A program made the position numbers and the translations under genes. The notes under the pieces are model-generated. The model made no database searches, had not been told where the DNA came from, and saw only the letters and a list, made by a program, of their open reading frames with translations. Shown piece after piece: positions 1 to 64,000 of a stretch of 64,000 nt of DNA; positions within the stretch are counted from its first letter, which is position 1, and each line of letters starts with the position of its first letter. Source of the DNA: Chitinophagales bacterium (GTDB taxonomy: Bacteria; Bacteroidota; Bacteroidia; Chitinophagales; CAIOSU01); NCBI GenBank assembly GCA_040877935.1, contig JBBDNB010000057.1, positions 1 through 64,000 on the forward strand, in the 5' to 3' direction.

Positions 1-212
1 TTCACAGAATTATATCAACATCTTTTTTGTTGATATCCAACCCTTGATTCGCATTCTTACTTAATTCAGTTGCTACTTTCAATTAGTTGAGGATTATTTT
101 AAACCTAATTTTGTGTATGTGTTATCTGTGAAGTTAAGTTTTTTACAAATTATCAACTTGACATTTCAAATCCCAAATGTTTCCCATAAACGCAATCAAA
201 TATTGAAAACGT

Positions 213-385
213 AAACCCGCGTGAGGGATAGTAGCGGCATCCTTTTGGGGCGGGGCAATTTAGTGTTGCGGGCTTTGGAAAAGCGACCAGCGGAAGCTAT
301 TTCCAAAATCCATTTGCAACACTTTGCCTCCGCCCCAAAAGATAGAGCGGACAGCCCGACCTGAAAGGGCACGCCCCCATATTAT
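213..385. repeat. Structured GC-rich intergenic element with long hairpin
   Basis: In the gene-free stretch 1-477 a GC-rich block stands out from AT-rich surroundings. Perfect 12-bp arms CTTTTGGGGCGG (242-253) and CCGCCCCAAAAG (330-341) enclose a further imperfect stem (GTGTTGC near 263-269 pairing with GCAACAC near 316-322). The flanks read GTGAGGGAT...AGCGGCATC on the left and GATAGAGCGGACAGCCCGACC on the right. From memory, similar blocks recur between genes in many Bacteroidota genomes, but I cannot run a search. It could be a dispersed repeat or a structured RNA. A separate small hairpin with 9-bp arms lies at 12-36. I see no gene in 1-477. Confidence 0.5.
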
Positions 386-477
386 TTCAACATTTTCTTA
401 TTTGCTTATTTGCTTATTTGATTGTTGTTGATAGTGGTCGGGACTTAGAGTCGTCCACTGGCGTCTGACCTCTGAAT

Positions 478-1203
478 CTACTCCTCCAAACTGATCCTAA
501 CGATCACATCCTCTACTTTTGAGGCGTTGTCCATCAGGATGACAAATTGCTCGGCAACTTCATTTACTCCGTAAAGGGCATTTTGTTCGTAGAGCTCAAT
601 GAACTTGTCGAGGTTGCTGAAATCCTTTTTATCGAGTGAGCGGATGTGCTTTTGCATATCGGTGCCCACGATTCCGGGTGCCACACCCCTGACAATAAAT
701 GGATGCTCGGGCTTTCTGATCTTCTGCTCAAGGTTTGCCACGCGGGTAAGCATATCGAGTCCGGCTTTGGTGGCGCAGTACATACTCCAGCCATCGTAGG
801 GGCTTTGGGCGGCTCCCGATCCCATGTTCAGAATCACTTTTTCTGCTGCTACATCTTTATAGGCCCTTATAAATCGCTGTGTAAGCACTGCCGGAGCTGT
901 GAGGTTCAGGGTTATTCCGTCAATCAGTGCATCATCGTCCTGGTCGCCCAGGTACTTTACATCGCCCAGGGTTCCGGCATTGTTGAGCAATACGATTTTA
1001 TCTGCCTCTTGCAGTGTGTTGAACTCCAGTTTTTTGATCTCTTCGGGTTTGCTGAGGTCCAGGGAAATATGACAGTAGTTGGGGTGCTCGATGGTTTTGC
1101 TGCGCGAAATACCCACTACTCTTACATTATCGCGTTCCAACAATTGCTCGCAAATGGCTTTTCCTATTCCTGATGAGCTTCCGGTAATAAAATAATGTTC
1201 CAT
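478..1203 (-). CDS. Short-chain dehydrogenase/reductase (SDR family)
   Basis: A 241-aa NAD(P)-dependent oxidoreductase of the classical SDR type. The cofactor-binding motif TGSSSGIG is at residues 7-14, NNAG at 74-77, the catalytic serine in MGSG near residue 129, and the YxxxK pair as YCATK at 142-146. Length and motif spacing are those of a complete single-domain Rossmann enzyme. The substrate cannot be read from the sequence; the overall look is closest to sepiapterin/benzil reductase-like SDRs. It is the last gene of a probable minus-strand run with the symporter (21 bp upstream) and chorismate synthase, but no pathway link is evident. Confidence 0.85.
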   Translation of the reverse strand: MEHYFITGSSSGIGKAICEQLLERDNVRVVGISRSKTIEHPNYCHISLDLSKPEEIKKLEFNTLQEADKIVLLNNAGTLGDVKYLGDQDDDALIDGITLNLTAPAVLTQRFIRAYKDVAAEKVILNMGSGAAQSPYDGWSMYCATKAGLDMLTRVANLEQKIRKPEHPFIVRGVAPGIVGTDMQKHIRSLDKKDFSNLDKFIELYEQNALYGVNEVAEQFVILMDNASKVEDVIVRISLEE

Positions 1204-1224
1204 GTCAGTTATTTGATTATTGGT

Positions 1225-2652
1225 TTATTGATTTGTTTGTCTGTTTGTTTTCGGATTGAATTGTCCTTCGGACTGGGCAATCAATGTACTTATCGTTGCA
1301 TCGCCCGTTACATTTGCGGTAGTGCGGCACATGTCCAAAATGCGATCTACCGGGAAAATAATGGCGATCCATGCAGGATTGAGCCCCACCGATTGCAATA
1401 CTATAATGAGCATTACCAGGCCTGCGCTGGGCACGGCAGCAGAGCCAATACTGGCCAATGTGGCTGTAAGCACTATGGTCAATTGCTGTCCGAGACTGAG
1501 ATCAACCATGTGCATTTGCGCCAGGAAAACCACTGCCACAGCCTGGTAAAGACTGGTGCCGTCCATATTCAGGGTGGCACCAATCGGCAGTACAAAACTG
1601 CTGACTTGTCGTGAAACGCCCAAATTATCCTCCACACATTCCATGGTTACGGGCAGTGTTGCGGCACTTGAACTGGTGGAAAATGCCAGTGTTTGTGCAG
1701 AACTGATGCCTTTAAGAAAATCAAAATAGGAAATGCTTTTGGCCCAAATGCTGATAAAAAGCGGGTAAAAAACAAAGATCAACATGCCCAGTCCCAGGAC
1801 TACGATGAGCGAATACCAGCTCAGGCCTTTGAAAATCTCCAGAACGGCTGCGGGGTTATCGCCCGCCATTTTGGAGACCACTCCTGCAAGCAATGCAAAC
1901 ACAAAAAAGGGCGCAGCCTGCATAATGAAATCGACCATTTTCAGAAATACAGCATTGGCGCCATCTACAAAAGCAATGACAGGCGCAGCTTTATCTTTGG
2001 GAATAAAACTAAGGGTGATGCCAAAGAAAAGTGCGAAAAATATCACCTGCAACATAAGTGTATTTGTGCCCAATGCCTGGAAGATATTGCCGGGAACCAT
2101 GTCAACCAGGAATTTTAAGGGACCGGCTTCTTTTCCAGATTCGGCAGTTTCCATCCTTTTTTTGACATCGTCTTCCATTTCGGCATAAGCACCGGATGCC
2201 CTGATGCGTTTGGTCTTTTCTGAATATTTGTCATCACAGAGCATGCAGGTGCCGTCAAGTACTTCAATGTTTTCTTCGGCTGCCCACAGCTCATACATGA
2301 TCCTGTTGTCAATCCTTTGGTCTTGGTCTATGCTTTTGCCGGGTTGAAAGGTATTGACCAGTAAAAGACCGGTTGAGACAGCCAAGACGGTTGTACCAAT
2401 ATATGCCACGATGGTTTTCATGCCCATCCGCCCCAATTGGGAAGTATCGGGCAAGCCGGAAATACCGCTGATAATAGAAAAGAGAATCAGCGGTACGGCA
2501 ATCATTTTCAGGAGATTGATGAAAATAGTGCCAAAGGGGTCGATCCATTTGATGGTAAACTCGCTCAGCCCCACCCAACTTGAGAAAAGCGCCCAGCAGA
2601 TTCCGGCTATCAGTCCGATTATTATTTTCCAGTGTAAAGCCATGCTTTTCAT
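1225..2652 (-). CDS. Dicarboxylate/amino acid:cation symporter (DAACS family)
   Basis: A 475-aa inner-membrane secondary transporter of the glutamate/C4-dicarboxylate:H+/Na+ symporter family (GltP/DctA-like). Hydrophobic segments cover most of the chain. The serine-rich hairpin is visible as STSSSAATLPVTMEC and the conserved NMDGTSLYQ motif follows, both part of the substrate and cation site. Between the early membrane segments, residues about 106-178 form a charged soluble insertion with a CMLC cysteine pair that the shortest family members lack. The start lies 4 bp after the aroC stop, so the two are probably cotranscribed. Substrate (glutamate, aspartate or dicarboxylate) is not decidable. 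A second Met at codon 4 is an alternative start. Confidence 0.88.
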   Translation of the reverse strand: MKSMALHWKIIIGLIAGICWALFSSWVGLSEFTIKWIDPFGTIFINLLKMIAVPLILFSIISGISGLPDTSQLGRMGMKTIVAYIGTTVLAVSTGLLLVNTFQPGKSIDQDQRIDNRIMYELWAAEENIEVLDGTCMLCDDKYSEKTKRIRASGAYAEMEDDVKKRMETAESGKEAGPLKFLVDMVPGNIFQALGTNTLMLQVIFFALFFGITLSFIPKDKAAPVIAFVDGANAVFLKMVDFIMQAAPFFVFALLAGVVSKMAGDNPAAVLEIFKGLSWYSLIVVLGLGMLIFVFYPLFISIWAKSISYFDFLKGISSAQTLAFSTSSSAATLPVTMECVEDNLGVSRQVSSFVLPIGATLNMDGTSLYQAVAVVFLAQMHMVDLSLGQQLTIVLTATLASIGSAAVPSAGLVMLIIVLQSVGLNPAWIAIIFPVDRILDMCRTTANVTGDATISTLIAQSEGQFNPKTNRQTNQ

Positions 2653-2656
2653 CCGT

Positions 2657-3739
2657 CTATTTTATTTTTGAACTTTGGTTCCGCAATAAATGATCAGCGA
2701 GCACCAGGGCTGTCATGGCTTCCACAATGGGCACTGCCCGTGGCACTACACATGGATCGTGCCGGCCTTTGCCTTCCACTTTTACAGTTTTGCCTTCTTT
2801 GTTTACACTTTGCTGGTCCTGCATTAAAGTAGCTACTGGCTTAAAGGCTACATTGAAATAGATGTCCATGCCATTGGAAATGCCGCCCTGTATGCCACCA
2901 CTAAAATTACTTTTGGTAGAAATCTTTCCGTCTTTTTCCACAAAGGTATCATTGTGATCGGAGCCGCACATTTTACTGCCTTCAAATCCCGATCCGTATT
3001 CAAAACCTTTTACCGCATTGATACTGAGCATGGCTTTTCCCAGGTCGGCATGCAATTTATCAAATACAGGTTCACCAAGACCTGTGGGGCAGCCCTGTAC
3101 AATTCCGGTAACAACTCCGCCTACTGTATTGCCCGATTTTCTGATGCTTTTGATCAGTACTTCCATTTCCCCGGCAGTGGATTGATCCGGGCAGCGCAGC
3201 TTGTTGTTTTCAGTTAGTGAAAGGTCGAGTTGGGAATAATGCTTTTGCACTTTGATATTCCCAACGGCACTTACATAGGCATTGATCTTTATTCCTGATT
3301 TTCTTAAAAATTGCTTTGCAATGGCTCCTGCTGCCACTCGACAAGCGGTTTCCCTGGCAGAAGCCCGTCCTCCGCCCCGATAGTCGCGAATGCCGTATTT
3401 TTCCTGAAAAGTAAAATCTGCATGGGAAGGCCTATAACTTTCCTTGATGTGTTCGTAATCCCTGGGCTTGGCATTATTGTTTGGAATCAGGATGGCAATG
3501 GGTGTCCCGGTGCTTTTGCCCTCAAATACACCGGATACAATTTCTATACTATCGTCTTCTTTTCGTTGGGTTGTAATATTGGATTGGCCGGGCTTGCGCC
3601 TTTGCATTTCTGTATTGATAAAGTCAGTGTCTATTTCCAGTCCTGCCGGGCAGCCATCTATGACCACGCCCATCATTGCCCCGTGGGATTCACCAAAAGT
3701 GGTGATTCTGAATATTTCTCCGAAACTGTTTCCCGGCAT
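2657..3739 (-). CDS. aroC: Chorismate synthase
   Basis: A 360-aa enzyme that makes chorismate from 5-enolpyruvylshikimate-3-phosphate, the last step of the shikimate pathway, using reduced FMN as cofactor. Family signatures are all present: GESHG at 16-20, RPSHADF at 103-109, [11 protein letters not shown] at 121-131, and [12 protein letters not shown] near the C-terminus. The length is normal and there is no sign of damage. It is the first gene of the minus-strand run aroC-symporter-SDR; the preceding 200 bp contains no other gene. Confidence 0.97.
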
Positions 3740-3945
3740 GTAGTTTGGGGTTTAAATTCAGGCTTGAAGATAAGGATTTAAACGCTTTGTGTTTCCATAT
3801 TCCGGGTTCAATGGGCTTACCTGGAGATTACCTCTTGCAGATTCATAAAAAAGGTTAGTGAAAAATTTAAAGACATTTGTAAAATAAATTATATAATCGT
3901 ATTGATTAACTTTCAGAAAGTTATGTAGCTTTCTGCTTATACCTC

Positions 3946-4746
3946 CTATTGACCGGAATTAGTTTGCTCACTGAGTTTATCAGCTTTCTCCTCCTCTCCA
4001 AGAAAACGGTAAAAAGTTATGATATTTAAGATAATCTGTTCATCATCAGGATTTTGCTTCTGGTATTTTTCAAGATATCCCAAACCTGACCGCAATTTTT
4101 CGTGCACAAGTTTTTTGTCATCTCCTTTCTGATACATTCTATTTGAAAGCTTTGCATAATGCATTCCGAGAAAATATAGTGCCTCATTATTTGAAGCATC
4201 AACAGTTAATATTTTTTCGTATAATTCTTTGGCTTTTGCAGGATTGTGACTTTCAGCCTTTTGAGCATAAGCTGTTAAAATTTCTATGTCGTCAGGATGC
4301 TCAGATATAAGTGATTCATAAATTTCAAAGGCTTTTTTGTTTTGACCCATACCATAGAGTATTTCAGCTTTTATACTGAGTAATCCTTTGTGGTCGGGAT
4401 CTATGTCCAATCCTTTGACAGCATGTTTAAGGGCGTTACTTTCATCGTTATTTATATTCATATAGCCATGAGCTAAATGGTAATAGGCTTTTGAAGCCAG
4501 ATCAGCATCTTTGTCTTCTCCTGAATTGTAATTATCTATTATTTTTAGATAATCAGCACTTGCTTTATCAAAATTGTCCTGCTCATTGTATATTTCAGCT
4601 CTTTTAAAATAGAGCTCAGATGTAGGATTTCCTTTTTCAATTTTTTGATTTAAGACATCCAATTGCCCTTGATTTTCTTGCCCAACAAGCTGCAAGTTTA
4701 AAAGGGAGAGAAAAATTATGAAAGTAAATTGTTTCAATTTTATCAT
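3946..4746 (-). CDS. Secreted tetratricopeptide-repeat protein
   Basis: About 266 aa starting at MIKLKQFTF, chosen because a clear signal peptide follows at once (hydrophobic FIIFLSLLNLQLVG then Q); the open frame extends 14 codons further upstream but that stretch is poor. The mature part is a run of helical repeats with TPR signatures such as ELYFKRAEIYNEQDNFDKA, AYYHLAHGYM, GLLSIKAEILYGMGQNKKA and EALYFLGMHYAKLSNR. TPR proteins are protein-protein adaptors, here likely periplasmic or outer-membrane linked. No catalytic domain is visible and the neighbours give no functional hint. Confidence 0.75.
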   Translation of the reverse strand: MIKLKQFTFIIFLSLLNLQLVGQENQGQLDVLNQKIEKGNPTSELYFKRAEIYNEQDNFDKASADYLKIIDNYNSGEDKDADLASKAYYHLAHGYMNINNDESNALKHAVKGLDIDPDHKGLLSIKAEILYGMGQNKKAFEIYESLISEHPDDIEILTAYAQKAESHNPAKAKELYEKILTVDASNNEALYFLGMHYAKLSNRMYQKGDDKKLVHEKLRSGLGYLEKYQKQNPDDEQIILNIITFYRFLGEEEKADKLSEQTNSGQ

Positions 4747-5070
4747 AATGTTAGGTTTTGTTGATGAAAATATAATAAAAAAAATCACTTCCCTAAATAT
4801 AGTACAAAAGCTTTTAGAAATTGAATAATTATCGAAACAGCCTTAACCGGATAACTTTTTTAAGTCAGCTTCGTAAAAAGGAGCAATAGGTACTATTATT
4901 TGATTAAAATGATGCGATTGAAATCTATTAATTGTGATAAGTGCGTGCCGATTATTGAACGCCTATTTAATTAATTGACATTAGGCTAAAGTTCAATTAA
5001 ATTCATAGAGCACAATAGGAGGACATTTATTTATTTGTGCTATGTACCGAAAGTTTTTAAGGCAAACAAC
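4747..5070. other. Intergenic stretch between divergent genes
   Basis: AT-rich gap between the TPR gene and the first T9SS protein gene. A Shine-Dalgarno-like AGGAGG sits near 5018-5023, about 50 bp before the chosen ATG at 5071. It would fit an upstream TTG at 5035 loosely, but the signal peptide starts at 5071. I see no gene or RNA here. Confidence 0.4.
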
Positions 5071-6525
5071 ATGAACCGAACCTTTACAATATTCATTTTA
5101 TTGTTCCCTTTTTTTTGCAGTGCTACTGGCGTGATAGAAAACACTTTTGGTAGTGTGAATTGTTACGATGAAGGAACAAGTGTAGTTGTGTTGGATTCCG
5201 GTACTTACCTCGTGTCCGGCTCTTATTTGAATGTAAATTCCAGCAATTGGCAATCAAAACTGTATTATCTGGATGATAATTTAGACAGTACTTCTACAAT
5301 TGATCAAGCCCCTGTTAATGGCTACAGTAGAAAATGCTCAGATGGCAATTTGTTTTTTTGGGGAGGAAATACAGCTGGGTTCAATTATGATTCTATACAA
5401 ATTTCTAAAACCAATGTTCAGGGACAATTGATCTGGAAAAACAGCTATAGGATTGCTTGCAAAAACACAGTTACGGATCTAAGGGAAGATGCTGATGGGA
5501 ATATCCTTATTTCAGGATTTTATTCAAAGTCGGGCTGTAACTTACCAGTTTACAATGCGTTTATTGCAAAATTGAATTCAAGCGGACAAATGCTTTGGAT
5601 CGAAAAAATTGATGGGGGAAAGAATGATCAGTTGCATCAGTTGTCAATAGATCACAATGGGAATATAGTTTCTGCAGGCTGGAGCAATTCTTTTAACAAC
5701 AGGGGAGATACTGATTTTTTCCTGGTAATGTATGGAAGCAATGGCAATGAATTGTTTAGCAAATCACTTGATTATGAAACACAGGATTATGCTTACGGCC
5801 TGACCACTGACGATTCTGGGAATATTTATATTAGTGGATACTCGAATGATGTTGAACTCCTAAAATTCAATTTAAAAGGAAATAAAGTTTTTCAGCAAAG
5901 TTACTTTAGTGCTTGTGGTGGAAGCAATTTCAGAATTCAAAAAAGCGAGCATAATACTTTGTTAATGTTGGGTTCTGAAGAAATTGACAATACTTGCATG
6001 TCCTTTTTTATGGAAACAGATATGCAGGGGAATGTATTGTGGAAAAAGAACTGGAATGCTAGATTAAGAAATTTTGAAGTTATCCAAAGTGGCAGCTATA
6101 TACTTACAGGCTATAAAAATCACTTACCCGAAGTTTATGTTGTGAAATTTGATTCTATTACTCTGCAGGCACCAATTGGAGAAATAGGAGATGCCGATAG
6201 TTTTTCATTTGATCCGAATTCTGATAATCCTGATGAATTAGAAGATGTTGAGACCAATATTGGTACAATTGAAGAAGAAGAATTTAAACTCAATTTATAT
6301 CCCAATCCATTCTCAAACAATCTATATGTGAAATGGTCTTCTCATAAAGAAGTAGAACAGGTAATTGTTTACACTATGACAGGGCAGATACTTGGGCAAT
6401 ACAATATAAATGCAACTCAAAAGATTCTGAATATTGATGCAAGTACCTGGGTGAGTGGCACCTATATTATATATACCGAACTTGAAAATGGTGAGATTTT
6501 CACTGAAAAGGTTCAGAAATTTTGA
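5071..6525 (+). CDS. Secreted T9SS type A sorting-domain protein, beta-propeller-like repeats
   Basis: 484 aa from MNRTFTIFIL; the frame is open 12 codons upstream to a TTG, but the signal peptide (FTIFILLFPFFCSATG) begins at this ATG. The middle carries repeating blades with GN-[IV]-x-[IV]-[SA]-G motifs (GNILISGFYS, GNIVSAGWS, GNIYISGYS), typical of beta-propeller repeats. The end has LNLYPNPFSNNLYVKW and VSGTYIIY...EKVQKF, the type A T9SS C-terminal sorting domain, so the protein should cross the outer membrane by the type IX system and be anchored or released outside. Function is unknown. A paralogue of similar length follows directly downstream. Confidence 0.82.
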   Translation: MNRTFTIFILLFPFFCSATGVIENTFGSVNCYDEGTSVVVLDSGTYLVSGSYLNVNSSNWQSKLYYLDDNLDSTSTIDQAPVNGYSRKCSDGNLFFWGGNTAGFNYDSIQISKTNVQGQLIWKNSYRIACKNTVTDLREDADGNILISGFYSKSGCNLPVYNAFIAKLNSSGQMLWIEKIDGGKNDQLHQLSIDHNGNIVSAGWSNSFNNRGDTDFFLVMYGSNGNELFSKSLDYETQDYAYGLTTDDSGNIYISGYSNDVELLKFNLKGNKVFQQSYFSACGGSNFRIQKSEHNTLLMLGSEEIDNTCMSFFMETDMQGNVLWKKNWNARLRNFEVIQSGSYILTGYKNHLPEVYVVKFDSITLQAPIGEIGDADSFSFDPNSDNPDELEDVETNIGTIEEEEFKLNLYPNPFSNNLYVKWSSHKEVEQVIVYTMTGQILGQYNINATQKILNIDASTWVSGTYIIYTELENGEIFTEKVQKF

Positions 6526-6611
6526 TGCATTGGTTAGTTAATTACTTATTGTTTTTGATATAGCAAGCAATAAAACTTATCATTCCAAAGTAAAACATTT
6601 AAATTCACACA

Positions 6612-8093
6612 ATGAGAATATTTTCGCTATTTATTATACATGTTATTATCCTTGCAAGCGTGAATGCTTTAAATGCCCAGGTGCTTAATGAAAAAGTATT
6701 GTCTGAACTTCACTATTGTGAACAAGGTGCTACTTATATTTCAAACTATCCTTTTGAACATGATAAATATATTGTTGTATTAAATTCAGATTGCAATAAT
6801 ATGCCCCACAATTATACAAATGTAAAAAGTATGGTAGCACTATTAGATGAAAATTTTGATACTACTGGATGGGCATATACTTCCTTTGAAAATCTTTGGT
6901 TTTCTGATTATGGAGACCCTGTCAATAATAGTTTTTTTATAGTAGCCTCAAATACAGATGTGACTATACAAGACAGTTTATATGTTGGGAATTTAGCGCA
7001 CCATTCAAATAATTTAGTCAACTCATATTCATCTTTTAAACCATCACAGTGCAACTTTGAAGCATCAGATTATTATTCTGGACCGGAGTCGAATATTGTT
7101 GCTGTAAATTACAAACAAGGCAACTGCAGTAATTATAAGGAGGCTTCTATTACCTGCATAGATTATAATTACAACATCAAATGGCAATATAAATATGAAG
7201 GTGCAAAGAATGACGAAATTATGTCTATCAAAAGACTGGATAATAAAAACTTGCTTGCACTTGGTCATTCTAATACAAAATTCACCAATACAAATTTGTT
7301 TTTACTGAATCTTGACAGCAATGGCATGTATCTGGAAGCTTATATGCTGCCGGATTCTATCAATCAAAGTTATGCCAATGCCCTGGAAATTGATGATGAT
7401 GGAAATGTATATTTGGCCTGGAATCAAAACAATCAATTGTATTTAAGTAAGTTGAATGCTGATTTAGAGGAGCAATGGGAAATACCCCTGAATACCTATG
7501 GCTTAAACAATGTTGTTTTAAAATATTCAAAAATTGATAACAGTCTGTTGTTGATCAGTAATGGCATTGATCCCTTTACAATGGAATTTGAACAACTGGT
7601 GCACAAAATCAAAGTGGATGGCAGCATTGTCTGGAAGCGAACTTTTAATGAGCGCATTGCTGATTTTTTATTCAAATTTGATGGCTCCATGCTTTTTTAT
7701 GCAGATGACAATGCTTCAAACCACACCAAGATTATTCACTTTGATTCTACCTTTGCCTATTATCCTCCTATAGATTCTTCATTTAATCCTGATTCTGACA
7801 GTTCTGATATTGATACTACAGAAATGGTGGGTATTAGTGATATTGGGCAAAAGCAAGCTGAAGTAAAAATCTTCCCCAACCCCTTTTCAGAGCGTTTTTC
7901 AATTGTTTCTAAAGATCAGAAGATCAGTAGCTACAGTATTTATAATTTAATGGGGCAAGTTGTACTTAAGGAAGAATTGAATGCAAATAATAAAAGCATT
8001 TCCTTTGACAAGCAGGTGTCGGGCACTTATATTCTGCAAATAGAACTGGAAGATGGAAATGTGAAAACGGAAAAAATAGTATATAGAAATTAG
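6612..8093 (+). CDS. Secreted T9SS type A sorting-domain protein, paralogue of upstream gene
   Basis: 493 aa beginning with a signal peptide (MRIFSLFIIHVIILASVNALNAQ). It shares architecture with the preceding gene: propeller-like repeats (GNVYLAWNQNNQLYLSKLN, NKNLLALGHS), an acidic linker with repeated DSS/DIDT, and a T9SS type A domain (VKIFPNPFSERFSI ... SGTYILQIELEDGNVKTEKIV). The last ~75 residues of the two proteins are clearly related, and length and order of parts match, so they look like an old tandem duplication. Only 86 bp separate them and cotranscription is likely. Extracellular role unknown. Confidence 0.82.
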   Translation: MRIFSLFIIHVIILASVNALNAQVLNEKVLSELHYCEQGATYISNYPFEHDKYIVVLNSDCNNMPHNYTNVKSMVALLDENFDTTGWAYTSFENLWFSDYGDPVNNSFFIVASNTDVTIQDSLYVGNLAHHSNNLVNSYSSFKPSQCNFEASDYYSGPESNIVAVNYKQGNCSNYKEASITCIDYNYNIKWQYKYEGAKNDEIMSIKRLDNKNLLALGHSNTKFTNTNLFLLNLDSNGMYLEAYMLPDSINQSYANALEIDDDGNVYLAWNQNNQLYLSKLNADLEEQWEIPLNTYGLNNVVLKYSKIDNSLLLISNGIDPFTMEFEQLVHKIKVDGSIVWKRTFNERIADFLFKFDGSMLFYADDNASNHTKIIHFDSTFAYYPPIDSSFNPDSDSSDIDTTEMVGISDIGQKQAEVKIFPNPFSERFSIVSKDQKISSYSIYNLMGQVVLKEELNANNKSISFDKQVSGTYILQIELEDGNVKTEKIVYRN

Positions 8094-8137
8094 CGTTTAG
8101 GCAACCTTTTCGGTACTTTATTGTTCTTATCAATAAG

Positions 8138-8803
8138 GTGCAAAATTTAAAAAAATCAACTTTCGGAGAAGAATTGGCCAATTCCATTACACATGGTATA
8201 GGTGCTGTTTTTAGTATAATTGGTTTCTTTTTCTTAATGCATTACACGGCAGAACAACCAGGTTCCAAGAGAATTTCAGCTGCATTGATTTACGGTATTT
8301 CGCTTATATTGCTCTACCTGGCTTCTACACTTTATCACAGTATTCCGCACTATAAGGTTAAGAAAGTCATGCGTGTTTTTGATCATGTATCTATTTATTT
8401 ATTGATTGCAGGAAGCTATACGCCTTTTGCACTGCTGGTTTTGGACAATACACTGGGCGATTTGATTTTGTATATCGTTTGGGGAGTGGCTATTGTAGGC
8501 TCTGTTTTCAAAATATTCTTTACAGGAAAATTCGATAAACTATCTACCTTGTTATACATTGCTATGGGTTGGGTAGCTATTATTGCATTTGAACCTTTGC
8601 TGAGCAATCTTCCCACTCCCGGAATGGTGCTGTTGGCTACAGGAGGAGTGCTTTATACAGGCGGAACTGTTTTCTATATGTGGAATAAACTGAAATACAA
8701 CCACGCCATCTGGCACCTGTTTGTTATGGGTGGAAGTGCAGCTCACTTTTTCGCCATTCTTTTCTATGTGCTTCCAATGAGTAATTTGGATACTGTTTGC
8801 TGA
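8138..8803 (+). CDS. Hemolysin III family (PAQR-like) membrane protein
   Basis: 221 aa with seven predicted membrane helices. It carries the family's conserved histidines and acidic residue: SITHGIGAVFS near the N-terminus, ASTLYHSIPH ... FDHVSIYLLIAGSYTPF in the middle, and HLFVMGGSAAHFFAIL at the end. These residues form the metal-binding, hydrolase-like site of the PAQR/YqfA superfamily (adiponectin receptor relatives). The start is GTG (8138); the first residues QNLKKSTFGEELANS match where the family begins, so the non-ATG start is reasonable. The bacterial role is poorly known; membrane homeostasis has been suggested for relatives. Confidence 0.85.
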   Translation: MQNLKKSTFGEELANSITHGIGAVFSIIGFFFLMHYTAEQPGSKRISAALIYGISLILLYLASTLYHSIPHYKVKKVMRVFDHVSIYLLIAGSYTPFALLVLDNTLGDLILYIVWGVAIVGSVFKIFFTGKFDKLSTLLYIAMGWVAIIAFEPLLSNLPTPGMVLLATGGVLYTGGTVFYMWNKLKYNHAIWHLFVMGGSAAHFFAILFYVLPMSNLDTVC

Positions 8804-8807
8804 GGCA

Positions 8808-9128
8808 TTATTTGTTTTTTACTGAATTCCATTCATCAGGATCTTCACTGCTGTGAAAGATTGCCTCTATAATAACAATTGCTTTTTGTTTATCCACACG
8901 AAAATGAGCTACAATTGAGAAAGGGTGAATTGGGAGAAACCTAATGTCGTCATATCGAACCTGGTAAAGCAAAGCTGTTGATCTCAATTTTTTTAAGGCA
9001 TTATTTATTGCTTTTACAAAGCGAATCCCTAGCTTATCGTCACCTGTTTCTCTGCGATAATAATCTACAGTTTTTTGTATATCGAGATATATCTGAGGAT
9101 TATACCGAACTTTGAAGTAGTGCTTCAT
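8808..9128 (-). CDS. RelE/ParE-type toxin of a toxin-antitoxin pair
   Basis: 106 aa, compact alpha/beta protein of the RelE/ParE superfamily. Typical features: the N-terminal DIQKTVDYYRRETGDDKLGIRFVKAI helical hairpin, RYDDIRFLPIHPFSIVAHFRVDK beta strands, and a short C-terminal VIIEAIFHSSEDPDEW. The last motif (AIFHSSxDP) resembles ParE-like members more than ribosome-dependent RelE. It starts 3 bp after the stop of the small upstream gene, the antitoxin-first order usual for these modules. Target (gyrase or ribosome) is not decidable. Confidence 0.8.
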   Translation of the reverse strand: MKHYFKVRYNPQIYLDIQKTVDYYRRETGDDKLGIRFVKAINNALKKLRSTALLYQVRYDDIRFLPIHPFSIVAHFRVDKQKAIVIIEAIFHSSEDPDEWNSVKNK

Positions 9129-9131
9129 TTC

Positions 9132-9350
9132 TCAAATTTTGAGTTGCTTTTCAATTTCTTTCCATGTGAGGTATTCTTCTGGTTTAGTGTTTTTAATTCT
9201 ATCACGCACAATTTCTTTTTGCCATTCTGGTACAATAAAGTTTTCATCTTCAATGTCTTTGATTTTTTCTTTAAGTACATTCCACTCTTTGATGGGAATA
9301 AACACACCAGTAGTTTTTCCATTACTGTCTGAAATATATTGCAAGCTCAT
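9132..9350 (-). CDS. Antitoxin of the ParE/RelE-type pair
   Basis: 72 aa, charged, with predicted N-terminal strand (MSLQYISDSNGKTTGVFIPI) and helices (KEWNVLKEKIKDI; LTWKEIEKQL). The N-terminus resembles the Phd/prevent-host-death-type strand that reads 'x-GKxTxVxIPxxEW', common among antitoxins of ParE-like toxins in Bacteroidota. Its place, 3 bp upstream of the toxin on the same strand, is the main support. Usually such antitoxins repress their own promoter, but no operator is evident to me in the ~135 bp upstream. Confidence 0.72.
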   Translation of the reverse strand: MSLQYISDSNGKTTGVFIPIKEWNVLKEKIKDIEDENFIVPEWQKEIVRDRIKNTKPEEYLTWKEIEKQLKI

Positions 9351-9487
9351 AATTATTGAATTTATGTTTTAAGAGACTTTAAATCTGATAAATCTTAAGT
9401 TTTACACCTATTCCAAAGTTAAGAACCGATTAGTAATATTAAAAGTTGCTTTTTCGTAGTGCTTATATTTTAAATTCATTACAAAAG

Positions 9488-10270
9488 TTACTCCCCCAAT
9501 TTAGCCTCGTTCCAAAGTGCGTCCATCTCCTCCAAACTCATGTCCTTCAATTGATCTCCTGATTTTTGAGCTGAACTTTCAATAAACTCAAATCGCCTTT
9601 TGAATTTTTTATTGGTAAGCTCCAATGCTCTTTCAGGGTCAATATTTAAATAGCGGGAGAGATTGACCATTGCAAACAGCAAGTCGCCAAATTCGGCCTC
9701 TATTTCGGCTTGATTCAGATTAGCTTGCGCTTCTTTTAGTTCGGCTTGTTCTTCTTCTATTTTTTTCCATACCTGTTCTATGGTATCCCATTCAAAGCCC
9801 ACTTGTTTGGCTTTGTCCTGCATTCTGTATGCTTTGATCAATGCGGGTAGGGAAATTGGCACACCGCTTAAAACAGATTTTTTCTCCCCTTTTTTCTCCT
9901 TCATTTTTATCTGTTCCCAGTTTTCCTTCACCTGATCTTCACCATCAACTTTAGTATCGCCATAAATATGCGGATGCCTGCGAATCAACTTATCGCACAA
10001 ATCATTCAGCACTTCTGTAATGGTAAATTCTTTTTGCTCATCCGCTATTTTGGCATAAAAAACCAAGTGCAGCATTAGGTCGCCAATTTCTTCCTTTATT
10101 CCTGGCATGTCTTTTTCGAGGATAGCATCAGTCAGTTCGTAGGTCTCTTCAATACTGAGCGGACTCAGGGAATCCATGGTTTGTTTTCTATCCCAGGGGC
10201 ATTTTTCCCTCAGGTCGTCCATTATGTCTAATAATCTTAAAAAAGCTTTTGCCCGGCTGTCCATAAACAC
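9488..10270 (-). CDS. mazG: Nucleoside triphosphate pyrophosphohydrolase MazG
   Basis: 260 aa with two tandem MazG domains. The first has CPWDRKQTMDSL, EETYELTDAI and EEIGDLMLHLVFYAKIA, where the EExxE...ExxD acidic residues bind magnesium. The second has VGFEWDTIEQVWKKIEEEQAEL and EAEFGDLLFAMVNLSRYL. MazG removes pyrophosphate from (d)NTPs, probably cleaning aberrant nucleotides and affecting ppGpp levels. Length and domain pair match the E. coli-type enzyme. It is divergent from the NqrM-like gene, with 66 bp between them. Confidence 0.95.
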   Translation of the reverse strand: MFMDSRAKAFLRLLDIMDDLREKCPWDRKQTMDSLSPLSIEETYELTDAILEKDMPGIKEEIGDLMLHLVFYAKIADEQKEFTITEVLNDLCDKLIRRHPHIYGDTKVDGEDQVKENWEQIKMKEKKGEKKSVLSGVPISLPALIKAYRMQDKAKQVGFEWDTIEQVWKKIEEEQAELKEAQANLNQAEIEAEFGDLLFAMVNLSRYLNIDPERALELTNKKFKRRFEFIESSAQKSGDQLKDMSLEEMDALWNEAKLGE

Positions 10271-10310
10271 TAATTTTGAATTTAGAAAACAAAGAACGCT
10301 GTAATAGTGT

Positions 10311-10318
10311 TAAATTTG
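10311..10318 (+). promoter_or_regulatory. Candidate -7 promoter box for the NqrM-like gene
   Basis: TAAATTTG matches the Bacteroidota -7 consensus TAnnTTTG and lies 18 bp before the ATG at 10337. No clean -33 TTTG at the ideal distance is visible, so support is partial. Confidence 0.4.
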
Positions 10319-10336
10319 TAAGAATAAAGGTATAAA

Positions 10337-10558
10337 ATGGTACTCACTACATTATTATTGTCAATAGGAATTATAGGTTTGGCCTTTGCTTTGATCGGCA
10401 TTCGTATTTTGCTGGTAAAAGACGGGGAGTTTAAAGGTACTTGTGCAACGAACAACCCAATGCTGAAAAATGAGATTGGAGAATGTACGGTTTGCGGAAA
10501 AGCTCCTGAAGAAGATTGTAAAGGCGGTGAAGTGGAAAAAGGTTGGGCAGGTCAATAG
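10337..10558 (+). CDS. NqrM-like small membrane protein (Na+-NQR maturation)
   Basis: 73 aa: one N-terminal membrane helix (LLLSIGIIGLAFALIGIRILL) followed by a soluble tail with four cysteines (GTCATNN..., GECTVCGKAPEEDC). This layout, one helix plus a cysteine-rich tail in a protein of 70-80 aa, is that of NqrM (former DUF539), which is needed to deliver iron to the Cys site between NqrD and NqrE. It lies convergent to apbE at the end of the nqr operon, which supports the assignment. The identification rests on architecture and context; I could not align it to a reference. Confidence 0.6.
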   Translation: MVLTTLLLSIGIIGLAFALIGIRILLVKDGEFKGTCATNNPMLKNEIGECTVCGKAPEEDCKGGEVEKGWAGQ

Positions 10559-10568
10559 TAGCCCTGTT

Positions 10569-11600
10569 TTATTCTTTTAGCCAATTCAAATTATCCTCTA
10601 ATTCATTGCTGAATACGGGTTGCAATTGATTTTCACCCGACTCTATCAATAAAATTTTATAGGACTTTTTAAGCACTTCGTCTTTTGATATTTTATCAAA
10701 AAGCTGCTTTCCGTTTATCATCAATGCAGTGGCCAGGGCATCTGCTTCTGCACAGTTTTCAGCTAGAACTGTTGCGCTCAAAATCGAAGATTGTTCTGAA
10801 TAGCCAGTTCTGGGATTTAGGATATGCGCATATAATTTTCCTTTTCGCTCGTAATAATTCCGGTAATTGCCAGAAGTAGCAATGGCAGAATTTCTGTCTT
10901 TTAAAATTGCAATAAGTTTCCTGTTTTCCAATTCCGATGTGGGATCATCAATGCCCACACTCCATTTGTCATTATTGGGGTTGATCCCATTAAAGCGCAC
11001 TTCACCACCGATTTCTATTAGATAATTTTCAATTGAATTGTTTTCTAGAAATTGACTGAGCAAATCTACCCCATAGCCTTTTGCCACAGCACTAAAATCG
11101 AGCGTGATGTTCTCCCTGCTGCGATAAATAAAATGACTGTTAGATGAATCCATTAATTGAAGTGCACTAAAATCACAAAGCCGGAGCAGTGAATCTACAA
11201 TAACTGAATCGGGATTTTCAGGTTTGGCTCCACCTGCAAAGCCCCAGTATTTTACCAGGGGAAATACAGTAGGGTTAAAATAGCCATCAGTTAAAGCAAA
11301 CAATTTTTTGGAAATTTCAAATACATTGGCGAAATGGCTATCAACTTCAAAAACAGAAGCCCTTGAATTGTTAAAAGTGCTGATGACAGATTTCGGGTCA
11401 TAGGTGGACATGGAGCGATTTACCAATTTCAGCAATGAATCCAGCTCTGTTTTGAAATTGCGTTGCAGGCTATCTTTGTATTGTATAGCGTAGTTGGTTC
11501 CCATTGTGTGTCCACTGATATTGATGTATTTATCTGCATTCTTCTCCTGCTTACAGGCGAGAAGCATACTGAGCAGAACTATGAAATAGAATAGGCGCAT
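10569..11600 (-). CDS. apbE: FAD:protein FMN transferase, lipoprotein
   Basis: 343 aa. ApbE attaches FMN by a phosphoester bond to threonine in S-G-A-T motifs of NqrB and NqrC, both present upstream in this operon. A lipoprotein signal (FIVLLSMLLAC, lipid-modified Cys16) puts it in the periplasm. Family features: GHTMGTNYAIQY at the N-terminus, LDFSAVAKGYGVDLL, YLIEIGGEVRFNG and the C-terminal ADALATALMINGK region. It follows nqrF by 72 bp but a strong terminator lies between them, so it may be expressed partly on its own. Confidence 0.95.
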   Translation of the reverse strand: MRLFYFIVLLSMLLACKQEKNADKYINISGHTMGTNYAIQYKDSLQRNFKTELDSLLKLVNRSMSTYDPKSVISTFNNSRASVFEVDSHFANVFEISKKLFALTDGYFNPTVFPLVKYWGFAGGAKPENPDSVIVDSLLRLCDFSALQLMDSSNSHFIYRSRENITLDFSAVAKGYGVDLLSQFLENNSIENYLIEIGGEVRFNGINPNNDKWSVGIDDPTSELENRKLIAILKDRNSAIATSGNYRNYYERKGKLYAHILNPRTGYSEQSSILSATVLAENCAEADALATALMINGKQLFDKISKDEVLKKSYKILLIESGENQLQPVFSNELEDNLNWLKE

Positions 11601-11617
11601 TCCTGGAGATTGTTTAC

Positions 11618-11646
11618 AAAAAAGGGTTGATCAAATGACCAACCCT
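11618..11646 (-). terminator. Rho-independent terminator after nqrF
   Basis: On the minus strand AGGGTTGGTCA pairs with TGATCAACCCT across a 2-nt centre (11-bp stem, one mismatch), followed by TTTTTTG. It lies 27 bp past the nqrF stop and before apbE. Confidence 0.8.
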
Positions 11647-11672
11647 AATTTAAATGTTTTTATTAATAATTT

Positions 11673-12926
11673 TTAGCTTCCGAAATCATCAAAAGCAATA
11701 TTGCTTTCCGGCACACCCAATTCATCGAGCATTTTTTGAACTGCGCTGAGCATCATTGGCGGGCCGCATAGATAGTATTCAATTTCTTCGGGTTCAGGAT
11801 GATTTTTCAAATATTCTTCATAAGCTACAAGGTGGATAAAACCTGTGGGGCCATCCCAATTGTCTTCTTCCAGCGGTTCTGAAAGTGCTTCAACGTATTT
11901 GAAATTGTCAAACTTCTCTTCAATATCCCTGAAGTGCTCTGTATAGAACAATTCTCTTTTGGAACGGCCACCGTAGAAGTAAGTAACCTTGCGATCAGTG
12001 CTTTCTGTATGAAAGAGGTGGAAAATATGCGAACGCAATGGCGCCATACCTGCCCCGCCACCAATATAAACCATTTCTTTGTCCGTGGGCTTAATAAAGA
12101 ATTCGCCATAAGGACCTGAAATAGTGACCTTATCTCCGGGTTTTCTTGAAAATACAAAAGAAGAACAAATACCCGGATTCACATCCATAAAGGCATTTTT
12201 AGCTCTGTCCCATGGTGGTGTAGCGAGGCGAATATTCAGCATCACAATATTTCCTTCTGCCGGGTGATTGGCCATTGAATAAGCTCTGAAAATAGGCTCA
12301 TCGTTTTTCATTTTCAAATCCCAGATACCAAAGCTGTCGTAATCCCCTTTGTATTCATCTGGAATTTCATAAAGATCGGTTTTGAAATCTACCTCAATCG
12401 GGGGAACATCAACTTGAATATAGCCACCTGATTCAAAATCGAGGTTTTCTCCTTCCGGTAATTTCACTACAAATTCTTTGATAAATGTTGCCACATTATC
12501 ATTGGACTTGACTGTGCAGTCCCATTTGCTGATCCCGAAAATTTCTTCCGGAACTTTAATTTTCATGTCTTCTTTCACTTTAACCTGGCAAGCGAGCCTC
12601 CAATTTTCTGAGGCTTCTTTACGGGTGAGGTGATTCATTTCTGTTGGCAGCACATCACCGCCTCCTTCCATCACCTGGCATTTGCACATGGCGCAAGTAC
12701 CCCCTCCACCACAGGCAGAAGGAAGAAAAATACTCTTTTCTGAAAGTGCAGTAAGCAAATTAGAACCCGGTGATACAGACATTGGGTTTTCGTCATCACC
12801 ATTAATGGTTAAAGTAAGTTCTCCCGAAGGCACCAACTTAGATTTTGCAAAAAGCAAAAGTGCTGTCAGTGACATTAATATAATCAGGAATGCTACAATG
12901 CTGAACAATATAACTGTGAAATCCAT
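11673..12926 (-). CDS. nqrF: Na+-translocating NADH:quinone reductase subunit F
   Basis: 417 aa from [10 protein letters not shown] longer open frame begins 18 codons earlier but overlaps nqrE and lacks family similarity, so the ATG at 12926 is chosen. Order of parts: an N-terminal membrane helix, a 2Fe-2S ferredoxin domain with [15 protein letters not shown] and a distal RLACQ cysteine, an FAD domain with RAYSMAN, and an NADH-binding domain with [11 protein letters not shown], ending in AFDDFGS. This subunit takes electrons from NADH and passes them through FAD and the iron-sulfur centre into the pump. It is the last gene of nqrABCDEF. Confidence 0.97.
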
Positions 12927-12945
12927 ATCTATTTGACTTCTGTAT

Positions 12946-13539
12946 TTATAATTTAATTCCCATGAATCCCATAAAGGCAACTCCCATAAGACCTGTAATA
13001 ATAAATGCTATTCCCAAACCTCTTAAAGGGGCAGGTACATTTGAGTATTTGATTTTTTCGCGAATCGCAGCAATACCAATTATAGCAAGGAAAAAGCCAG
13101 TTCCAGAACCCAAACCAAAAGCAGTTGCCTGACCAAATTCATATTCTCTTGAAACCATAAAGAGTGACCCTCCAAGAATGGAACAGTTTACAGTAATCAA
13201 TGGCAGGAAAATTCCCAAAGAGACGTATAGCGGAGGGAAGAATTTTTCTACAACCATTTCTACCAACTGAACCATTGATGCAATAACAGCAATAAAAACA
13301 ATGAAGTTTAAAAATGTAAGGTCAACACCAAACAAGCCACTTTCCTTAAGTAGGAACTCGTGTATAAGCCAATTCACAGGAATGGTAATGCCGAGCACGA
13401 AAATAACTGCTAAACCTAATCCAAAAGCAGTTTTTAATGTTTTAGATACTGCAAGGTAAGAGCACATCCCCAAAAAGTAAGCTAAAATCATATTTTCAAT
13501 GAAGACAGCTTTGATAAATATATTTACGTATTCCAGCAT
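12946..13539 (-). CDS. nqrE: Na+-translocating NADH:quinone reductase subunit E
   Basis: 197 aa and almost wholly hydrophobic, with six membrane helices in the inverted-repeat fold shared with NqrD. The stretch [18 protein letters not shown] contains the conserved cysteine that helps bind the intramembrane iron site. Later [15 protein letters not shown] and [20 protein letters not shown] match the family end. Normal length. It sits between nqrD (33 bp gap) and nqrF (19 bp gap) in the operon. Confidence 0.97.
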
Positions 13540-13572
13540 TATCTTGCGATTTGTGTGTTTTTTAAAAGAGTT

Positions 13573-14217
13573 TTATGAAACATCAACCAGTTTCTCATTT
13601 CTACCGCGTTGCCACCAGATCATTAAACCTATAAGAAACATAGCAGATGCGGGCAACAGCATTAAACCATTGCCTTCATATCCGGCAGGCAATATTTTAA
13701 AACCTAATAATTCTCCTTTTCCAAACAATTCCCTGAAAAAAGCTACGCCAACCAATATAATTCCATAGCCAATTCCATTGCCCAACCCATCGAGAAAAGA
13801 GGGGAGTGGTTTGTTGGCCATAGCAAAGGCTTCTAATCTTCCCATGATAATACAGTTGGTAATGATCAGACCAACATACACTGATAATTGTTTGTAAACA
13901 TCGTATGAAAAGGCTTTCAATATCTGGTCAACCAAAATAACCAGCGAGGCAATTACGGTCAATTGAACGATCATTCTAATTCTGCTGGGTATAGTATTGC
14001 GCAATGTTGCAATAATAAGATTTGCAAAGCCACAAACTGCAACTACAGCTAAAGCCATTACCAATGCAGGTTTTAATGCCACCGTAACTGCGAGTGCAGA
14101 ACATACGCCCAACACTTGAACGGTAATTGGATTATTATCATCGAGGGGGTCAGTTAATAACCTTCGATTTTTCTTAGAAAAAAGGGATTCTTTTTGCTTT
14201 GTTGCTGCTTCACTCAT
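13573..14217 (-). CDS. nqrD: Na+-translocating NADH:quinone reductase subunit D
   Basis: 214 aa with six membrane helices. Family signatures: [18 protein letters not shown] (with the conserved cysteine of the iron site), [35 protein letters not shown] and [21 protein letters not shown]. Together with NqrE it forms the sodium- and electron-conducting core. The start codon overlaps the nqrC stop by one base, suggesting translational coupling. Confidence 0.97.
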
Positions 14218-14930
14218 TATGATTGAGGTTTTTGTTTTTCAAAAAAAGGCAGATACTGATTGATTCTGTAGATCATATCAGAAACCCCATTGCTCGTAAC
14301 TGTTGCACCTGAAATAGAGTTCACCTGATGTTCAGGTTCTTTGATTTCACCTTTCACGACTTCCACAGAAACAAATTTACCGTTGTCCATTACTTTTTTG
14401 CCTATGAACTGACCTGCCCATTCATCGTTGTCTTTGATCTCTGCTCCAAGCCCGGGCGTCTCTGCTTTGTGGTCAAAGGATACTCCTGCAACTGTATTGT
14501 AATCTTCTTCAAGTGCTATATAGCCCCATATTTCATCCCACAATCCACTGCCGCTTAATGGAAGAATATAGGATTTCTCACCATCATATTCATAAATGAA
14601 TAAGGGATAATACCTGTCTTCTTCGGGTTTTTTACGCTGTGCTTTTAGTTCAATTTCAGTAGCTACCAATGGTGATCCGTCTGGTTTTTCAGTTACTTCT
14701 TCTCCTTTGTGGTTGATAACGATTGGCCTGACATTATTCTCGAAAAATTCCCCTGGGTTTTCTACATCAGCTTTTCCTACCGATTTTAGAATATCGGTTT
14801 GTGTGGCAATCCTGACATTGTTTTTTTGTCTTTCCTGCAAGCCTGTAGCTGCAAGTGAAAGTGAAACGGCTATTACTACTGTTAATACAGCAGCATAGAT
14901 TATTGTGTATGAATTTGAATTACGCTGCAC
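14217..14930 (-). CDS. nqrC: Na+-translocating NADH:quinone reductase subunit C
   Basis: 237 aa with one N-terminal membrane helix ([21 protein letters not shown]) and a periplasmic FMN-binding domain. The flavinylation site is visible as [11 protein letters not shown] near the C-terminus: threonine of S-G-A-T receives FMN from Apb[25 protein letters not shown] and [12 protein letters not shown] are family blocks. It overlaps nqrB by 11 bp and nqrD by 1 bp. Confidence 0.97.
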
Positions 14931-16143
14931 GACTTAACCTCCTTGAAATATTTGCTTGAATTACATAATTATCAATCAATGGTGCGAATACATTTAATAG
15001 TAGTATAGCGAGCATCCATCCTTCAGGATAGGCCGGGTTTAAAACCCTGATGATCATGCCTATTACTCCAATTAGAAATCCGTATATCCACTTTCCGGTA
15101 TTCGTGCCTGTTGCGGTTACGGGGTCGGTTGCCATAAATGCCATTGCAAAAAAGAAACTGCCCATTATAAAATGATAATGAACCGGAACTTCCATAAATG
15201 GATTGAGTGCCAGTCCATTCATTAATAAACCCATAGAGGCCGCACCAATAAACATTGAGAGCATAATCCTCCAGCTTCCAATTCCTGAAGCAATAAGCAT
15301 CCCTGCACCTAAAAGTATAGCAGGTTTGTTCATTTCACCTACAGAACCGGGTATAAAGCCCCAAAACATTTCAGAAATGGAATATTGTTCTGTGACAGCT
15401 CCCCAGCCACCTTCTGCTGCCAATGCTAGTGGGGTGGCTCCTGAGAACCCATCTACAAGTGCGAGATTGTCTTTTATATGCAGAAAATCTCCAAAAAGTG
15501 CCGATGCTCCCTGATGTAGAAAATTATAATCGTAGGAAACCCAGACCTTGTCACCCGATATTTCTGTGGGATATGCGAAGAATAGAAATACCCTCGCTGT
15601 TAATGCCACATTCAGTACGTTCATTCCGGTACCTCCAAAAGCTTCTTTACCAATTATTACTGCAAAAGCAGTAGCCACAGCAAGCATCCATAGTGGAATG
15701 TCCGGTGGAACAATCAATGGAATCAACATTCCGGTGACCAAAAAGCCTTCTTCAATAGCATGGCCTTTTTTAGCAGCAAAAGCAAACTCAATGCCCAGCC
15801 CCACTACATGTGCTACTACTATTATTGGCAGAAGCTGTAAGAGACCGTAAACTATTTTAGGAATAAGTCCTTCAGTAAGTCCAGGGTACATACCCATTGC
15901 TGCATAGTGCTGATGTCCGATGTTCACCATCCCATGAATCAGGCACAATTGCATGGCCAAAACCACATGCACCATTGTTCGTTTTAAATCCATGCCATCC
16001 TTGATATGTGTGCCACTTTGGGTTACCAGGTTGGGTTGGAACAAAAAGGTAGAAATACCATCATGCAGCGTATGTGCAAATTTGTTTTTTGCTGCAATCG
16101 GCTCCAGTTTGTCCAGAATAGTTCTTAAAGGGTTTTTACTCAT
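14920..16143 (-). CDS. nqrB: Na+-translocating NADH:quinone reductase subunit B
   Basis: 407 aa, about ten membrane helices. The covalent FMN site appears as VDGFSGATPLALAAEGG. GMNVLNVALTARVFLFFAYP and FMATDPVTATGTNTGKW are conserved family blocks, and the cytoplasmic N-terminus (ILDKLEPIAAKNKFAHTLHDG) is typical. NqrB carries one covalent FMN plus riboflavin and holds the main sodium path. It follows nqrA by 23 bp. Confidence 0.97.
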   Translation of the reverse strand: MSKNPLRTILDKLEPIAAKNKFAHTLHDGISTFLFQPNLVTQSGTHIKDGMDLKRTMVHVVLAMQLCLIHGMVNIGHQHYAAMGMYPGLTEGLIPKIVYGLLQLLPIIVVAHVVGLGIEFAFAAKKGHAIEEGFLVTGMLIPLIVPPDIPLWMLAVATAFAVIIGKEAFGGTGMNVLNVALTARVFLFFAYPTEISGDKVWVSYDYNFLHQGASALFGDFLHIKDNLALVDGFSGATPLALAAEGGWGAVTEQYSISEMFWGFIPGSVGEMNKPAILLGAGMLIASGIGSWRIMLSMFIGAASMGLLMNGLALNPFMEVPVHYHFIMGSFFFAMAFMATDPVTATGTNTGKWIYGFLIGVIGMIIRVLNPAYPEGWMLAILLLNVFAPLIDNYVIQANISRRLSRAA

Positions 16144-16166
16144 TTTAACCTTTCGTTTATTTTAGA

Positions 16167-17879
16167 TCAACTTTGTTCGTACATGTAATCAAGCCCTTCG
16201 CGTAAAATTTCCTGCACATTTGTTTTTGATGTACAAACAAATTCGCATAAAGCCATATCTTCTTCTACAACTTCGTAAATGCCCAGTCCTTCCATCAATT
16301 CAAAATCATTTGCCATAATGGCTTTAAGTAGGTGAACCGGGTAAATGTTCATAGGAAGAACTTGCTCGTATTGCCCTGTAACTACAAGAGCTCTAGCTTC
16401 ACCATGCGTGTTGGTATTGACATCAAATTCTTCATTGGGAAATAATGTCCACGGGAAAGTAGGGGATATACTTGGGCGTGCGTATGAAGGAATCAACCAA
16501 CCAAACATTTCATATTGGTCACCTTCTTCAATAACTGAAATAAGATTGTTAAATAATCCCAGGAATCCTTTGGAAGCTACTTTTTTTCCTGTCAACACAT
16601 CTCCGGAGATAATGCGCACATTTTCTTCATCTACCTGTTTATTGATTAATTCTTCCAGATTGGCTCCGGGAAATGTCCTTATGTAGGAAGGGTTTTTAAC
16701 TTTTGGCCCGGCAACTGCTACCAGCTTTTGAGTATTAAAACGTCCTTCTAAGAATAGCCTTCCTATAAAAACAACCTCCTGAGCTCCTACAGTCCAGGCA
16801 ATTTCTCCTTTGGCTATTGGGTCAATGTGGTGAATTTGAATGCCTACATTTCCAGCCGGATGAGGTCCTTCAAAGTAGTGTTTCTCAATATTCTGAACAT
16901 TTTCAAAAGTATCACATGGCTTGCGTTTTGCGTCAAGACTTAAATGGACTTTGCCATCGGTTAATTTTCTTAAAGCGTCTATTCCTGCCTGAAAAGCTTT
17001 GCTTTCTCCCTGAAGCGTAAAGTTCAGATTAGCTGAAAGTGGAGCGGTATCAAAACCACTGATAAAAATTGCTTTGGGTTTTTCTTCGGGATCGGCTACA
17101 AAATTGAATGGGCGTTGTTTGATAAAAGGCCAGCACCCACTGTCCAGAAGCTTTTCTGTAATTGTTTTCTTGTCTAAGGTATTGGGGTCGGCTTTCTCGA
17201 ATTCCCTGAACTTCACTTCCTTATCTGCAAGAATGACAATTTCATTTATAGAGCGTTTTTCTCCCCTGATCACTTCTGCCACTTCACCGCTAACAGGTGC
17301 AGTATAAAAAATTTCAGGCCTTCTTTTGTCGAAATATATATGATCTCCAGCTTTCACTTCTGCTCCAACTTCTACTGCGAGCTTTGGAATAGGAATCATT
17401 TCGACAAAATCTTTGGGCTTAACTGCGTAGCTTGATGGAAAATAATCCTCAGAAACTTCTTTGATTGCTCTGCCTCTGATTTTAATATCGTGTCCCTTTT
17501 TCAGTTTAAATGGCTTTACTCCATTGAGGTGTGGATATTCATTGTTGCCGGGCAATATTTCGTTTAAAGCAGGAAGTACAGACGGGGATTCATCTTCGCT
17601 TTTTTGTCCTGCATCGCTTTTGGCTTTTTCAGAGGATATCTTCAGCAATTTGTCCGCTACCATATACACTACAAATAGCACGAGCAAAACTGTGACGCCA
17701 AGAATGCCCAATACAATTTCATTGAGGTAGTTTTCAAAGATGTTATTTACTTTATTATCCTGGGCAGCGAGCACAGCTGAAAAAAACAGCAAAATACTTG
17801 TGAAAGAAAATCGAGCTGAAGGTAAGTTGAAACTCATAGTAGTGTTCTTTTTCAGAGCACTTTTTTTAATATCAATCAT
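16167..17879 (-). CDS. nqrA: Na+-translocating NADH:quinone reductase subunit A with N-terminal extension
   Basis: 570 aa, first gene of the nqr operon. The normal NqrA part starts near residue 122 (KPFKLKKGHDIKIRGRAIKE), includes AGDHIYFDKRRPEIFYTAPVSGEV and HIDPIAKGEIAWTVGAQEV, and ends normally; this alone fits the usual ~450 aa. Ahead of it lie ~120 extra residues: a signal-peptide-like segment (SFTSILLFFSAVLAAQ, residues 25-40), a membrane helix (LNEIVLGILGVTVLLVLFVVYMV in two blocks, about 52-74), and a charged linker. NqrA is usually a peripheral cytoplasmic subunit without membrane helices, so here it would be tethered. Met15 (17837) is an alternative start that keeps the signal sequence. 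Confidence 0.93.
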   Translation of the reverse strand: MIDIKKSALKKNTTMSFNLPSARFSFTSILLFFSAVLAAQDNKVNNIFENYLNEIVLGILGVTVLLVLFVVYMVADKLLKISSEKAKSDAGQKSEDESPSVLPALNEILPGNNEYPHLNGVKPFKLKKGHDIKIRGRAIKEVSEDYFPSSYAVKPKDFVEMIPIPKLAVEVGAEVKAGDHIYFDKRRPEIFYTAPVSGEVAEVIRGEKRSINEIVILADKEVKFREFEKADPNTLDKKTITEKLLDSGCWPFIKQRPFNFVADPEEKPKAIFISGFDTAPLSANLNFTLQGESKAFQAGIDALRKLTDGKVHLSLDAKRKPCDTFENVQNIEKHYFEGPHPAGNVGIQIHHIDPIAKGEIAWTVGAQEVVFIGRLFLEGRFNTQKLVAVAGPKVKNPSYIRTFPGANLEELINKQVDEENVRIISGDVLTGKKVASKGFLGLFNNLISVIEEGDQYEMFGWLIPSYARPSISPTFPWTLFPNEEFDVNTNTHGEARALVVTGQYEQVLPMNIYPVHLLKAIMANDFELMEGLGIYEVVEEDMALCEFVCTSKTNVQEILREGLDYMYEQS

Positions 17880-17921
17880 TCTGAGGACAGATTAATCTAT
17901 CAAATTGTTTAAAAATCAGGG

Positions 17922-17929
17922 CAAAGGTA
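17922..17929 (-). promoter_or_regulatory. Candidate -7 promoter box of the nqr operon
   Basis: On the minus strand TACCTTTG matches TAnnTTTG and lies 42 bp before the first nqrA codon. The -33 region is weak (TTTTAAT). It is the best promoter candidate upstream of nqrA. Confidence 0.45.
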
Positions 17930-18123
17930 AAACATGTTTTAGATTAAAACTACGCAGGAGTGATTTTTTTTGACACAGTTTATTAAATTTCACAGAAGCT
18001 TCAATGTTGATTCATTGGGGCTTTTTGTTTCTTATAATCTTTGTGCTCAACACAATATCCTTTGTGCCCTTCGAGGCTTGGTGGCCAATATAATTTGTGT
18101 GGTTTACTCAAAAATAGTTGAGT

Positions 18124-19119
18124 TTATTCCTTCAACTCATTTTCACAATCTTTCCCCTCTTCAAAACAGGACAAATTATGTAGCGTGGTTTCAGCAATAT
18201 TGCGCAGTGCTGTTTGGGTAAGGAAGGCCTGATGGCCTGTGATCAATACTTGATCGTAGCTCAAAAGTTTTTCAAAAAGAGGATCATTGATTTTTTTGTT
18301 AGAGTGGTCATAAAAAAACAAGCCTTTTTCCTTTTCGTAAACATCCAGCCCGAGATAAGCCAAAGTGCCATTGTCAATTGCCCCAATTGCTGCCTCGGTA
18401 TCTATTACCGCACCACGGGAAGTATTGACCAACATGCTGCCCTTTTTCATTTTGGCAAAAGCAGCAGCATCTATTAAATTTCTTGTATTGTCGTTCAATG
18501 GGCAGTGAAGGCTCACGATATCAGAGGAATTTAGCAATTCATCGAGTTTACAATATTTTACGCCATATTTCTCGCTGAGCTTTGGATTTTCCTCAATATC
18601 ATAGGCCAGCAATTTACAGCCAAAGCCATGCAGGATTTTCGCCACTATTCCTCCGATTTTCCCTGTACCTATGATTCCAGCGGTTTTGCCGTTCATGTCA
18701 AATCCAATCAATGGATCGAGCTCGAAATTAAACTGCCGCAATCTTTTATTGGCCAGCAAGACTTTTCTATTGAGCGCCAACATTAGCATTACGCTGTGTT
18801 CTGCGATGGAATAGGGCGAATATTCAGGGACATATGCCACGCGCATGCCCAGTTTTTTGGCATGGGGCAAATCAATATGATCGTAGCCGGTAGAGCGCAG
18901 GGTGAGGTATTTTATACCCGCTTTTTTAAGGAGATTCAGCACCTTGGCAGAAAGATCATCATTCGAAAAGGCAGCGAGTCCTGTACAGTCATTGGCCAAT
19001 TCTACGGTATTTTCCCTTAGTGCTTCGCTAATGAATTTCAATTCATGCGCTTCTGTAGCATTAGCTTTTTTCAATGCATTGATTTCAAATGGCTTTGCGC
19101 TATATATTGCTATTTTCAT
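18124..19119 (-). CDS. D-isomer-specific 2-hydroxyacid dehydrogenase (D-lactate dehydrogenase-like)
   Basis: 331 aa NAD-dependent dehydrogenase. The Rossmann motif GIIGTGKIGGIVAKIL is central; the catalytic set is present as LRSTGYDHID...(Arg near SLHCPLNDNTRNLI...NTSRGAVID), Glu in GLDVYEKEKGLFF, and His in ITGHQAFLT. The sequence EKEKGLFFYDHS is typical of the fermentative LdhA branch, which reduces pyruvate to D-lactate. Length is normal. It stands alone between the nqr operon and a protease gene. Confidence 0.88.
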   Translation of the reverse strand: MKIAIYSAKPFEINALKKANATEAHELKFISEALRENTVELANDCTGLAAFSNDDLSAKVLNLLKKAGIKYLTLRSTGYDHIDLPHAKKLGMRVAYVPEYSPYSIAEHSVMLMLALNRKVLLANKRLRQFNFELDPLIGFDMNGKTAGIIGTGKIGGIVAKILHGFGCKLLAYDIEENPKLSEKYGVKYCKLDELLNSSDIVSLHCPLNDNTRNLIDAAAFAKMKKGSMLVNTSRGAVIDTEAAIGAIDNGTLAYLGLDVYEKEKGLFFYDHSNKKINDPLFEKLLSYDQVLITGHQAFLTQTALRNIAETTLHNLSCFEEGKDCENELKE

Positions 19120-19175
19120 TCTCTTATTGCTTCACTTTTCAATCACATCAATACAAATAAATCCCTGAACTCTGT

Positions 19176-20264
19176 TCAATACTTACCGCCTACCGCATTT
19201 TTCACCATGATATACTCTGAAATATTTTCGCTGTCCACCACGCCTATGTAATTTTCACTGTCCTTGATCAGGGCAAGTTCCTGGCCTTTTTCAGTCATGC
19301 TTTTATAAACCTTTTCAATGGGCGTATTGGCATCAAAACTCAATAGCTCCGTATCCATAATATCTTGTATGGGCGTATCCTTTCCACTTTCCGATAGGGC
19401 TTTTATCATTGCATCTCTGTTGAGCGTAGCTATCGGTTTTTCATTTTCTAGCACTAGAAAGGACTTTGCCGTTCCATTGAGCAATTTTTGAACAGCCACA
19501 CTTATCGTATCATCAGTTTTCAGGGTTTCGTATTGCTGCATGGTGATTTTCCCTATAGAACTGTCTTTTAGCAAATATCTGGTGCTGACCATATTGAGCT
19601 CCGCCTGTGCGCCAAACATGATGAACAAGCCAATGAAAATCAAAAAAGGATTGACATAAAAGCCTCCGATTACAAAACCAAGTGCCAATAGTTGCCCCAA
19701 GCGCGTTGCGATTTTCGTGGCCTTTACCCTATTGATAAAATGCGACAAAGTAGCGCGGAAAATCCGGCCACCATCCATTGGAAAAACGGGCAGAAGATTG
19801 AAAATGGAGAGCCAGATATTGACCATAAAGAAAAGGAAAAGAAAATTTTGCCCGTTGATGCCATCTGCTACAAATGCTTCCATTTGATCGGGCTCGGGAA
19901 TATGTACAAAAAAATAAACTGCAAATGCGATTGCCAAATTCACCAGCGGCCCGGCTATAGCCACCAACCATTCTTCCCTGGGTTTTTCTGGAATGCTTTC
20001 CAATCGCGCCAAGCCACCAATGGGCAGCAGGGTAATGTCTTTGGTATTAATATTGAATTTTTTGGCCGTAAGTGCATGGCCCAACTCGTGCAAAACAACC
20101 GTAACGAATATGCTCAGGATAAAAAACAAAGACCACAATACTTGTATGGCATTGTATCCCTCCCTAATATTGGTGAAGATGATAAAAAGTAAGAGCAGGG
20201 AAAATGTCCAGTGTACAAATACATTAATGCCTGCTATTCGTCCGAGTTTAAGTGATCCTTTCAT
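19176..20264 (-). CDS. Site-2 protease family zinc metalloprotease with CBS domains
   Basis: 362 aa. The intramembrane protease part has the zinc motif HELGH at 59-63 inside a hydrophobic helix and the second metal ligand region FPMDGGRIFRA near residue 165. A C-terminal pair of CBS domains follows (LKTDDTISVAVQKLLNGTAKSFLVL; MDTELLSFDANTPIEKVYKSM), which usually bind adenine nucleotides and regulate activity. This is the SpoIVFB-like architecture. Such proteases release membrane-held regulators; no partner anti-sigma gene is next to it. Confidence 0.9.
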   Translation of the reverse strand: MKGSLKLGRIAGINVFVHWTFSLLLLFIIFTNIREGYNAIQVLWSLFFILSIFVTVVLHELGHALTAKKFNINTKDITLLPIGGLARLESIPEKPREEWLVAIAGPLVNLAIAFAVYFFVHIPEPDQMEAFVADGINGQNFLFLFFMVNIWLSIFNLLPVFPMDGGRIFRATLSHFINRVKATKIATRLGQLLALGFVIGGFYVNPFLIFIGLFIMFGAQAELNMVSTRYLLKDSSIGKITMQQYETLKTDDTISVAVQKLLNGTAKSFLVLENEKPIATLNRDAMIKALSESGKDTPIQDIMDTELLSFDANTPIEKVYKSMTEKGQELALIKDSENYIGVVDSENISEYIMVKNAVGGKY

Positions 20265-20437
20265 GGTTTAATCAATTGGTTGAAATTGAAAGTACTTTTT
20301 TTCAATGAGCACAAAAATAACGGTTTGACAATTGGGTTTTCAATAGAGCCTGGGTTCAAATAATATTTGGGACATCAATGCTCAAAAATTATTTTAAAAG
20401 CAGCAAAATAATTAGAAATCAAACCATTTTTTCAACC

Positions 20438-20445
20438 TATATTTG
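20438..20445 (+). promoter_or_regulatory. Candidate -7 promoter box
   Basis: TATATTTG fits TAnnTTTG exactly. It ends only 4 bp before the GTG at 20450, so either the transcript is leaderless or translation starts at the ATG at 20477. Confidence 0.35.
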
Positions 20446-20449
20446 ATGA

Positions 20450-21015
20450 GTGAAAAATACGCTTAGAATTCAGGGTATGATTGTGCTGACAGCGATTTAT
20501 TGCTTTGCAATGCTTGCTGATTATTCCGCTATTTACTTTGACTTTAAAGCGGCTTCAAAAACTAAAACCGAAAGCCATTTTTCAGAGGCTTCAAATCAGA
20601 CTCTATATAATCATAATGCGCCAATTGAGATTGCATTTAATGTTTTGAAGCATTTCCCATTAAAAAACCGAACTAAGGAATTTGGTACAATTATTCAAAT
20701 CACTTTTCAATTAACTGAAAGCAAATAGTTGCGTATTTTTCCACAAAAAAACTAAAGACAATGAAAGTGCTCAATTTGTCAATCTCACTGAAATTCAAAG
20801 TTGTAGGCCGGTAAAAACAACAAGATCAATAGAAATCAATAATAAAAAGATTGTGGTTTGTAAAGTTGGAATTTTGTTTTATACCAAAATTTAAAAGCAA
20901 AGCTGAAATTAACTTTGAGCTATACAGTGAGGAACGAAACTTACAATTGAGCGGAGAATTGCAATTACAGGATAGATGGTTTAAAATTATTAACAATCAC
21001 CTGAAAAATATATAA
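20450..21015 (+). pseudogene. Small secreted-type protein gene broken by two frameshifts
   Basis: A 92-codon frame from GTG 20450 (or ATG 20477) encodes a hydrophobic start (IVLTAIYCFAML) and stops at 20728. The next frame (+1) then stays open from 20715 to about 20892 and reads like protein (FFHKKTKDNESAQFVNLTEI), and a third frame, from about 20851 to a stop at 21013-21015, reads IPKFKSKAEINFELYSEERN then LQLSGELQLQDRWFKIINNH. All three pieces have the amino-acid make-up of real coding sequence and run in order, so I infer one gene of about 185 codons with two single-base shifts. It could be a decayed gene or sequencing error. Function not recognised. Confidence 0.6.
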
Positions 21016-21038
21016 ACAAAAATTATACAAATACAAAC

Positions 21039-21998
21039 ATGCAAATAATAATGGAAATAATATTGTTGATAATTGGATTTGGAGTGCTTATTAAAGGAGC
21101 CGATTGGCTTGTAGAAGGCGGTTCAGCATTGGCTAAAAGATACCATATCCCCGACCTTGCAATTGGTTTGACCATTGTCGCTTTTGGCACTTCCATGCCC
21201 GAATTGGTTGTCAATGTTTTTGCGGCTTATCAGAGCCATTCTGATATTGTATTTGGAAATGTAATCGGAAGCAATAATTTTAACCTTTTTGCAATTCTTG
21301 GAATAGCCGGGATAATTTCGCCATTAGTTGTTCAGTCAAGTACAGTTTGGAAGGAAATACCTCTGTCATTTTTGGCCGCCTTATTGCTTTTTATACTTGT
21401 AAGCCCCTTTTTGTTTGCAGAAGGAAATGTCCTTTCACGTATTGATGGAGTTGTTTTACTGATAATGTTTTCTCTTTTCCTCTTTTATGTTTACAAGCAA
21501 TTAAAGACTGATGATACCCCGAAATTAATTCAATACAAAGGATTATCAACAATCAAAACCTGGAGTTATATAGTTCTTGGATTGCTATTTTTAGTTTTAG
21601 GAGGAAGGCTGGTCGTTGTCAATGCTGTTGAAATTGCAACAAATTTGGGAATCAGCGAGACCATTGTTGGATTAACCATAGTCGCGGCAGGTACTTCTTT
21701 GCCCGAACTTGCTACTTCAGTAGTAGCTGCAATTAAGAAAAACAATGACATTGCAGTGGGAAACATTATTGGTTCAAATATTTTTAATGTTTTATTGATA
21801 TTGGGAGTGAGTGCTTTAATCAGGCCCATAAGCTATAATATCAGATTCAACCAGGACCTTTACCTTTTGGGAGTAGGGACAATCCTGCTTTTTATGGCCA
21901 TGTTTTTTGGTAAAAAGCATAAGCTTGATAGATGGGAAGCGGCCATTTTATTGGCAATATACATCGGCTACACCATTTATTTGATTAATTATAAATAG
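21039..21998 (+). CDS. Calcium/sodium antiporter (CaCA family, YrbG-like)
   Basis: 319 aa, about ten membrane helices arranged as two homologous halves. Each half holds one alpha-repeat with the cation-site motif: GTSMPELVVNVFAA...GNVIGSNNFNLF in the first and GTSLPELATSVVAA...GNIIGSNIFNVL in the second. These GTSxPE and G-N-x-x-GSN blocks are the hallmark of K+-dependent or independent Na+/Ca2+ exchangers. Start at ATG 21039; a second Met at codon 5 is equally possible. It is the last plus-strand gene before the CRISPR array. Confidence 0.93.
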   Translation: MQIIMEIILLIIGFGVLIKGADWLVEGGSALAKRYHIPDLAIGLTIVAFGTSMPELVVNVFAAYQSHSDIVFGNVIGSNNFNLFAILGIAGIISPLVVQSSTVWKEIPLSFLAALLLFILVSPFLFAEGNVLSRIDGVVLLIMFSLFLFYVYKQLKTDDTPKLIQYKGLSTIKTWSYIVLGLLFLVLGGRLVVVNAVEIATNLGISETIVGLTIVAAGTSLPELATSVVAAIKKNNDIAVGNIIGSNIFNVLLILGVSALIRPISYNIRFNQDLYLLGVGTILLFMAMFFGKKHKLDRWEAAILLAIYIGYTIYLINYK

Positions 21999-22067
21999 TA
22001 AATAAATATGTTATTTTTAAATATCTAAAACTCACCAAACTATTATCTCATAAACTAAAAAATCCAG

Positions 22068-22178
22068 CTTCAATTCTATTTTTTCTGAAAGTAGCTTGGG
22101 AAGCAGGGAGCAGACCTGTATTGACATGGTGAGCCAAATAAGTTTCAATTCTATTTTTTCTGAAAGTGGCATTGGAAG
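22068..22178 (-). CRISPR. Two degenerate outlying CRISPR repeats (trailer end)
   Basis: Repeat copies at 22068-22103 (T to C in the first base) and 22143-22178 (GGCATTGGAAG instead of GGCTTGGGAAG at the end) flank one 38-39 nt spacer. They are split from the main array by 240 bp without repeats. Decayed repeats at the leader-distal end fit an old trailer. Confidence 0.85.
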
Positions 22179-22418
22179 CTGATGTGCTGATGATTTGATT
22201 TGCAGATCAATTTTTTTTGTCCTAAATCCGGTTTGTCATGCTATCACTATGGTAGTATATTGTGATGAATCTAAATTTTAGACATGGTTAAATCCATGCG
22301 GTGATGGTATGACTTGACTTGTAGCAAAGGATTTACCAATAGTAAAATGGATAATAGCCCAGGAATTGATTTCCAAATGCAACTCCCAATTAAACGATAT
22401 TATTCTTGGCCATTTACA
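22179..22418. other. Insertion-like stretch between orphan repeats and main array
   Basis: About 240 bp with no CRISPR repeat and no open frame. It can fold: GTCATGCTATCAC (22235-22247) pairs with GTGATGGTATGAC (22301-22313) with two G-T wobbles, and inside lie short hairpins (TCTAAA/TTTAGA, CATGG/CCATG). It might be a small non-autonomous element or the relic of lost repeats. Confidence 0.4.
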
Positions 22419-23557
22419 ATTCAATTCTATTTTTTCTGAAAGTAGCTTGGGAAGATTCCTGCTTAGTATAGCTCTAATCTACTTCGGTTAGTTTCAATTC
22501 TATTTTTTCTGAAAGTAGCTTGGGAAGACCATTAGCGGCAATACCAGCCAATAACCACCCAGGTTTCAATTCTATTTTTTCTGAAAGTAGCTTGGGAAGT
22601 ATCCAGGCGTTTCATCAAAAAATCAGAATGCCCCAGTTTCAATTCTATTTTTTCTGAAAGTGGCTTGGGAAGTAAAAACGACTCAGACTAATATGTACAT
22701 TGATGAAAGTTTCAATTCTATTTTTTCTGAAAGTAGCTTGGGAAGATAGAAGCCGTGCATAGTCGGGTAATGGAACACCAATATTTCAATTCTATTTTTT
22801 CTGAAAGTAGCTTGGGAAGCTGTGCGCCTCTACTGTGGAGCTGTGGCCAATATCGGATTTCAATTCTATTTTTTCTGAAAGTAGCTTGGGAAGTCAAGGT
22901 TATAACCCGTGCATTTTTTATTACGGGTGTATTTCAATTCTATTTTTTCTGAAAGTGGCTTGGGAAGTTAGTAATTGAATCAATCTGAAAATCCCTTGGT
23001 GCAAATTTCAATTCTATTTTTTCTGAAAGTGGCTTGGGAAGTATTCAATGGTATCAGGTGAAGATAACACCAATGAAAATTTCAATTCTATTTTTTCTGA
23101 AAGTGGCTTGGGAAGAACCGGCCTACCCTCAATTCGTGCCTGCTGCCTTAATTATTTCAATTCTATTTTTTCTGAAAGTGGCTTGGGAAGAAAGCTCTTC
23201 CTTCAGGCGTTTTTCCAGTGCCTGGATTTCAATTCTATTTTTTCTGAAAGTGGCTTGGGAAGCTTGGCTTTTCTTTACTGGTTTCATACTGTAAAAATTA
23301 TTTCAATTCTATTTTTTCTGAAAGTGGCTTGGGAAGATTCTCCATTTTTCATATCCAATATATTCCCCTTTGATTTCAATTCTATTTTTTCTGAAAGTGG
23401 CTTGGGAAGTTCTTTTGTAAGGTTTTATTTCTTTGGTCTCCTTAACATTTCAATTCTATTTTTTCTGAAAGTGGCTTGGGAAGATTTCACTTTGACCGGT
23501 GGCAATTCGCCTCTGTTCAAATTTCAATTCTATTTTTTCTGAAAGTGGCTTGGGAAG
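22418..23557 (-). CRISPR. Type I-B CRISPR array, 16 repeats and 15 spacers
   Basis: Sixteen repeats starting about every 73-75 bp; the 36-bp cores start at 22419, 22492, 22564, 22637, 22710, 22784, 22858, 22932, 23006, 23080, 23155, 23227, 23301, 23374, 23448 and 23522. With the near-constant base before each core the unit is 37 bp, ending CTTGGGAAG on the plus strand, with spacers of 35-38 bp. On the minus strand the repeat ends in ATTGAAAC or ATTGAAAT, the usual 5' handle of type I-B crRNA, so transcription is from the cas4 side. Internal base 26 is A or G and the leading base is G in the distal copies and A from 22784 on. Confidence 0.97.
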
Positions 23558-23751
23558 CCGATGCTTTGCCCAAACCTATGTAAATCTTGATTTTGCTTAG
23601 TTTTTCCAATTTTTATTTCCCTGTTTTTCATCATGTCAAAGAACGTTTTTTGCTTTGTTTTTAAAATTTTCCGTATTGGATATGCTTTTCAATAAAGGCT
23701 TTCAGCTCCATTTTTATAGTTTTTAAAATAATTTTGAACCCGGAAAACAGC
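23558..23751 (-). promoter_or_regulatory. CRISPR leader with promoter
   Basis: AT-rich 194 bp between the array and cas4. On the minus strand TTTGAC (23635-23640) is followed after about 20 bp by ATAAAAATTG (23607-23616), close to the Bacteroidota -33/-7 pair, with a start point expected near 23600 and reading into the first repeat. A 16-codon open frame (MELKAFIEKHIQYGKF, 23661-23711, minus) lies upstream of this promoter; whether it is translated is unknown. Confidence 0.6.
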
Positions 23752-24327
23752 TTATTGAATGCAGATATTCCTATAAGTGCAATTTAAGCATCTGCGCTTG
23801 AATTTTGTAGCTTTTGGATAATAATTTTGCCCAATTATTTTAAGCATGGCATCCATACTTTTCCTGATTTCCGCTTTGCTTTCCTCGGGGATGGGCACTT
23901 CCACAATTTTGTTGGATGAGCGGGTATAAACCAAAAAGCCCCTGTTGACCTTTTCCCCGAAATTTTCCTCTATCAGCAGGGCGTAGCAGTACAATTGTTG
24001 TTGGTAGGTTTCGTAAACCCGATCTTTCCATTCGGCAAATTTGTAATCCAATGGAGCGAATGTACCGTCTTCCAACTCAAGTACCTCGTCTATTTTTCCG
24101 CGCAGACCGGGCATGCCCAGATACTGATCCAGCCACTTTTCCTTTACTCCGATTTTTTTGCGCAGGTAATTTTTATTGCGCTCCAGTTTTTCATTGTGCA
24201 TCTGCCGGCCCCGCTGTACTTTGTAGAATTTTTCCTCAAATTGCGGTATGCGCAGTACATATTCAAAATAGGTATAGCGCGGGCAGTAGAGATATTCTAT
24301 AATCTGTGAGGGATAAAAACTATGCAT
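23752..24327 (-). CDS. cas4: CRISPR-associated exonuclease Cas4
   Basis: 191 aa RecB-like nuclease that trims prespacers and helps select PAM-bearing fragments for Cas1-Cas2. The four cysteines of the 4Fe-4S cluster are Cys15 (YCPRYTYFE) and Cys180, Cys183 and Cys189 (CLNCTYRNIC). The nuclease core shows GKIDEV (Asp80), APLDYKFAE (Asp94, Lys96) and QQQLYCYALL. It overlaps cas2 by one base (TGATG), so translation is coupled. It is the cas gene nearest to the leader. Confidence 0.96.
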   Translation of the reverse strand: MHSFYPSQIIEYLYCPRYTYFEYVLRIPQFEEKFYKVQRGRQMHNEKLERNKNYLRKKIGVKEKWLDQYLGMPGLRGKIDEVLELEDGTFAPLDYKFAEWKDRVYETYQQQLYCYALLIEENFGEKVNRGFLVYTRSSNKIVEVPIPEESKAEIRKSMDAMLKIIGQNYYPKATKFKRRCLNCTYRNICIQ

Positions 24328-24617
24328 CAGAACAGGAGGGCTTTTACTTCATCGCTTACCAATTTTTCGTCAAAGGCCTGTCCCAGCATGGCACAGCTTT
24401 TCAGTTGGTCTTTGTTCATGTTGAAAATATAGACCTTATCTTTTTCCTCATTAATGAGTTCTTCGATTTCCAGTTGCAGGCTGTCCCTTTCGTTGGCATT
24501 GAGCGTGCCGAGAAAACAGGAATACTGTACCCTGTAGAGCCCCGCCTGTTTGCAGATTTTGGCCACTTTTGTCCGTGCCCTGTCTTCTTCAATGTCGTAT
24601 AGCACCCAAATGATCAT
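24327..24617 (-). CDS. cas2: CRISPR-associated endoribonuclease-fold protein Cas2
   Basis: 96 aa ferredoxin-fold protein that bridges two Cas1 dimers in the spacer-integration complex. It begins MIIWVLYDIEEDRARTK, with the conserved Asp8 after the first strand, and has YRVQYSCFLGTLN in the place of the family's R-x-Q-x-S-V-F motif. Length is normal. Unusually, cas1 does not directly precede it: a four-helix-bundle gene lies between. Confidence 0.95.
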   Translation of the reverse strand: MIIWVLYDIEEDRARTKVAKICKQAGLYRVQYSCFLGTLNANERDSLQLEIEELINEEKDKVYIFNMNKDQLKSCAMLGQAFDEKLVSDEVKALLF

Positions 24618-24686
24618 GGTTTGTTATGTTTTGAATGGTAGAATGATAGAAGGTTGGAATGAGTGAATGTTGTTGGGTACATTTTT

Positions 24687-25076
24687 TCAGGTTTTGTTTT
24701 GATTGAATTTTTGGCGCATTGTTTTATTTGCTTTTGCTATAATAGATAAAACTTCATTGTATTTTAAATGGAGCAATCTTGTTTCATTTATAAGTTTTGG
24801 GCAGATTTCCATCAAGATTTCGAGCCAAAAAAGGGTTTCATCCGCTTCTTCTTCTATTTTCATTTTCGAGTACATTGCTTTTTCAGAAATTGCCCTGAAT
24901 GCTGCCCTGTAATTTGCCCCTACGGAGGTTGCGCTTTTCACAATTTGATAATTGATTACCTGAAGTTCTTTTCGGTTTTCAAATTTTTGAGTGTAGCGAA
25001 TCAGTTCTATCGCCAATGATTTTGTGCGTTTCTTCATGTTTTCTACAAACTCTATTTTTGATTTCCTCTCGTACAT
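24687..25076 (-). CDS. Four-helix-bundle protein (S23-like) inserted between cas1 and cas2
   Basis: 129 aa, all helical. It matches the four-helix-bundle (23S rRNA intervening-sequence 'S23') family: KSLAIELIRYTQKFE, the highly characteristic QIVKSATSVGANYRAA, KMKIEEEADETLFWLEIL and a last helix NEVLSIIAKANKTMRQK. Length fits the family (115-130 aa). Members form pentamers in structures but have no settled function. They are scattered in Bacteroidota chromosomes, so this may be a chance arrival rather than a cas gene; the flanking AT-rich, CATTC-rich low-complexity DNA supports insertion. It has the same direction as the cas genes. Confidence 0.88.
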   Translation of the reverse strand: MYERKSKIEFVENMKKRTKSLAIELIRYTQKFENRKELQVINYQIVKSATSVGANYRAAFRAISEKAMYSKMKIEEEADETLFWLEILMEICPKLINETRLLHLKYNEVLSIIAKANKTMRQKFNQNKT

Positions 25077-25130
25077 ATCTATAAGTTTTAATTATTTCGG
25101 CATTCAAACATTCCTTCATTCCAACCTTCG

Positions 25131-25172
25131 GCCATTCCCTCACTCAGCCATTCCCTCACTCAGCCATTCCCT
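25131..25172. repeat. 16-bp tandem repeat over the cas1 stop codon
   Basis: GCCATTCCCTCACTCA is repeated from 25131 with 2.6 copies (starts 25131, 25147, 25163). The cas1 stop (25156-25158) and last codons (EGMAE) lie in it. Slippage here would vary the Cas1 tail. Confidence 0.85.
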
Positions 25173-26178
25173 CATCCACTTTCTCCTTCTCAATCAACTC
25201 ATTCGCAAATTTATGCGCTTCCATTTGCAGGGCGTTCATCCGTGTTTGGTTGCGGCCAGAGTAGCGAATTTTTTCACTGTCCAGATAATCCAAGTAGGGC
25301 GTTACAAAAAATGCTTTCCCTTCTTCATTGAGCGAAACACCTCCCTGCCATTCGCCAAAGAATTTTTTGTTGATTTTCTTTCCCGTAAAAAGCCTGAATA
25401 CGAAGCGTTCTGCATAGATTCTGTAGGGTTCGATAAAATCAAAAACCAAGCTTTTGGTATTGTAGTCGTCCCTGTGCATAAAGCCCACATAGGGATCGAG
25501 CCCGGCAAGCATCAGTGATCGTTCAATCCGGCTATAAAGAATGCCATAGGCATAATTGAGCATGGCATTGAATGGGTTTTTTGCGGGGCGGTAGCTTCTG
25601 CCGCTAAAGGCAAACTCATCGGGCATACAAAGTGAAAGTGCGGAAAAATATTGGCGGCCTGCCGATCCTTCCCAACCCCGCAATGATTCGGCAATTTCTG
25701 CAACGGTAGCCGCTTCGCATTCCTTTATTTTTTTGCTGAAATCAACAATAGCTCCCGATTTTTCATCCAGTTGAGCATGCAGTTGGCTGCGGTGTTTTTT
25801 CAGGTCTTGCAAAAAATCGCTCTGGTTTTCCAATTTTTTCAAGAGCCAATTTTTTACCCATTTCAGGCCATCGCTGTTGAGGGAAACTTCTAGTTGTCTT
25901 TTGCGGATTTTTACCGTGCTGCCCAATTTACTGTGCCAAAATCTACCCATGGGGTGGCCATTGTTTTCCACTACAACAATATCGATATTGTTTTTCAGGG
26001 CCAGGGCAATGGCATCGGTGCTCAGGGCGGAGCCTTTGGACATAACAATGGAACTGACCTTGTGCGCGGCCACATGTTCGATCTTTGCAGCGTCTTTCTT
26101 TTCCTCCCTTACTTTTATTTTAAACATGTCGTCTTTTACATGTAAATAAGTGCCGTAGGTATTGATGAATATTTGCAT
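25156..26178 (-). CDS. cas1: CRISPR-associated integrase Cas1 (type I-B)
   Basis: 340 aa metal-dependent integrase that inserts spacers next to the leader. The N-terminal beta domain is followed by the helical catalytic domain with Glu170 (SLRGWEGSAGRQYF), His235 (VGFMHRDDYNTKSLVFDF) and Asp247/Glu250 (FDFIEPYR), the metal ligands of the family. Length is normal. The last residues fall in a 16-bp tandem repeat. The 213 bp between cas6 and cas1 is the largest gap in the cas run, so an internal promoter is possible. Confidence 0.96.
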   Translation of the reverse strand: MQIFINTYGTYLHVKDDMFKIKVREEKKDAAKIEHVAAHKVSSIVMSKGSALSTDAIALALKNNIDIVVVENNGHPMGRFWHSKLGSTVKIRKRQLEVSLNSDGLKWVKNWLLKKLENQSDFLQDLKKHRSQLHAQLDEKSGAIVDFSKKIKECEAATVAEIAESLRGWEGSAGRQYFSALSLCMPDEFAFSGRSYRPAKNPFNAMLNYAYGILYSRIERSLMLAGLDPYVGFMHRDDYNTKSLVFDFIEPYRIYAERFVFRLFTGKKINKKFFGEWQGGVSLNEEGKAFFVTPYLDYLDSEKIRYSGRNQTRMNALQMEAHKFANELIEKEKVDEGMAE

Positions 26179-26392
26179 AATTGTTTATGAATAAATTTAT
26201 AGTTGAATTCTAAAGACCTGTATTAAAGTTATAAAAATAATATTTTATAGAAATAAGGGGGGCAGAATAGTCAGTTGCAGAAAAATATGTGTATTGGAAA
26301 TCTGATCAAAAAAGCCAGATGGTTTTTCTGTCTGAAAAACAAGAAAGGTTTTCAATTTCTTTCTTGGAATACAAGAAGATTTATCGCCAGAA

Positions 26393-27067
26393 TCAACTGA
26401 GCTTTCGAATGCTGCCGAATCCCCTGGACACTGAACGCCCGATGCCTATTCCATTGGGAAGAAGGGCATTGAGCACAAATTTTCCGCTAAAGGCCTTCAT
26501 GGTATTGTCCTTGAATTTGGTGGATTTTTCCTGAACCTCTACTTTGGCCATCAATCGTTCATCGGCCTTTAGCTGTAAATCAATATTGGTGAAAAAGCTC
26601 AATACCTGGCCTATGAGGATACTGTTGAGCATGGCCGTTTTTTCATTGGGGTCTTTCATTTGAATGTACGCCTGGTGATTTTTCTGGTTGAGTGCCATCC
26701 AAAGCGTGTCGAACTGGTATTCGTGCAGTTGATTGCTGTAGCCTGTTTCCACTACATGATGCTCAATATTTTTTGAATGAATGGGGTAGCTTTGTCCATC
26801 GAGCTGTAGTTGTTTTGTTTTTAGAAATAGTTGGGGCAGTAATTCAGCACCTTCATTAATGCCGACCAAAACGGGGATGCCGCTGAGGACTTTGTACTGC
26901 ACGACAGGATATTTGTACCTGAATTGTCCATCTGCATAGTGGTTGTGCAAAACGGGTGAATGTTCTTTGAACAGATTTCCAAAATAGCCACGCAATTTGT
27001 GTGCATCGCGAGTTTTAAGTTTGATTTCCGGAAAGCTGATTTTGGTAATGCTGATTGATTTGTTCAT
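26393..27067 (-). CDS. cas6: CRISPR RNA-processing endonuclease Cas6
   Basis: About 224 aa from MNKSISITKISF. Open reading extends 18 codons upstream to 27121, but those codons come partly from a palindromic repeat, so the start at 27067 is preferred; 27097 (MNEIEQK) is another option. The C-terminus has the glycine-rich RNA-binding loop GIGIGRSVSRGFGSIRK, the strongest Cas6 mark. The N-terminal RAMP-like fold is consistent. Cas6 cuts the pre-crRNA in each repeat to give the ATTGAAA(C/T) handle. It lies downstream of the transposase gene, not with cas8b as in many I-B loci. Confidence 0.88.
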   Translation of the reverse strand: MNKSISITKISFPEIKLKTRDAHKLRGYFGNLFKEHSPVLHNHYADGQFRYKYPVVQYKVLSGIPVLVGINEGAELLPQLFLKTKQLQLDGQSYPIHSKNIEHHVVETGYSNQLHEYQFDTLWMALNQKNHQAYIQMKDPNEKTAMLNSILIGQVLSFFTNIDLQLKADERLMAKVEVQEKSTKFKDNTMKAFSGKFVLNALLPNGIGIGRSVSRGFGSIRKLS

Positions 27068-27091
27068 GGGTAGGATTTTTTGTTCAATTTC

Positions 27092-27130
27092 ATTCATACT
27101 ATGGCTCAAAGTCATAGTCATAGTATGAAT
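27092..27130. repeat. REP-like palindrome 1, 3' side of the RAYT gene
   Basis: Arms ATTCATACTATG (27092-27103) and CATAGTATGAAT (27119-27130), 12 bp, perfect, with a 15-nt loop containing a second TCATAG copy. It starts 16 bp past the transposase stop and shares the ACTATG/CATAGT core with the two other palindromes. Confidence 0.9.
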
Positions 27131-27145
27131 CGGGAACGGTCTGTT

Positions 27146-27790
27146 TTAAACTATTTTCACATCATAAGACTGTTTGATAAACTCTTTAGGGTTATCGGGT
27201 ATGTATAAGTATTTACTTGCGATAGATTTATTACAGAGTTTCCCATTTCTAATTCCTGCATAATCCCTGAAAGAACTCATTTCCCAGTCTTCCATCTTTT
27301 TTACAAGACCTGCTTTTAAGGGATTTTGATGAATGTAGTGAAAACAGGTGAATGGGTATTGGTTGATGTTGTCAAGGTCCAAAGTGGTGGCACGACTCTG
27401 AGGTGTACTGATCTTACGGTTTCCAGTGATACTATGACTCCTAGTCATAGTATCACTGGAAACGTTACCGCCCGGAAATTCCAGGGGCTTTATTTTGCTG
27501 TGTTGTTGAAACAAGGAGCCAATCCTGTCTTCCTGTTTGTTAATGGCTCTTGCATATGATCTTAACATCACTCTCAGGTCATTACTGAATTTTTCCCCAG
27601 CTATATTTGATTTTGAATAACAAAGCCAATGAAAGTGATTGGGCATCAAGCACCAGGCAATCAGGTGCATATGCGGTAGGATATGGATACGCAGCTTTTC
27701 GAGGAAATAAAGATAGTTTTCACGGCTGAAGAAAATCTTTTGCCGATTGTTGCCCCGGTTGTAGATGTGAAAAAATTGATTGGGCTGCAT
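27146..27790 (-). CDS. REP-associated tyrosine transposase (RAYT, IS200/IS605-like Y1 HUH)
   Basis: 214 aa. The HUH motif is HFH at 52-54 in AWCLMPNHFHWLCYS; the catalytic tyrosine is likely Tyr152 in TCFHYIHQNPLKAGLV; FHIYNRGNNRQKIF at the N-terminus is typical. This is the TnpA-REP branch, which acts on palindromic REP sites. Residues 110-124 (VSSDTMTRSHSITGN) are encoded exactly by an internal 45-bp palindrome related to those on both flanks, so the variable region between the HUH and Tyr motifs is enlarged in frame. It lies between cas3 and cas6, on their strand. Activity is likely intact, as all motifs remain. Confidence 0.9.
   Translation of the reverse strand: MQPNQFFHIYNRGNNRQKIFFSRENYLYFLEKLRIHILPHMHLIAWCLMPNHFHWLCYSKSNIAGEKFSNDLRVMLRSYARAINKQEDRIGSLFQQHSKIKPLEFPGGNVSSDTMTRSHSITGNRKISTPQSRATTLDLDNINQYPFTCFHYIHQNPLKAGLVKKMEDWEMSSFRDYAGIRNGKLCNKSIASKYLYIPDNPKEFIKQSYDVKIV
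27419..27463. repeat. REP-like palindrome 2, inside the RAYT coding region
   Basis: Perfect 21-bp arms at 27419-27439 and 27443-27463 around a 3-nt centre CCT. The core is ACTATGACT/AGTCATAGT, shared with palindromes 1 and 3. It keeps the transposase frame open (15 codons). Confidence 0.95.
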
Positions 27791-27819
27791 GGTTTTGTTT
27801 TAGAGGTCATTCTTACTAT

Positions 27820-27860
27820 AGCCACTCATACTATGACTCTGAGTCATAGTATGAGTGGCT
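27820..27860. repeat. REP-like palindrome 3, between cas3 and the RAYT gene
   Basis: Perfect 20-bp arms at 27820-27839 and 27841-27860 around one base. The core ACTATGACTC/GAGTCATAGT matches palindrome 2. It ends 5 bp before the cas3 stop and begins 30 bp before the transposase start. Weaker outer pairing (CATTCT at 27808, AGAATG at 27868) extends into cas3. Confidence 0.95.
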
Positions 27861-27865
27861 AATGC

Positions 27866-30280
27866 TTAGAATGAGATGGTTTGGTTTTGCTCAAGTTTAC
27901 TTCTTTTGAATCCAGTGTTTTCTTCATAATAATAATTCAATTCTTCTGGTCGAATCCAATAAATATTTTCAGAAAGTGCGAGTTCTTTTATTAATTCTTT
28001 GGCTGTATCCAGATAATTGGGCACTGCAATAATCCGTTGATTAAAAGCTCTTTTATACTTTTGATCGAATTCGCTTTTCTTCATGTGGCCTTCAAGAAGA
28101 TTTTGGTAAGCCTCACGAGCTTCACTTCCTTCACGATCGTTTTCCATTTCCACAAAAACTGAAATTCCGTTTTGACTTTCTTCAATGATTTTGAAATCTG
28201 AAACCGTAGTATGTTTTTTAGGAGAGCTTGCTGGAAAAGCATATTTCAAGTTTGACATAGCGTCAAAAACTTCTCTTGAAACTCTAAAGTCACTCATTTT
28301 CTGATCAGCGATGTCATCAAAATATCTTTCCACCATTTGTTTGTAATTCCCTTCAGGAATCTCAATTGCAGCTAATGCTTTTCTGGATTTAGAGTCAGTG
28401 GCATAGCCGTATATCTTTTGACAATCCCCAAAATCTACAATGTAGAGAGGCGAACCTTTTCGCTCATTTGAGTTTTCACGGTTTATGCGACCAGCTACCT
28501 GAACAATTGAGTCGATTGGACCTAAGTCCCGAAATCCCATGTCAAAATCCAGATCAACGCCTGCTTCTACAACTTGAGTTGAAATTAAAATACAGGTTTT
28601 GTTAGGCAACTTTTCTTTAATCTCTTTGATGCGCTGTTGGCGCTGAACGGGAGTGATATTGGTTGATAGGTAAAAAAGTTCTACTTCCGTATTTTCCTCG
28701 AAATGTGCCGATAACAAATTGAAAATATCAATCGAACGATTGACTTTATTTACAACTATTAAACAGCTTTTGCTGGTTTGCCAATGATCTTCGAATACAG
28801 GAATAAAATCCTCGCTTTCAATCTTCTCTCCGATTAGAGGAACGATTCGGGTACGGTTGAAGCAGGCGAAGACTTCTTCATCTCTATCAAGCAAGTTCAG
28901 TGGCTTCAATTTTTCTTCTTCAATTTCAACTTTAAGTTCACGTGTCATCAACTCAAATAGTTTAGGTTGAGTAGCAGTCATGATAATAACCCGCGCATTG
29001 AGATATTTACAGATATAATAGAGGGCAGCACCGATTACAGGTAGTTTCTCAATAGCCAGGGTTTGCACTTCATCTAAAATGATTATGGAATCAGCAAAGT
29101 GTCTAAACTTTTTCAGCAGTTTGTTTCTGTTGCCAATTAAGGTTTCAAAAAGCTGAACAAAAGAGGTGATTACTACATCTTTTTGCCATGTGTCCCAAGC
29201 CATTTTCTTTTGGTTATAGCTTACCTCCTCATCATCAAGTTCATTTTTGGGGCGTTCATCCTTTCCAAAAATATCGGCATATTGATAATGACCCATTACA
29301 ACATCTTTGCCAATAGTTTCTTCATATTCGGACAGTGCTTGTTCAATAATATTGATAAAAGGAAGTCCATAAATAATCTGTGGCAGGAAATCTTGCTCTT
29401 GTTTGATTTTATGTCGCAGTTTTAGCACAAAATCAAGAGCAGTCATTGTTTTACCTATTCCGGTTGGTGCTGCCAATGTGAAAATCTTTCTGTCGAGAAT
29501 ATCCTTTCGGTCAATATTCTTTATTACTTCTGAACGGACATAATTTCTCAATTGGTTTTGAGTCAGAATAGTTAACTCTTCTTTTGGATAATCAGGTTTA
29601 CCAAACCTATTATCAACAGAATCTTTGGGAAGAATTGAAAACTTGGTGGTATCTGTATCTGAAGCATCCAGTTTATCAGCTTCAATCAGTAGCGAAAACA
29701 GGTAGTTGGTTTTGAAGTATCTTGCGATACTGGGCTCATTTTTGAGTTTTTTTCTAAATAGATTATACAGGGATTTTGGTTTGTTGCTACTAATCAGATC
29801 ATCGGCAAAATCAAAATGTGACTTTAATTCATCCAATGAAGAAAGAGCAATTTTTTGTTTTTCAAAATTCACTTCTTCCAGCATACTGTACTGTTTATTA
29901 TCAGGATATAGAACCAAATCCAGATTCATCAAATTGCTATGATGCATTTTGATGAGGTAAAAGGCAAGCAGGGCCTTTTCAGGCTCTTCTTCGAAGTATC
30001 TGAAAGCAGTTTGAGCACCGATATTTGAATGTGCTTTTAGGTGTTGGTCAGCTTTTGATGGTTCAAGTAAATAAGTTTGGAAATAGCTGGTAAATTTTCC
30101 CAAGTCATGCAGCCAACAAACTGCATCAAGTAGCTTTTCTGTTTCTAAACTTCCAAATAAAGTATTGTTTGATAAATGAAAGACAGCTTTATCCCGAACC
30201 CCTTGCAAGTGATCAATTAAAAGCTTACTCCCCTCTCTTTGAGTTTTGCTAATCTGTTTGCTGTGTGAATACACCGGCAT
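27866..30280 (-). CDS. cas3: CRISPR-associated helicase-nuclease Cas3
   Basis: 804 aa. An N-terminal HD nuclease domain (HD at 58-59 in CWLHDLGKFTSYF, further His84) precedes an SF2 helicase: Walker A APTGIGKTMTA (274-278), DEVQ at 403-406, motif III TAT at 435-437 and GRINREN at 597-603. Cas3 is recruited by Cascade to unwind and degrade target DNA. All motifs are intact, so the enzyme should be active. Its start lies 32 bp inside the 3' end of cas5, suggesting coupling. The stop at 27866 is 5 bp from a large palindrome of the RAYT unit. Confidence 0.96.
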   Translation of the reverse strand: MPVYSHSKQISKTQREGSKLLIDHLQGVRDKAVFHLSNNTLFGSLETEKLLDAVCWLHDLGKFTSYFQTYLLEPSKADQHLKAHSNIGAQTAFRYFEEEPEKALLAFYLIKMHHSNLMNLDLVLYPDNKQYSMLEEVNFEKQKIALSSLDELKSHFDFADDLISSNKPKSLYNLFRKKLKNEPSIARYFKTNYLFSLLIEADKLDASDTDTTKFSILPKDSVDNRFGKPDYPKEELTILTQNQLRNYVRSEVIKNIDRKDILDRKIFTLAAPTGIGKTMTALDFVLKLRHKIKQEQDFLPQIIYGLPFINIIEQALSEYEETIGKDVVMGHYQYADIFGKDERPKNELDDEEVSYNQKKMAWDTWQKDVVITSFVQLFETLIGNRNKLLKKFRHFADSIIILDEVQTLAIEKLPVIGAALYYICKYLNARVIIMTATQPKLFELMTRELKVEIEEEKLKPLNLLDRDEEVFACFNRTRIVPLIGEKIESEDFIPVFEDHWQTSKSCLIVVNKVNRSIDIFNLLSAHFEENTEVELFYLSTNITPVQRQQRIKEIKEKLPNKTCILISTQVVEAGVDLDFDMGFRDLGPIDSIVQVAGRINRENSNERKGSPLYIVDFGDCQKIYGYATDSKSRKALAAIEIPEGNYKQMVERYFDDIADQKMSDFRVSREVFDAMSNLKYAFPASSPKKHTTVSDFKIIEESQNGISVFVEMENDREGSEAREAYQNLLEGHMKKSEFDQKYKRAFNQRIIAVPNYLDTAKELIKELALSENIYWIRPEELNYYYEENTGFKRSKLEQNQTISF

Positions 30281-31067
30281 AGGTCAAAAATTGAAAGTTT
30301 TCAGTTTCTTCTGAATTGCCATTTCGCTTTAGCTGAAAATATTTGCCAAAAAGCTTAACATGAATTGGAAAATTTCTTGTGGCGAACAAAACCCGATTCA
30401 TACGATAAACCTCTCTACCTTTTTTACCACCGATAAAATCTGCTGGAAGCAGTTCTTCTTCAATATGGTTGAATTTAAACTCGGGATTATCTGGAAAATC
30501 AATTTCTTCTACTTGCTCACTATTCCCAGCCGAGTGTAAATTAATCCATTCTCCATTGCAGTTTTTCTCAAACGCAGTAAACTCTTGAACATTCGAAACA
30601 AATGCTGTGAAGCCTGCAATTCCTAAACTAAGATTGAATTGTCGATTGTTATCCTTTAATTTCTGTGAAATCTGGTCGAAAATCTCTCTATTTTTACCTG
30701 GAGCTAAATAAATACGGTACCTGACAGAATCTTTTTTCAGGTCGCTTCCTGTTACCACTTCAAATGGAGTTTGCACGCGCCCCTTTCCGCCTCGAAAATC
30801 ATTGTTGCCTTTGATCATCAATAAATTTAGCCGATGAAATGATTTTTTCAGATCACTTAGTACCCGTAATCCAATCTGCAAATTTTGTGTCTGATAGTTT
30901 TCATAATAGGAGTCTTTTTCTTCTCCCATAATGGCAGCCAACATTCCTGCAATAGTCGTGCGTGGTGGAATGGAATAACTCATGGCCGTATTGTTTCCAT
31001 GAAACTTGCGAAAGTGGGCAAACTTTCCTTCTATGTCGAATGAAAGAATTTCCATTGAATTAAGCAT
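30249..31067 (-). CDS. cas5b: Cascade subunit Cas5 (type I-B)
   Basis: 272 aa RAMP protein that caps the 5' handle of crRNA in Cascade. The N-terminus has LSFDIEGKFAHFRKFHGNNTAMSYSIPP split by the family pattern F-x-x-x-x-x-x-S-Y-x-[IV]-P-P-R-T-T-I-x-G-M-L-A-A-I, which is diagnostic for Cas5. The length suits the I-B (Cas5h) type. The overlap with cas7 is 8 bp if the first Met is used; Met5 (31055) would remove it. Confidence 0.92.
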   Translation of the reverse strand: MLNSMEILSFDIEGKFAHFRKFHGNNTAMSYSIPPRTTIAGMLAAIMGEEKDSYYENYQTQNLQIGLRVLSDLKKSFHRLNLLMIKGNNDFRGGKGRVQTPFEVVTGSDLKKDSVRYRIYLAPGKNREIFDQISQKLKDNNRQFNLSLGIAGFTAFVSNVQEFTAFEKNCNGEWINLHSAGNSEQVEEIDFPDNPEFKFNHIEEELLPADFIGGKKGREVYRMNRVLFATRNFPIHVKLFGKYFQLKRNGNSEETENFQFLTYAGVFTQQTD

Positions 31068-32055
31068 TTATTGATACGCCTTCAGCGGTTTTTACTTTCA
31101 CATCTTTGATTACCTTTCCTTTGTTATCGGCAATCAACTTTTCCAGACGGCTAAAATCAACCTCTAAGTCATTATACTTGCGTACTTTTTTGAAATCGCC
31201 AGCAACTTCAGAGGGTTTTACATCCACAAAATCTCGCAGGTCTCCAAAGTGGCCGTTGTGGTAACCATCATTGTAGATGATTTCCAAATAGAGTTTAGGG
31301 TATTGATTTAATTTAGAGCGGGTAGGAAGTGAAGGTATAGCATTCCAAATCCCATCACGGAAATGTTCCATGTCCTCATCGGTTAGTCCCGTAGTTTTTG
31401 CGGCAAATTTATTGGCCACTCCATGGAATGCGAGTAAGCTGTAGTGAATTCGGTAATCTTTTCCAAAGGTGCTGCTATCATCATTCATGATGGTAACGAT
31501 GGAATCAGAATCAACAGGATAGACTTTATTAAGTGAATAGCCCCAATTAAGTTGTAGTGGGCCAGTATAGGCTCTGGTAAAACCACCAACAGCGAAAGCA
31601 CTTCCAAACAAGCGAATGTCCAGATAAGTCTCTTTTACAATCTTATCTAGAATGAAAGCATTGAGCTTTTTGTTTTTTGCTTTTTGCAGTTCTTTAAATA
31701 CGCTATCAGCATCTTTTGCTTTCTCCATTACTTTGTCAAAGGCACCTCTCATTTCTGGTTCTCCACCGAAATACTCATCTACTAATTTCGAATCGCTGAG
31801 TAATCGATTCACTACAATTTCAAGCTTTTGGTCAGGATTGACTTTTGTTCCTTCTTCCATTGAAACAAAAACATCATAATCCTTTTGCATAAAATAATCA
31901 CGGATATAGCGTTTCAGACGAGTATCTGTTACCAGGTTGGTTTGCGTATCATAATCCATACGTGGCTTGTTCTCCTGGTCAGGATCTCCATTGGGATTGC
32001 AGTTAATGGCTTCATAAAGGAAAAGAAAATCGGAGTTGTTTTGTATTGTATTCAT
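31060..32055 (-). CDS. cas7: Cascade backbone subunit Cas7 (Csh2, type I-B)
   Basis: 331 aa from MNTIQNNSDFLFLYEA; 25 upstream in-frame codons overlap cas8b and are not used by the family. Csh2 signatures: EAINCNPNGDPDQENKPRMD, TDTRLKRYIRDYF, FGSAFAVGG and RAYTGPLQLNWGYS. Several copies form the filament on crRNA. Gene order cas8b-cas7-cas5-cas3 is the standard I-B arrangement. Confidence 0.95.
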   Translation of the reverse strand: MNTIQNNSDFLFLYEAINCNPNGDPDQENKPRMDYDTQTNLVTDTRLKRYIRDYFMQKDYDVFVSMEEGTKVNPDQKLEIVVNRLLSDSKLVDEYFGGEPEMRGAFDKVMEKAKDADSVFKELQKAKNKKLNAFILDKIVKETYLDIRLFGSAFAVGGFTRAYTGPLQLNWGYSLNKVYPVDSDSIVTIMNDDSSTFGKDYRIHYSLLAFHGVANKFAAKTTGLTDEDMEHFRDGIWNAIPSLPTRSKLNQYPKLYLEIIYNDGYHNGHFGDLRDFVDVKPSEVAGDFKKVRKYNDLEVDFSRLEKLIADNKGKVIKDVKVKTAEGVSINA

Positions 32056-32071
32056 AGTTTGATGGTTTTTA

Positions 32072-33901
32072 TTAATTATTGTCAGATTTAGTAAGTCCAA
32101 AGGAATAGCCGGCCATGAGGTAGAAAACATTTTGTTCCTTACTTAGTGGCCAGTTTTTTTCATTGAAGCGATCAGTAAATTCACTGAAATTCCATTCTGT
32201 TTTATCGTGAATGTTGTATTGCCTTGTTTTTTCGCGTAGGTCTAGACTAAGCCGAACTATTGCATCAGCGTCCATGCCGTTAAAATTGATTTTATTCAAT
32301 ACCGGCTTGGACTCATGGCCTTTTTTGTATTGGGCATAAGCAACAGACGACAGAATTCTTCCAAGATAAAAAAGAGCTTTTTCAGCTTCTGAGTATTCCA
32401 TCTTATCAAAAAAGGTCTGTATTCTTTGTTGATAATCTGATGCGGAAGTTTCTTGTCCCTCAGTTTGAGAAGATATTTCTTTTTCCATTTCTAAAAGATT
32501 TAATTGTTTTAAAGTGAAAATCAATGCTGAGTATTTGAAAACAGCATCTTTGATCGCAAAATCAAAAGAATTATTTTGTCTGATATTCTTAAAAGCCGAA
32601 TAACGACCGTACCAATGACAGAGGCTTAGTTCAATGAAATGTTTAAAAAGGTTTTCAGGTTGAACTGCTTTTTGTTCCAATATATCTTTGAAGAGATTTA
32701 ATGCTAGATTTACTTTTGACTTATTGCCATCACGAACTGGAATAATGTTAAAAACAGACTGTAAATTAAAAGGAAACTTTCCGCCAATATAGTCTTTAAA
32801 ATCATTTCCAGATCGATTAAATACCTCGGTAAGTTTGGTAAGATAAATACTGTTCACATCCTTGATATGGTTTATAATCTTGAACGAATTCCCATCAGAT
32901 TCGAAAGCAATATAGTTGATCCAGAAAAGACCAACTTTGGGTAAGCTTCGGTCAATGTCAGCTTCAAGTGATTGATATCCAAAAAGCAAATCGGAAGATT
33001 TATCCAGATATAGTTCGGTTTCATCAAGATTAAATGCTACAAGATCTTTGTTCATGTAGTTTGGGATGATGATATGAGATATCCCTGCAATTCTGGCTTG
33101 AAGATTTTTCAGGACATATTGTGCTCCTTTATCCAAATAGCCTGTAGATTTATTTTCAATTTGAAAATTTTTTTGGAATTCGCTAAAATTTGAAGCAAAA
33201 TTGAAAGTAGATGTTTGAAAAATAGCATTTGGATTGTAGCCTCTCTGAAATGCTGCTTCTATAACATCATTAGAATAATTTCCAGATAGTTGATCTAAAC
33301 CACTATTCCCTTTTGTTGATCCAAATTTTTCAATGATAAAATCATCAAATCCATCAATAGCATTCAATTTAGTTGGCTTTGAGTCATTAATTGCTTTAGA
33401 CTGAATTAAAGAATAAAAGAGAACTACTTCATCGTTTTTTCCAAAATTTAATTCCATCTTAAATTCTGTAAAGTCCAAAATTTTTCTAGATTCATTTAAT
33501 TCTAAATTTATCTCCTTTAATGCTTTGTAAATTGTTTTAGAAGTATAATTTGGTAAATCCTCAATTGACCGTATCATGCTTCCGTCTTCGCCAACTTTTT
33601 TTCCAAATAAAGTTTCCTCTAACATTGAAAAATTTTTAGGCTCAACTGTCAAAGCACATTTTTTTCCACGTCTACCCCATTTTTCAGGATTAATATATCG
33701 GTGTTCAATGGCACTATTATCTGGATTAAAAAGCTCCATTTCATCTTTTAAAAAGCGAATTTCCTTGTTAACACAATCAAAAAGAATCGGACAAACCCAA
33801 TTTTTCTTATCAGGGTTATACTTAGGTTCAGTTGTTAGCCTCGCCCAAACTCCCTTGCCTTCAAGAAGTTGTTCGCCTATTTTTGAGAGTGTCTGTAGCA
33901 T
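32072..33901 (-). CDS. cas8b: Cascade large subunit Cas8b (Csh1/TM1802-like)
   Basis: 609 aa, first gene of the cas operon. The N-terminal LSKIGEQLLEGKGVWARLTTEP block and the general length and charge resemble the TM1802/Csh1 large subunits of type I-B, which read the PAM and recruit Cas3. The family is fast-evolving, so the assignment leans on position directly upstream of cas7-cas5-cas3. A well-formed promoter lies just ahead of it. No zinc-finger cysteine cluster is evident, unlike some Cas8b proteins. Confidence 0.88.
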   Translation of the reverse strand: MLQTLSKIGEQLLEGKGVWARLTTEPKYNPDKKNWVCPILFDCVNKEIRFLKDEMELFNPDNSAIEHRYINPEKWGRRGKKCALTVEPKNFSMLEETLFGKKVGEDGSMIRSIEDLPNYTSKTIYKALKEINLELNESRKILDFTEFKMELNFGKNDEVVLFYSLIQSKAINDSKPTKLNAIDGFDDFIIEKFGSTKGNSGLDQLSGNYSNDVIEAAFQRGYNPNAIFQTSTFNFASNFSEFQKNFQIENKSTGYLDKGAQYVLKNLQARIAGISHIIIPNYMNKDLVAFNLDETELYLDKSSDLLFGYQSLEADIDRSLPKVGLFWINYIAFESDGNSFKIINHIKDVNSIYLTKLTEVFNRSGNDFKDYIGGKFPFNLQSVFNIIPVRDGNKSKVNLALNLFKDILEQKAVQPENLFKHFIELSLCHWYGRYSAFKNIRQNNSFDFAIKDAVFKYSALIFTLKQLNLLEMEKEISSQTEGQETSASDYQQRIQTFFDKMEYSEAEKALFYLGRILSSVAYAQYKKGHESKPVLNKINFNGMDADAIVRLSLDLREKTRQYNIHDKTEWNFSEFTDRFNEKNWPLSKEQNVFYLMAGYSFGLTKSDNN

Positions 33902-33920
33902 CTTTTAAAAATTAATTCTC

Positions 33921-33950
33921 CAAATTTAACTAATATTTCTTCACACCAAA
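33921..33950 (-). promoter_or_regulatory. Promoter of the cas operon
   Basis: On the minus strand TTTG (33947-33950) and TAAATTTG (33921-33928) are 18 bp apart, a close fit to the Bacteroidota -33/-7 pair. The start point would be near 33914, giving a ~13-nt leader before the cas8b ATG at 33901. Confidence 0.65.
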
Positions 33951-33967
33951 ATATTTATAATTGTATT

Positions 33968-34369
33968 TCATATCCCTGCATATACCTCTACAAACACGGC
34001 ATTGTACTGTCCATCGGCAGGATCGAAATCCAATTTTTTGACTGCCGCCTGCATGGAAATGCCTTAGTCCATCAGGTTGGCCATTACCTTGTTTTCGGCA
34101 CGGGGCAGATAGCCCAGTTTGTATTTACCAAAAAACACTTCTATGGCATATTTGTCATAAGGATTGTCAGGCTCGCGCTTTAGCTTTAGCATATTGCCGC
34201 TGCTCAGATAATTTGCTACTTTTTCAAAATCATAATAATAGAGTCCGCGCAGATAGTTGTGGTAGATTTTACTGCCGTCAGGTTTTCCTGCTTTCGCAAG
34301 CTGAATGCCCACCATAGCTACTCCTGCTCCTCCTGTTAATAGCTGTTTGAGAAAGTTCTTGCGGGTCAT
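33968..34369 (-). pseudogene. HIRAN-domain protein gene with in-frame stop
   Basis: The frame from ATG 34369 gives 101 aa and stops with TAA at 34064-34066. The same frame then stays open for 31 codons (GISMQAAVKKLDFDPADGQY, NAVFVEVYAGI) to a TGA at 33968. With the stop read as glutamine (CAA), the ~133-aa product has the normal length and end of the family. Visible HIRAN parts: LRGLYYYDFEKVANYLSSGN, LKLKREPDNPYDKYAIEVFF and KLGYLPRAENKVMANLMD. The N-terminus (TRKNFLKQLLTGGAGVAMVG) resembles a Tat signal with RK, so it is probably exported although HIRAN is known as a DNA-end binding domain. It follows the WYL regulator. Confidence 0.75.
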
Positions 34370-34388
34370 GCTTTAAATTCATTTAACA

Positions 34389-34422
34389 CAAACCTAAAAG
34401 CCGTTTTCGACAACTAGTGTCG
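34389..34422 (-). promoter_or_regulatory. Promoter and candidate WYL operator upstream of the HIRAN gene
   Basis: The inverted repeat CGACA-ACTAG-TGTCG (34408-34422) sits ~12 bp upstream of a minus-strand TAGGTTTG -7 box (34389-34396). A related GCAACTAA appears at 34423-34430 and again upstream of the WYL gene near 35369. Placement over the -33 region fits control by the adjacent regulator. Confidence 0.45.
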
Positions 34423-34425
34423 CAA

Positions 34426-35319
34426 CTAAATTTTTTTTACTTTTTCCCTGATATAAACTTTCAGTGATTCAGGTTCAAGCACTTCTATTTCATCTATCAG
34501 TCCCATTACAAAGCGGCCAATTCCTTTGTTGGAATATACCTTGGTTTCAAAAATGCGCTTCCCCTTTTTTTCTACTATTAAATGGCTGCTTTCTGGATAT
34601 TCCTCACTTAACAATTTGGCAGCTCTCTTGCTCAGCCCTAGTTTTACTTTAAAATCCTCATTGCCCGACATGCCAAAGATATCTGTTGACTGTATTTGGT
34701 GGAGGTGTTCATGTTTCCATTTTTTTGGCAAAATCTCGGCTGTAGGAAAGCGGTCGCATTTGTATTGTTTGATTCTTTTAGTACTGACCTCAAAAGCCAT
34801 TAAATAGCGGTAATATTGAATAAAGCGAATGGGTTCTACCAATCGGTCTTTTTCTGTATGGCTATTGGCAGAACTGTAATTTTTCAAAATCACCTGCTGT
34901 TTGTTTTTTATAGCAGCCCTGATTTCACTAATGTTTTTGCTGCTTTGCAGTGCTTGAAGTTCTGTTCCTATTTCTTCTATATCCGTAAGGGCATAGAGTT
35001 TTTCAAGCAAACTTTTTCTAAGAATATGATTTCCGCTACTGTGGTCTAACAGGCTGTTGCGCACCAGTGCAGCTTCTTCCAGGCTAAAAACAATAGAATT
35101 TTCATACTCCAGGTTTTTATTTGAAAGATTTTCAATCCTGAAACGGTTTTTATTTTGGGCAATATCAAAACCGATGGACTGTAGCAGTTCAAAATAGCGT
35201 TCGATGGTTCTTGTGCTTACGCCTAAATCATTTGCAAGAGCTGTTTTGCTGCTACCAAGTGGTGCCCTTAATCGGGCAATGAGGTTGAAGATTCTGAATA
35301 TTTTTTGCTGTGCAGACAA
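34426..35319 (-). CDS. WYL-domain transcriptional regulator
   Basis: 297 aa. An N-terminal winged helix-turn-helix (SSKTALANDLGVSTRTIERYFELLQ, residues about 23-47) is followed by a WYL domain (AAIKNKQQVILKNYSSANS ... LVEPIRFIQYYRYLMAFEVS) and a C-terminal extension (LSKRAAKLLSEEYPES; GRFVMGLIDEIEVLEPE). WYL regulators bind nucleic-acid-like ligands and are often found next to CRISPR or other defence genes; this one lies 1.4 kb upstream of cas8b. The start is TTG at 35317-35319: there is no ATG in frame before an upstream TGA and none within the DNA-binding domain. Confidence 0.87.
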   Translation of the reverse strand: MSAQQKIFRIFNLIARLRAPLGSSKTALANDLGVSTRTIERYFELLQSIGFDIAQNKNRFRIENLSNKNLEYENSIVFSLEEAALVRNSLLDHSSGNHILRKSLLEKLYALTDIEEIGTELQALQSSKNISEIRAAIKNKQQVILKNYSSANSHTEKDRLVEPIRFIQYYRYLMAFEVSTKRIKQYKCDRFPTAEILPKKWKHEHLHQIQSTDIFGMSGNEDFKVKLGLSKRAAKLLSEEYPESSHLIVEKKGKRIFETKVYSNKGIGRFVMGLIDEIEVLEPESLKVYIREKVKKI

Positions 35320-35445
35320 TTGCGATTTTATAAAATGATTGAAATGGTAAACATATCATTTTTTCGCAACTAATTCTAAATGGCAGAAGTCATCATGTTT
35401 TTACCTATCACTAAATTATAAGCATTTTTATTTATTAGCTCAAAC

Positions 35446-35478
35446 AAAAAAGCCTCTTGCACATTGTACAAGAGGCTT
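35446..35478 (-). terminator. Terminator after tRNA-Glu
   Basis: On the minus strand AAGCCTCTTG and CAAGAGGCTT form a perfect 10-bp stem around a 9-nt loop and are followed by TTTTTTG, just past the tRNA 3' end. Confidence 0.85.
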
Positions 35479-35485
35479 TCAGTTG

Positions 35486-35557
35486 CAGTCCGTAGGGGAA
35501 TCGAACCCCTGTTACCAGGATGAAAACCTGGCGTCCTAACCCCTAGACGAACGGACC
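35486..35557 (-). tRNA. tRNA-Glu (anticodon TTC)
   Basis: 72 nt. Acceptor GGTCCGT pairs with ACGGACT (one G-T pair), D arm GTCTAGGGGTTAGGAC, anticodon stem CCAGG/CCTGG with loop TTTTCAT (anticodon TTC), T arm AGGGG-TTCGATT-CCCCT, discriminator G. No CCA is encoded. Confidence 0.97.
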
Positions 35558-35643
35558 GTTTTTAAATTGGTGGTGCAAAAATACGCAGCATTTTTAGCTT
35601 TCCAAAACTTTACTGAAAAATATTTTTTCACCTGCATAAAGTT

Positions 35644-35651
35644 TAAGTTTG
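35644..35651 (+). promoter_or_regulatory. Candidate -7 promoter box for gapA-pgk
   Basis: TAAGTTTG matches TAnnTTTG and would give a leader of ~70 nt before gapA. The -33 side has only a T-run (35623-35628). Confidence 0.4.
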
Positions 35652-35727
35652 CAAATGAAAAAACGGAACGCAATGCTTCGCTTTATAAGCAGGTTTTATA
35701 AAATTCCAACTATCAAAATTAAAAACA

Positions 35728-36738
35728 ATGAGAAAGACTAGAGTAGCGATAAATGGATTTGGGAGAATAGGCAGATTGATTTTCAGGATGCTTTCCCAAA
35801 AAGAGGATGTAGAGTTGGTTGCTGTAAATGATTTGACAGGCAATGCCCTATTGGCACACCTGCTAAAATACGATACGGCACACGGCACATTTGATGCAGA
35901 GCTTGGTTTTGATGATGACAATATTTACTGCAATGGAATCAAAGTGGCTGCATCTGCTACACGAAATCCAGAGGAATTGCCATGGAAAGCCTTAGATATT
36001 GATGTGGTTTTTGAGTGCACGGGTATTTTTAGAACACGAGAAGGCTCTGAAAAACATTTGAAAGCAGGGGCGAAAAAAGTATTGATTTCTGCTCCCGCAA
36101 AAGGCGGTGATGTACCAATGGTGGTGTTGGGCGTCAACGAATCCATCTTAAAACCAGAGGATAAGATCATTTCCAATGCCAGTTGTACTACCAATTGCTT
36201 GGCGCCAATGGCTCAGGTTTTGAATGAAAAATTCGGAATTAAAAAAGGCTTTGTAACGACCATCCACGCTTATACTGCCGATCAAAATTTACAGGACGGC
36301 CCCCACAGTTCCGATTTTCGCAGGGCAAGGGCGGCCGCTGCCAATCTAGTTCCCACTACTACCAATGCTGCCAAGGCCGTGGAAAAAGTAATGCCCGAAC
36401 TCAACGGAAAACTTTTTGCCTCTGCAGTGCGCGTTCCGGTTTTGGATGGTTCATTAACAGAGCTGAATTGCGTATTGAACAAAGAGGTAACGGTAGAGGA
36501 AATAAACAATGCCTTTAAAGCTTCGGCAGAAGGAAATCTAAAAGGAATCTTGCAGTATGAGGAAGCTCCATTGGTTTCCAGCGATATTGTAGGCAATCCT
36601 TATTCCACTATTTTTGATGCGCAATTGACACAATCCAGCGGGGATTTTATTAAAATTGTGGCGTGGTACGACAATGAATATGGATATGCCAGCAGAATGG
36701 TGGATCTTTTGGAGTATCTCAATAAAATAGAATCGTAA
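35728..36738 (+). CDS. gapA: Glyceraldehyde-3-phosphate dehydrogenase
   Basis: 336 aa glycolytic enzyme: glyceraldehyde-3-phosphate + NAD+ + phosphate to 1,3-bisphosphoglycerate. Rossmann start INGFGRIGRLIFRML, catalytic cysteine in SNASCTTNCLAP, and NNEYGY-like WYDNEYGYASRMVDL near the end are all intact. It is followed 50 bp downstream by pgk, the next step of the pathway. Confidence 0.97.
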   Translation: MRKTRVAINGFGRIGRLIFRMLSQKEDVELVAVNDLTGNALLAHLLKYDTAHGTFDAELGFDDDNIYCNGIKVAASATRNPEELPWKALDIDVVFECTGIFRTREGSEKHLKAGAKKVLISAPAKGGDVPMVVLGVNESILKPEDKIISNASCTTNCLAPMAQVLNEKFGIKKGFVTTIHAYTADQNLQDGPHSSDFRRARAAAANLVPTTTNAAKAVEKVMPELNGKLFASAVRVPVLDGSLTELNCVLNKEVTVEEINNAFKASAEGNLKGILQYEEAPLVSSDIVGNPYSTIFDAQLTQSSGDFIKIVAWYDNEYGYASRMVDLLEYLNKIES

Positions 36739-36788
36739 AATTCAGTCCCCAAATTATTTCCAATAAACAACAATATTAAGGCAACTCA

Positions 36789-37979
36789 ATGGAATTCAAA
36801 AAAATTGATTTTAAGGATAAAAAAGTATTGCTAAGAGTAGATTTCAATGTTCCGCTCAACGATAAATATGAGATCACGGACGATACGCGAATCAGAAGGT
36901 CATTGCCGACTATTCAGCACATATTAAAATCAGAAGGCTCCGTAATTGTGATGTCCCATTTGGGCAGGCCTAAGAATGGGCCAGAGGATAAATTTTCCAT
37001 GCGCCATTTGTTAAATCATTTAGAGCATTTGCTGCATAAAGATGTTTTGTTCAGCAATGGCTGTGTTGGTTCCGATGCTAAGGAAAAAGCTGTTTCGCTT
37101 CGCCCGGGAGAGGTGTTGCTGCTGGAAAATACGCGATTTTACCCAGGAGAAACCAAAGGCGATATTGAGTTTGCTGAGAAATTGGCAAGTCTTGGGGATA
37201 TTTATATCAATGATGCATTTGGAACAGCGCATAGAAAACACGCCTCTACTGCTGTTGTAGCCGACTATTTTCCTGCCGACAAAAAAGGCTTTGGATTATT
37301 GATGGAAGCAGAAATCAATAATGCGGAAAAAGTAATAAGCAACCCTGAAAAGCCATTTACGGCAATTATTGGCGGGGCGAAAGTTTCGGATAAAATTTCA
37401 ATCATTGAAAATTTGCTGGACAAAGTCGATCACTTGATTATTGGCGGGGGGATGGCCTATACTTTTATTCGTGCCAAGGGCGGCTCTACTGGAAATTCCC
37501 TTGTTGAAGAAGATAAAATAGAATTGGCAGCCAATTTGCTAAAAAAAGCAGCCGAAAAAGGAGTGGAAATCCTTCTGCCGGAAGATTCGCTTGTGGCAGA
37601 TAAATTTGACAACAATGCCAAAAGGGAAATACAGCCCAGCGATGCCATCAAGGCTAAGGGCATGGGATTGGACATTGGCCCCAAAGCCATGGAAGCCTAT
37701 TCAAAAGTCATTCAAAATTCCAAGACCATTTTGTGGAACGGCCCCATGGGCGTGTTTGAAATGAGCAATTTTCAGCGTGGCACATTGAGCATTGCTCAGG
37801 CAATAGCTAAAGCAACTGAAAGCGGAGCTTTTTCGCTAGTAGGTGGAGGCGATTCCGTAGCTGCAGTAGTGAAATTTGGCTTTGAAAACAAAGTGAGCTA
37901 TGTATCTACAGGTGGCGGTGCAATGCTGGAGTTTTTCGAAGGAAAGGAATTGCCAGGACTTGTTGCTGTTAGGGCTTGA
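36789..37979 (+). CDS. pgk: Phosphoglycerate kinase
   Basis: 396 aa, transfers phosphate from 1,3-bisphosphoglycerate to ADP. Signatures: KVLLRVDFNVPLND at the N-terminus, MSHLGRPKNG, FYPGETKGD, GGAKVSDKI, NGPMGVFEM and the C-terminal GGGDSVAAV...STGGGAMLEFFEG. Normal length, no defects. Paired with gapA. Confidence 0.98.
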   Translation: MEFKKIDFKDKKVLLRVDFNVPLNDKYEITDDTRIRRSLPTIQHILKSEGSVIVMSHLGRPKNGPEDKFSMRHLLNHLEHLLHKDVLFSNGCVGSDAKEKAVSLRPGEVLLLENTRFYPGETKGDIEFAEKLASLGDIYINDAFGTAHRKHASTAVVADYFPADKKGFGLLMEAEINNAEKVISNPEKPFTAIIGGAKVSDKISIIENLLDKVDHLIIGGGMAYTFIRAKGGSTGNSLVEEDKIELAANLLKKAAEKGVEILLPEDSLVADKFDNNAKREIQPSDAIKAKGMGLDIGPKAMEAYSKVIQNSKTILWNGPMGVFEMSNFQRGTLSIAQAIAKATESGAFSLVGGGDSVAAVVKFGFENKVSYVSTGGGAMLEFFEGKELPGLVAVRA

Positions 37980-38122
37980 GTTTAAACCTTTGTTTGTAAT
38001 AAGGTGAGTATTTGTCAATACAAAAAATACATTTTCTAGTTTCTTAAAGTATTTGTAGCGGTAGTATTGTCTAAACTTTGATCCCTACCTGATATTTTCA
38101 ACAACTCTTTTGTCTATTTTCG

Positions 38123-38235
38123 CTTCCCAAATCTCATCATTTCGATGCCTTTTGGGAAACAAATATTTTAAAACTATCGCCATAATAGTTTTTATTCCCT
38201 TCCCAAATCTAATTTATTTTGTTACTTTTGGGAAG
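38123..38235. promoter_or_regulatory. Two identically spaced inverted repeats upstream of an ATPase gene
   Basis: CTTCCCAAATCT at 38123-38134 and at 38199-38210 are each followed, after exactly 14 bp, by CTTTTGGGAA (38149-38158; 38225-38235 with one extra G). Arms TTCCCAAA/TTTGGGAA are complementary while the centres differ, as in a double operator. The second ends 13 bp before the ATPase start. Confidence 0.6.
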
Positions 38236-38248
38236 TTAATAATTAAAA

Positions 38249-39661
38249 ATGACAGGAAGAGAATACGAAATTGAAAGGTTGAAAGAATCCCTGGATTCAA
38301 ATGAGTCTGAATTGATAGCGATTTATGGCAGGCGAAGAGTAGGTAAAACCTACCTAATACGCAATGTCTATGGAAAGCATATCAAATTCGAAGTGACAGG
38401 ACTGTATGGAGGTAATAAAGAACAACAGTTAGATATTTTCTTTGGGGAACTGAAAAGAGTATCTAAAAAATTCAGGGAAGAAGATAGGCCCTCTGACTGG
38501 AAACAAGCTTTTGAATTGCTCAAGAAATACATCAATGGTTTAAGAGGAGCTGCAAAAAAAGTAATATTCATTGACGAAATGCCTTGGCTTGATACACACA
38601 AGTCTGATTTTAGAATGTATTTTGGACATTTTTGGAACACATTCTGTGAAAAGAGAGCCGACCTTGTCGTAGTTGTATGTGGCTCGGCCGCGTCATACAT
38701 GGTTCAGAATGTTATATCAAATCAAGGAAGTTTACATGCAAGGCTAACTTATAAGTTGCAAATTAAGCCTTTTACACTATACGAGACAAAAGCTTACTTA
38801 GAAAGTAAAAACATTAAATGGGGACATTATCACATGCTTCACCTGTACATTGCTATGGGGGGTGTGCCGCAATATTTAAGTAAAGTGCGAAAAGGAGAGA
38901 GTGTAGTTCAGGCAATTCAGAGAATGTGTTTTGACGAAAACGGAGACTTGGTAAATGAATTTGAGGAAATTTTTGAATCATTGTTTGTTCATTCATCTTC
39001 ACACATAGCAATAGTCAGAGCCCTTGGCTCACTTGGCAAAGGAGTTGCAAGGGGTGAATTGATAAAAAAATCAGGACAACATGGCGGTGGAGCCTTTACC
39101 AGGGCTTTAACTGAGTTGATTGCATCTGGGTTTGTTTCAAAATATCCTGCATTTGATAAAAAGTCCAAAAAGACATTATATAGGTTATCTGATGAATATT
39201 CTAAGTTCTATTTGAAATACATTGAACCCAATAAGAATCAGGGAGGGAATTTTTGGAAAACAATGTTTCAAAAGCAATCCTATATTTCATGGGCTGGATT
39301 CAATTTTGAAACAATTTGCTTAAAACATGTGCTGCAAATTAAAAAAGCGCTTAAAATAGAGGGGATACATTCTACAAATTCCAATTGGTCTGTTGATGGG
39401 GCTCAAGTTGATCTTGTTATAAAAAGAGATGATAATTGGATAAATCTGTGCGAGATGAAATTCTACAATGCTCAATATAAAATCGGAAAGCAGGAATTAG
39501 AAAACCTAAGGAATAAAATTGCTCAATTCAAGCGCGACACAGGGACGAGGGATGCTGTAGTAATAACTATGGTGACAACCTTTGGTATAGTTCAAAATGC
39601 AAATTACCATGAAATTGTGAATGATGATTTTACTATGGAAATACTCTTTGAAAGAGCATAA
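38249..39661 (+). CDS. AAA-type ATP-binding protein (archaeal ATPase/DUF234 family)
   Basis: 470 aa. N-terminal P-loop ATPase with Walker A AIYGRRRVGKTYLIR, Walker B VIFIDEMPWLD and the sensor-like LVVVVCGSAASYM. A helix-turn-helix-like middle follows (GVARGELIKKSGQHGGGAFT), and the C-terminal part (WAGFNFETICLKHVLQIKKAL ... VDLVIKRDDNWINLCEMKFY) has the D-x-E-x-K-like pattern of a PD-(D/E)XK nuclease-type DUF234 domain. Such genes are scattered, often mobile, with unclear function, perhaps in DNA interaction. A pair of inverted repeats lies directly upstream. Confidence 0.85.
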   Translation: MTGREYEIERLKESLDSNESELIAIYGRRRVGKTYLIRNVYGKHIKFEVTGLYGGNKEQQLDIFFGELKRVSKKFREEDRPSDWKQAFELLKKYINGLRGAAKKVIFIDEMPWLDTHKSDFRMYFGHFWNTFCEKRADLVVVVCGSAASYMVQNVISNQGSLHARLTYKLQIKPFTLYETKAYLESKNIKWGHYHMLHLYIAMGGVPQYLSKVRKGESVVQAIQRMCFDENGDLVNEFEEIFESLFVHSSSHIAIVRALGSLGKGVARGELIKKSGQHGGGAFTRALTELIASGFVSKYPAFDKKSKKTLYRLSDEYSKFYLKYIEPNKNQGGNFWKTMFQKQSYISWAGFNFETICLKHVLQIKKALKIEGIHSTNSNWSVDGAQVDLVIKRDDNWINLCEMKFYNAQYKIGKQELENLRNKIAQFKRDTGTRDAVVITMVTTFGIVQNANYHEIVNDDFTMEILFERA

Positions 39662-39681
39662 TAGTGTAATTCCAGAAAGTG

Positions 39682-40128
39682 ATGAAAGCTGAAAATACTG
39701 AGTTTAAAATTGTACCATACGGCAGTCCCGATTATGATAAAACTGTAGTTTTAAGAGATCTGCTTTTGAGAAAGCCGTTGGGTCTGGAATTTACCAAAGA
39801 AGAATTGGCAAAAGAAGACAAGCACATTCATTGTGCTGCATATTCCAATGGTGAAGCTTTAGCTTGTTTGGTATTGGTTCCGCTAGAAAAGGGGCGCATT
39901 AAAATGCGTCAGGTTTGCACATCAAAAGAATTGCAGGGCAAGGGAGTTGGCAGGCAACTCGCAATATTCAGCGAGCAATATGCTAGGGAAAAAGGGTTCA
40001 AAACAATGGAGTGCAATGCCAGAGCAACGGCTGTTCCTTTCTATGAAAAAATGAACTACAAAGTAGTCAGCGATATCTTCACCGAGGTAGGCATAGATCA
40101 CTATAAGATGGAGAAAGCATTGAGATGA
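39682..40128 (+). CDS. GNAT family N-acetyltransferase
   Basis: 148 aa. The acetyl-CoA binding motif is MRQVCTSKELQGKGVGRQLA (R/Q-x-x-G-x-G/A form QGKGVG), then the FKTMECNARATAVPFYEKMNYKVV block with the usual late strand-helix. The acceptor substrate cannot be predicted; the short form resembles ElaA/PhnO-like GNATs. GTG at 39679 would add one residue. It starts 20 bp after the ATPase stop. Confidence 0.85.
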   Translation: MKAENTEFKIVPYGSPDYDKTVVLRDLLLRKPLGLEFTKEELAKEDKHIHCAAYSNGEALACLVLVPLEKGRIKMRQVCTSKELQGKGVGRQLAIFSEQYAREKGFKTMECNARATAVPFYEKMNYKVVSDIFTEVGIDHYKMEKALR

Positions 40129-40153
40129 TGTTTTCTGCCAAATTAAAAATTGA

Positions 40154-40181
40154 GTAGGGGCGCACGGCCGTGCGCCCCTAC
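40154..40181. repeat. Perfect 28-bp GC-rich palindrome
   Basis: A 14-bp half-site GTAGGGGCGCACGG followed by its exact complement, no spacer, between the GNAT gene and a convergent gene. It matches a palindrome family seen between genes in many phyla (from memory). No T-run adjoins it, so it is a poor terminator. Confidence 0.85.
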
Positions 40182-40246
40182 AAAGTTTTTTAAGCTTAAC
40201 ACCTGATTACTGCCGTCAGGCAAGTTTTGTGGCTAAAAGAAAGAGG

Positions 40247-40681
40247 TTAAGGTAATTCTATCTCAATAAATCCATCCCGATAATTAAATCGAATCTTAAA
40301 ATGTCTAAGAAATTGAACTGTTCCTAATAATGGAGGGGCGCTGTCATGGTCAACACAACTTATTAACTGTGGCTTGCTATTCCACACAGTGTTTTCTCCA
40401 TCGGGGGAAATTAATTCAATATTAAATGTATGCTCCCAACATTCAAGACCTATACCGGCAATACCTTTTGTATTTGTACATTTAGCATTTATATTTTTCA
40501 AATCATGCCCAGTAGCTTCTGCTATAAATCGAGGTAGCATACAGGAATCTGCGCCAGTATCCAACAAGGCATTAACTTCAATATGTCTGTTTGTGATAGG
40601 ATTTATAAATCTTACTGGGACAAAAGGCCTAATATGACCATTGGAATAATTTGTAAAGGGGTATATGAGCTTTTTTCCCAA
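40247..40681 (-). CDS. Retropepsin-like aspartic protease domain protein
   Basis: 144 aa single-domain protein. The catalytic motif is NALLDTGADSCMLP (D-T-G), followed by GIAGIGLECWEHTFNIEL flap-like strands and PLLGTVQFLRHFKIRFNY, the conserved L-G-x-x-x-[FL] end of pepsin-like single lobes. Such proteins act as dimers; targets are unknown. It overlaps no gene but sits 11 bp downstream of a small gene on the same strand, likely forming a two-gene unit. Confidence 0.8.
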   Translation of the reverse strand: MGKKLIYPFTNYSNGHIRPFVPVRFINPITNRHIEVNALLDTGADSCMLPRFIAEATGHDLKNINAKCTNTKGIAGIGLECWEHTFNIELISPDGENTVWNSKPQLISCVDHDSAPPLLGTVQFLRHFKIRFNYRDGFIEIELP

Positions 40682-40692
40682 AACAATTTGCT

Positions 40693-40881
40693 TTAAAAAA
40701 TATAGGTGGAATCCTTTTTAGGAACAAAACTTAAAATGTAATTCACTCCAGTTTTTTTTGCCTTTTTTATAACTTCTTGCGGAGTTTTACCTTCAGCAAT
40801 TATTTTTGAATTGTCCTTTACATTCACTGCAATCCATCTTGAATCTGGGTTTTTCGGATTGATGTTTAATGTGGCTGTCAT
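40693..40881 (-). CDS. Small protein, DUF5678-like, upstream of retropepsin gene
   Basis: 62 aa from MTATLNINPK; the frame is open 24 codons further upstream but that part is unlike a coding start. The core SRWIAVNVKDNSKIIAEGKT then PQEVIKKAKKTGVNYILSFVPK reads 'W-[IV]-A-[VL]-x ... G-x-[ST]-x-x-E-[VA]-x-x-x-A-x-x-x-G', the pattern of DUF5678 proteins, which often precede retropepsin-like genes. Function unknown; an adaptor or antitoxin-like partner is possible. Confidence 0.65.
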   Translation of the reverse strand: MTATLNINPKNPDSRWIAVNVKDNSKIIAEGKTPQEVIKKAKKTGVNYILSFVPKKDSTYIF

Positions 40882-41207
40882 AATGTTAAGGTATTGACTA
40901 TGAAATAATTGTTTTGTGCTGTTTGTAATGTAAACGTATAAATTAAGGTTCAAACTTAATCCGTAAGATAAAAATTTTTTAATGAAGGTGATTGTTTAAA
41001 TGCTCAGAATTTAACAGACCAATCTTCCGCCTTACTACAGTTAGCTAAATTATAAAAAAATGATTTATAAAGCTCCCCCATGCCACCATTTTTACTTGAA
41101 TTACATCTTAGTTTTATTTAGCTTTATGGAAGGTCAATTTGCAAGCTAAAGCTTATTGGCTCTTGCTTTATAAAGCATAATTTCTAACACTTTAAATCAA
41201 GCAGTAA
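40882..41207. other. Intergenic stretch between divergent genes
   Basis: AT-rich, no open frame or convincing RNA structure seen; should hold promoters for the retropepsin unit (minus) and the hydroxylase gene (plus). Confidence 0.4.
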
Positions 41208-42452
41208 ATGGAAGCCTATCTAATGGTCTTTGCAGTTCCTTTTTTTCTATTATTAATGTTTATTGAATGGGGTGCGGGAAAACTAAAAGGGAAAAACCTT
41301 TATTATTTCCCCGATACGGTTTGTAATCTTCTACTGGGAGTGGGCAGTCAGGCGACAGGTCTTTTCGTAAAAGTAATGTTGTTTTTCATTTACGATATGC
41401 TCTATCGCAATTTTGCCTTTTTTGAAGTCCCCATGTATTGGCTGTATGGCATTCTCTTTTTAATCGCTTTCGATTTTGTCTATTACTGGGCGCATCGCTG
41501 GAGCCACGAAATGAATTTCCTTTGGGGCGCACATATTGTACACCACCAAAGTGAGGAATACAATCTTTCGGTAGCTTTGCGTCAGCCCTGGTTTCACAGT
41601 TTATTGGCATTTTTTCTTTTTGTACCATTTGCATTTATAGGCATTCCCACGATAATGTTCGGAGCAGCTTCGCTATTTATTACTTTGTACCAATTTTGGA
41701 TCCATACCAAAGCCATTGATAGATTGCCCAAGTGGTTTGAATTTGTATTCAATTCACCGACCCACCACCGTGTACACCATGCGCGCGATCCCAAGTACAT
41801 CGATAAAAACCATGCGGCTTTTTTGATCATTTGGGACAGAATATTTGGAACCTTTAGGGAGGAGGAAGAAGAGCCGGTTTATGGCATTACCAAACAGTTT
41901 GCTTCCTGGAATCCCGTATGGGCCAATTTCCACCATTATTTCGATATGTGGGCATTGTTTAAAAAACTGGATTCTTGGAAAGATCGATTGTTGCTGCCTT
42001 TCAGAGGTCCTGGATGGCGACCTGAAAGTATGGGAGGGGAGATGGCCATTCCCGAAGTCGATAAAGAAAATGTACAATTATTCCGCACGCCATTTTCCAA
42101 AAACATAGCCGCTTATGTAGGAGTGCAATTGCTTTTGCTCATTGCCGGACTTTCTGCCTATATGGTGTATTTCGATAGCCTCTCGCTCTTTTTCAAATTG
42201 GAATTGTTTGCATTGATTGTGCTTACAACGCTTATTTGCGGAGCTATTTTAGAGCAAAAAAAGTGGGTGATTTTGATGGAAAGAGCCAGGTTGCTCATTG
42301 CTGGCATTAGTCTGATTTTCCTTTACAAAATATATTTTGAAAACTGGTACATCATCATGTTTACTTCATGTGTGGTGGTATTTATAATGTTCAATACTTG
42401 GTTGGCACTCTACCGCTACCAAGAATATAAACGCACCGGATCAATGGTGTAA
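41208..42452 (+). CDS. Sterol desaturase/fatty acid hydroxylase family protein
   Basis: 414 aa integral membrane di-iron enzyme. Histidine boxes HRWSH, HIVHH and later HRVHHARD, with a lone His at HTKAID, match the fatty acid hydroxylase superfamily. The C-terminal third carries several additional membrane helices beyond the ~280-aa core, a form often seen in Bacteroidota. Likely oxidises a lipid or carotenoid-type substrate using O2; the exact one is unknown. A terminator follows. Confidence 0.87.
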   Translation: MEAYLMVFAVPFFLLLMFIEWGAGKLKGKNLYYFPDTVCNLLLGVGSQATGLFVKVMLFFIYDMLYRNFAFFEVPMYWLYGILFLIAFDFVYYWAHRWSHEMNFLWGAHIVHHQSEEYNLSVALRQPWFHSLLAFFLFVPFAFIGIPTIMFGAASLFITLYQFWIHTKAIDRLPKWFEFVFNSPTHHRVHHARDPKYIDKNHAAFLIIWDRIFGTFREEEEEPVYGITKQFASWNPVWANFHHYFDMWALFKKLDSWKDRLLLPFRGPGWRPESMGGEMAIPEVDKENVQLFRTPFSKNIAAYVGVQLLLLIAGLSAYMVYFDSLSLFFKLELFALIVLTTLICGAILEQKKWVILMERARLLIAGISLIFLYKIYFENWYIIMFTSCVVVFIMFNTWLALYRYQEYKRTGSMV

Positions 42453-42476
42453 ATCAACTGAAACCCAACTATATCA

Positions 42477-42509
42477 AGCGGTATTCTCTCTGAGGATGCC
42501 GCTTTTTTT
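42477..42509 (+). terminator. Rho-independent terminator
   Basis: AGCGGTATTCTC and GAGGATGCCGCT form a 12-bp stem with G-T wobbles around TCT, then TTTTTTT. It isolates the hydroxylase gene from the dcw cluster. Confidence 0.85.
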
Positions 42510-42537
42510 ATGCCCAATGCCAAAATTGGATCGGGGT

Positions 42538-42587
42538 GTGGAAAACTTTTTAAGTACTTATTGTGGGAAAATGTGGAATAAAGTGTA
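42538..42587 (+). promoter_or_regulatory. mraZ box: MraZ-box-like direct repeats upstream of mraZ
   Basis: GTGGG (42563-42567), GTGGA (42573-42577) and GTGTA (42583-42587) recur at exact 10-bp spacing, with another GTGGA at 42538-42542. MraZ is known to bind three short TGGGA-type repeats separated by 5 bp ahead of its own gene, so autoregulation is likely. Confidence 0.65.
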
Positions 42588-42630
42588 CTAAAACTCTAAC
42601 TTTATACTTATATTGGTATAAAACAGAGAC

Positions 42631-43095
42631 ATGTCAGGTTTTTTAGGTGAACATATTTGCAAGTTGGATTCAAAGGGGAGGCTCAAAGTGCCTTCGGCTT
42701 TGAAGAAGCAATTTGCGCCTGAAATCAACGGCCGCTTTGTGATCAATAGGGGTTTTGAGCAATGCCTGACATTGTACCCTTTTGATGAATGGCAGCGCAT
42801 TTCTGCACGTGTCAATAAGCTGAATACATTCGAAAAGAAGAAAAGGGAATTCAAAAGATATTTCTACCGGGGCGCTACGGAATTGGTGCTCGATTCAAGT
42901 GATCGGCTATTGTTGCCAAAGCATTTGATGGACTATGCGGGAATTGAAAAGGAAATGATTTTGACCTCCCAAAACAATATGATAGAAGTCTGGAATCCGA
43001 AACGATACGAAGATTTAATGGCCATTGACTCTGATGAGTTTGCGGATTTAGCAGAAGAAGTAATGGGTGATTTGGATGAAAATTCAGATGACTGA
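42631..43095 (+). CDS. mraZ: Transcriptional regulator/cell division protein MraZ
   Basis: 154 aa with two SpoVT/AbrB-like halves: LGEHICKLDSKGRLKVPSAL and TELVLDSSDRLLLPKHLMDY, and the D-x-K-G-R-[LV]-x-[IVL]-P motif in the first. MraZ represses the dcw operon through repeats in its promoter. The stop overlaps the rsmH start (TGATG). Confidence 0.95.
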   Translation: MSGFLGEHICKLDSKGRLKVPSALKKQFAPEINGRFVINRGFEQCLTLYPFDEWQRISARVNKLNTFEKKKREFKRYFYRGATELVLDSSDRLLLPKHLMDYAGIEKEMILTSQNNMIEVWNPKRYEDLMAIDSDEFADLAEEVMGDLDENSDD

Positions 43096-43991
43096 TGGAC
43101 TATCATGTGCCAGTGATGCTGAATGAGTGTGTAGAGGCACTGGCTATAAAAAAAGACGGAATCTATGTGGACGTGACCTTTGGAGGAGGCGGTCATTCCA
43201 AAGCGATAGATGCGCAATTGGATGGCGGTAAATTATTTGCTTTTGACCAAGATACGGATGCGCAGAAAAACTGCTGGGATTCTCCGCATTTGAATTTTAT
43301 AAATCAAAATTTTCGACACCTAAAACGCTATTTGAAATTGTACAATGCCATTCCCATACAAGGATTATTTGCTGATTTGGGCATTTCATCGCATCAGATA
43401 GATGTGCCGGAGCGAGGTTTTTCCTTTCGCTACGATGCGGATTTGGACATGCGCATGGGTTCGGCTGAAATATCTGCCGCTGATATTTTGAATACTTATT
43501 CGCCAGAGCAGATTGCAAAAGTGCTGTGGGAATATGGGGAGCTGGGAAATTCCAGAAAATTGGCTGCCGAAATAGTCGCTTTTAGAGGCCAGAAATCCTT
43601 TAAGCGCATCAATGATCTGCTTCAGGTTTTAGAGCCATTTGCCGGTTCCATGCCCAATAAATTTTATGCCAGGGTTTTTCAGACATTGCGCATGGAGGTA
43701 AACCAAGAGCTGGATGCGCTGAAAGAAATGCTGGAGCAATCACTTGAAGTGCTGGATACGGGAGGAAGGTTGGTGGTCTTGAGTTACCATTCCCTGGAAG
43801 ACAGGCTGGTTAAGAACTTTATGAAAACAGGCAGGGTGGATGGTGTGCAGCAAAAAGATTTTTACGGAAATATTGAGCGGCCTTTCAGGGTCATCACTAA
43901 AAAACCAATGCTGCCCTCAAAAGCAGAGGTAAAACGCAATAGCCGCGCAAGGAGTGCAAAATTGAGAATTGCTGAAAAAGTCAAATTATGA
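43095..43991 (+). CDS. rsmH: 16S rRNA (cytosine1402-N4)-methyltransferase RsmH
   Basis: 298 aa SAM-dependent methyltransferase. Start YHVPVMLNECVEAL, SAM motif YVDVTFGGGGHSKAI, then LFADLGISSHQID, SFRYDADLDMRM and LSYHSLEDRLVK are the family blocks. Often called MraW; a usual second gene of dcw clusters. ATGA overlap with ftsL. Confidence 0.97.
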   Translation: MDYHVPVMLNECVEALAIKKDGIYVDVTFGGGGHSKAIDAQLDGGKLFAFDQDTDAQKNCWDSPHLNFINQNFRHLKRYLKLYNAIPIQGLFADLGISSHQIDVPERGFSFRYDADLDMRMGSAEISAADILNTYSPEQIAKVLWEYGELGNSRKLAAEIVAFRGQKSFKRINDLLQVLEPFAGSMPNKFYARVFQTLRMEVNQELDALKEMLEQSLEVLDTGGRLVVLSYHSLEDRLVKNFMKTGRVDGVQQKDFYGNIERPFRVITKKPMLPSKAEVKRNSRARSAKLRIAEKVKL

Positions 43992-44329
43992 ATGGTCCGG
44001 TGAAACATATCATGACGAGTTTCAGGAATTTCAAAATAGATGAAATACTGAGTCTGGAAATCATTCTGCGCAACCTGGGTTATTTCCTCTTTTTGGCTGT
44101 GTTGCTTTTTATATATATCGGAAACACGCACTATTCAGAAAAAACCATTCGAAAAATTGACCGCATGAAGCATGTGCTCAGGGAAGAGCGCTGGCAATAT
44201 ATGACCGCCAAGAATGAATTGATGTTCAATACCAAACAAACAGAATTGGCAGAAAAAGTAAAAAATACAGGACTAAGAGAATTGAATAATCCACCTCAAA
44301 AAATTGTGATCGAGAAAGGTGAATACTAA
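43988..44329 (+). CDS. ftsL: FtsL-like cell division protein
   Basis: 113 aa: short cytoplasmic N-terminus, one membrane helix (YFLFLAVLLFIYIGN), then a coiled-coil (KTIRKIDRMKHVLREERWQY) typical of FtsL in Bacteroidota. FtsL works with FtsB and FtsQ to activate FtsWI. Identification is by topology and position between rsmH and ftsI. Confidence 0.83.
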   Translation: MNGPVKHIMTSFRNFKIDEILSLEIILRNLGYFLFLAVLLFIYIGNTHYSEKTIRKIDRMKHVLREERWQYMTAKNELMFNTKQTELAEKVKNTGLRELNNPPQKIVIEKGEY

Positions 44330-46412
44330 AAAAGAAATAGTAGTAAGGGTTTACCTTGTTTTTGCACTGGTGATTTTGGCCGCTGGGTCTATTTCATTCC
44401 AGGTACTGAAAATCCAGGTCAAAGAAGGACCCTACTGGATCAGTCTGGCGGATAGCCTTACGACCCAATATGTTTCTATTGAGGCCGAACGAGGAAATTT
44501 GCTCACCGAAAACGGGGGCTTGCTCGCTACTTCATTGCCCTATTTTGAAGTGCGCGTTGACTGGAAATCCCCGGCAATGAGTGATGAAATTTTTCAGGAA
44601 AGCCTTGACTCTCTGAGTTTATTAATGGCACATTTTCAGGGCAAGTCCAAACAAGAAGTGAAAAGAAGCATTTTAAATGCCCGGAAAAATGGCAATCGCT
44701 ATTATTTGCTGGCAAAAAACCTGGCATATCCTGAATTGCAGCAAATAAAATCCTGGCCGCTGTTTAATCTTGGAAGATACAAAGGCGGACTGATCGTATT
44801 GCGCAGAAATAAACGGGTCAATCCATACAAAATGTTGGCGCACAGGACAATCGGGTATGTAAGAGAAGATATTCTACCAGTGGGACTTGAAGGCAGTTTT
44901 GATGAATACCTCACCGGAATAAAAGGAAAAAGACTGATGCAAAAAATTGCTGGAGGTACTTGGATTCCTGTGAATGAAAAAGAAGAAATCAGTCCGCAAA
45001 ATGGCAAAGACGTAGTAACCACCATTGATATCAATTTGCAGGATGTAGTGGAAAATGCCTTGTTAAAAGCCATCAAAAAACACAAAGCCGATCATGGAAC
45101 TGCTGTTTTAATGGAGGTGAAAACAGGAAAGATCAGGGCTATTGCAAATATCGGGGCTTTTGAAAATGGCAACTATTGGGAGAAATACAATTATGCAGTA
45201 GGAGAGGCGCGTGAACCGGGTTCTACTTTCAAAACAGCTTCCATGATTGCCTTGCTGGAAGACGGCTATGTTGAACTTACAGATAGTATAGACCTCAATG
45301 GAGGGGCAATGGATTTTTATGATAAAACCATGCGCGATTCGGAGGAGCACGAATTGCACAAAGTCACCGTAAAACACGCTTTTGAAATTTCCTCTAATGT
45401 GGGTATTTCCAAATTGATCGATCAACACTATAACCACCAGCCGGAAAAATTTATAGCACATCTCAAAAGAATGGGGCTTACAGAGCTTACCGGTATTGAG
45501 ATCAAGGGAGAAGCCAAGCCCTATATTAAAGAGGCCAGCAGTAAAGAATGGACAGGGATTACTTTGCCCTGGATGGCAGTTGGGTATGAATTGACACTAA
45601 CTCCTTTGCAAATTCTCAATTTCTACAATGCACTGGCGAATGATGGTTTACATGTAAAACCCAGCCTTGTTAGTGCTGTGCAAGAATATGGCAAGGATCT
45701 GAAAAATTTTAAAACAGAAGAAGAAAACAGGCGCATTTGCTCAAAAGCTACTTTGAAAAAGATCAGAAAATTGATGGAAGGAGTAGTAGAAAATGGCACA
45801 GCTGAGCATTTACAATCCCCTCATTACAAAATGGCTGGAAAAACCGGCACAGCATTAATCGCTGAAGCCAATCGCGGGTACAATAAGGTTTATCAAGCCT
45901 CTTTTGTAGGTTATTTTCCCGCTGACGAACCTGTTTATTCCTGCATTGTGTCAATAGCAGAACCTCAAATGGGAGTGTATTACGGTGGATGGGTTGCAGG
46001 GCCTGTTTTTAAGGAAGTAGCAGATAAAATTTATTCCAGTTCAATTGATCTGCATGAGAAAATTAATCGCGAAGAAAAATTCCTTGCAGGCTATCGTCCC
46101 GGCACAAAAGATGGACACAGAATGGATACCGAGCAGATATACAAATGGCTGGAAGTGAGCAGTCAAATCAATACCCAGAGCGAATGGATGCAGTGTGTCA
46201 ATCAGCGTGAAGGCGTGGTATTAAATTCCAAAGAAATGGAAAGTGATGTAATCCCAGATGTGCGGGGCATGGGCCTCAGGGATGCAATTTATCTGCTTGA
46301 AAATCTGGGTTTGGAAGTAAAAGTACAAGGCAGGGGAAGAGTTTATTATCAGTCGGTGCGCTATGGTACACCCATTACCCAGGGCCGTGAAATAGTTTTG
46401 AAATTAACCTAA
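44319..46412 (+). CDS. ftsI: Peptidoglycan transpeptidase FtsI (PBP3) with PASTA domain
   Basis: 697 aa starting at GTG 44319, overlapping ftsL by 11 bp. One membrane helix (YLVFALVILAAGSISFQVL), a dimerisation domain, then the transpeptidase with S302-x-x-K305 (EPGSTFKTA), a SSN motif (ISSNVGISKL) and KTG (AGKTGTALI). A C-terminal PASTA-like domain (VIPDVRGMGLRDAIYLLENLG) follows. It cross-links septal wall with FtsW. Confidence 0.95.
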   Translation: MNTKKEIVVRVYLVFALVILAAGSISFQVLKIQVKEGPYWISLADSLTTQYVSIEAERGNLLTENGGLLATSLPYFEVRVDWKSPAMSDEIFQESLDSLSLLMAHFQGKSKQEVKRSILNARKNGNRYYLLAKNLAYPELQQIKSWPLFNLGRYKGGLIVLRRNKRVNPYKMLAHRTIGYVREDILPVGLEGSFDEYLTGIKGKRLMQKIAGGTWIPVNEKEEISPQNGKDVVTTIDINLQDVVENALLKAIKKHKADHGTAVLMEVKTGKIRAIANIGAFENGNYWEKYNYAVGEAREPGSTFKTASMIALLEDGYVELTDSIDLNGGAMDFYDKTMRDSEEHELHKVTVKHAFEISSNVGISKLIDQHYNHQPEKFIAHLKRMGLTELTGIEIKGEAKPYIKEASSKEWTGITLPWMAVGYELTLTPLQILNFYNALANDGLHVKPSLVSAVQEYGKDLKNFKTEEENRRICSKATLKKIRKLMEGVVENGTAEHLQSPHYKMAGKTGTALIAEANRGYNKVYQASFVGYFPADEPVYSCIVSIAEPQMGVYYGGWVAGPVFKEVADKIYSSSIDLHEKINREEKFLAGYRPGTKDGHRMDTEQIYKWLEVSSQINTQSEWMQCVNQREGVVLNSKEMESDVIPDVRGMGLRDAIYLLENLGLEVKVQGRGRVYYQSVRYGTPITQGREIVLKLT

Positions 46413-47878
46413 TGGCAACATTAAAAGACATATTGTACAAAGTGCCCTTAAAAGCAGTTAAAGGGGATACTTATAAGGAGGTTTCAGGAATTCATTTTGA
46501 TTCCAGGAAAATCCAGAAGGGGCAGCTATTTGTTGCGGTAAAAGGTACACAAACAGATGGGCATCAATTTATTTCTGCAGCAATTGACAACGGTGCTGTT
46601 GCTGTAATCTGTGAAGAAATGCCTGTTCAGTTGAATCCTGACGTAAGCTACCTGGAGGTGGAAAATGCCTCTAAAAGCCTTGCTATTGTTGCGGCAAATT
46701 ATTACGACAATCCATCTGAGCAGCTCAAGCTTGTAGGCATTACCGGTACCAACGGAAAGACAACTGTGGCTACTTTGCTCTATCAATTGTTTTCCGATCT
46801 TGGAAACAAATGCGGTTTGCTCTCAACCGTACGCATTTTAATTGCCGATAAAGAATTAGACGCCACCCATACCACACCTGATGCGCTGAGCATTCAAAAA
46901 GTCCTCCGGGAAATGGTGGATACAGGTTGTACTTATTGTTTTATGGAGACGAGTTCTCATGCCATTGTGCAAAATAGAACATACAAGCTCGATTTTGATG
47001 CAGCCGTTTTTACCAATATTTCCCATGATCACCTCGATTACCATGAAACATTTGCCAATTATATAAAAGCCAAAAAGCAGCTTTTTGACGATTTGCCGGC
47101 TGATGCTTTTGCTATTGTCAACAGGGATGACAAACGCCATGAAGTAATGCTGCAAAATACAGCCGCCCACAAAGTGACTTTTGCACTACACAGCCCAGCT
47201 GACTTTCACCTGCGTATGCTTGAAAACACATTCACCGGGTTGCTTTTGGATATCGATGGTACTGAATTCCACTCGCTTTTGGTGGGTGAATTCAATGCCT
47301 ATAATTTGCTCAGTGCCTATGCCACTGCAGTATCTCTTGGAATTTCTAAGACCGAGGCACTCACTGCTCTGAGCAAATTGCGTCCTGCCGATGGTCGCTT
47401 CGAATATATGCTTTCCCCCGAGAATGGCATTATAGGAATTGTGGATTATGCCCATACGCCCGATGCGCTTAAAAAAGTGCTTGAAACCATCAATAAAGTG
47501 CGAACCCGCAATGAGCAGCTCATCACTCTAGTTGGTTGCGGAGGCAATCGAGACAAATCAAAAAGGCCGATGATGGCTAAAATAGCAGCCATGCTCAGCG
47601 ATAAGGTTTTGCTCACTTCCGATAATCCGCGCGATGAAGACCCCGAAGCCATTCTTGCCGATATGCAAAAAGGTGTGACGGCTGAAAACAAAGGAAAAAC
47701 ATTGAAAATAAGCGACCGCAGAGAAGCCATTAAAACGGCTGTGCAATTGGCTAAAAGAGGAGATATTATTCTGGTTGCAGGAAAGGGACATGAAAAATAC
47801 CAGGAAATAAAAGGCAAGCGCATCCACTTTGATGACAAAGCCATATTACAGGAATCACTTAAAATGCTACAAGGCTGA
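46412..47878 (+). CDS. murE: UDP-MurNAc-tripeptide ligase MurE
   Basis: 488 aa. ATP loop [27 protein letters not shown], and [11 protein letters not shown]. The D-N-P-R motif marks enzymes that add meso-diaminopimelate, so the wall is of the DAP type. It shares one base with ftsI (TAATG) and overlaps mraY (TGATG). Complete. Confidence 0.96.
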
Positions 47879-49134
47879 TGCTGTTCTATCTATTCGACTA
47901 TATCAATCTCAATTATGATTTTCCCGGGGTGGGATTGTTTCAGTACATCTCTTTCAGAGCTGCATTGGCCATTATTACTTCCTTGCTGATCTCACTGATA
48001 TTTGGTGGTAAGATAATAGATATGCTGCGAAAAATGCAGGTTGGTGAATCGGTGCGCGATCTGGGGTTAAAAGGGCAAATGGAAAAACAGGGTACCCCAA
48101 CTATGGGCGGTTTGCTGATACTTGCGGCTGTGCTCATTCCCACATTGCTTTTTGCCAAACTCGATAATATTTACATCCTGCTTATGATCCTGGTCACTGT
48201 ATGGATGGGCGCTATCGGTTTTTTGGACGATTACATCAAAGTATTTAAAAAGAATAAAAAAGGATTGGCCGGAAAATTCAAAGTCATTGGCCAGATAGGC
48301 TTGGGGCTGATTGTCGGGACAACACTATTCTTCCACGATGATGTGGTGGTAAGGGAAAATATCTCCAAAAGCGAAATCAAACAGAATATTGAAGAAGTGG
48401 AGTTGGAAAGTGTTATTGACGAACAGGGCAACACCTATTTTGTGGTAGATGCCAAAAAACCGGTAACTACTATTCCCTTTTTCAAAAATCATGAATTTGA
48501 CTATTCCGTTTTGCTGTCATTTCTGGGCGAGGGCTATCAAAAATGGGCATTTCTGATTTTTATTCCCATAGTGATTTTTATTGTCACAGCAGTTTCCAAT
48601 GGCGCAAATCTAACCGATGGAATTGATGGATTGGCAACCGGCACTTCTGCCATAATAGGAGCTACGCTTGGAGTTTTCGCCTATGTATCGGGTAATATTA
48701 TTTTCTCAGATTATCTGAATGTAATGTACATCCCCATGACGGGGGAGCTTGTGATCTATTCTGCTGCATTCATTGGGGCTTGTATTGGCTTCTTGTGGTA
48801 CAATGCTTACCCGGCACAGGTTTTTATGGGCGATACCGGAAGTCTGGCCATTGGTGGAATTATTGCTGCACTGGCCATTATCCTCAGAAAAGAGCTATTG
48901 ATCCCACTGCTCTGCGGAATATTCCTGGTAGAAAATCTATCAGTGATGATGCAGGTGGGCTATTTCAAATTTACCAAAAGTAAAAATGGGGAAGGTGTCC
49001 GGCTGTTCAAAATGGCGCCCCTGCACCACCATTATCAAAAACTCGGATTTCATGAATCAAAAATTGTCAGCCGCTTCTGGATTGTAGGAATACTCCTGGC
49101 GGTATTGACAATTGTAACCTTAAAAATCAGGTAA
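47878..49134 (+). CDS. mraY: Phospho-MurNAc-pentapeptide translocase MraY
   Basis: 418 aa membrane enzyme that makes lipid I. Signatures: [44 protein letters not shown] and [11 protein letters not shown]. It is about 60 residues longer than the E. coli protein because of a charged periplasmic-side insertion around residues 155-215 ([20 protein letters not shown]), which I recall as usual for Bacteroidota. Confidence 0.97.
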
Positions 49135-50469
49135 GTGAAAGATAAGCTGATCATATTGGGAGCAGGAGAAAGCGGTGTTGGTGCTGCCCTTTTGGGCAAG
49201 CAGCAGGGCTTTGATGTCTTCCTGTCCGATTCCGGTGCGATCAGTGAAAAATATAAAACGGAATTGAAAACGGCAGGGCTTGAATTTGAAGAAGGTCGCC
49301 ACAGTTTGGGAATTATAAAATCAGCAGACCTGATTGTGAAAAGCCCAGGTATTCCCGATACAGCAGAATGTCTGACTGGAGCAAAGCAAAAAGACATTTC
49401 AATAATTTCAGAAATAGAATTTGCCAGCAGATTTACCAGTGCCAAGCTAATTGCCATTACAGGCAGCAATGGAAAAACTACATGCAGCAGCTTGACCTAT
49501 GATATTTTCAAAAGAGCAGGATTAAATGTAAGCCTGGCCGGAAATATTGGGCAAAGCTTTGCCCGACAGGTTACAGAGCAGGATACGGAACATTACATCC
49601 TCGAACTCAGCAGTTTCCAGTTAGATGGAATTGTTGATTTCCATCCCTACATATCGGTAATACTCAATATTACACCTGATCATTTGGACCGCTATGATTA
49701 TCAAATGAAAAATTATGCGCAGTCCAAATTCAGCATTACTAAAAACCAAACAGAGCAGGATTATTTCATTTACTGCAATGAAGACCCTGTAACGCTGGAA
49801 TACCTCGAAAAAACAGAAATCAAGGCACAAAAGCTGCATTTCGGATTGAAAAAGCAGCCCGGTGCTTCAGCCTGGATAGAACAAGATCAACTTATAATTC
49901 ATCATAAAAACCAGTTTAATATGCTAATCAGCGACTTATCACTCAAAGGCAATCACAATGCCTACAATTCAATGGCATCTGGCATTCTTGCCCGAACAAT
50001 CGACATTAAAAAGGAGGTGATTCGAGAAAGTTTGAGCGATTTCAAAGGAATTCCGCATCGCCTCGAAACAGTAGCTAAAGTGGGTGGTGTAGCCTACATC
50101 AACGATTCAAAAGCAACCAATGTCAACTCGACCTGGTATGCACTGGAATGTGCTGAAGGCCCTGTGGTGTGGATTGCCGGAGGAATCGATAAAGGCAATG
50201 ACTACAGTGTGCTTATTCCGCTTGTGCGAAAAAAGGTGAAAGCCATTGTTTGCCTGGGCAAAAACAACCTGGGCATTCACAATGCCTTCAGTCGCTATGT
50301 GGATATGATCGTGAATACAGAATCGGCTGTGGAAGCAGTGCGCATGGCGCAGCACCTGGCGGAAAAGAACGATACGGTATTGCTTTCTCCGGCATGTGCG
50401 AGTTTTGATCTTTTTAAAAATTATGAAGACAGGGGAAATCAATTTAAATCGGCTGTAAGAGAGCTGTAA
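49135..50469 (+). CDS. murD: UDP-MurNAc-L-alanine:D-glutamate ligase MurD
   Basis: 444 aa from GTG directly after the mraY stop. N-terminal LIILGAGESGVGAALL, ATP loop ITGSNGKTTCSSL, ILNITPDHLDRYD and VWIAGGIDKGNDYS. It adds D-glutamate to UDP-MurNAc-Ala. Ends with LLSPACASFDLFKNYEDRGN, the family tail. Confidence 0.96.
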   Translation: MKDKLIILGAGESGVGAALLGKQQGFDVFLSDSGAISEKYKTELKTAGLEFEEGRHSLGIIKSADLIVKSPGIPDTAECLTGAKQKDISIISEIEFASRFTSAKLIAITGSNGKTTCSSLTYDIFKRAGLNVSLAGNIGQSFARQVTEQDTEHYILELSSFQLDGIVDFHPYISVILNITPDHLDRYDYQMKNYAQSKFSITKNQTEQDYFIYCNEDPVTLEYLEKTEIKAQKLHFGLKKQPGASAWIEQDQLIIHHKNQFNMLISDLSLKGNHNAYNSMASGILARTIDIKKEVIRESLSDFKGIPHRLETVAKVGGVAYINDSKATNVNSTWYALECAEGPVVWIAGGIDKGNDYSVLIPLVRKKVKAIVCLGKNNLGIHNAFSRYVDMIVNTESAVEAVRMAQHLAEKNDTVLLSPACASFDLFKNYEDRGNQFKSAVREL

Positions 50470-50479
50470 TCAAAACAAT

Positions 50480-51640
50480 ATGAATCGAGTACTTGAACAT
50501 ATCAAAGGCGACCGCGTGATCTGGGGGATTGCATTTTTGCTTTCCTTCTTTTCCATGCTTGCGGTGTACAGTTCCACGGGAACGCTAGCTTATAAATATC
50601 AGGCGGGAAATACCGAGTACTACCTTATAAAACACAGCAGTATTCTTTTTCTGGGTTTGTCTTTGATGTATGTGGCACATAAAATTCATTACAGGTATTA
50701 TTCAAGAATTTCCTTGTTCCTGCTCATTTTATCAGTGCCGCTTTTGTTGATTACATTATTGATAGGTACCAACCTGAATGAAGCCCAGCGCTGGATAACA
50801 CTGCCAATTATCAATCTCTCTTTTCAGACTTCTGATTTGGCAAAAATGGCCTTGATCATGTTTTTGGCCAGAACTCTGTCTAAAAGGCAGGATATGATCA
50901 AGGATTTCGGAAATGGCTTTGTGCCCCTGGTAATCCCGGTATTTATTGTATGTGCGCTCATTGCCCCGGCTGATTTATCAACCGCAGTAATACTGTTTAT
51001 CACCTCGCTGATTTTGATGTTTATGGGCAGAGTTGCAATCAAACATTTAGCATTATTGATAGGTAGTGTTGTACTCGTTGCTGCACTTGCAGTTTCGCTA
51101 TTGTTTAGTTTGCCCGCTGAAGTGTTGGCTAAAACAGGTAGAGCAGCCACCTGGAAAAGCCGCCTGGTGTCTTTCAGTGATAAAGAAGCTGCGGTGCCCT
51201 ACCAGGTTCAACAAGCAAAAATAGCCATAGCAAAAGGTGGAATTTTTGGAGAAGGCCCGGGAAAAAGCGGCCAGCGGAATTTTTTACCACATCCTTATTC
51301 CGATTTTATTTACGCCATTGTTTTGGAAGAATACGGTTTTATAGGCGGCATGATCGTGCTGTGTTTATACATCATACTGCTGTTTCGAACCATTCAAATT
51401 GTAATAAACAGTCCCGGAGCTTTTGGTGCATTGCTGGCATTGGGGCTGATGTTTAACCTGGTTATCCAGGCATTGACGAATATGGCAGTAGCTGTGAATT
51501 TATTGCCCGTAACCGGCCTCACCCTGCCATTTATAAGCATGGGAGGTACTTCCCTGTTTTTCACGAGTATTTCGCTGGGCGTGGTATTGAGTGTAAGTAG
51601 AAATATTGAATTGACAAATAATAAAAATGTTGGAAAGTAG
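50480..51640 (+). CDS. ftsW: Septal peptidoglycan polymerase FtsW (SEDS)
   Basis: 386 aa with about ten membrane helices. SEDS signatures: LAVYSSTGTLAYK, EAQRWITLP, FQTSDLAKMALIMFLA, HPYSDFIYAIVLEEYGFIGG and the late PVTGLTLPFISMGGTSL. It polymerises glycan strands as partner of FtsI. It overlaps murG by 14 bp. Confidence 0.96.
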   Translation: MNRVLEHIKGDRVIWGIAFLLSFFSMLAVYSSTGTLAYKYQAGNTEYYLIKHSSILFLGLSLMYVAHKIHYRYYSRISLFLLILSVPLLLITLLIGTNLNEAQRWITLPIINLSFQTSDLAKMALIMFLARTLSKRQDMIKDFGNGFVPLVIPVFIVCALIAPADLSTAVILFITSLILMFMGRVAIKHLALLIGSVVLVAALAVSLLFSLPAEVLAKTGRAATWKSRLVSFSDKEAAVPYQVQQAKIAIAKGGIFGEGPGKSGQRNFLPHPYSDFIYAIVLEEYGFIGGMIVLCLYIILLFRTIQIVINSPGAFGALLALGLMFNLVIQALTNMAVAVNLLPVTGLTLPFISMGGTSLFFTSISLGVVLSVSRNIELTNNKNVGK

Positions 51641-52730
51641 AGCTTTGAAAATATTGATAAGTGGAGGCGGAACCGGAGGTCACGTGTTTCCGGCAATAGC
51701 TATTGCCAAGATGTTGCAATCTGTAAACCCGGATACGCATATTGAGTTTGTGGGCGCTTCAGACCGAATGGAGATGCAGAAAGTGCCCGAGGCCGGTTAT
51801 AAAATTCACGGCCTTTGGATCAGCGGTTTTCAAAGAGGTGCATTGCTCAAAAATTTGCTTCTGCCATTCAAGATTATTTATAGTTTGCTAAAAGCAGCTT
51901 CAATAATCAGCAATTTCAAACCCGATGTAGTGGTGGGTGTGGGCGGATTCGCCAGTGCGCCTACTTTGTATATGGCACACAGAAAAGGTATTTCAACACT
52001 GGTTCAGGAGCAGAATTCATTTGCCGGAATCACCAATAAAATCATGGCAAAAAGAGCCGATAAATTTTGTGTGGCTTATGATGGAATGGAGCGGTTTTTT
52101 CCAAAAGATAAAATTATTAAAACAGGCAATCCTGTTCGCCAGGATATAATTGACAAAAGCATTTCCAGGGAAGAAGCACTGGAGTTTTTTGGCTTGTCGC
52201 CCGATAAAAAATGCATTCTGGTAGTAGGCGGAAGCCTGGGCGCCAAAACAATTAATGAGAGCTTTCAAAAAGGAGTGGAAATACTCGATTTTGAAAAACA
52301 TCAATTGATTTGGCAAACGGGTAAATTTTATTACAATAAACTGGAAGAGGAAGTGAGGCCGCGAACCGGTCTTGTATTGCTCGATTTTCTAAAACGCATG
52401 GATATGGCTTATGCCGCAGCAGATGTAATTGTATCAAGAGCAGGTGCCCTGGCTATTTCTGAATTAAGCCTGGTGCAAAAGCCCTGCATTTTAGTGCCTT
52501 CGCCCAATGTTGCAGAAGATCATCAGACCAAGAATGCAAAAGCACTGGTTGAAAAAGAAGCGGCCATTATGGTAAAAGATGCAAATGCAAGAGATATGCT
52601 CGTAGAGTTTGTAATCAGTTTGCTGGAAAACGAGGATTTGCAGAAAAAATTAAATGAAAATATAAAGCAGTTTGCGCTGCCCAACTCTACAAAAGATATC
52701 ACAAAAGAAATCATTGAATTGGCGAAATGA
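51627..52730 (+). CDS. murG: Lipid II synthase MurG
   Basis: 367 aa GT-B glycosyltransferase adding GlcNAc to lipid I. ISGGGTGGHVFPAIAIA at the N-terminus, ILVVGGSLGAKTINESF at the second domain, and SRAGALAISEL plus PSPNVAEDHQTKNA for UDP-GlcNAc. ATGA overlap with murC. Confidence 0.97.
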   Translation: MLESRALKILISGGGTGGHVFPAIAIAKMLQSVNPDTHIEFVGASDRMEMQKVPEAGYKIHGLWISGFQRGALLKNLLLPFKIIYSLLKAASIISNFKPDVVVGVGGFASAPTLYMAHRKGISTLVQEQNSFAGITNKIMAKRADKFCVAYDGMERFFPKDKIIKTGNPVRQDIIDKSISREEALEFFGLSPDKKCILVVGGSLGAKTINESFQKGVEILDFEKHQLIWQTGKFYYNKLEEEVRPRTGLVLLDFLKRMDMAYAAADVIVSRAGALAISELSLVQKPCILVPSPNVAEDHQTKNAKALVEKEAAIMVKDANARDMLVEFVISLLENEDLQKKLNENIKQFALPNSTKDITKEIIELAK

Positions 52731-54094
52731 ACTGGAAGGAAATACATAGCATCTATTTTGTAGGTATCGGGGGCATCGGTATGAGTGCCCTTGCGCGCTA
52801 TTTTCTTTCCCATGGAAAAATAGTAGCGGGCTATGATTTAACGGCTACTGAACTCACTACTGCATTGCAAAAAGAAGGCATTGAAATACATTTTGAAGAC
52901 AATGCTGATTTGCTGCCCAATCAAATAGATTTGGTGATTTACACTCCTGCCATTCCTTCTTCCTCAATATTAATGAAAGCCTTGAAAGAAAAAGGTTTGC
53001 CCATTTTCAAGCGCGCGCAGATTTTGGGAGAATTGAGCAAGGATAAATTTACGATTGCAGTAGCCGGTTCGCATGGAAAAACAAGCGTATCTGCCATGTT
53101 GCTGCATTTGTTGAAATCCGCTGATATAGACTGCGCTGCACTTTTGGGTGGCATTGCTTTGAATTATCAATCCAATTATGTGGGTGGTACTTCTGATATT
53201 TTGGTGGTAGAGGCAGATGAGTACGACCGCTCATTTTTACAATTGCACCCTGATATGGCCATCATTACCTCCATCGATACCGATCATTTGGATGTGTATG
53301 GATCCAGGGAAAATATTGTGGCAGTTTTTAAGGAATTCGCAGAAAGAATATCCAAAACGGGCACATTGATTCAGCACAAAAACGATGTTGCTTTATCGGG
53401 TTTTGAAAACAGCATTTCTTATGCCTTTTCAAACGAAAATGGGGCACAGGTGTCCAATATTGAAAGCAGTAAAGGCAACTTGGTTTTTGACCTCCATTTG
53501 AATAAAATCAAAGTGGAAAATTGCTGCCTGGAAGCAGGTGCTTTGCACAATATAGAAAACATGTTGGCAGCAGCATTGGTAGCCGAAAAGCTGGGTGCAG
53601 ATGCCTCACAAATAAGAAATGGAATAGCTAGCTACAAGGGTGTGAAAAGAAGGTTTGAGCTGATTTACCAAGACGAATCCATCACCTATATTGATGACTA
53701 TGCGCACCATCCAAAAGAAATAGAAACACTCATTAAGGCGGTAAGAAAATTGTATCCCGAGGAAAAGATCACGGTATTTTTTCAGCCGCATTTATATTCC
53801 AGGACTAAGGATTTGGCATTCGATTTTGCCCAATCACTTTCGCTGGCCGATGTACAGTTTTTATTGCCCATTTATCCTGCAAGGGAAAAAGCTATTCCGG
53901 GTGTTAGCTCAGCATTAATAGCCGAAAATATGCACCGTAAAAACTGTCAAATGATTGGTATCAGTGAGATAGAAGCTGCTTTGCAAGATTGTGGGCAGGG
54001 AGTGGTTTTGTCGGTAGGAGCAGGGGATATCGACAAGCAAGTACCGGTGATCAAAGAATATTTGCAAACTCAAAAACTTTTAGAAAAAAGATGA
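52727..54094 (+). CDS. murC: UDP-MurNAc:L-alanine ligase MurC
   Basis: 455 aa. YFVGIGGIGMSALARYF, ATP loop AVAGSHGKTSVSAML, VVEADEYDRSFLQL and YIDDYAHHPKEIETLI are the family blocks. It starts the peptide on UDP-MurNAc. Its last bases overlap ftsQ (ATGA). Confidence 0.97.
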   Translation: MNWKEIHSIYFVGIGGIGMSALARYFLSHGKIVAGYDLTATELTTALQKEGIEIHFEDNADLLPNQIDLVIYTPAIPSSSILMKALKEKGLPIFKRAQILGELSKDKFTIAVAGSHGKTSVSAMLLHLLKSADIDCAALLGGIALNYQSNYVGGTSDILVVEADEYDRSFLQLHPDMAIITSIDTDHLDVYGSRENIVAVFKEFAERISKTGTLIQHKNDVALSGFENSISYAFSNENGAQVSNIESSKGNLVFDLHLNKIKVENCCLEAGALHNIENMLAAALVAEKLGADASQIRNGIASYKGVKRRFELIYQDESITYIDDYAHHPKEIETLIKAVRKLYPEEKITVFFQPHLYSRTKDLAFDFAQSLSLADVQFLLPIYPAREKAIPGVSSALIAENMHRKNCQMIGISEIEAALQDCGQGVVLSVGAGDIDKQVPVIKEYLQTQKLLEKR

Positions 54095-54864
54095 GTTTCC
54101 TGAAAAAAAATAGCATTCAGTTTGCTTTGTGGGCATTGCTCGGAATTTGTGCTGTGGTATTGCTTGGGGCAGCCATTAGCACACATCGCAGCTCAACGGT
54201 AAATGACCTGAAGATCAATATTGACTACGATAGCGGACTGTTTTTTATAAAAGAAAATGAGATACAGAATAAGATCAATGCATTAATGGAAGATTCACTG
54301 CAAAATATCACTTTGCGTGAATTGCCTGTAGCTGAAATAGAAGCAGTACTTGAAGAAAATCCATTTATAAAAAATGCAGAAGTCTATTCCAATATTGCCG
54401 GAAACCTTATTGTCAAAGTGCAGCAGCGCAATCCCGTACTTCGGGTTATCAACAAACAAGGTGTTAGCTTTTATATAGATGATAATGCTCAAACGATGCC
54501 TTTATCACCTAATTTTACTGCAAGGGTGCCTGTGGCAACGGGAAATATTGATCTGAAAATCGAGCAAAACGACACTTTGCAGCAGATGAAGCAAAAGCAA
54601 TTGTTTGATTTGATCGCTTTTATTCGCTCAGAGCCCTTTTGGAATGCACAAACAGAACAGATATATGTGAATGAAAACAATGATTTTGAACTGATTCCCA
54701 AATTGGAAGACCATGTTTTCCTTTTGGGCAGTACAGAAAATTTAGAAGCCAAATTCAGACGTATGAATATATTCTATAAAGAAGTGCTCAAAAATCAGAA
54801 ATCTGATCAGTTTAAAATCATCAATGTAAAATTCAACAATCAAATCATCTGTTCAAAAAATTAG
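54091..54864 (+). CDS. ftsQ: Cell division protein FtsQ
   Basis: 257 aa from MSFLKKNSIQ. The frame extends 34 codons upstream inside murC, but ATGA coupling and the immediate membrane helix (FALWALLGICAVVLLGAAI) favour this start. A POTRA-like domain follows (ITLRELPVAEIEAVLEENPF, NAEVYSNIAGNLIVKV), then the FtsQ beta domain. It scaffolds FtsL/FtsB at the septum. Confidence 0.88.
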   Translation: MSFLKKNSIQFALWALLGICAVVLLGAAISTHRSSTVNDLKINIDYDSGLFFIKENEIQNKINALMEDSLQNITLRELPVAEIEAVLEENPFIKNAEVYSNIAGNLIVKVQQRNPVLRVINKQGVSFYIDDNAQTMPLSPNFTARVPVATGNIDLKIEQNDTLQQMKQKQLFDLIAFIRSEPFWNAQTEQIYVNENNDFELIPKLEDHVFLLGSTENLEAKFRRMNIFYKEVLKNQKSDQFKIINVKFNNQIICSKN

Positions 54865-54868
54865 AATT

Positions 54869-56194
54869 ATGGAAAAGGAAAAAATCATAGTAGGAATTGA
54901 CATTGGCACCACAAAGATTTGTGTAATAGTGGGCCGTATCAATGAGTTTGAAAAAGTTGAAATTCTCGCACTGGGAAAAACCGATTCGCTTGGCGTAAGC
55001 CGGGGAGTAGTGGCCAATATCAACAAAACGGTTACTGCTATAGAAAGGGCATTGGATATTGCCGAGGCAAAACTCAACGACAATGAATTCGAGATCAATG
55101 AAGTCTATGTAGGAATTGCCGGACAACATATCAGCAGCCGTCAAAACAGAGGCATCCTCACCCGTAAAGACACAGATTCAGAGATCAGCGAATCGGATAT
55201 CGGAAAGTTGATAGACGATATGTACCGACTGATGTTGGACCCCGGGGAACGTATTATCCATGTATTGCCGCAGGAATTTCTCGTGGACAACGAGCCCGGA
55301 ATTAAAGACCCGATAGGAATGCCCGGTGTACGTCTGGAAGCCAATTTTCATATCATTACCGGACAGGTTGCTGCTGCAAAAGACATTCACCGCTGTGTGG
55401 AAAAAGCCGGTTTGAAAGTTAAAGACCTTGTCCTCGAACCATTGGCTTCAGCAGATGCTGTGCTCAGCGATGAAGAAAAAGAGGCAGGAGTAGCACTGGT
55501 TGATATTGGTGGTGGAACAACGGACATTGCCATTTTCCAGGACAATATCATTCGCCATACCGCAGTGATTCCGGCAGGTGGAAATATCATTACCCAGGAT
55601 ATTAAAGAAGGCCTGCACATCCTCGAAAAATATGCCGAGCGGCTTAAGGTTGAATACGGATCGGCTATTCCCCTTCGTGAAATGGAGCAGGAAGTAGTGA
55701 CTATCCCAAGTCTCAGGAATCGTCCTCCCAAAGAAATTTCATTGTACAGCCTGGCCCAGATTATCAGGGAAAGAGTAATCGATATTATCGACCAGGTATA
55801 TTATGAAATCAATACATCGGGTTATCAAAAGCGATTGCTCGGGGGAATTGTGTTGACAGGTGGAGGTGCTCAATTGCGTCACCTGGCACAGTTGGTAGAA
55901 CTCAGAACCGGTATTGATGCACGTATTGGCTGCCCGAGCGAGCATGTCAACAAATCTGTAGTGGAAGATATTTGCCACCCGATGTTTGCAACAGGTGTTG
56001 GACTTATTATTCATGGCTATAATGCCGAAAAAGACCGCAAGCGCAAATTGGAAGGCGTGGAAGTTGAACACACTGCACAGGCACCACAAACTACATTTAC
56101 CGTTAAGGGCAGTCAGACCAGGAACTGGTGGAAAACATTGACCAACAAGGTTAAGGACTTTTTAGAAGAAGATGTGGACGATTTTAAATCATAA
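54869..56194 (+). CDS. ftsA: Cell division protein FtsA
   Basis: 441 aa actin-fold ATPase that tethers FtsZ to the membrane. IVGIDIGTTKICVIVGR (phosphate 1), VALVDIGGGTTDIAIF (phosphate 2), and GIVLTGGGAQLRHLAQL (adenosine). The 1C-subdomain block VYVGIAGQHISS is present. It ends with a polar tail (WWKTLTNKVKDFLEE) that could be the membrane-binding amphipathic helix. Confidence 0.96.
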   Translation: MEKEKIIVGIDIGTTKICVIVGRINEFEKVEILALGKTDSLGVSRGVVANINKTVTAIERALDIAEAKLNDNEFEINEVYVGIAGQHISSRQNRGILTRKDTDSEISESDIGKLIDDMYRLMLDPGERIIHVLPQEFLVDNEPGIKDPIGMPGVRLEANFHIITGQVAAAKDIHRCVEKAGLKVKDLVLEPLASADAVLSDEEKEAGVALVDIGGGTTDIAIFQDNIIRHTAVIPAGGNIITQDIKEGLHILEKYAERLKVEYGSAIPLREMEQEVVTIPSLRNRPPKEISLYSLAQIIRERVIDIIDQVYYEINTSGYQKRLLGGIVLTGGGAQLRHLAQLVELRTGIDARIGCPSEHVNKSVVEDICHPMFATGVGLIIHGYNAEKDRKRKLEGVEVEHTAQAPQTTFTVKGSQTRNWWKTLTNKVKDFLEEDVDDFKS

Positions 56195-56195
56195 A

Positions 56196-56202
56196 AAGGA
56201 GG
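56196..56202 (+). promoter_or_regulatory. Strong Shine-Dalgarno before ftsZ
   Basis: AAGGAGG lies 4 bp before the ATG at 56207. Such full matches are rare in this window and fix the ftsZ start over the in-frame ATG at 56267, which is closer to where many homologues begin. Confidence 0.75.
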
Positions 56203-56206
56203 AATC

Positions 56207-57940
56207 ATGGAATTCGAAAATCAGGGAAAAAAAGAACATTCAAAAGAAAATAAAAAAGAAGTAGTTATGGAATTTGATCTACCAAAAGAACAATCTTCTA
56301 TCATTAAAGTGATAGGAGTGGGAGGTGGCGGCTCAAATGCGGTCAATCACATGTTTGAAAAAGGCATTCACGGAGTAAATTTTGTGATTTGCAATACAGA
56401 TGCGCAGGCATTGGAAATGAGTGCTGTGCCCAATAAAATTCAATTGGGTCCCGAATGTACAGAAGGGCTTGGAGCAGGTTCTGATCCCACAGTGGGGCGC
56501 ATGGCTACAGAAGAATCTTTGCAGGAAGTGAAGCATATTTTGGAGAAAAACACCAAAATGGTATTTGTAACTGCCGGAATGGGTGGTGGAACAGGTACTG
56601 GTGGAGCACCGGTAGTAGCTAAGCTTGCGAAGGATATGGGTTTACTTACAGTGGCAATTGTAACAAACCCGTTCTTTTTTGAAGGCTCCAGAAAAATTCG
56701 CCAGGCCAAAAAAGGAATAGAAGAACTGCAGCAAAATGTCGATAGCATTATCATTATTTCCAATGATAAGATCAGGGATATTTATGGCAACTTATCGCAA
56801 GATGATGCCTTTGGAAGAGTAGATGATATCGTGTCAATTGCTGCGAAAAGCATTTCTGAAATCATAACGCTTTCAGGAACAATCAATGTGGATTTTGCCG
56901 ATGTGCAATATGTAATGAAAAACAGCGGAACAGCCATTATGGGCTCTTGCCAGGCCGAAGGGGAAAACCGTGCCCTTGAAGCCATTAAAGGCGCACTTGA
57001 ATCGCCACTGCTCGATGAAAACAATATTAAAGGCGCAGAGAAAATCCTGCTCAATATCACATCTGGTACGCGACAGGTACTTGTAGATGAAATTCATGAA
57101 ATCAATAATTATATACTGGAACATACAGAAAGCGATGCCGAAGTCATTTTTGGCACTGCTAAGGATGAAGAGCTGGGAGAAGGCATTAGTGTCACAGTAA
57201 TTGCCACAGGTTTTAGTAAAGACAAAGGCATAGACTTTAGCGACAATGGAAAGGATCAAAAGAAGGTGTACACTTTGGGAGAACAAAGAGAAAACAAAGC
57301 TTCTGAGCCTTTTGAAAATCCCAAAAAGAATGAAACTGAATTTAATCCCGGAGCCGCTCAAGATGCATTGAGACAGAATAAAGACCGCAATAAGGATTCT
57401 GATATTAAAAGACACAGCCTTTTTGATCAGCAAGATCAGGTGAATGAACCTTCAAAAGAGGACGATGCTTTTTCAATGCAATTTGATTTTGATGAAAAAC
57501 AGGAAGAAAAATCTGAGACAAGATCGGGCAAAAAAGATGAGAATTTAAAAAATGAAAATCCTGATGAAGAGAAAAAGCAAATTCAGGACGATTTTAATGA
57601 TCGGCCATCAGAAAATAATGACGATGATTTTTTTGTAATTAAAAAGAAGGAGAACCCTGTTTCATCCGGGGAATCAGAAGAGCAACAAGCAAGTGATGAT
57701 AAAATGAGAGACATTGAGCAAATGCGCGAAATGAAAAATCTGCGCAAGCATTACAATGATCCTAAAAAACTCAGGGAAATGGAAAGCACCCCTGCCTGGA
57801 TGCGTAAAAATGTGCAATTGCACAATGCGCCAAGCTCACAGGATCCTCAAATATCCCGTTATAATTTGTTGGACAATGACGATGAAGGCCGTCCTGAGAT
57901 CAGGCGAAACAACAGGTATTTGCACGATAAGGCAGACTAA
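56207..57940 (+). CDS. ftsZ: Cell division GTPase FtsZ
   Basis: 577 aa tubulin-like GTPase forming the Z ring. VIGVGGGGSNAVNHMF, the GTP signature GMGGGTGTGGAPVVA (near 125-138), NVDSIIIISNDKI and IMGSCQAEGENRALEA are intact. The GTPase core ends near residue 345; then about 200 residues of charged, low-complexity linker precede a C-terminal segment (SRYNLLDNDDEGRPEIRRNN), likely the peptide bound by FtsA. The long linker is common in Bacteroidota FtsZ. Last gene of the dcw cluster. Confidence 0.97.
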   Translation: MEFENQGKKEHSKENKKEVVMEFDLPKEQSSIIKVIGVGGGGSNAVNHMFEKGIHGVNFVICNTDAQALEMSAVPNKIQLGPECTEGLGAGSDPTVGRMATEESLQEVKHILEKNTKMVFVTAGMGGGTGTGGAPVVAKLAKDMGLLTVAIVTNPFFFEGSRKIRQAKKGIEELQQNVDSIIIISNDKIRDIYGNLSQDDAFGRVDDIVSIAAKSISEIITLSGTINVDFADVQYVMKNSGTAIMGSCQAEGENRALEAIKGALESPLLDENNIKGAEKILLNITSGTRQVLVDEIHEINNYILEHTESDAEVIFGTAKDEELGEGISVTVIATGFSKDKGIDFSDNGKDQKKVYTLGEQRENKASEPFENPKKNETEFNPGAAQDALRQNKDRNKDSDIKRHSLFDQQDQVNEPSKEDDAFSMQFDFDEKQEEKSETRSGKKDENLKNENPDEEKKQIQDDFNDRPSENNDDDFFVIKKKENPVSSGESEEQQASDDKMRDIEQMREMKNLRKHYNDPKKLREMESTPAWMRKNVQLHNAPSSQDPQISRYNLLDNDDEGRPEIRRNNRYLHDKAD

Positions 57941-58337
57941 TTCTTTGACCTGTTTTTGAGCTTACAACAGTTGTGTCAGACTCGTAGGAGGCTAAACCCG
58001 AATTATTCATTAGAAATCTCACTATCTTCTGGCATTTTGAGCAGTCAAGAATTTCCAAACTCAGGTTAATTATGAATATGGTAGCGACCTTATTAAGGCG
58101 AATATTTAATGTTTTACCTGTGTATGTTTTGGGTTAAATTTTTGAAAAGACAAATAGTAGTTGTCAGCGTTATAAGTAATCTATCAAACTCCCAACATAC
58201 TTTCTACTTATTGTAATGCCGATAATAAATTTAATAATCCTTAACTTTGCTTGTGTTTTGCTCTAAGAAAAGGAGGGGACACAAACATTTACAAAGGTAA
58301 TTTTAAATACAATTATATAATAAAACAACATTTTTCC
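57941..58337. other. Intergenic stretch after ftsZ
   Basis: About 400 bp, AT-rich. The frame of the downstream gene is open from 58251 but its first 29 codons precede the signal peptide. No terminator, RNA or further gene is clear. Confidence 0.4.
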
Positions 58338-61300
58338 ATGAAAAAATTAAGTTTAACAATAGTCATCACTTTATTAACGGTGGTAGGTTTGAGGGCACAA
58401 ACAGCTTTTTTGCAAGCTATTCACAATGCAGCTGATCCATCTGTTGATACAGTTGATGTTTATGTGAATGGATCACTATTGATTGATAATTTTGCATTTA
58501 GAAATGCAACTGCATTTGCACCTGTACCGGCAGGAGTACAAATTCAAATAGAAATTGCGCCAGATACAAGTACAAGCAATGCAAGTGCTATAGATACATT
58601 TAGTGTCGGGCCATTAGTGGAAGATAGTAGCTATGTTTTAATTGCAAATGGTGTAGTTGATACAACAGCATTTGATCAAAACCCTGATGCTCAAAGTATT
58701 TCGCTCGATCTTTACCTTTCACTTGCCAGACAACTGGGCCAAAATGGAAGTGGGAATGTTGATTTTTTAGGTTTTCATGGAGTTACTGATGGAGAGGCTG
58801 TAGATGTTGAAATTCGTGGTTCAGGTACTTTAATTGATAATTTATTATACGGGGATTTTCAAGGCTATTCCACATTAGCTGAAGATTATTATATTTTGGA
58901 TGTTAAAGATTCTACAGGCTCAAATGTTATAGGTTCATTTGTTGCCGACCTGAATGGAATTGGTGGAAATGCTGCTGTGGTTTTTGCTTCTGGTTTTTTG
59001 AATGCCTCTCAAGGTGAAGCCTTTGGTTTATTTGCCGCTTTTCCCAATGGTGATGTAGTTGAATTGCCCGAGGTTGGAAATGCTCGAGTTCAGGTGATCC
59101 ATAATTCCGCAGATCCACTTACGGATACTGTAGATATTTATTTAAATGGAGGCCTAATATTAGATGACTTTGCTTTTAGAGAGGCCTCTCCTTTTATTGA
59201 TGTTGAAGCAGATGTTCCGGTAGAAATTGTGGTGGCAGAGTCTAATGGGTCTTCAATTGACACATTTAATCTTGGTATCTTAACAGATGGAGAAGCTTAT
59301 ATATTAACAGCAAATGGAGTTTTAGCACCTGGTGTTTTTGACCCTAATCCTGATGGATTAAACATATCGTTTGATTTATACACTTATACACCGGCAAGAG
59401 AGCTTGGGCAAAATGGAAGTGGAAATGTTGATTTATTGGCTTTTCATGGAGCTACTGATGCTCAGGCCATAGATATAGATGCACGTGGTGTGGGAACTTT
59501 ATTTGATAATATGCTATATGGCGAATATCAAGGATACATCTCTGTACCAGAAGATTTCTATGTACTTGATGTTAAAGACTCAACAGGTACAATTACCTTA
59601 GGTTCTTTCATTGCTAATTTGAATGTGTTTGGAGGCAGGTCAGCCGTTATTTTTGCGTCAGGATTTGTAGATGCATCGCAAGGTCAATCTTTTGGTTTAT
59701 TTGCTGCTTTTTCTAATGGAAATGTAGTAAAACTGCCCACGGTAGGAACTGCCAGGGTTCAGATGATTCACAATGCTGCAGATCCTTTTGCTTCCACTGT
59801 AGATGTTTATGTAAATGGATCACTTTTTATTGACAATTTTGAATTTAGAGAAGCCACTCCATATACAGACATGGATGCGGGCATTCCTGTAGAGGTTATT
59901 CTTGCTCCGTCAAACAGCACATCGGCAGCAGATGGATTTGATACCCTGGATTTAGGTTTTTTGACAGATGAAGAAAGTTATGTTGTTACAGTTAGTGGGG
60001 TTGCTAACCCAGGTTCATTTGACCCTAACCCCGATGGATTTGATATAGCTTTGGATTTATACTCCTTCTCTCCCGCAAGAGAGACCGGTCAAAGTAGCTC
60101 TTATATTGATGTTTTAACTTTTCATGGTGTTACAGATGCTCCACATGTTGATATTGATCTTAGAAATATTGATAACCTCACTGATGACATTAGATATGGA
60201 GAGTATGTGAATTACGATTCTGTTCCAGAAGGCTTTTATGTAGTGGATGTTAAAGACTCTTCAGGAATTAATATTTTAGGCTCTTTTATAGCTGATTTCA
60301 ATGGATTAAACGGAAATTCAATTGTATTGTTTGCTTCTGGATTTATGGATGTTTCACAAGGTGAAGAACTCGGTTTATCTGCTGCATTTCCAGGTGGAAA
60401 TGTAGTTGAGTTAGTTCCTGTTGATAATTTCAGGGCTCAAATCATTCACAATGCTGCCGATACTTCTATCAACTTTGCCGATATATACATAGTTGAAAAA
60501 TCTACTGGAATGAATAATAATTATATGTTGCTTGATAATTTTCGTTTCAGGAATGCTACACCATTCCACTACATTCCTGCGGACTTGCCTTTTGACATAG
60601 TATTTGCTGATTCAAGTAGTACAAGCATAGCTGATTCAGTAGCTGAATTTAATTTTCCTGGCGGATTGATGGCAGACAGCGTATATACCATTATAGCAAA
60701 TGGAGTAATAAATACTTCAGATTACACGCCCAATCCTGATGGGGCATCCATTTCATTTGATTTATTCATCAAAGAGCAGGCTAGAATTAAAGCACAACCT
60801 TCTTCAATGGTTAATGTCAATGCATTTCATGGAGTTACTGATGGGGCTACTATTGATATTGATTTTAGAGATAGCAGTGGAGTAGAAATAGATGATTTGA
60901 CCTATGGCAATTTCTCGAATGGATATCTGAATTTTAATCCTGAAAAGGTTCAATTCGATGTAACTGATGAAACGGGAAATACAGTCATTCAAGCTTATGA
61001 CCTACCATTATCATTATCAGAGGGTGATGTTGTAACAATTTTTGCAAGTGGTTTTATAGATAGTACGCAGGGATACAGATTTGGGTTATACGCAACCTTT
61101 CCCGAAGCTCTGGGTGATGAATACTATGTAATCCCGCTTCCCAAAATTGGCGCAGATGATGGTACTTTTATTGATGAAAAAATCATTTTCAATAATCTAA
61201 ATATATATCCTAATCCAACTTCTGATTTCTTAAAGATTGATTATAACATAAAAGAAAGTTCTGAGCTTAATATCAGGATAGTTGATATCAATGGTAAAGT

Positions 61301-61448
61301 TTTATTTGATAAAGACTTAGGTAAAGTTTCAGAAGGGGATAATAATCAAGTATTTAATGTGTCAGAACTATCCGCAGGTACTTATTTCGTTCAATTTATT
61401 CAAAACCAACAAAGCTTTACTGTTAGACCTGTAATCGTAAAAAATTAA
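58338..61448 (+). CDS. Large secreted protein with four DUF4397-like repeats and T9SS domain
   Basis: 1036 aa from MKKLSLTIVITLLTVVGLRAQ (signal peptide). Four long repeats begin near residues 26 (AIHNAADPSVDTVDVYVNGS), 253 (VIHNSADPLTDTVDIYLNGG), 475 (MIHNAADPFASTVDVYVNGS) and 701 (IIHNAADTSINFADIYI); each holds two beta-rich parts, the second starting with a FHGVTD motif. This [RQ]-x-[IM]-H-N-[AS]-A-D-P pattern is that of DUF4397. The C-terminus (LNIYPNPTSDFLKIDYN ... LSAGTYFVQFIQNQQSFTV) is a type A T9SS sorting domain. Probably an extracellular adhesin or structural protein; no enzyme motif is seen. Confidence 0.87.
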   Translation: MKKLSLTIVITLLTVVGLRAQTAFLQAIHNAADPSVDTVDVYVNGSLLIDNFAFRNATAFAPVPAGVQIQIEIAPDTSTSNASAIDTFSVGPLVEDSSYVLIANGVVDTTAFDQNPDAQSISLDLYLSLARQLGQNGSGNVDFLGFHGVTDGEAVDVEIRGSGTLIDNLLYGDFQGYSTLAEDYYILDVKDSTGSNVIGSFVADLNGIGGNAAVVFASGFLNASQGEAFGLFAAFPNGDVVELPEVGNARVQVIHNSADPLTDTVDIYLNGGLILDDFAFREASPFIDVEADVPVEIVVAESNGSSIDTFNLGILTDGEAYILTANGVLAPGVFDPNPDGLNISFDLYTYTPARELGQNGSGNVDLLAFHGATDAQAIDIDARGVGTLFDNMLYGEYQGYISVPEDFYVLDVKDSTGTITLGSFIANLNVFGGRSAVIFASGFVDASQGQSFGLFAAFSNGNVVKLPTVGTARVQMIHNAADPFASTVDVYVNGSLFIDNFEFREATPYTDMDAGIPVEVILAPSNSTSAADGFDTLDLGFLTDEESYVVTVSGVANPGSFDPNPDGFDIALDLYSFSPARETGQSSSYIDVLTFHGVTDAPHVDIDLRNIDNLTDDIRYGEYVNYDSVPEGFYVVDVKDSSGINILGSFIADFNGLNGNSIVLFASGFMDVSQGEELGLSAAFPGGNVVELVPVDNFRAQIIHNAADTSINFADIYIVEKSTGMNNNYMLLDNFRFRNATPFHYIPADLPFDIVFADSSSTSIADSVAEFNFPGGLMADSVYTIIANGVINTSDYTPNPDGASISFDLFIKEQARIKAQPSSMVNVNAFHGVTDGATIDIDFRDSSGVEIDDLTYGNFSNGYLNFNPEKVQFDVTDETGNTVIQAYDLPLSLSEGDVVTIFASGFIDSTQGYRFGLYATFPEALGDEYYVIPLPKIGADDGTFIDEKIIFNNLNIYPNPTSDFLKIDYNIKESSELNIRIVDINGKVLFDKDLGKVSEGDNNQVFNVSELSAGTYFVQFIQNQQSFTVRPVIVKN

Positions 61449-61640
61449 TAGTTGGTTGATAGGCTGGTAATGAATATTTGATCAAGAGTAGAAAACAGTC
61501 ATTCCGATCCACCGATATCACTGATTTTCAGGACTGCACAAAGCCCTGCCTTTGTCAAAATGCAGGTTGTTAAGCGTAGCCGAAACGGCTAAGTGCACGT
61601 TCCAATGTACCCTGTCACAGTTCCACTTGTCCGACTCGCA

Positions 61641-61674
61641 GCCTGCCCGAAATGAAAATTTCATTCAGGCGGGC
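61641..61674. repeat. Nested intergenic palindrome
   Basis: GCCTGCCCGAAATGAAA and ATTTCATTCAGGCGGGC form a near-perfect hairpin in an otherwise gene-free stretch (61449-61922). Resembles dispersed intergenic palindromes of Bacteroidota; no T-run adjoins it. Confidence 0.6.
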
Positions 61675-61855
61675 AGTCAGGGATTGTCCAGGTGGACAAA
61701 CAGCTCGAATTCGAACATTTTGAAGCAGGCACCCTAGGGCTATCGTTGGGCAAAACTTGGAGGGGGATTTGCAATCCAACGAATAAAGTATTGACGTGAT
61801 GGTATAAGGTAAAATAGAATTGGATTTGTACAGTGGAAGCTGCTGTATATAAATA

Positions 61856-61890
61856 AAAACCCAAAGCATATTGGCTTCGGGTTTTTGTTT
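61856..61890. terminator. Bidirectional terminator between convergent genes
   Basis: AAAACCCAAAGC and GCTTCGGGTTTT pair (one mismatch) around ATATTG, with T-runs on both strands. It would end both the DUF4397 gene (408 bp away) and the minus-strand gene (33 bp away). Confidence 0.75.
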
Positions 61891-61922
61891 TAGGTATTAT
61901 ACATGGACTTCTATTTTAGCAA

Positions 61923-64000
61923 TTATTTAGCTATCATAAATTTATCATTGAGTGCTTGCTTGCCATCTGAAACAGAAAGGATGTAATATCCGCTGCTCAA
62001 TGTACTTACATCAACTCTGTGTTTGATATTAAGTTGATTGCTGTTGAGCCTTTCCTGCATCATCACTTTGCCGCTGATATCTATTACGCTGAGTACTGCA
62101 TTTTTGTCAAATTTGTTATTCATGATTTCAACAGTAAGGTTGTTGTTTGCAGGGTTTGGGTAGAATTTTAGCTCACTAGATTTTTCATTTGCAATATTGA
62201 TAGGTTCTTCTACTGAAACATTCAAGTTTTTATAAGGATCAATATCACAACCGGAAGGAGTAAGCGATGTAGTTCTGAAAATACCTCTTCCATAAGAACC
62301 TGCATAGATCACATTACAACCTTTTTCATAAAGCTTGTTTTGGAAAAGTTTAAATACCGGGGTTCTGTAAATGCCATTGTTTTCTTCAGTCCAGCTTGCT
62401 CCTGCGTCATCTGAGGTGAATATTCCAAGGTCAGTGGCAAGAATGATATTATCTGAATTGCCGGCATCAATCACTGCATCATAAACAGGAGCAGGTGTTA
62501 AATCGTTGGTAATATCAGTGAAACTAAAATTTGTAGTACTTCCTGATGAGCGATAGACATAGGAATTTTGATTGTAACCAGGAAAAGTTACAACTACTTG
62601 TCCTGTAGAGGTGAAATTTGGATCGACACCTATGCCACTTATATATCTTGAAGGAAGACCGTTATCAATAAGTTCTCTTGTAATGCCTTTATAACTTTCA
62701 AGGTTTACACTGTTCCAGTTCCAATCATCAATATTGTTTTCAGGATAATCAGGAACCAGGCGAATGGTTTTATCAATAACAGGTACTGTAGTATCTTTTC
62801 CATTGAAATTAATCTGTGCTAAGCGTTCAACAAGAAGAGTCTCAAACTTGTATTTTTGAGAGAACCCTTCCACCTTATAGAGATCCCCACTACGTGTACC
62901 TGCAAAAATCACACCTTCGGGTGTACTTTCAATAGCTGTAACCGTTCCATTGGTTCTGATTTCAAACCATCTTGGTTGAATACTGAATTCAATTGCTTCG
63001 GGTGTAAAAAATAAACGACCATTGGCTCCAATAAAGAAAATGGATTTTTTCTCTGAAACCGTAACAAAAGTATCAACCCATGGTGTTGAGGGATTGTCAA
63101 TTTCAAAATTCACATCTTCAATGTTGTCTTCCCATAAATGTCCCATTGCAATAAATTCTGTGCCAACATCAGGTTGTCCATCGGGGGTTGGATCACTTGT
63201 GTTATTATTGTTAACAGCATCTACTTTTTCATCATAAAAACCACCAAATGATTCTCCCCCATTAGAGGATCTTCTCAATTGACCAAACTGGCTCTGGCCA
63301 AACATGGCATTTCTGTTGATTTCAGAAATGGCACTGTAACCGCCATCGCCAAAGCCGGGAAGGTCATTACTTGTGGCGGTACTGTTTCTTTGTCCATCTA
63401 TTAATTGGACACCATTGTCTTGTGTGCCACCAATGCTTCTGCCCAGATCATCGGCCTGAACAGTATAAAATTGTGTAGTATGGCATAATTTATTGGCATC
63501 TTCGAAAGTGGGAAATTGATTGCTTGCATTTTTGGTTTTAAAAGTTCCTCCATCAGATATTATAAATACCAGATCAGGATTGTTAGGATGTGGATGTATG
63601 CCATGCATATCCGCATGGATGTAGTAGGGGGAAGTGCCGCCACCAAAAGAAGATGCGATTAAATTCCAGCCCCCTGCTTGTCCGGCATAGAATTCTACCT
63701 GACCACCGATAAAAACCCGCTCTTTGTCCTGAGGGCTAACTGCAATACACATATCGTAAAACCCCTGGCTCCCTAATGGATTAAAAGTTTCGCTATTTTC
63801 AGGAGAAATAGTCTCCCAGGTAAGTCCTGCATCTGTTGATTTATAAATACCCCGTAAGGCACTACTCCCATTAGAAATTAATGCATAAACATAATTTGGA
63901 TCTGTGGGCGATACGGCAAACTCAATACGTTCAACACCAAATTCAGGAAATCCACCCTGTCCAGACATCAGATCAAATTCAGTGCCATTTACAGAACGAA
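61923..64000 (-). CDS. Secreted Asp-box/sortilin-like T9SS protein, N-terminus outside window
   Basis: At least 692 aa; the frame is still open at the window edge (RSVNGTEFDLM precedes the first Met at 63968), so the true start lies beyond. Asp-box motifs S-x-D-x-G-x-x-W occur as KSTDAGLTWE and TSDDAGASWTEE, as in BNR/VPS10 (sortilin-like) beta-propellers. Repeated strand patterns (VYALISNGS, VFIGGQVEFY, VIFAGTRSGDLYKV, IILATDLGIFTS) fit this fold. The C-terminus LKFYPNPANNNLTVEI ... LSSGYYILSVSDG is a type A T9SS sorting domain. An extracellular binding or glycan-related role is possible, but no catalytic residues can be named. Confidence 0.85.
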   Translation of the reverse strand, partial: RSVNGTEFDLMSGQGGFPEFGVERIEFAVSPTDPNYVYALISNGSSALRGIYKSTDAGLTWETISPENSETFNPLGSQGFYDMCIAVSPQDKERVFIGGQVEFYAGQAGGWNLIASSFGGGTSPYYIHADMHGIHPHPNNPDLVFIISDGGTFKTKNASNQFPTFEDANKLCHTTQFYTVQADDLGRSIGGTQDNGVQLIDGQRNSTATSNDLPGFGDGGYSAISEINRNAMFGQSQFGQLRRSSNGGESFGGFYDEKVDAVNNNNTSDPTPDGQPDVGTEFIAMGHLWEDNIEDVNFEIDNPSTPWVDTFVTVSEKKSIFFIGANGRLFFTPEAIEFSIQPRWFEIRTNGTVTAIESTPEGVIFAGTRSGDLYKVEGFSQKYKFETLLVERLAQINFNGKDTTVPVIDKTIRLVPDYPENNIDDWNWNSVNLESYKGITRELIDNGLPSRYISGIGVDPNFTSTGQVVVTFPGYNQNSYVYRSSGSTTNFSFTDITNDLTPAPVYDAVIDAGNSDNIILATDLGIFTSDDAGASWTEENNGIYRTPVFKLFQNKLYEKGCNVIYAGSYGRGIFRTTSLTPSGCDIDPYKNLNVSVEEPINIANEKSSELKFYPNPANNNLTVEIMNNKFDKNAVLSVIDISGKVMMQERLNSNQLNIKHRVDVSTLSSGYYILSVSDGKQALNDKFMIAK

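Follow-up and report, generated by a model that had tools for sequence, protein, structure and literature searches.

Why would a transposase gene carry, within its own reading frame, a copy of the palindrome that also flanks it? This question is raised by a RAYT (TnpA_REP-like Y1 HUH transposase) gene on the reverse strand at positions 27146 to 27790 of the window, i.e. the whole stretch of 64,000 nucleotides that was analysed. The gene encodes 214 amino acids and was assigned by its open reading frame, the NCBIfam model NF047646 (REP-associated tyrosine transposase) and a fold match. The NF047646 hit (E=6.6e-15, 55.3 bits) lies under the cut-off of 80, and a Pfam search of the protein gave no match. 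The protein may therefore be either a divergent member or a sister group of the curated NF047646 family. Its HUH motif (NHFH, residues 51-54; 27629-27640, reverse strand) and its tyrosine motif (YIHQNP, residues 152-157; 27320-27337, reverse strand) are, bar single positions, invariant in 50 aligned relatives, and Y152, I153, N156 and P157 as well as S172 S173, the SS extension, are invariant throughout. Among PDB entries, the AlphaFold model (mean pLDDT 87) is closest in fold to the complex of TnpA_REP with a REP hairpin (4er8, E=1.8e-7), followed by the TnpA proteins of IS608 and ISDra2. Taken together, the locus displays the traits of a TnpA_REP: HUH and a tyrosine in a YxxxNP context, the fold, and flanking palindromes with a further copy elsewhere in the genome. 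The high number of near-identical copies typical of IS200/IS605-like elements is absent, as there is one copy and the other RAYT matches in the genome are at most 60% identical.

The palindrome within the RAYT gene

The internal palindrome spans positions 27419 to 27463 (reverse strand). Its two arms of 21 nt (27419-27439 and 27443-27463) are 100% complementary and enclose a loop of 3 nt. It starts in codon phase 0 and encodes residues 110-124, VSSDTMTRSHSITGN, in the interval between the HUH and tyrosine motifs, exactly as the preliminary description had reported. A unit of 33 nt, AGTGATACTATGACT-nnn-AGTCATAGTATCACT, is contained within it. The reading frame stays open through the palindrome, with a length that is a multiple of three, and the catalytic motifs are preserved, in agreement with the earlier view that the insert fits the frame and leaves the gene intact. 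The longest arm in 200 codon-shuffled versions of the RAYT gene was 10 nt compared to 21 nt in the real one, and 3e-7 palindromes with 21-nt arms are expected per 64 kb. The region is predicted to fold, as ssDNA or RNA, with a z of about -7 relative to shuffled sequences; an Rfam scan of positions 22000-35500 detected no RNA family at the gathering threshold.

Two further palindromes flank the gene. The upstream one (27819-27861), located after the stop of cas3 and before the start of the RAYT gene, has 21-nt arms and a 1-nt loop. The downstream one (27092-27130) is degenerate, with 15-nt arms that are 93% complementary and a 9-nt loop; it overlaps the 5' end of the cas6 ORF, where it codes for MTMTLSHSM. 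The core ATACTATGACTnnnAGTCATAGTAT is found without mismatches at 27429, within the gene, and at 27828, in the upstream flank, and with three mismatches at 27096. Hence the preliminary description, which had placed the same core on both flanks, was right for the upstream copy, whereas the downstream one is not a good copy. None of 100 dinucleotide shuffles of the window contained the core. At up to three mismatches it occurs at four places in the 4.03-Mb genome, three of them at the RAYT locus of the window and the fourth at C3:3420. Just four genomic copies give no hint that the element is spreading actively in this genome. The internal and the intact flanking copy differ at 4 of 30 arm positions, plus the outer arm bases.

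We also looked for a foot sequence. TCTTAC stands in front of two of the three copies in the window and was rejected as a general foot, since it is not general among the copies compared. The GT[AG]G foot was found at 0 of 88 upstream flanks, 1 of 51 internal copies and 1 of 69 downstream flanks, which is at or below chance, and no other conserved tetranucleotide foot was found at the palindromes. Palindromes of other kinds are present as well. A perfect palindrome of the canonical GTAG double-foot type, GTAGGGGCGCACGGCCGTGCGCCCCTAC, lies at 40154-40181 and is unrelated to the ATGACT family, and a further RAYT of the genome (L016, G000:C43) has pairs of two other palindromes, GTTCGTAGCAAGGGTGCTACGAAC and ATCCGTAGCGCCTCGCTACGGAT, on either side.

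The internal palindrome is part of a longer segment of the protein, residues about 105-142 (27365-27478, reverse strand), delimited by a gap in a paralogue, by alignments and by pLDDT values. The closest full-length paralogue of the same genome (60% identity) aligns to residues 3-104 and then directly to 143-211, with only about 10 nt between its two matching stretches. The segment is missing or unrelated in alignments that covered 80 relatives taken from named genomes as well as 55 of the same order. Because both the nearest relatives and the paralogue lack this stretch, we regard it as an insertion, much as had been proposed for residues ~101-142; no relative has the same residues without the palindrome, and the peptides encoded at internal sites are not conserved. 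In the structural model, the segment is placed between the strand 99-103, after the FQQH motif, and the helix 144-159 with the catalytic tyrosine. Residues 114-137 are predicted to be disordered (pLDDT below 50) and the core is modelled with confidence. Of the ~38 extra residues, only 15 are encoded by the palindrome itself.

Internal palindromes in related RAYT genes

We determined the best palindrome of 15-3-15 architecture in the HUH-Tyr interval of 81 RAYTs, with at least 12 of 15 pairs as the threshold. Such a palindrome was found in 48 of the 81 genes; the others showed a background of 8-11 pairs, resulting in a bimodal distribution. A control part of the same 81 genes gave 11 of 15 pairs at most. 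Almost all internal units (45 of 48) are codon-aligned, and half-decayed copies are few. Under strict detection in 137 RAYTs, 42 had a copy in the loop after HUH compared to three with one nearer the Tyr helix, namely those of the window, of L063 and of L108, the last with a tandem pair. The general unit of 33 nt can be written as A..ACT-nnn-AGT..T; its middle varies, and pair 9 is the preferred position of a mismatch. Stop triplets occur in the loops of 24 of 157 flanking copies versus 1 of 51 internal ones, and that one is out of phase (p=0.011). The presence of an internal palindrome is clade-structured, with 16 changes on a tree, many branches of which are poorly supported, compared to 43 in shuffles. 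These sequence comparisons show that RAYTs repeatedly carry an internal copy of their own hairpin, and that the feature is genuine.

The RAYT of the window groups with RAYTs mostly devoid of an internal palindrome. Its five nearest rows on the tree (L018, L019, L064, L038, L029) have none, and the loop that follows HUH in the window RAYT itself is short. The window copy therefore looks like a separate, independent and recent gain at the rarer site. The perfect 21-nt arms likewise suggest that it is young.

The internal copies resemble the palindromes around their own gene. In the 41 loci with both, internal and own flanking copies agree at 26.4 of 30 arm positions, versus 18.2 of 30 for the flanks of other loci; the best of 10000 permutations reached 20.8 of 30. 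Compared to the internal copy of the nearest relative, the own flank was closer in 40 of 48 loci, further in seven and tied in one, and between the internal copies of relatives that share 50-80% protein identity, only 15-19 of 30 positions are the same. Pairing in 40 internal units, which were picked for being palindromic, amounts to 96% despite many two-sided changes, and covariation in such units, again picked as palindromes, is 0.740 compared to 0.182 in shuffled ones. As far as can be read from the sequences, internal and flanking copies are subject to concerted evolution. The internal site thus persists, and the sequence that occupies it changes together with the flanks, a pattern compatible with recurrent replacement or conversion, whether or not selection takes part.

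RAYT genes in cas operons

The RAYT gene of the window is located between two cas genes of the same orientation. Directly upstream lies cas3 (27866-30280, reverse strand; TIGR01587, E=3.6e-41) and directly downstream cas6b (26393-27121, reverse strand; Pfam Cas6b_C, E=1.6e-35, with Cas6b_N from residue 22). Three loci (L246, L247, L249) represent the empty site, where cas3 is followed directly by cas6 and neither RAYT nor palindrome is present. In L248, a type I-B-like system, a different RAYT (804-1454) is found directly upstream of cas6; the ORF before it was taken as the cas3 end, judged by eye. This RAYT gene contains two in-frame copies of a REP of the canonical GTAG double-foot type, GTAGCATCGTTGCAGTGCAACGATGCCAC, and a third copy is located at the cas6 start.

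A second context is the type II-C-like operon. A cas9 gene lies upstream of the RAYT, in the same orientation, in 23 of 79 relatives (L024, L031, L034, L035, L037, L040, L046, L048, L052, L053, L056, L063, L065, L066, L067, L070, L071, L072, L073, L078, L082, L087, L095), 22 of which have an internal palindrome, and cas1 follows downstream in all 23 but L082, where no cas1 was seen. The cas9-adjacent RAYTs are scattered on the tree (16 changes), possibly as a result of repeated entry. Approached from the other side, a RAYT directly precedes 13 of 70 II-C-like cas1 genes of the class (L175-L244), and an in-frame internal palindrome is present in 12 of these 13 RAYTs; the palindromes are mostly of the AACTTTTCCAAAGTT or AAACCTTCAAGGTTT type, another sequence family. 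The second RAYT of the window's own genome (L015:788-1480) is also located between cas9 and cas1. It has an in-frame palindrome at 1102-1134 with a copy 3' of the gene, and the cas1 gene downstream harbors another 33-nt palindrome in frame (L015:1922-1954). Location in a cas operon and presence of an internal palindrome are associated (Fisher p=1.1e-5), but just three independent pairs lie on supported branches, too few to separate the association from shared descent. Among open-access papers, we found no report of a link between RAYTs and cas genes.

These observations point to a repeated association of RAYTs with CRISPR operons, which may reflect either a function or a shared landing site. 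A far-reaching interpretation would be that the in-frame recognition hairpin of the RAYTs in cas operons serves as a standing site of self-control or self-marking, and that the gene is no transient visitor but a regular accessory of CRISPR-Cas loci in Bacteroidota, between cas9 and cas1 in type II-C and between cas3 and cas6 in type I-B. We regard this as improbable and mention it as speculation.

Two side observations concern the cas genes themselves. Some 3' flanking palindromes would, if translated, form the first residues of the cas ORF that follows: MTMTLSHSM ahead of Cas6b (27092-27130), MTQSHGVT ahead of Cas1 (L065:3611-3643) and VASLQCNDAT ahead of Cas6 (L248:1426-1475). Therefore, Cas proteins may have REP-coded N-terminal extensions, or the start is misannotated. 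In addition, an ORF on the plus strand (23048-23542) that encodes the repeating peptide NSIFSESGLG adjoins cas4/cas1, and is most likely a CRISPR array read as protein.

Origin of the internal palindrome and comparison with known systems

We consider it probable that the palindrome is the RAYT's own REP-like element, which entered the gene in frame and is tolerated there since the encoded peptide forms a disordered loop at the surface. The idea of an own element inserted in frame, which had been put forward in the preliminary description, is supported by the match to the own flank, the absence of the segment in relatives and the recurrence in dozens of genes. Arguments against it are the extra residues beyond the palindrome, the low copy number in the genome, the lack of a GT[AG]G foot and the differences between the internal and the intact flanking copy of the window. 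The element could have been copied or inserted through the single-strand cut-and-join chemistry of the RAYT; alternatively, the nearby flanking hairpins could have given rise to it through template switching. The survivors would be those insertions that keep the frame, introduce no stop and hit a permissive loop. Repeated replacement or conversion would then prevent inner and flanking copies from diverging, even as the sequence of the palindrome drifts from lineage to lineage. In the window, the event would have affected the loop between the strand after FQQH and the Tyr helix, separate from the commoner insertion after HUH. More tentatively, the internal hairpin, as ssDNA or mRNA, may be bound by the enzyme and thereby limit its own expression.

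It is quite conceivable, without being the expected case, that the internal copies are of no use at all. Palindromes would land anywhere near a RAYT, the tolerated ones would remain, and quasi-palindrome correction would preserve their arms. The density of palindromes per 10 kb is indeed almost the same in RAYT genes (8.1) and in intergenic regions near RAYTs (8.3), the insertion sites are hypervariable loops, and the cas1 gene of the same genome has an unrelated palindrome in frame. However, neighbouring ORFs at the same loci have a density of only 0.35, i.e. 23-fold less than RAYT genes (shuffles: 0), and the presence of internal copies is stable over deep branches, both of which may in part be accounted for by loop tolerance.

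Rather unlikely, in our view, is a selected control element, in which the hairpin, in mRNA or exposed ssDNA, would be bound by the RAYT or a different factor and dampen synthesis of the RAYT, its presence being conserved and its sequence tracking the specificity of the enzyme. This would agree with the clade-structured presence in the face of sequence turnover together with the flanks, with the scarcity of half-decayed copies, and with the two-sided changes that maintain palindromy, in units chosen as palindromic. But replacement or conversion among nearby copies yields the same pattern without selection, and many related RAYTs have no internal palindrome. Moreover, where the common mismatch at pair 9 occurs, the sense strand has C.A in 11 internal copies versus T.G in four, a preference that an mRNA hairpin would not favour; this wobble orientation is suggestive against selection on an mRNA hairpin, and not significant. 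A chance palindrome, or one that merely follows from a conserved peptide, is ruled out for practical purposes by the shuffles of window and codons, by the minute expectation, and by internal-site peptides that vary while palindromy persists.

The preferred reading, an own element in frame, has a precedent. In-frame REPs within tnpA_REP genes, in the HuH-Tyr interval, were described by Quentin, Siguier, Chandler and Fichant (2018, BMC Genomics 19:475; PMC6006769), whose main text calls them unique to subclass 2.4 and places them between beta3 and alphaC, with a 5' GT[AG]G foot. As in this subclass as described there, the RAYT of the window has its own REP between HuH and Tyr, in a peripheral variable region and with the frame unbroken. 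In contrast to subclass 2.4, which is defined by YIxNNP and the absence of an SS extension, it has YIHQNP and S172 S173, its palindrome has no GT[AG]G foot, and the site is just before the Tyr helix. The window RAYT rather resembles subclass 2.6, which is described from Bacteroidetes with YIH[QN]NP, an SS extension and atypical hairpins, in its motifs, in hairpins without a GT[AG]G foot and in relatives that are mostly Bacteroidota; in place of the WQ motif of 2.6 it has F94-Q95. Neither co-variation of internal and flanking copies nor a cas link is mentioned in the main text of that study. E. coli TnpA_REP (4ER8) shares with the window RAYT the fold, the HUH and Tyr motifs, flanking palindromes and a low copy number, while the latter differs by F94-Q95 in place of W94-Q95, by palindromes of 33 nt with an ATGACT core and by the insertion of 38 residues before the Tyr helix.

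Intragenic palindromes are also known from other systems. Rickettsia palindromic elements and GTAG/CGTC REPs within genes (Di Nocera 2013; PMC3733652) are likewise in frame and tolerated in loops, but they are found in many unrelated genes, whereas those described here cluster within the RAYT gene and correspond to the palindromes on its flanks. Since in-frame REPs have been reported for subclass 2.4 (2018) and intragenic REPs elsewhere (2013), the kind of arrangement is already known; new are the different palindrome without GT[AG]G foot and the different site. Own, presumed target hairpins in frame are common among Bacteroidota RAYTs, beyond subclass 2.4, with inner and outer copies that co-evolve, and they provide a matched series of enzymes and hairpins for studying RAYT specificity where the GT[AG]G guide fails. 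Finally, Fremin and Kyrpides (2022; PMC9067536) reported palindromic structured-RNA candidates, with no source assigned, that overlap cas genes, including cas6 in type I-B systems of Bacteroidetes. Palindromes described here also overlap cas genes, a likeness by description. It suggests that RAYT elements in cas operons would be one source for such unexplained palindromes in cas genes.
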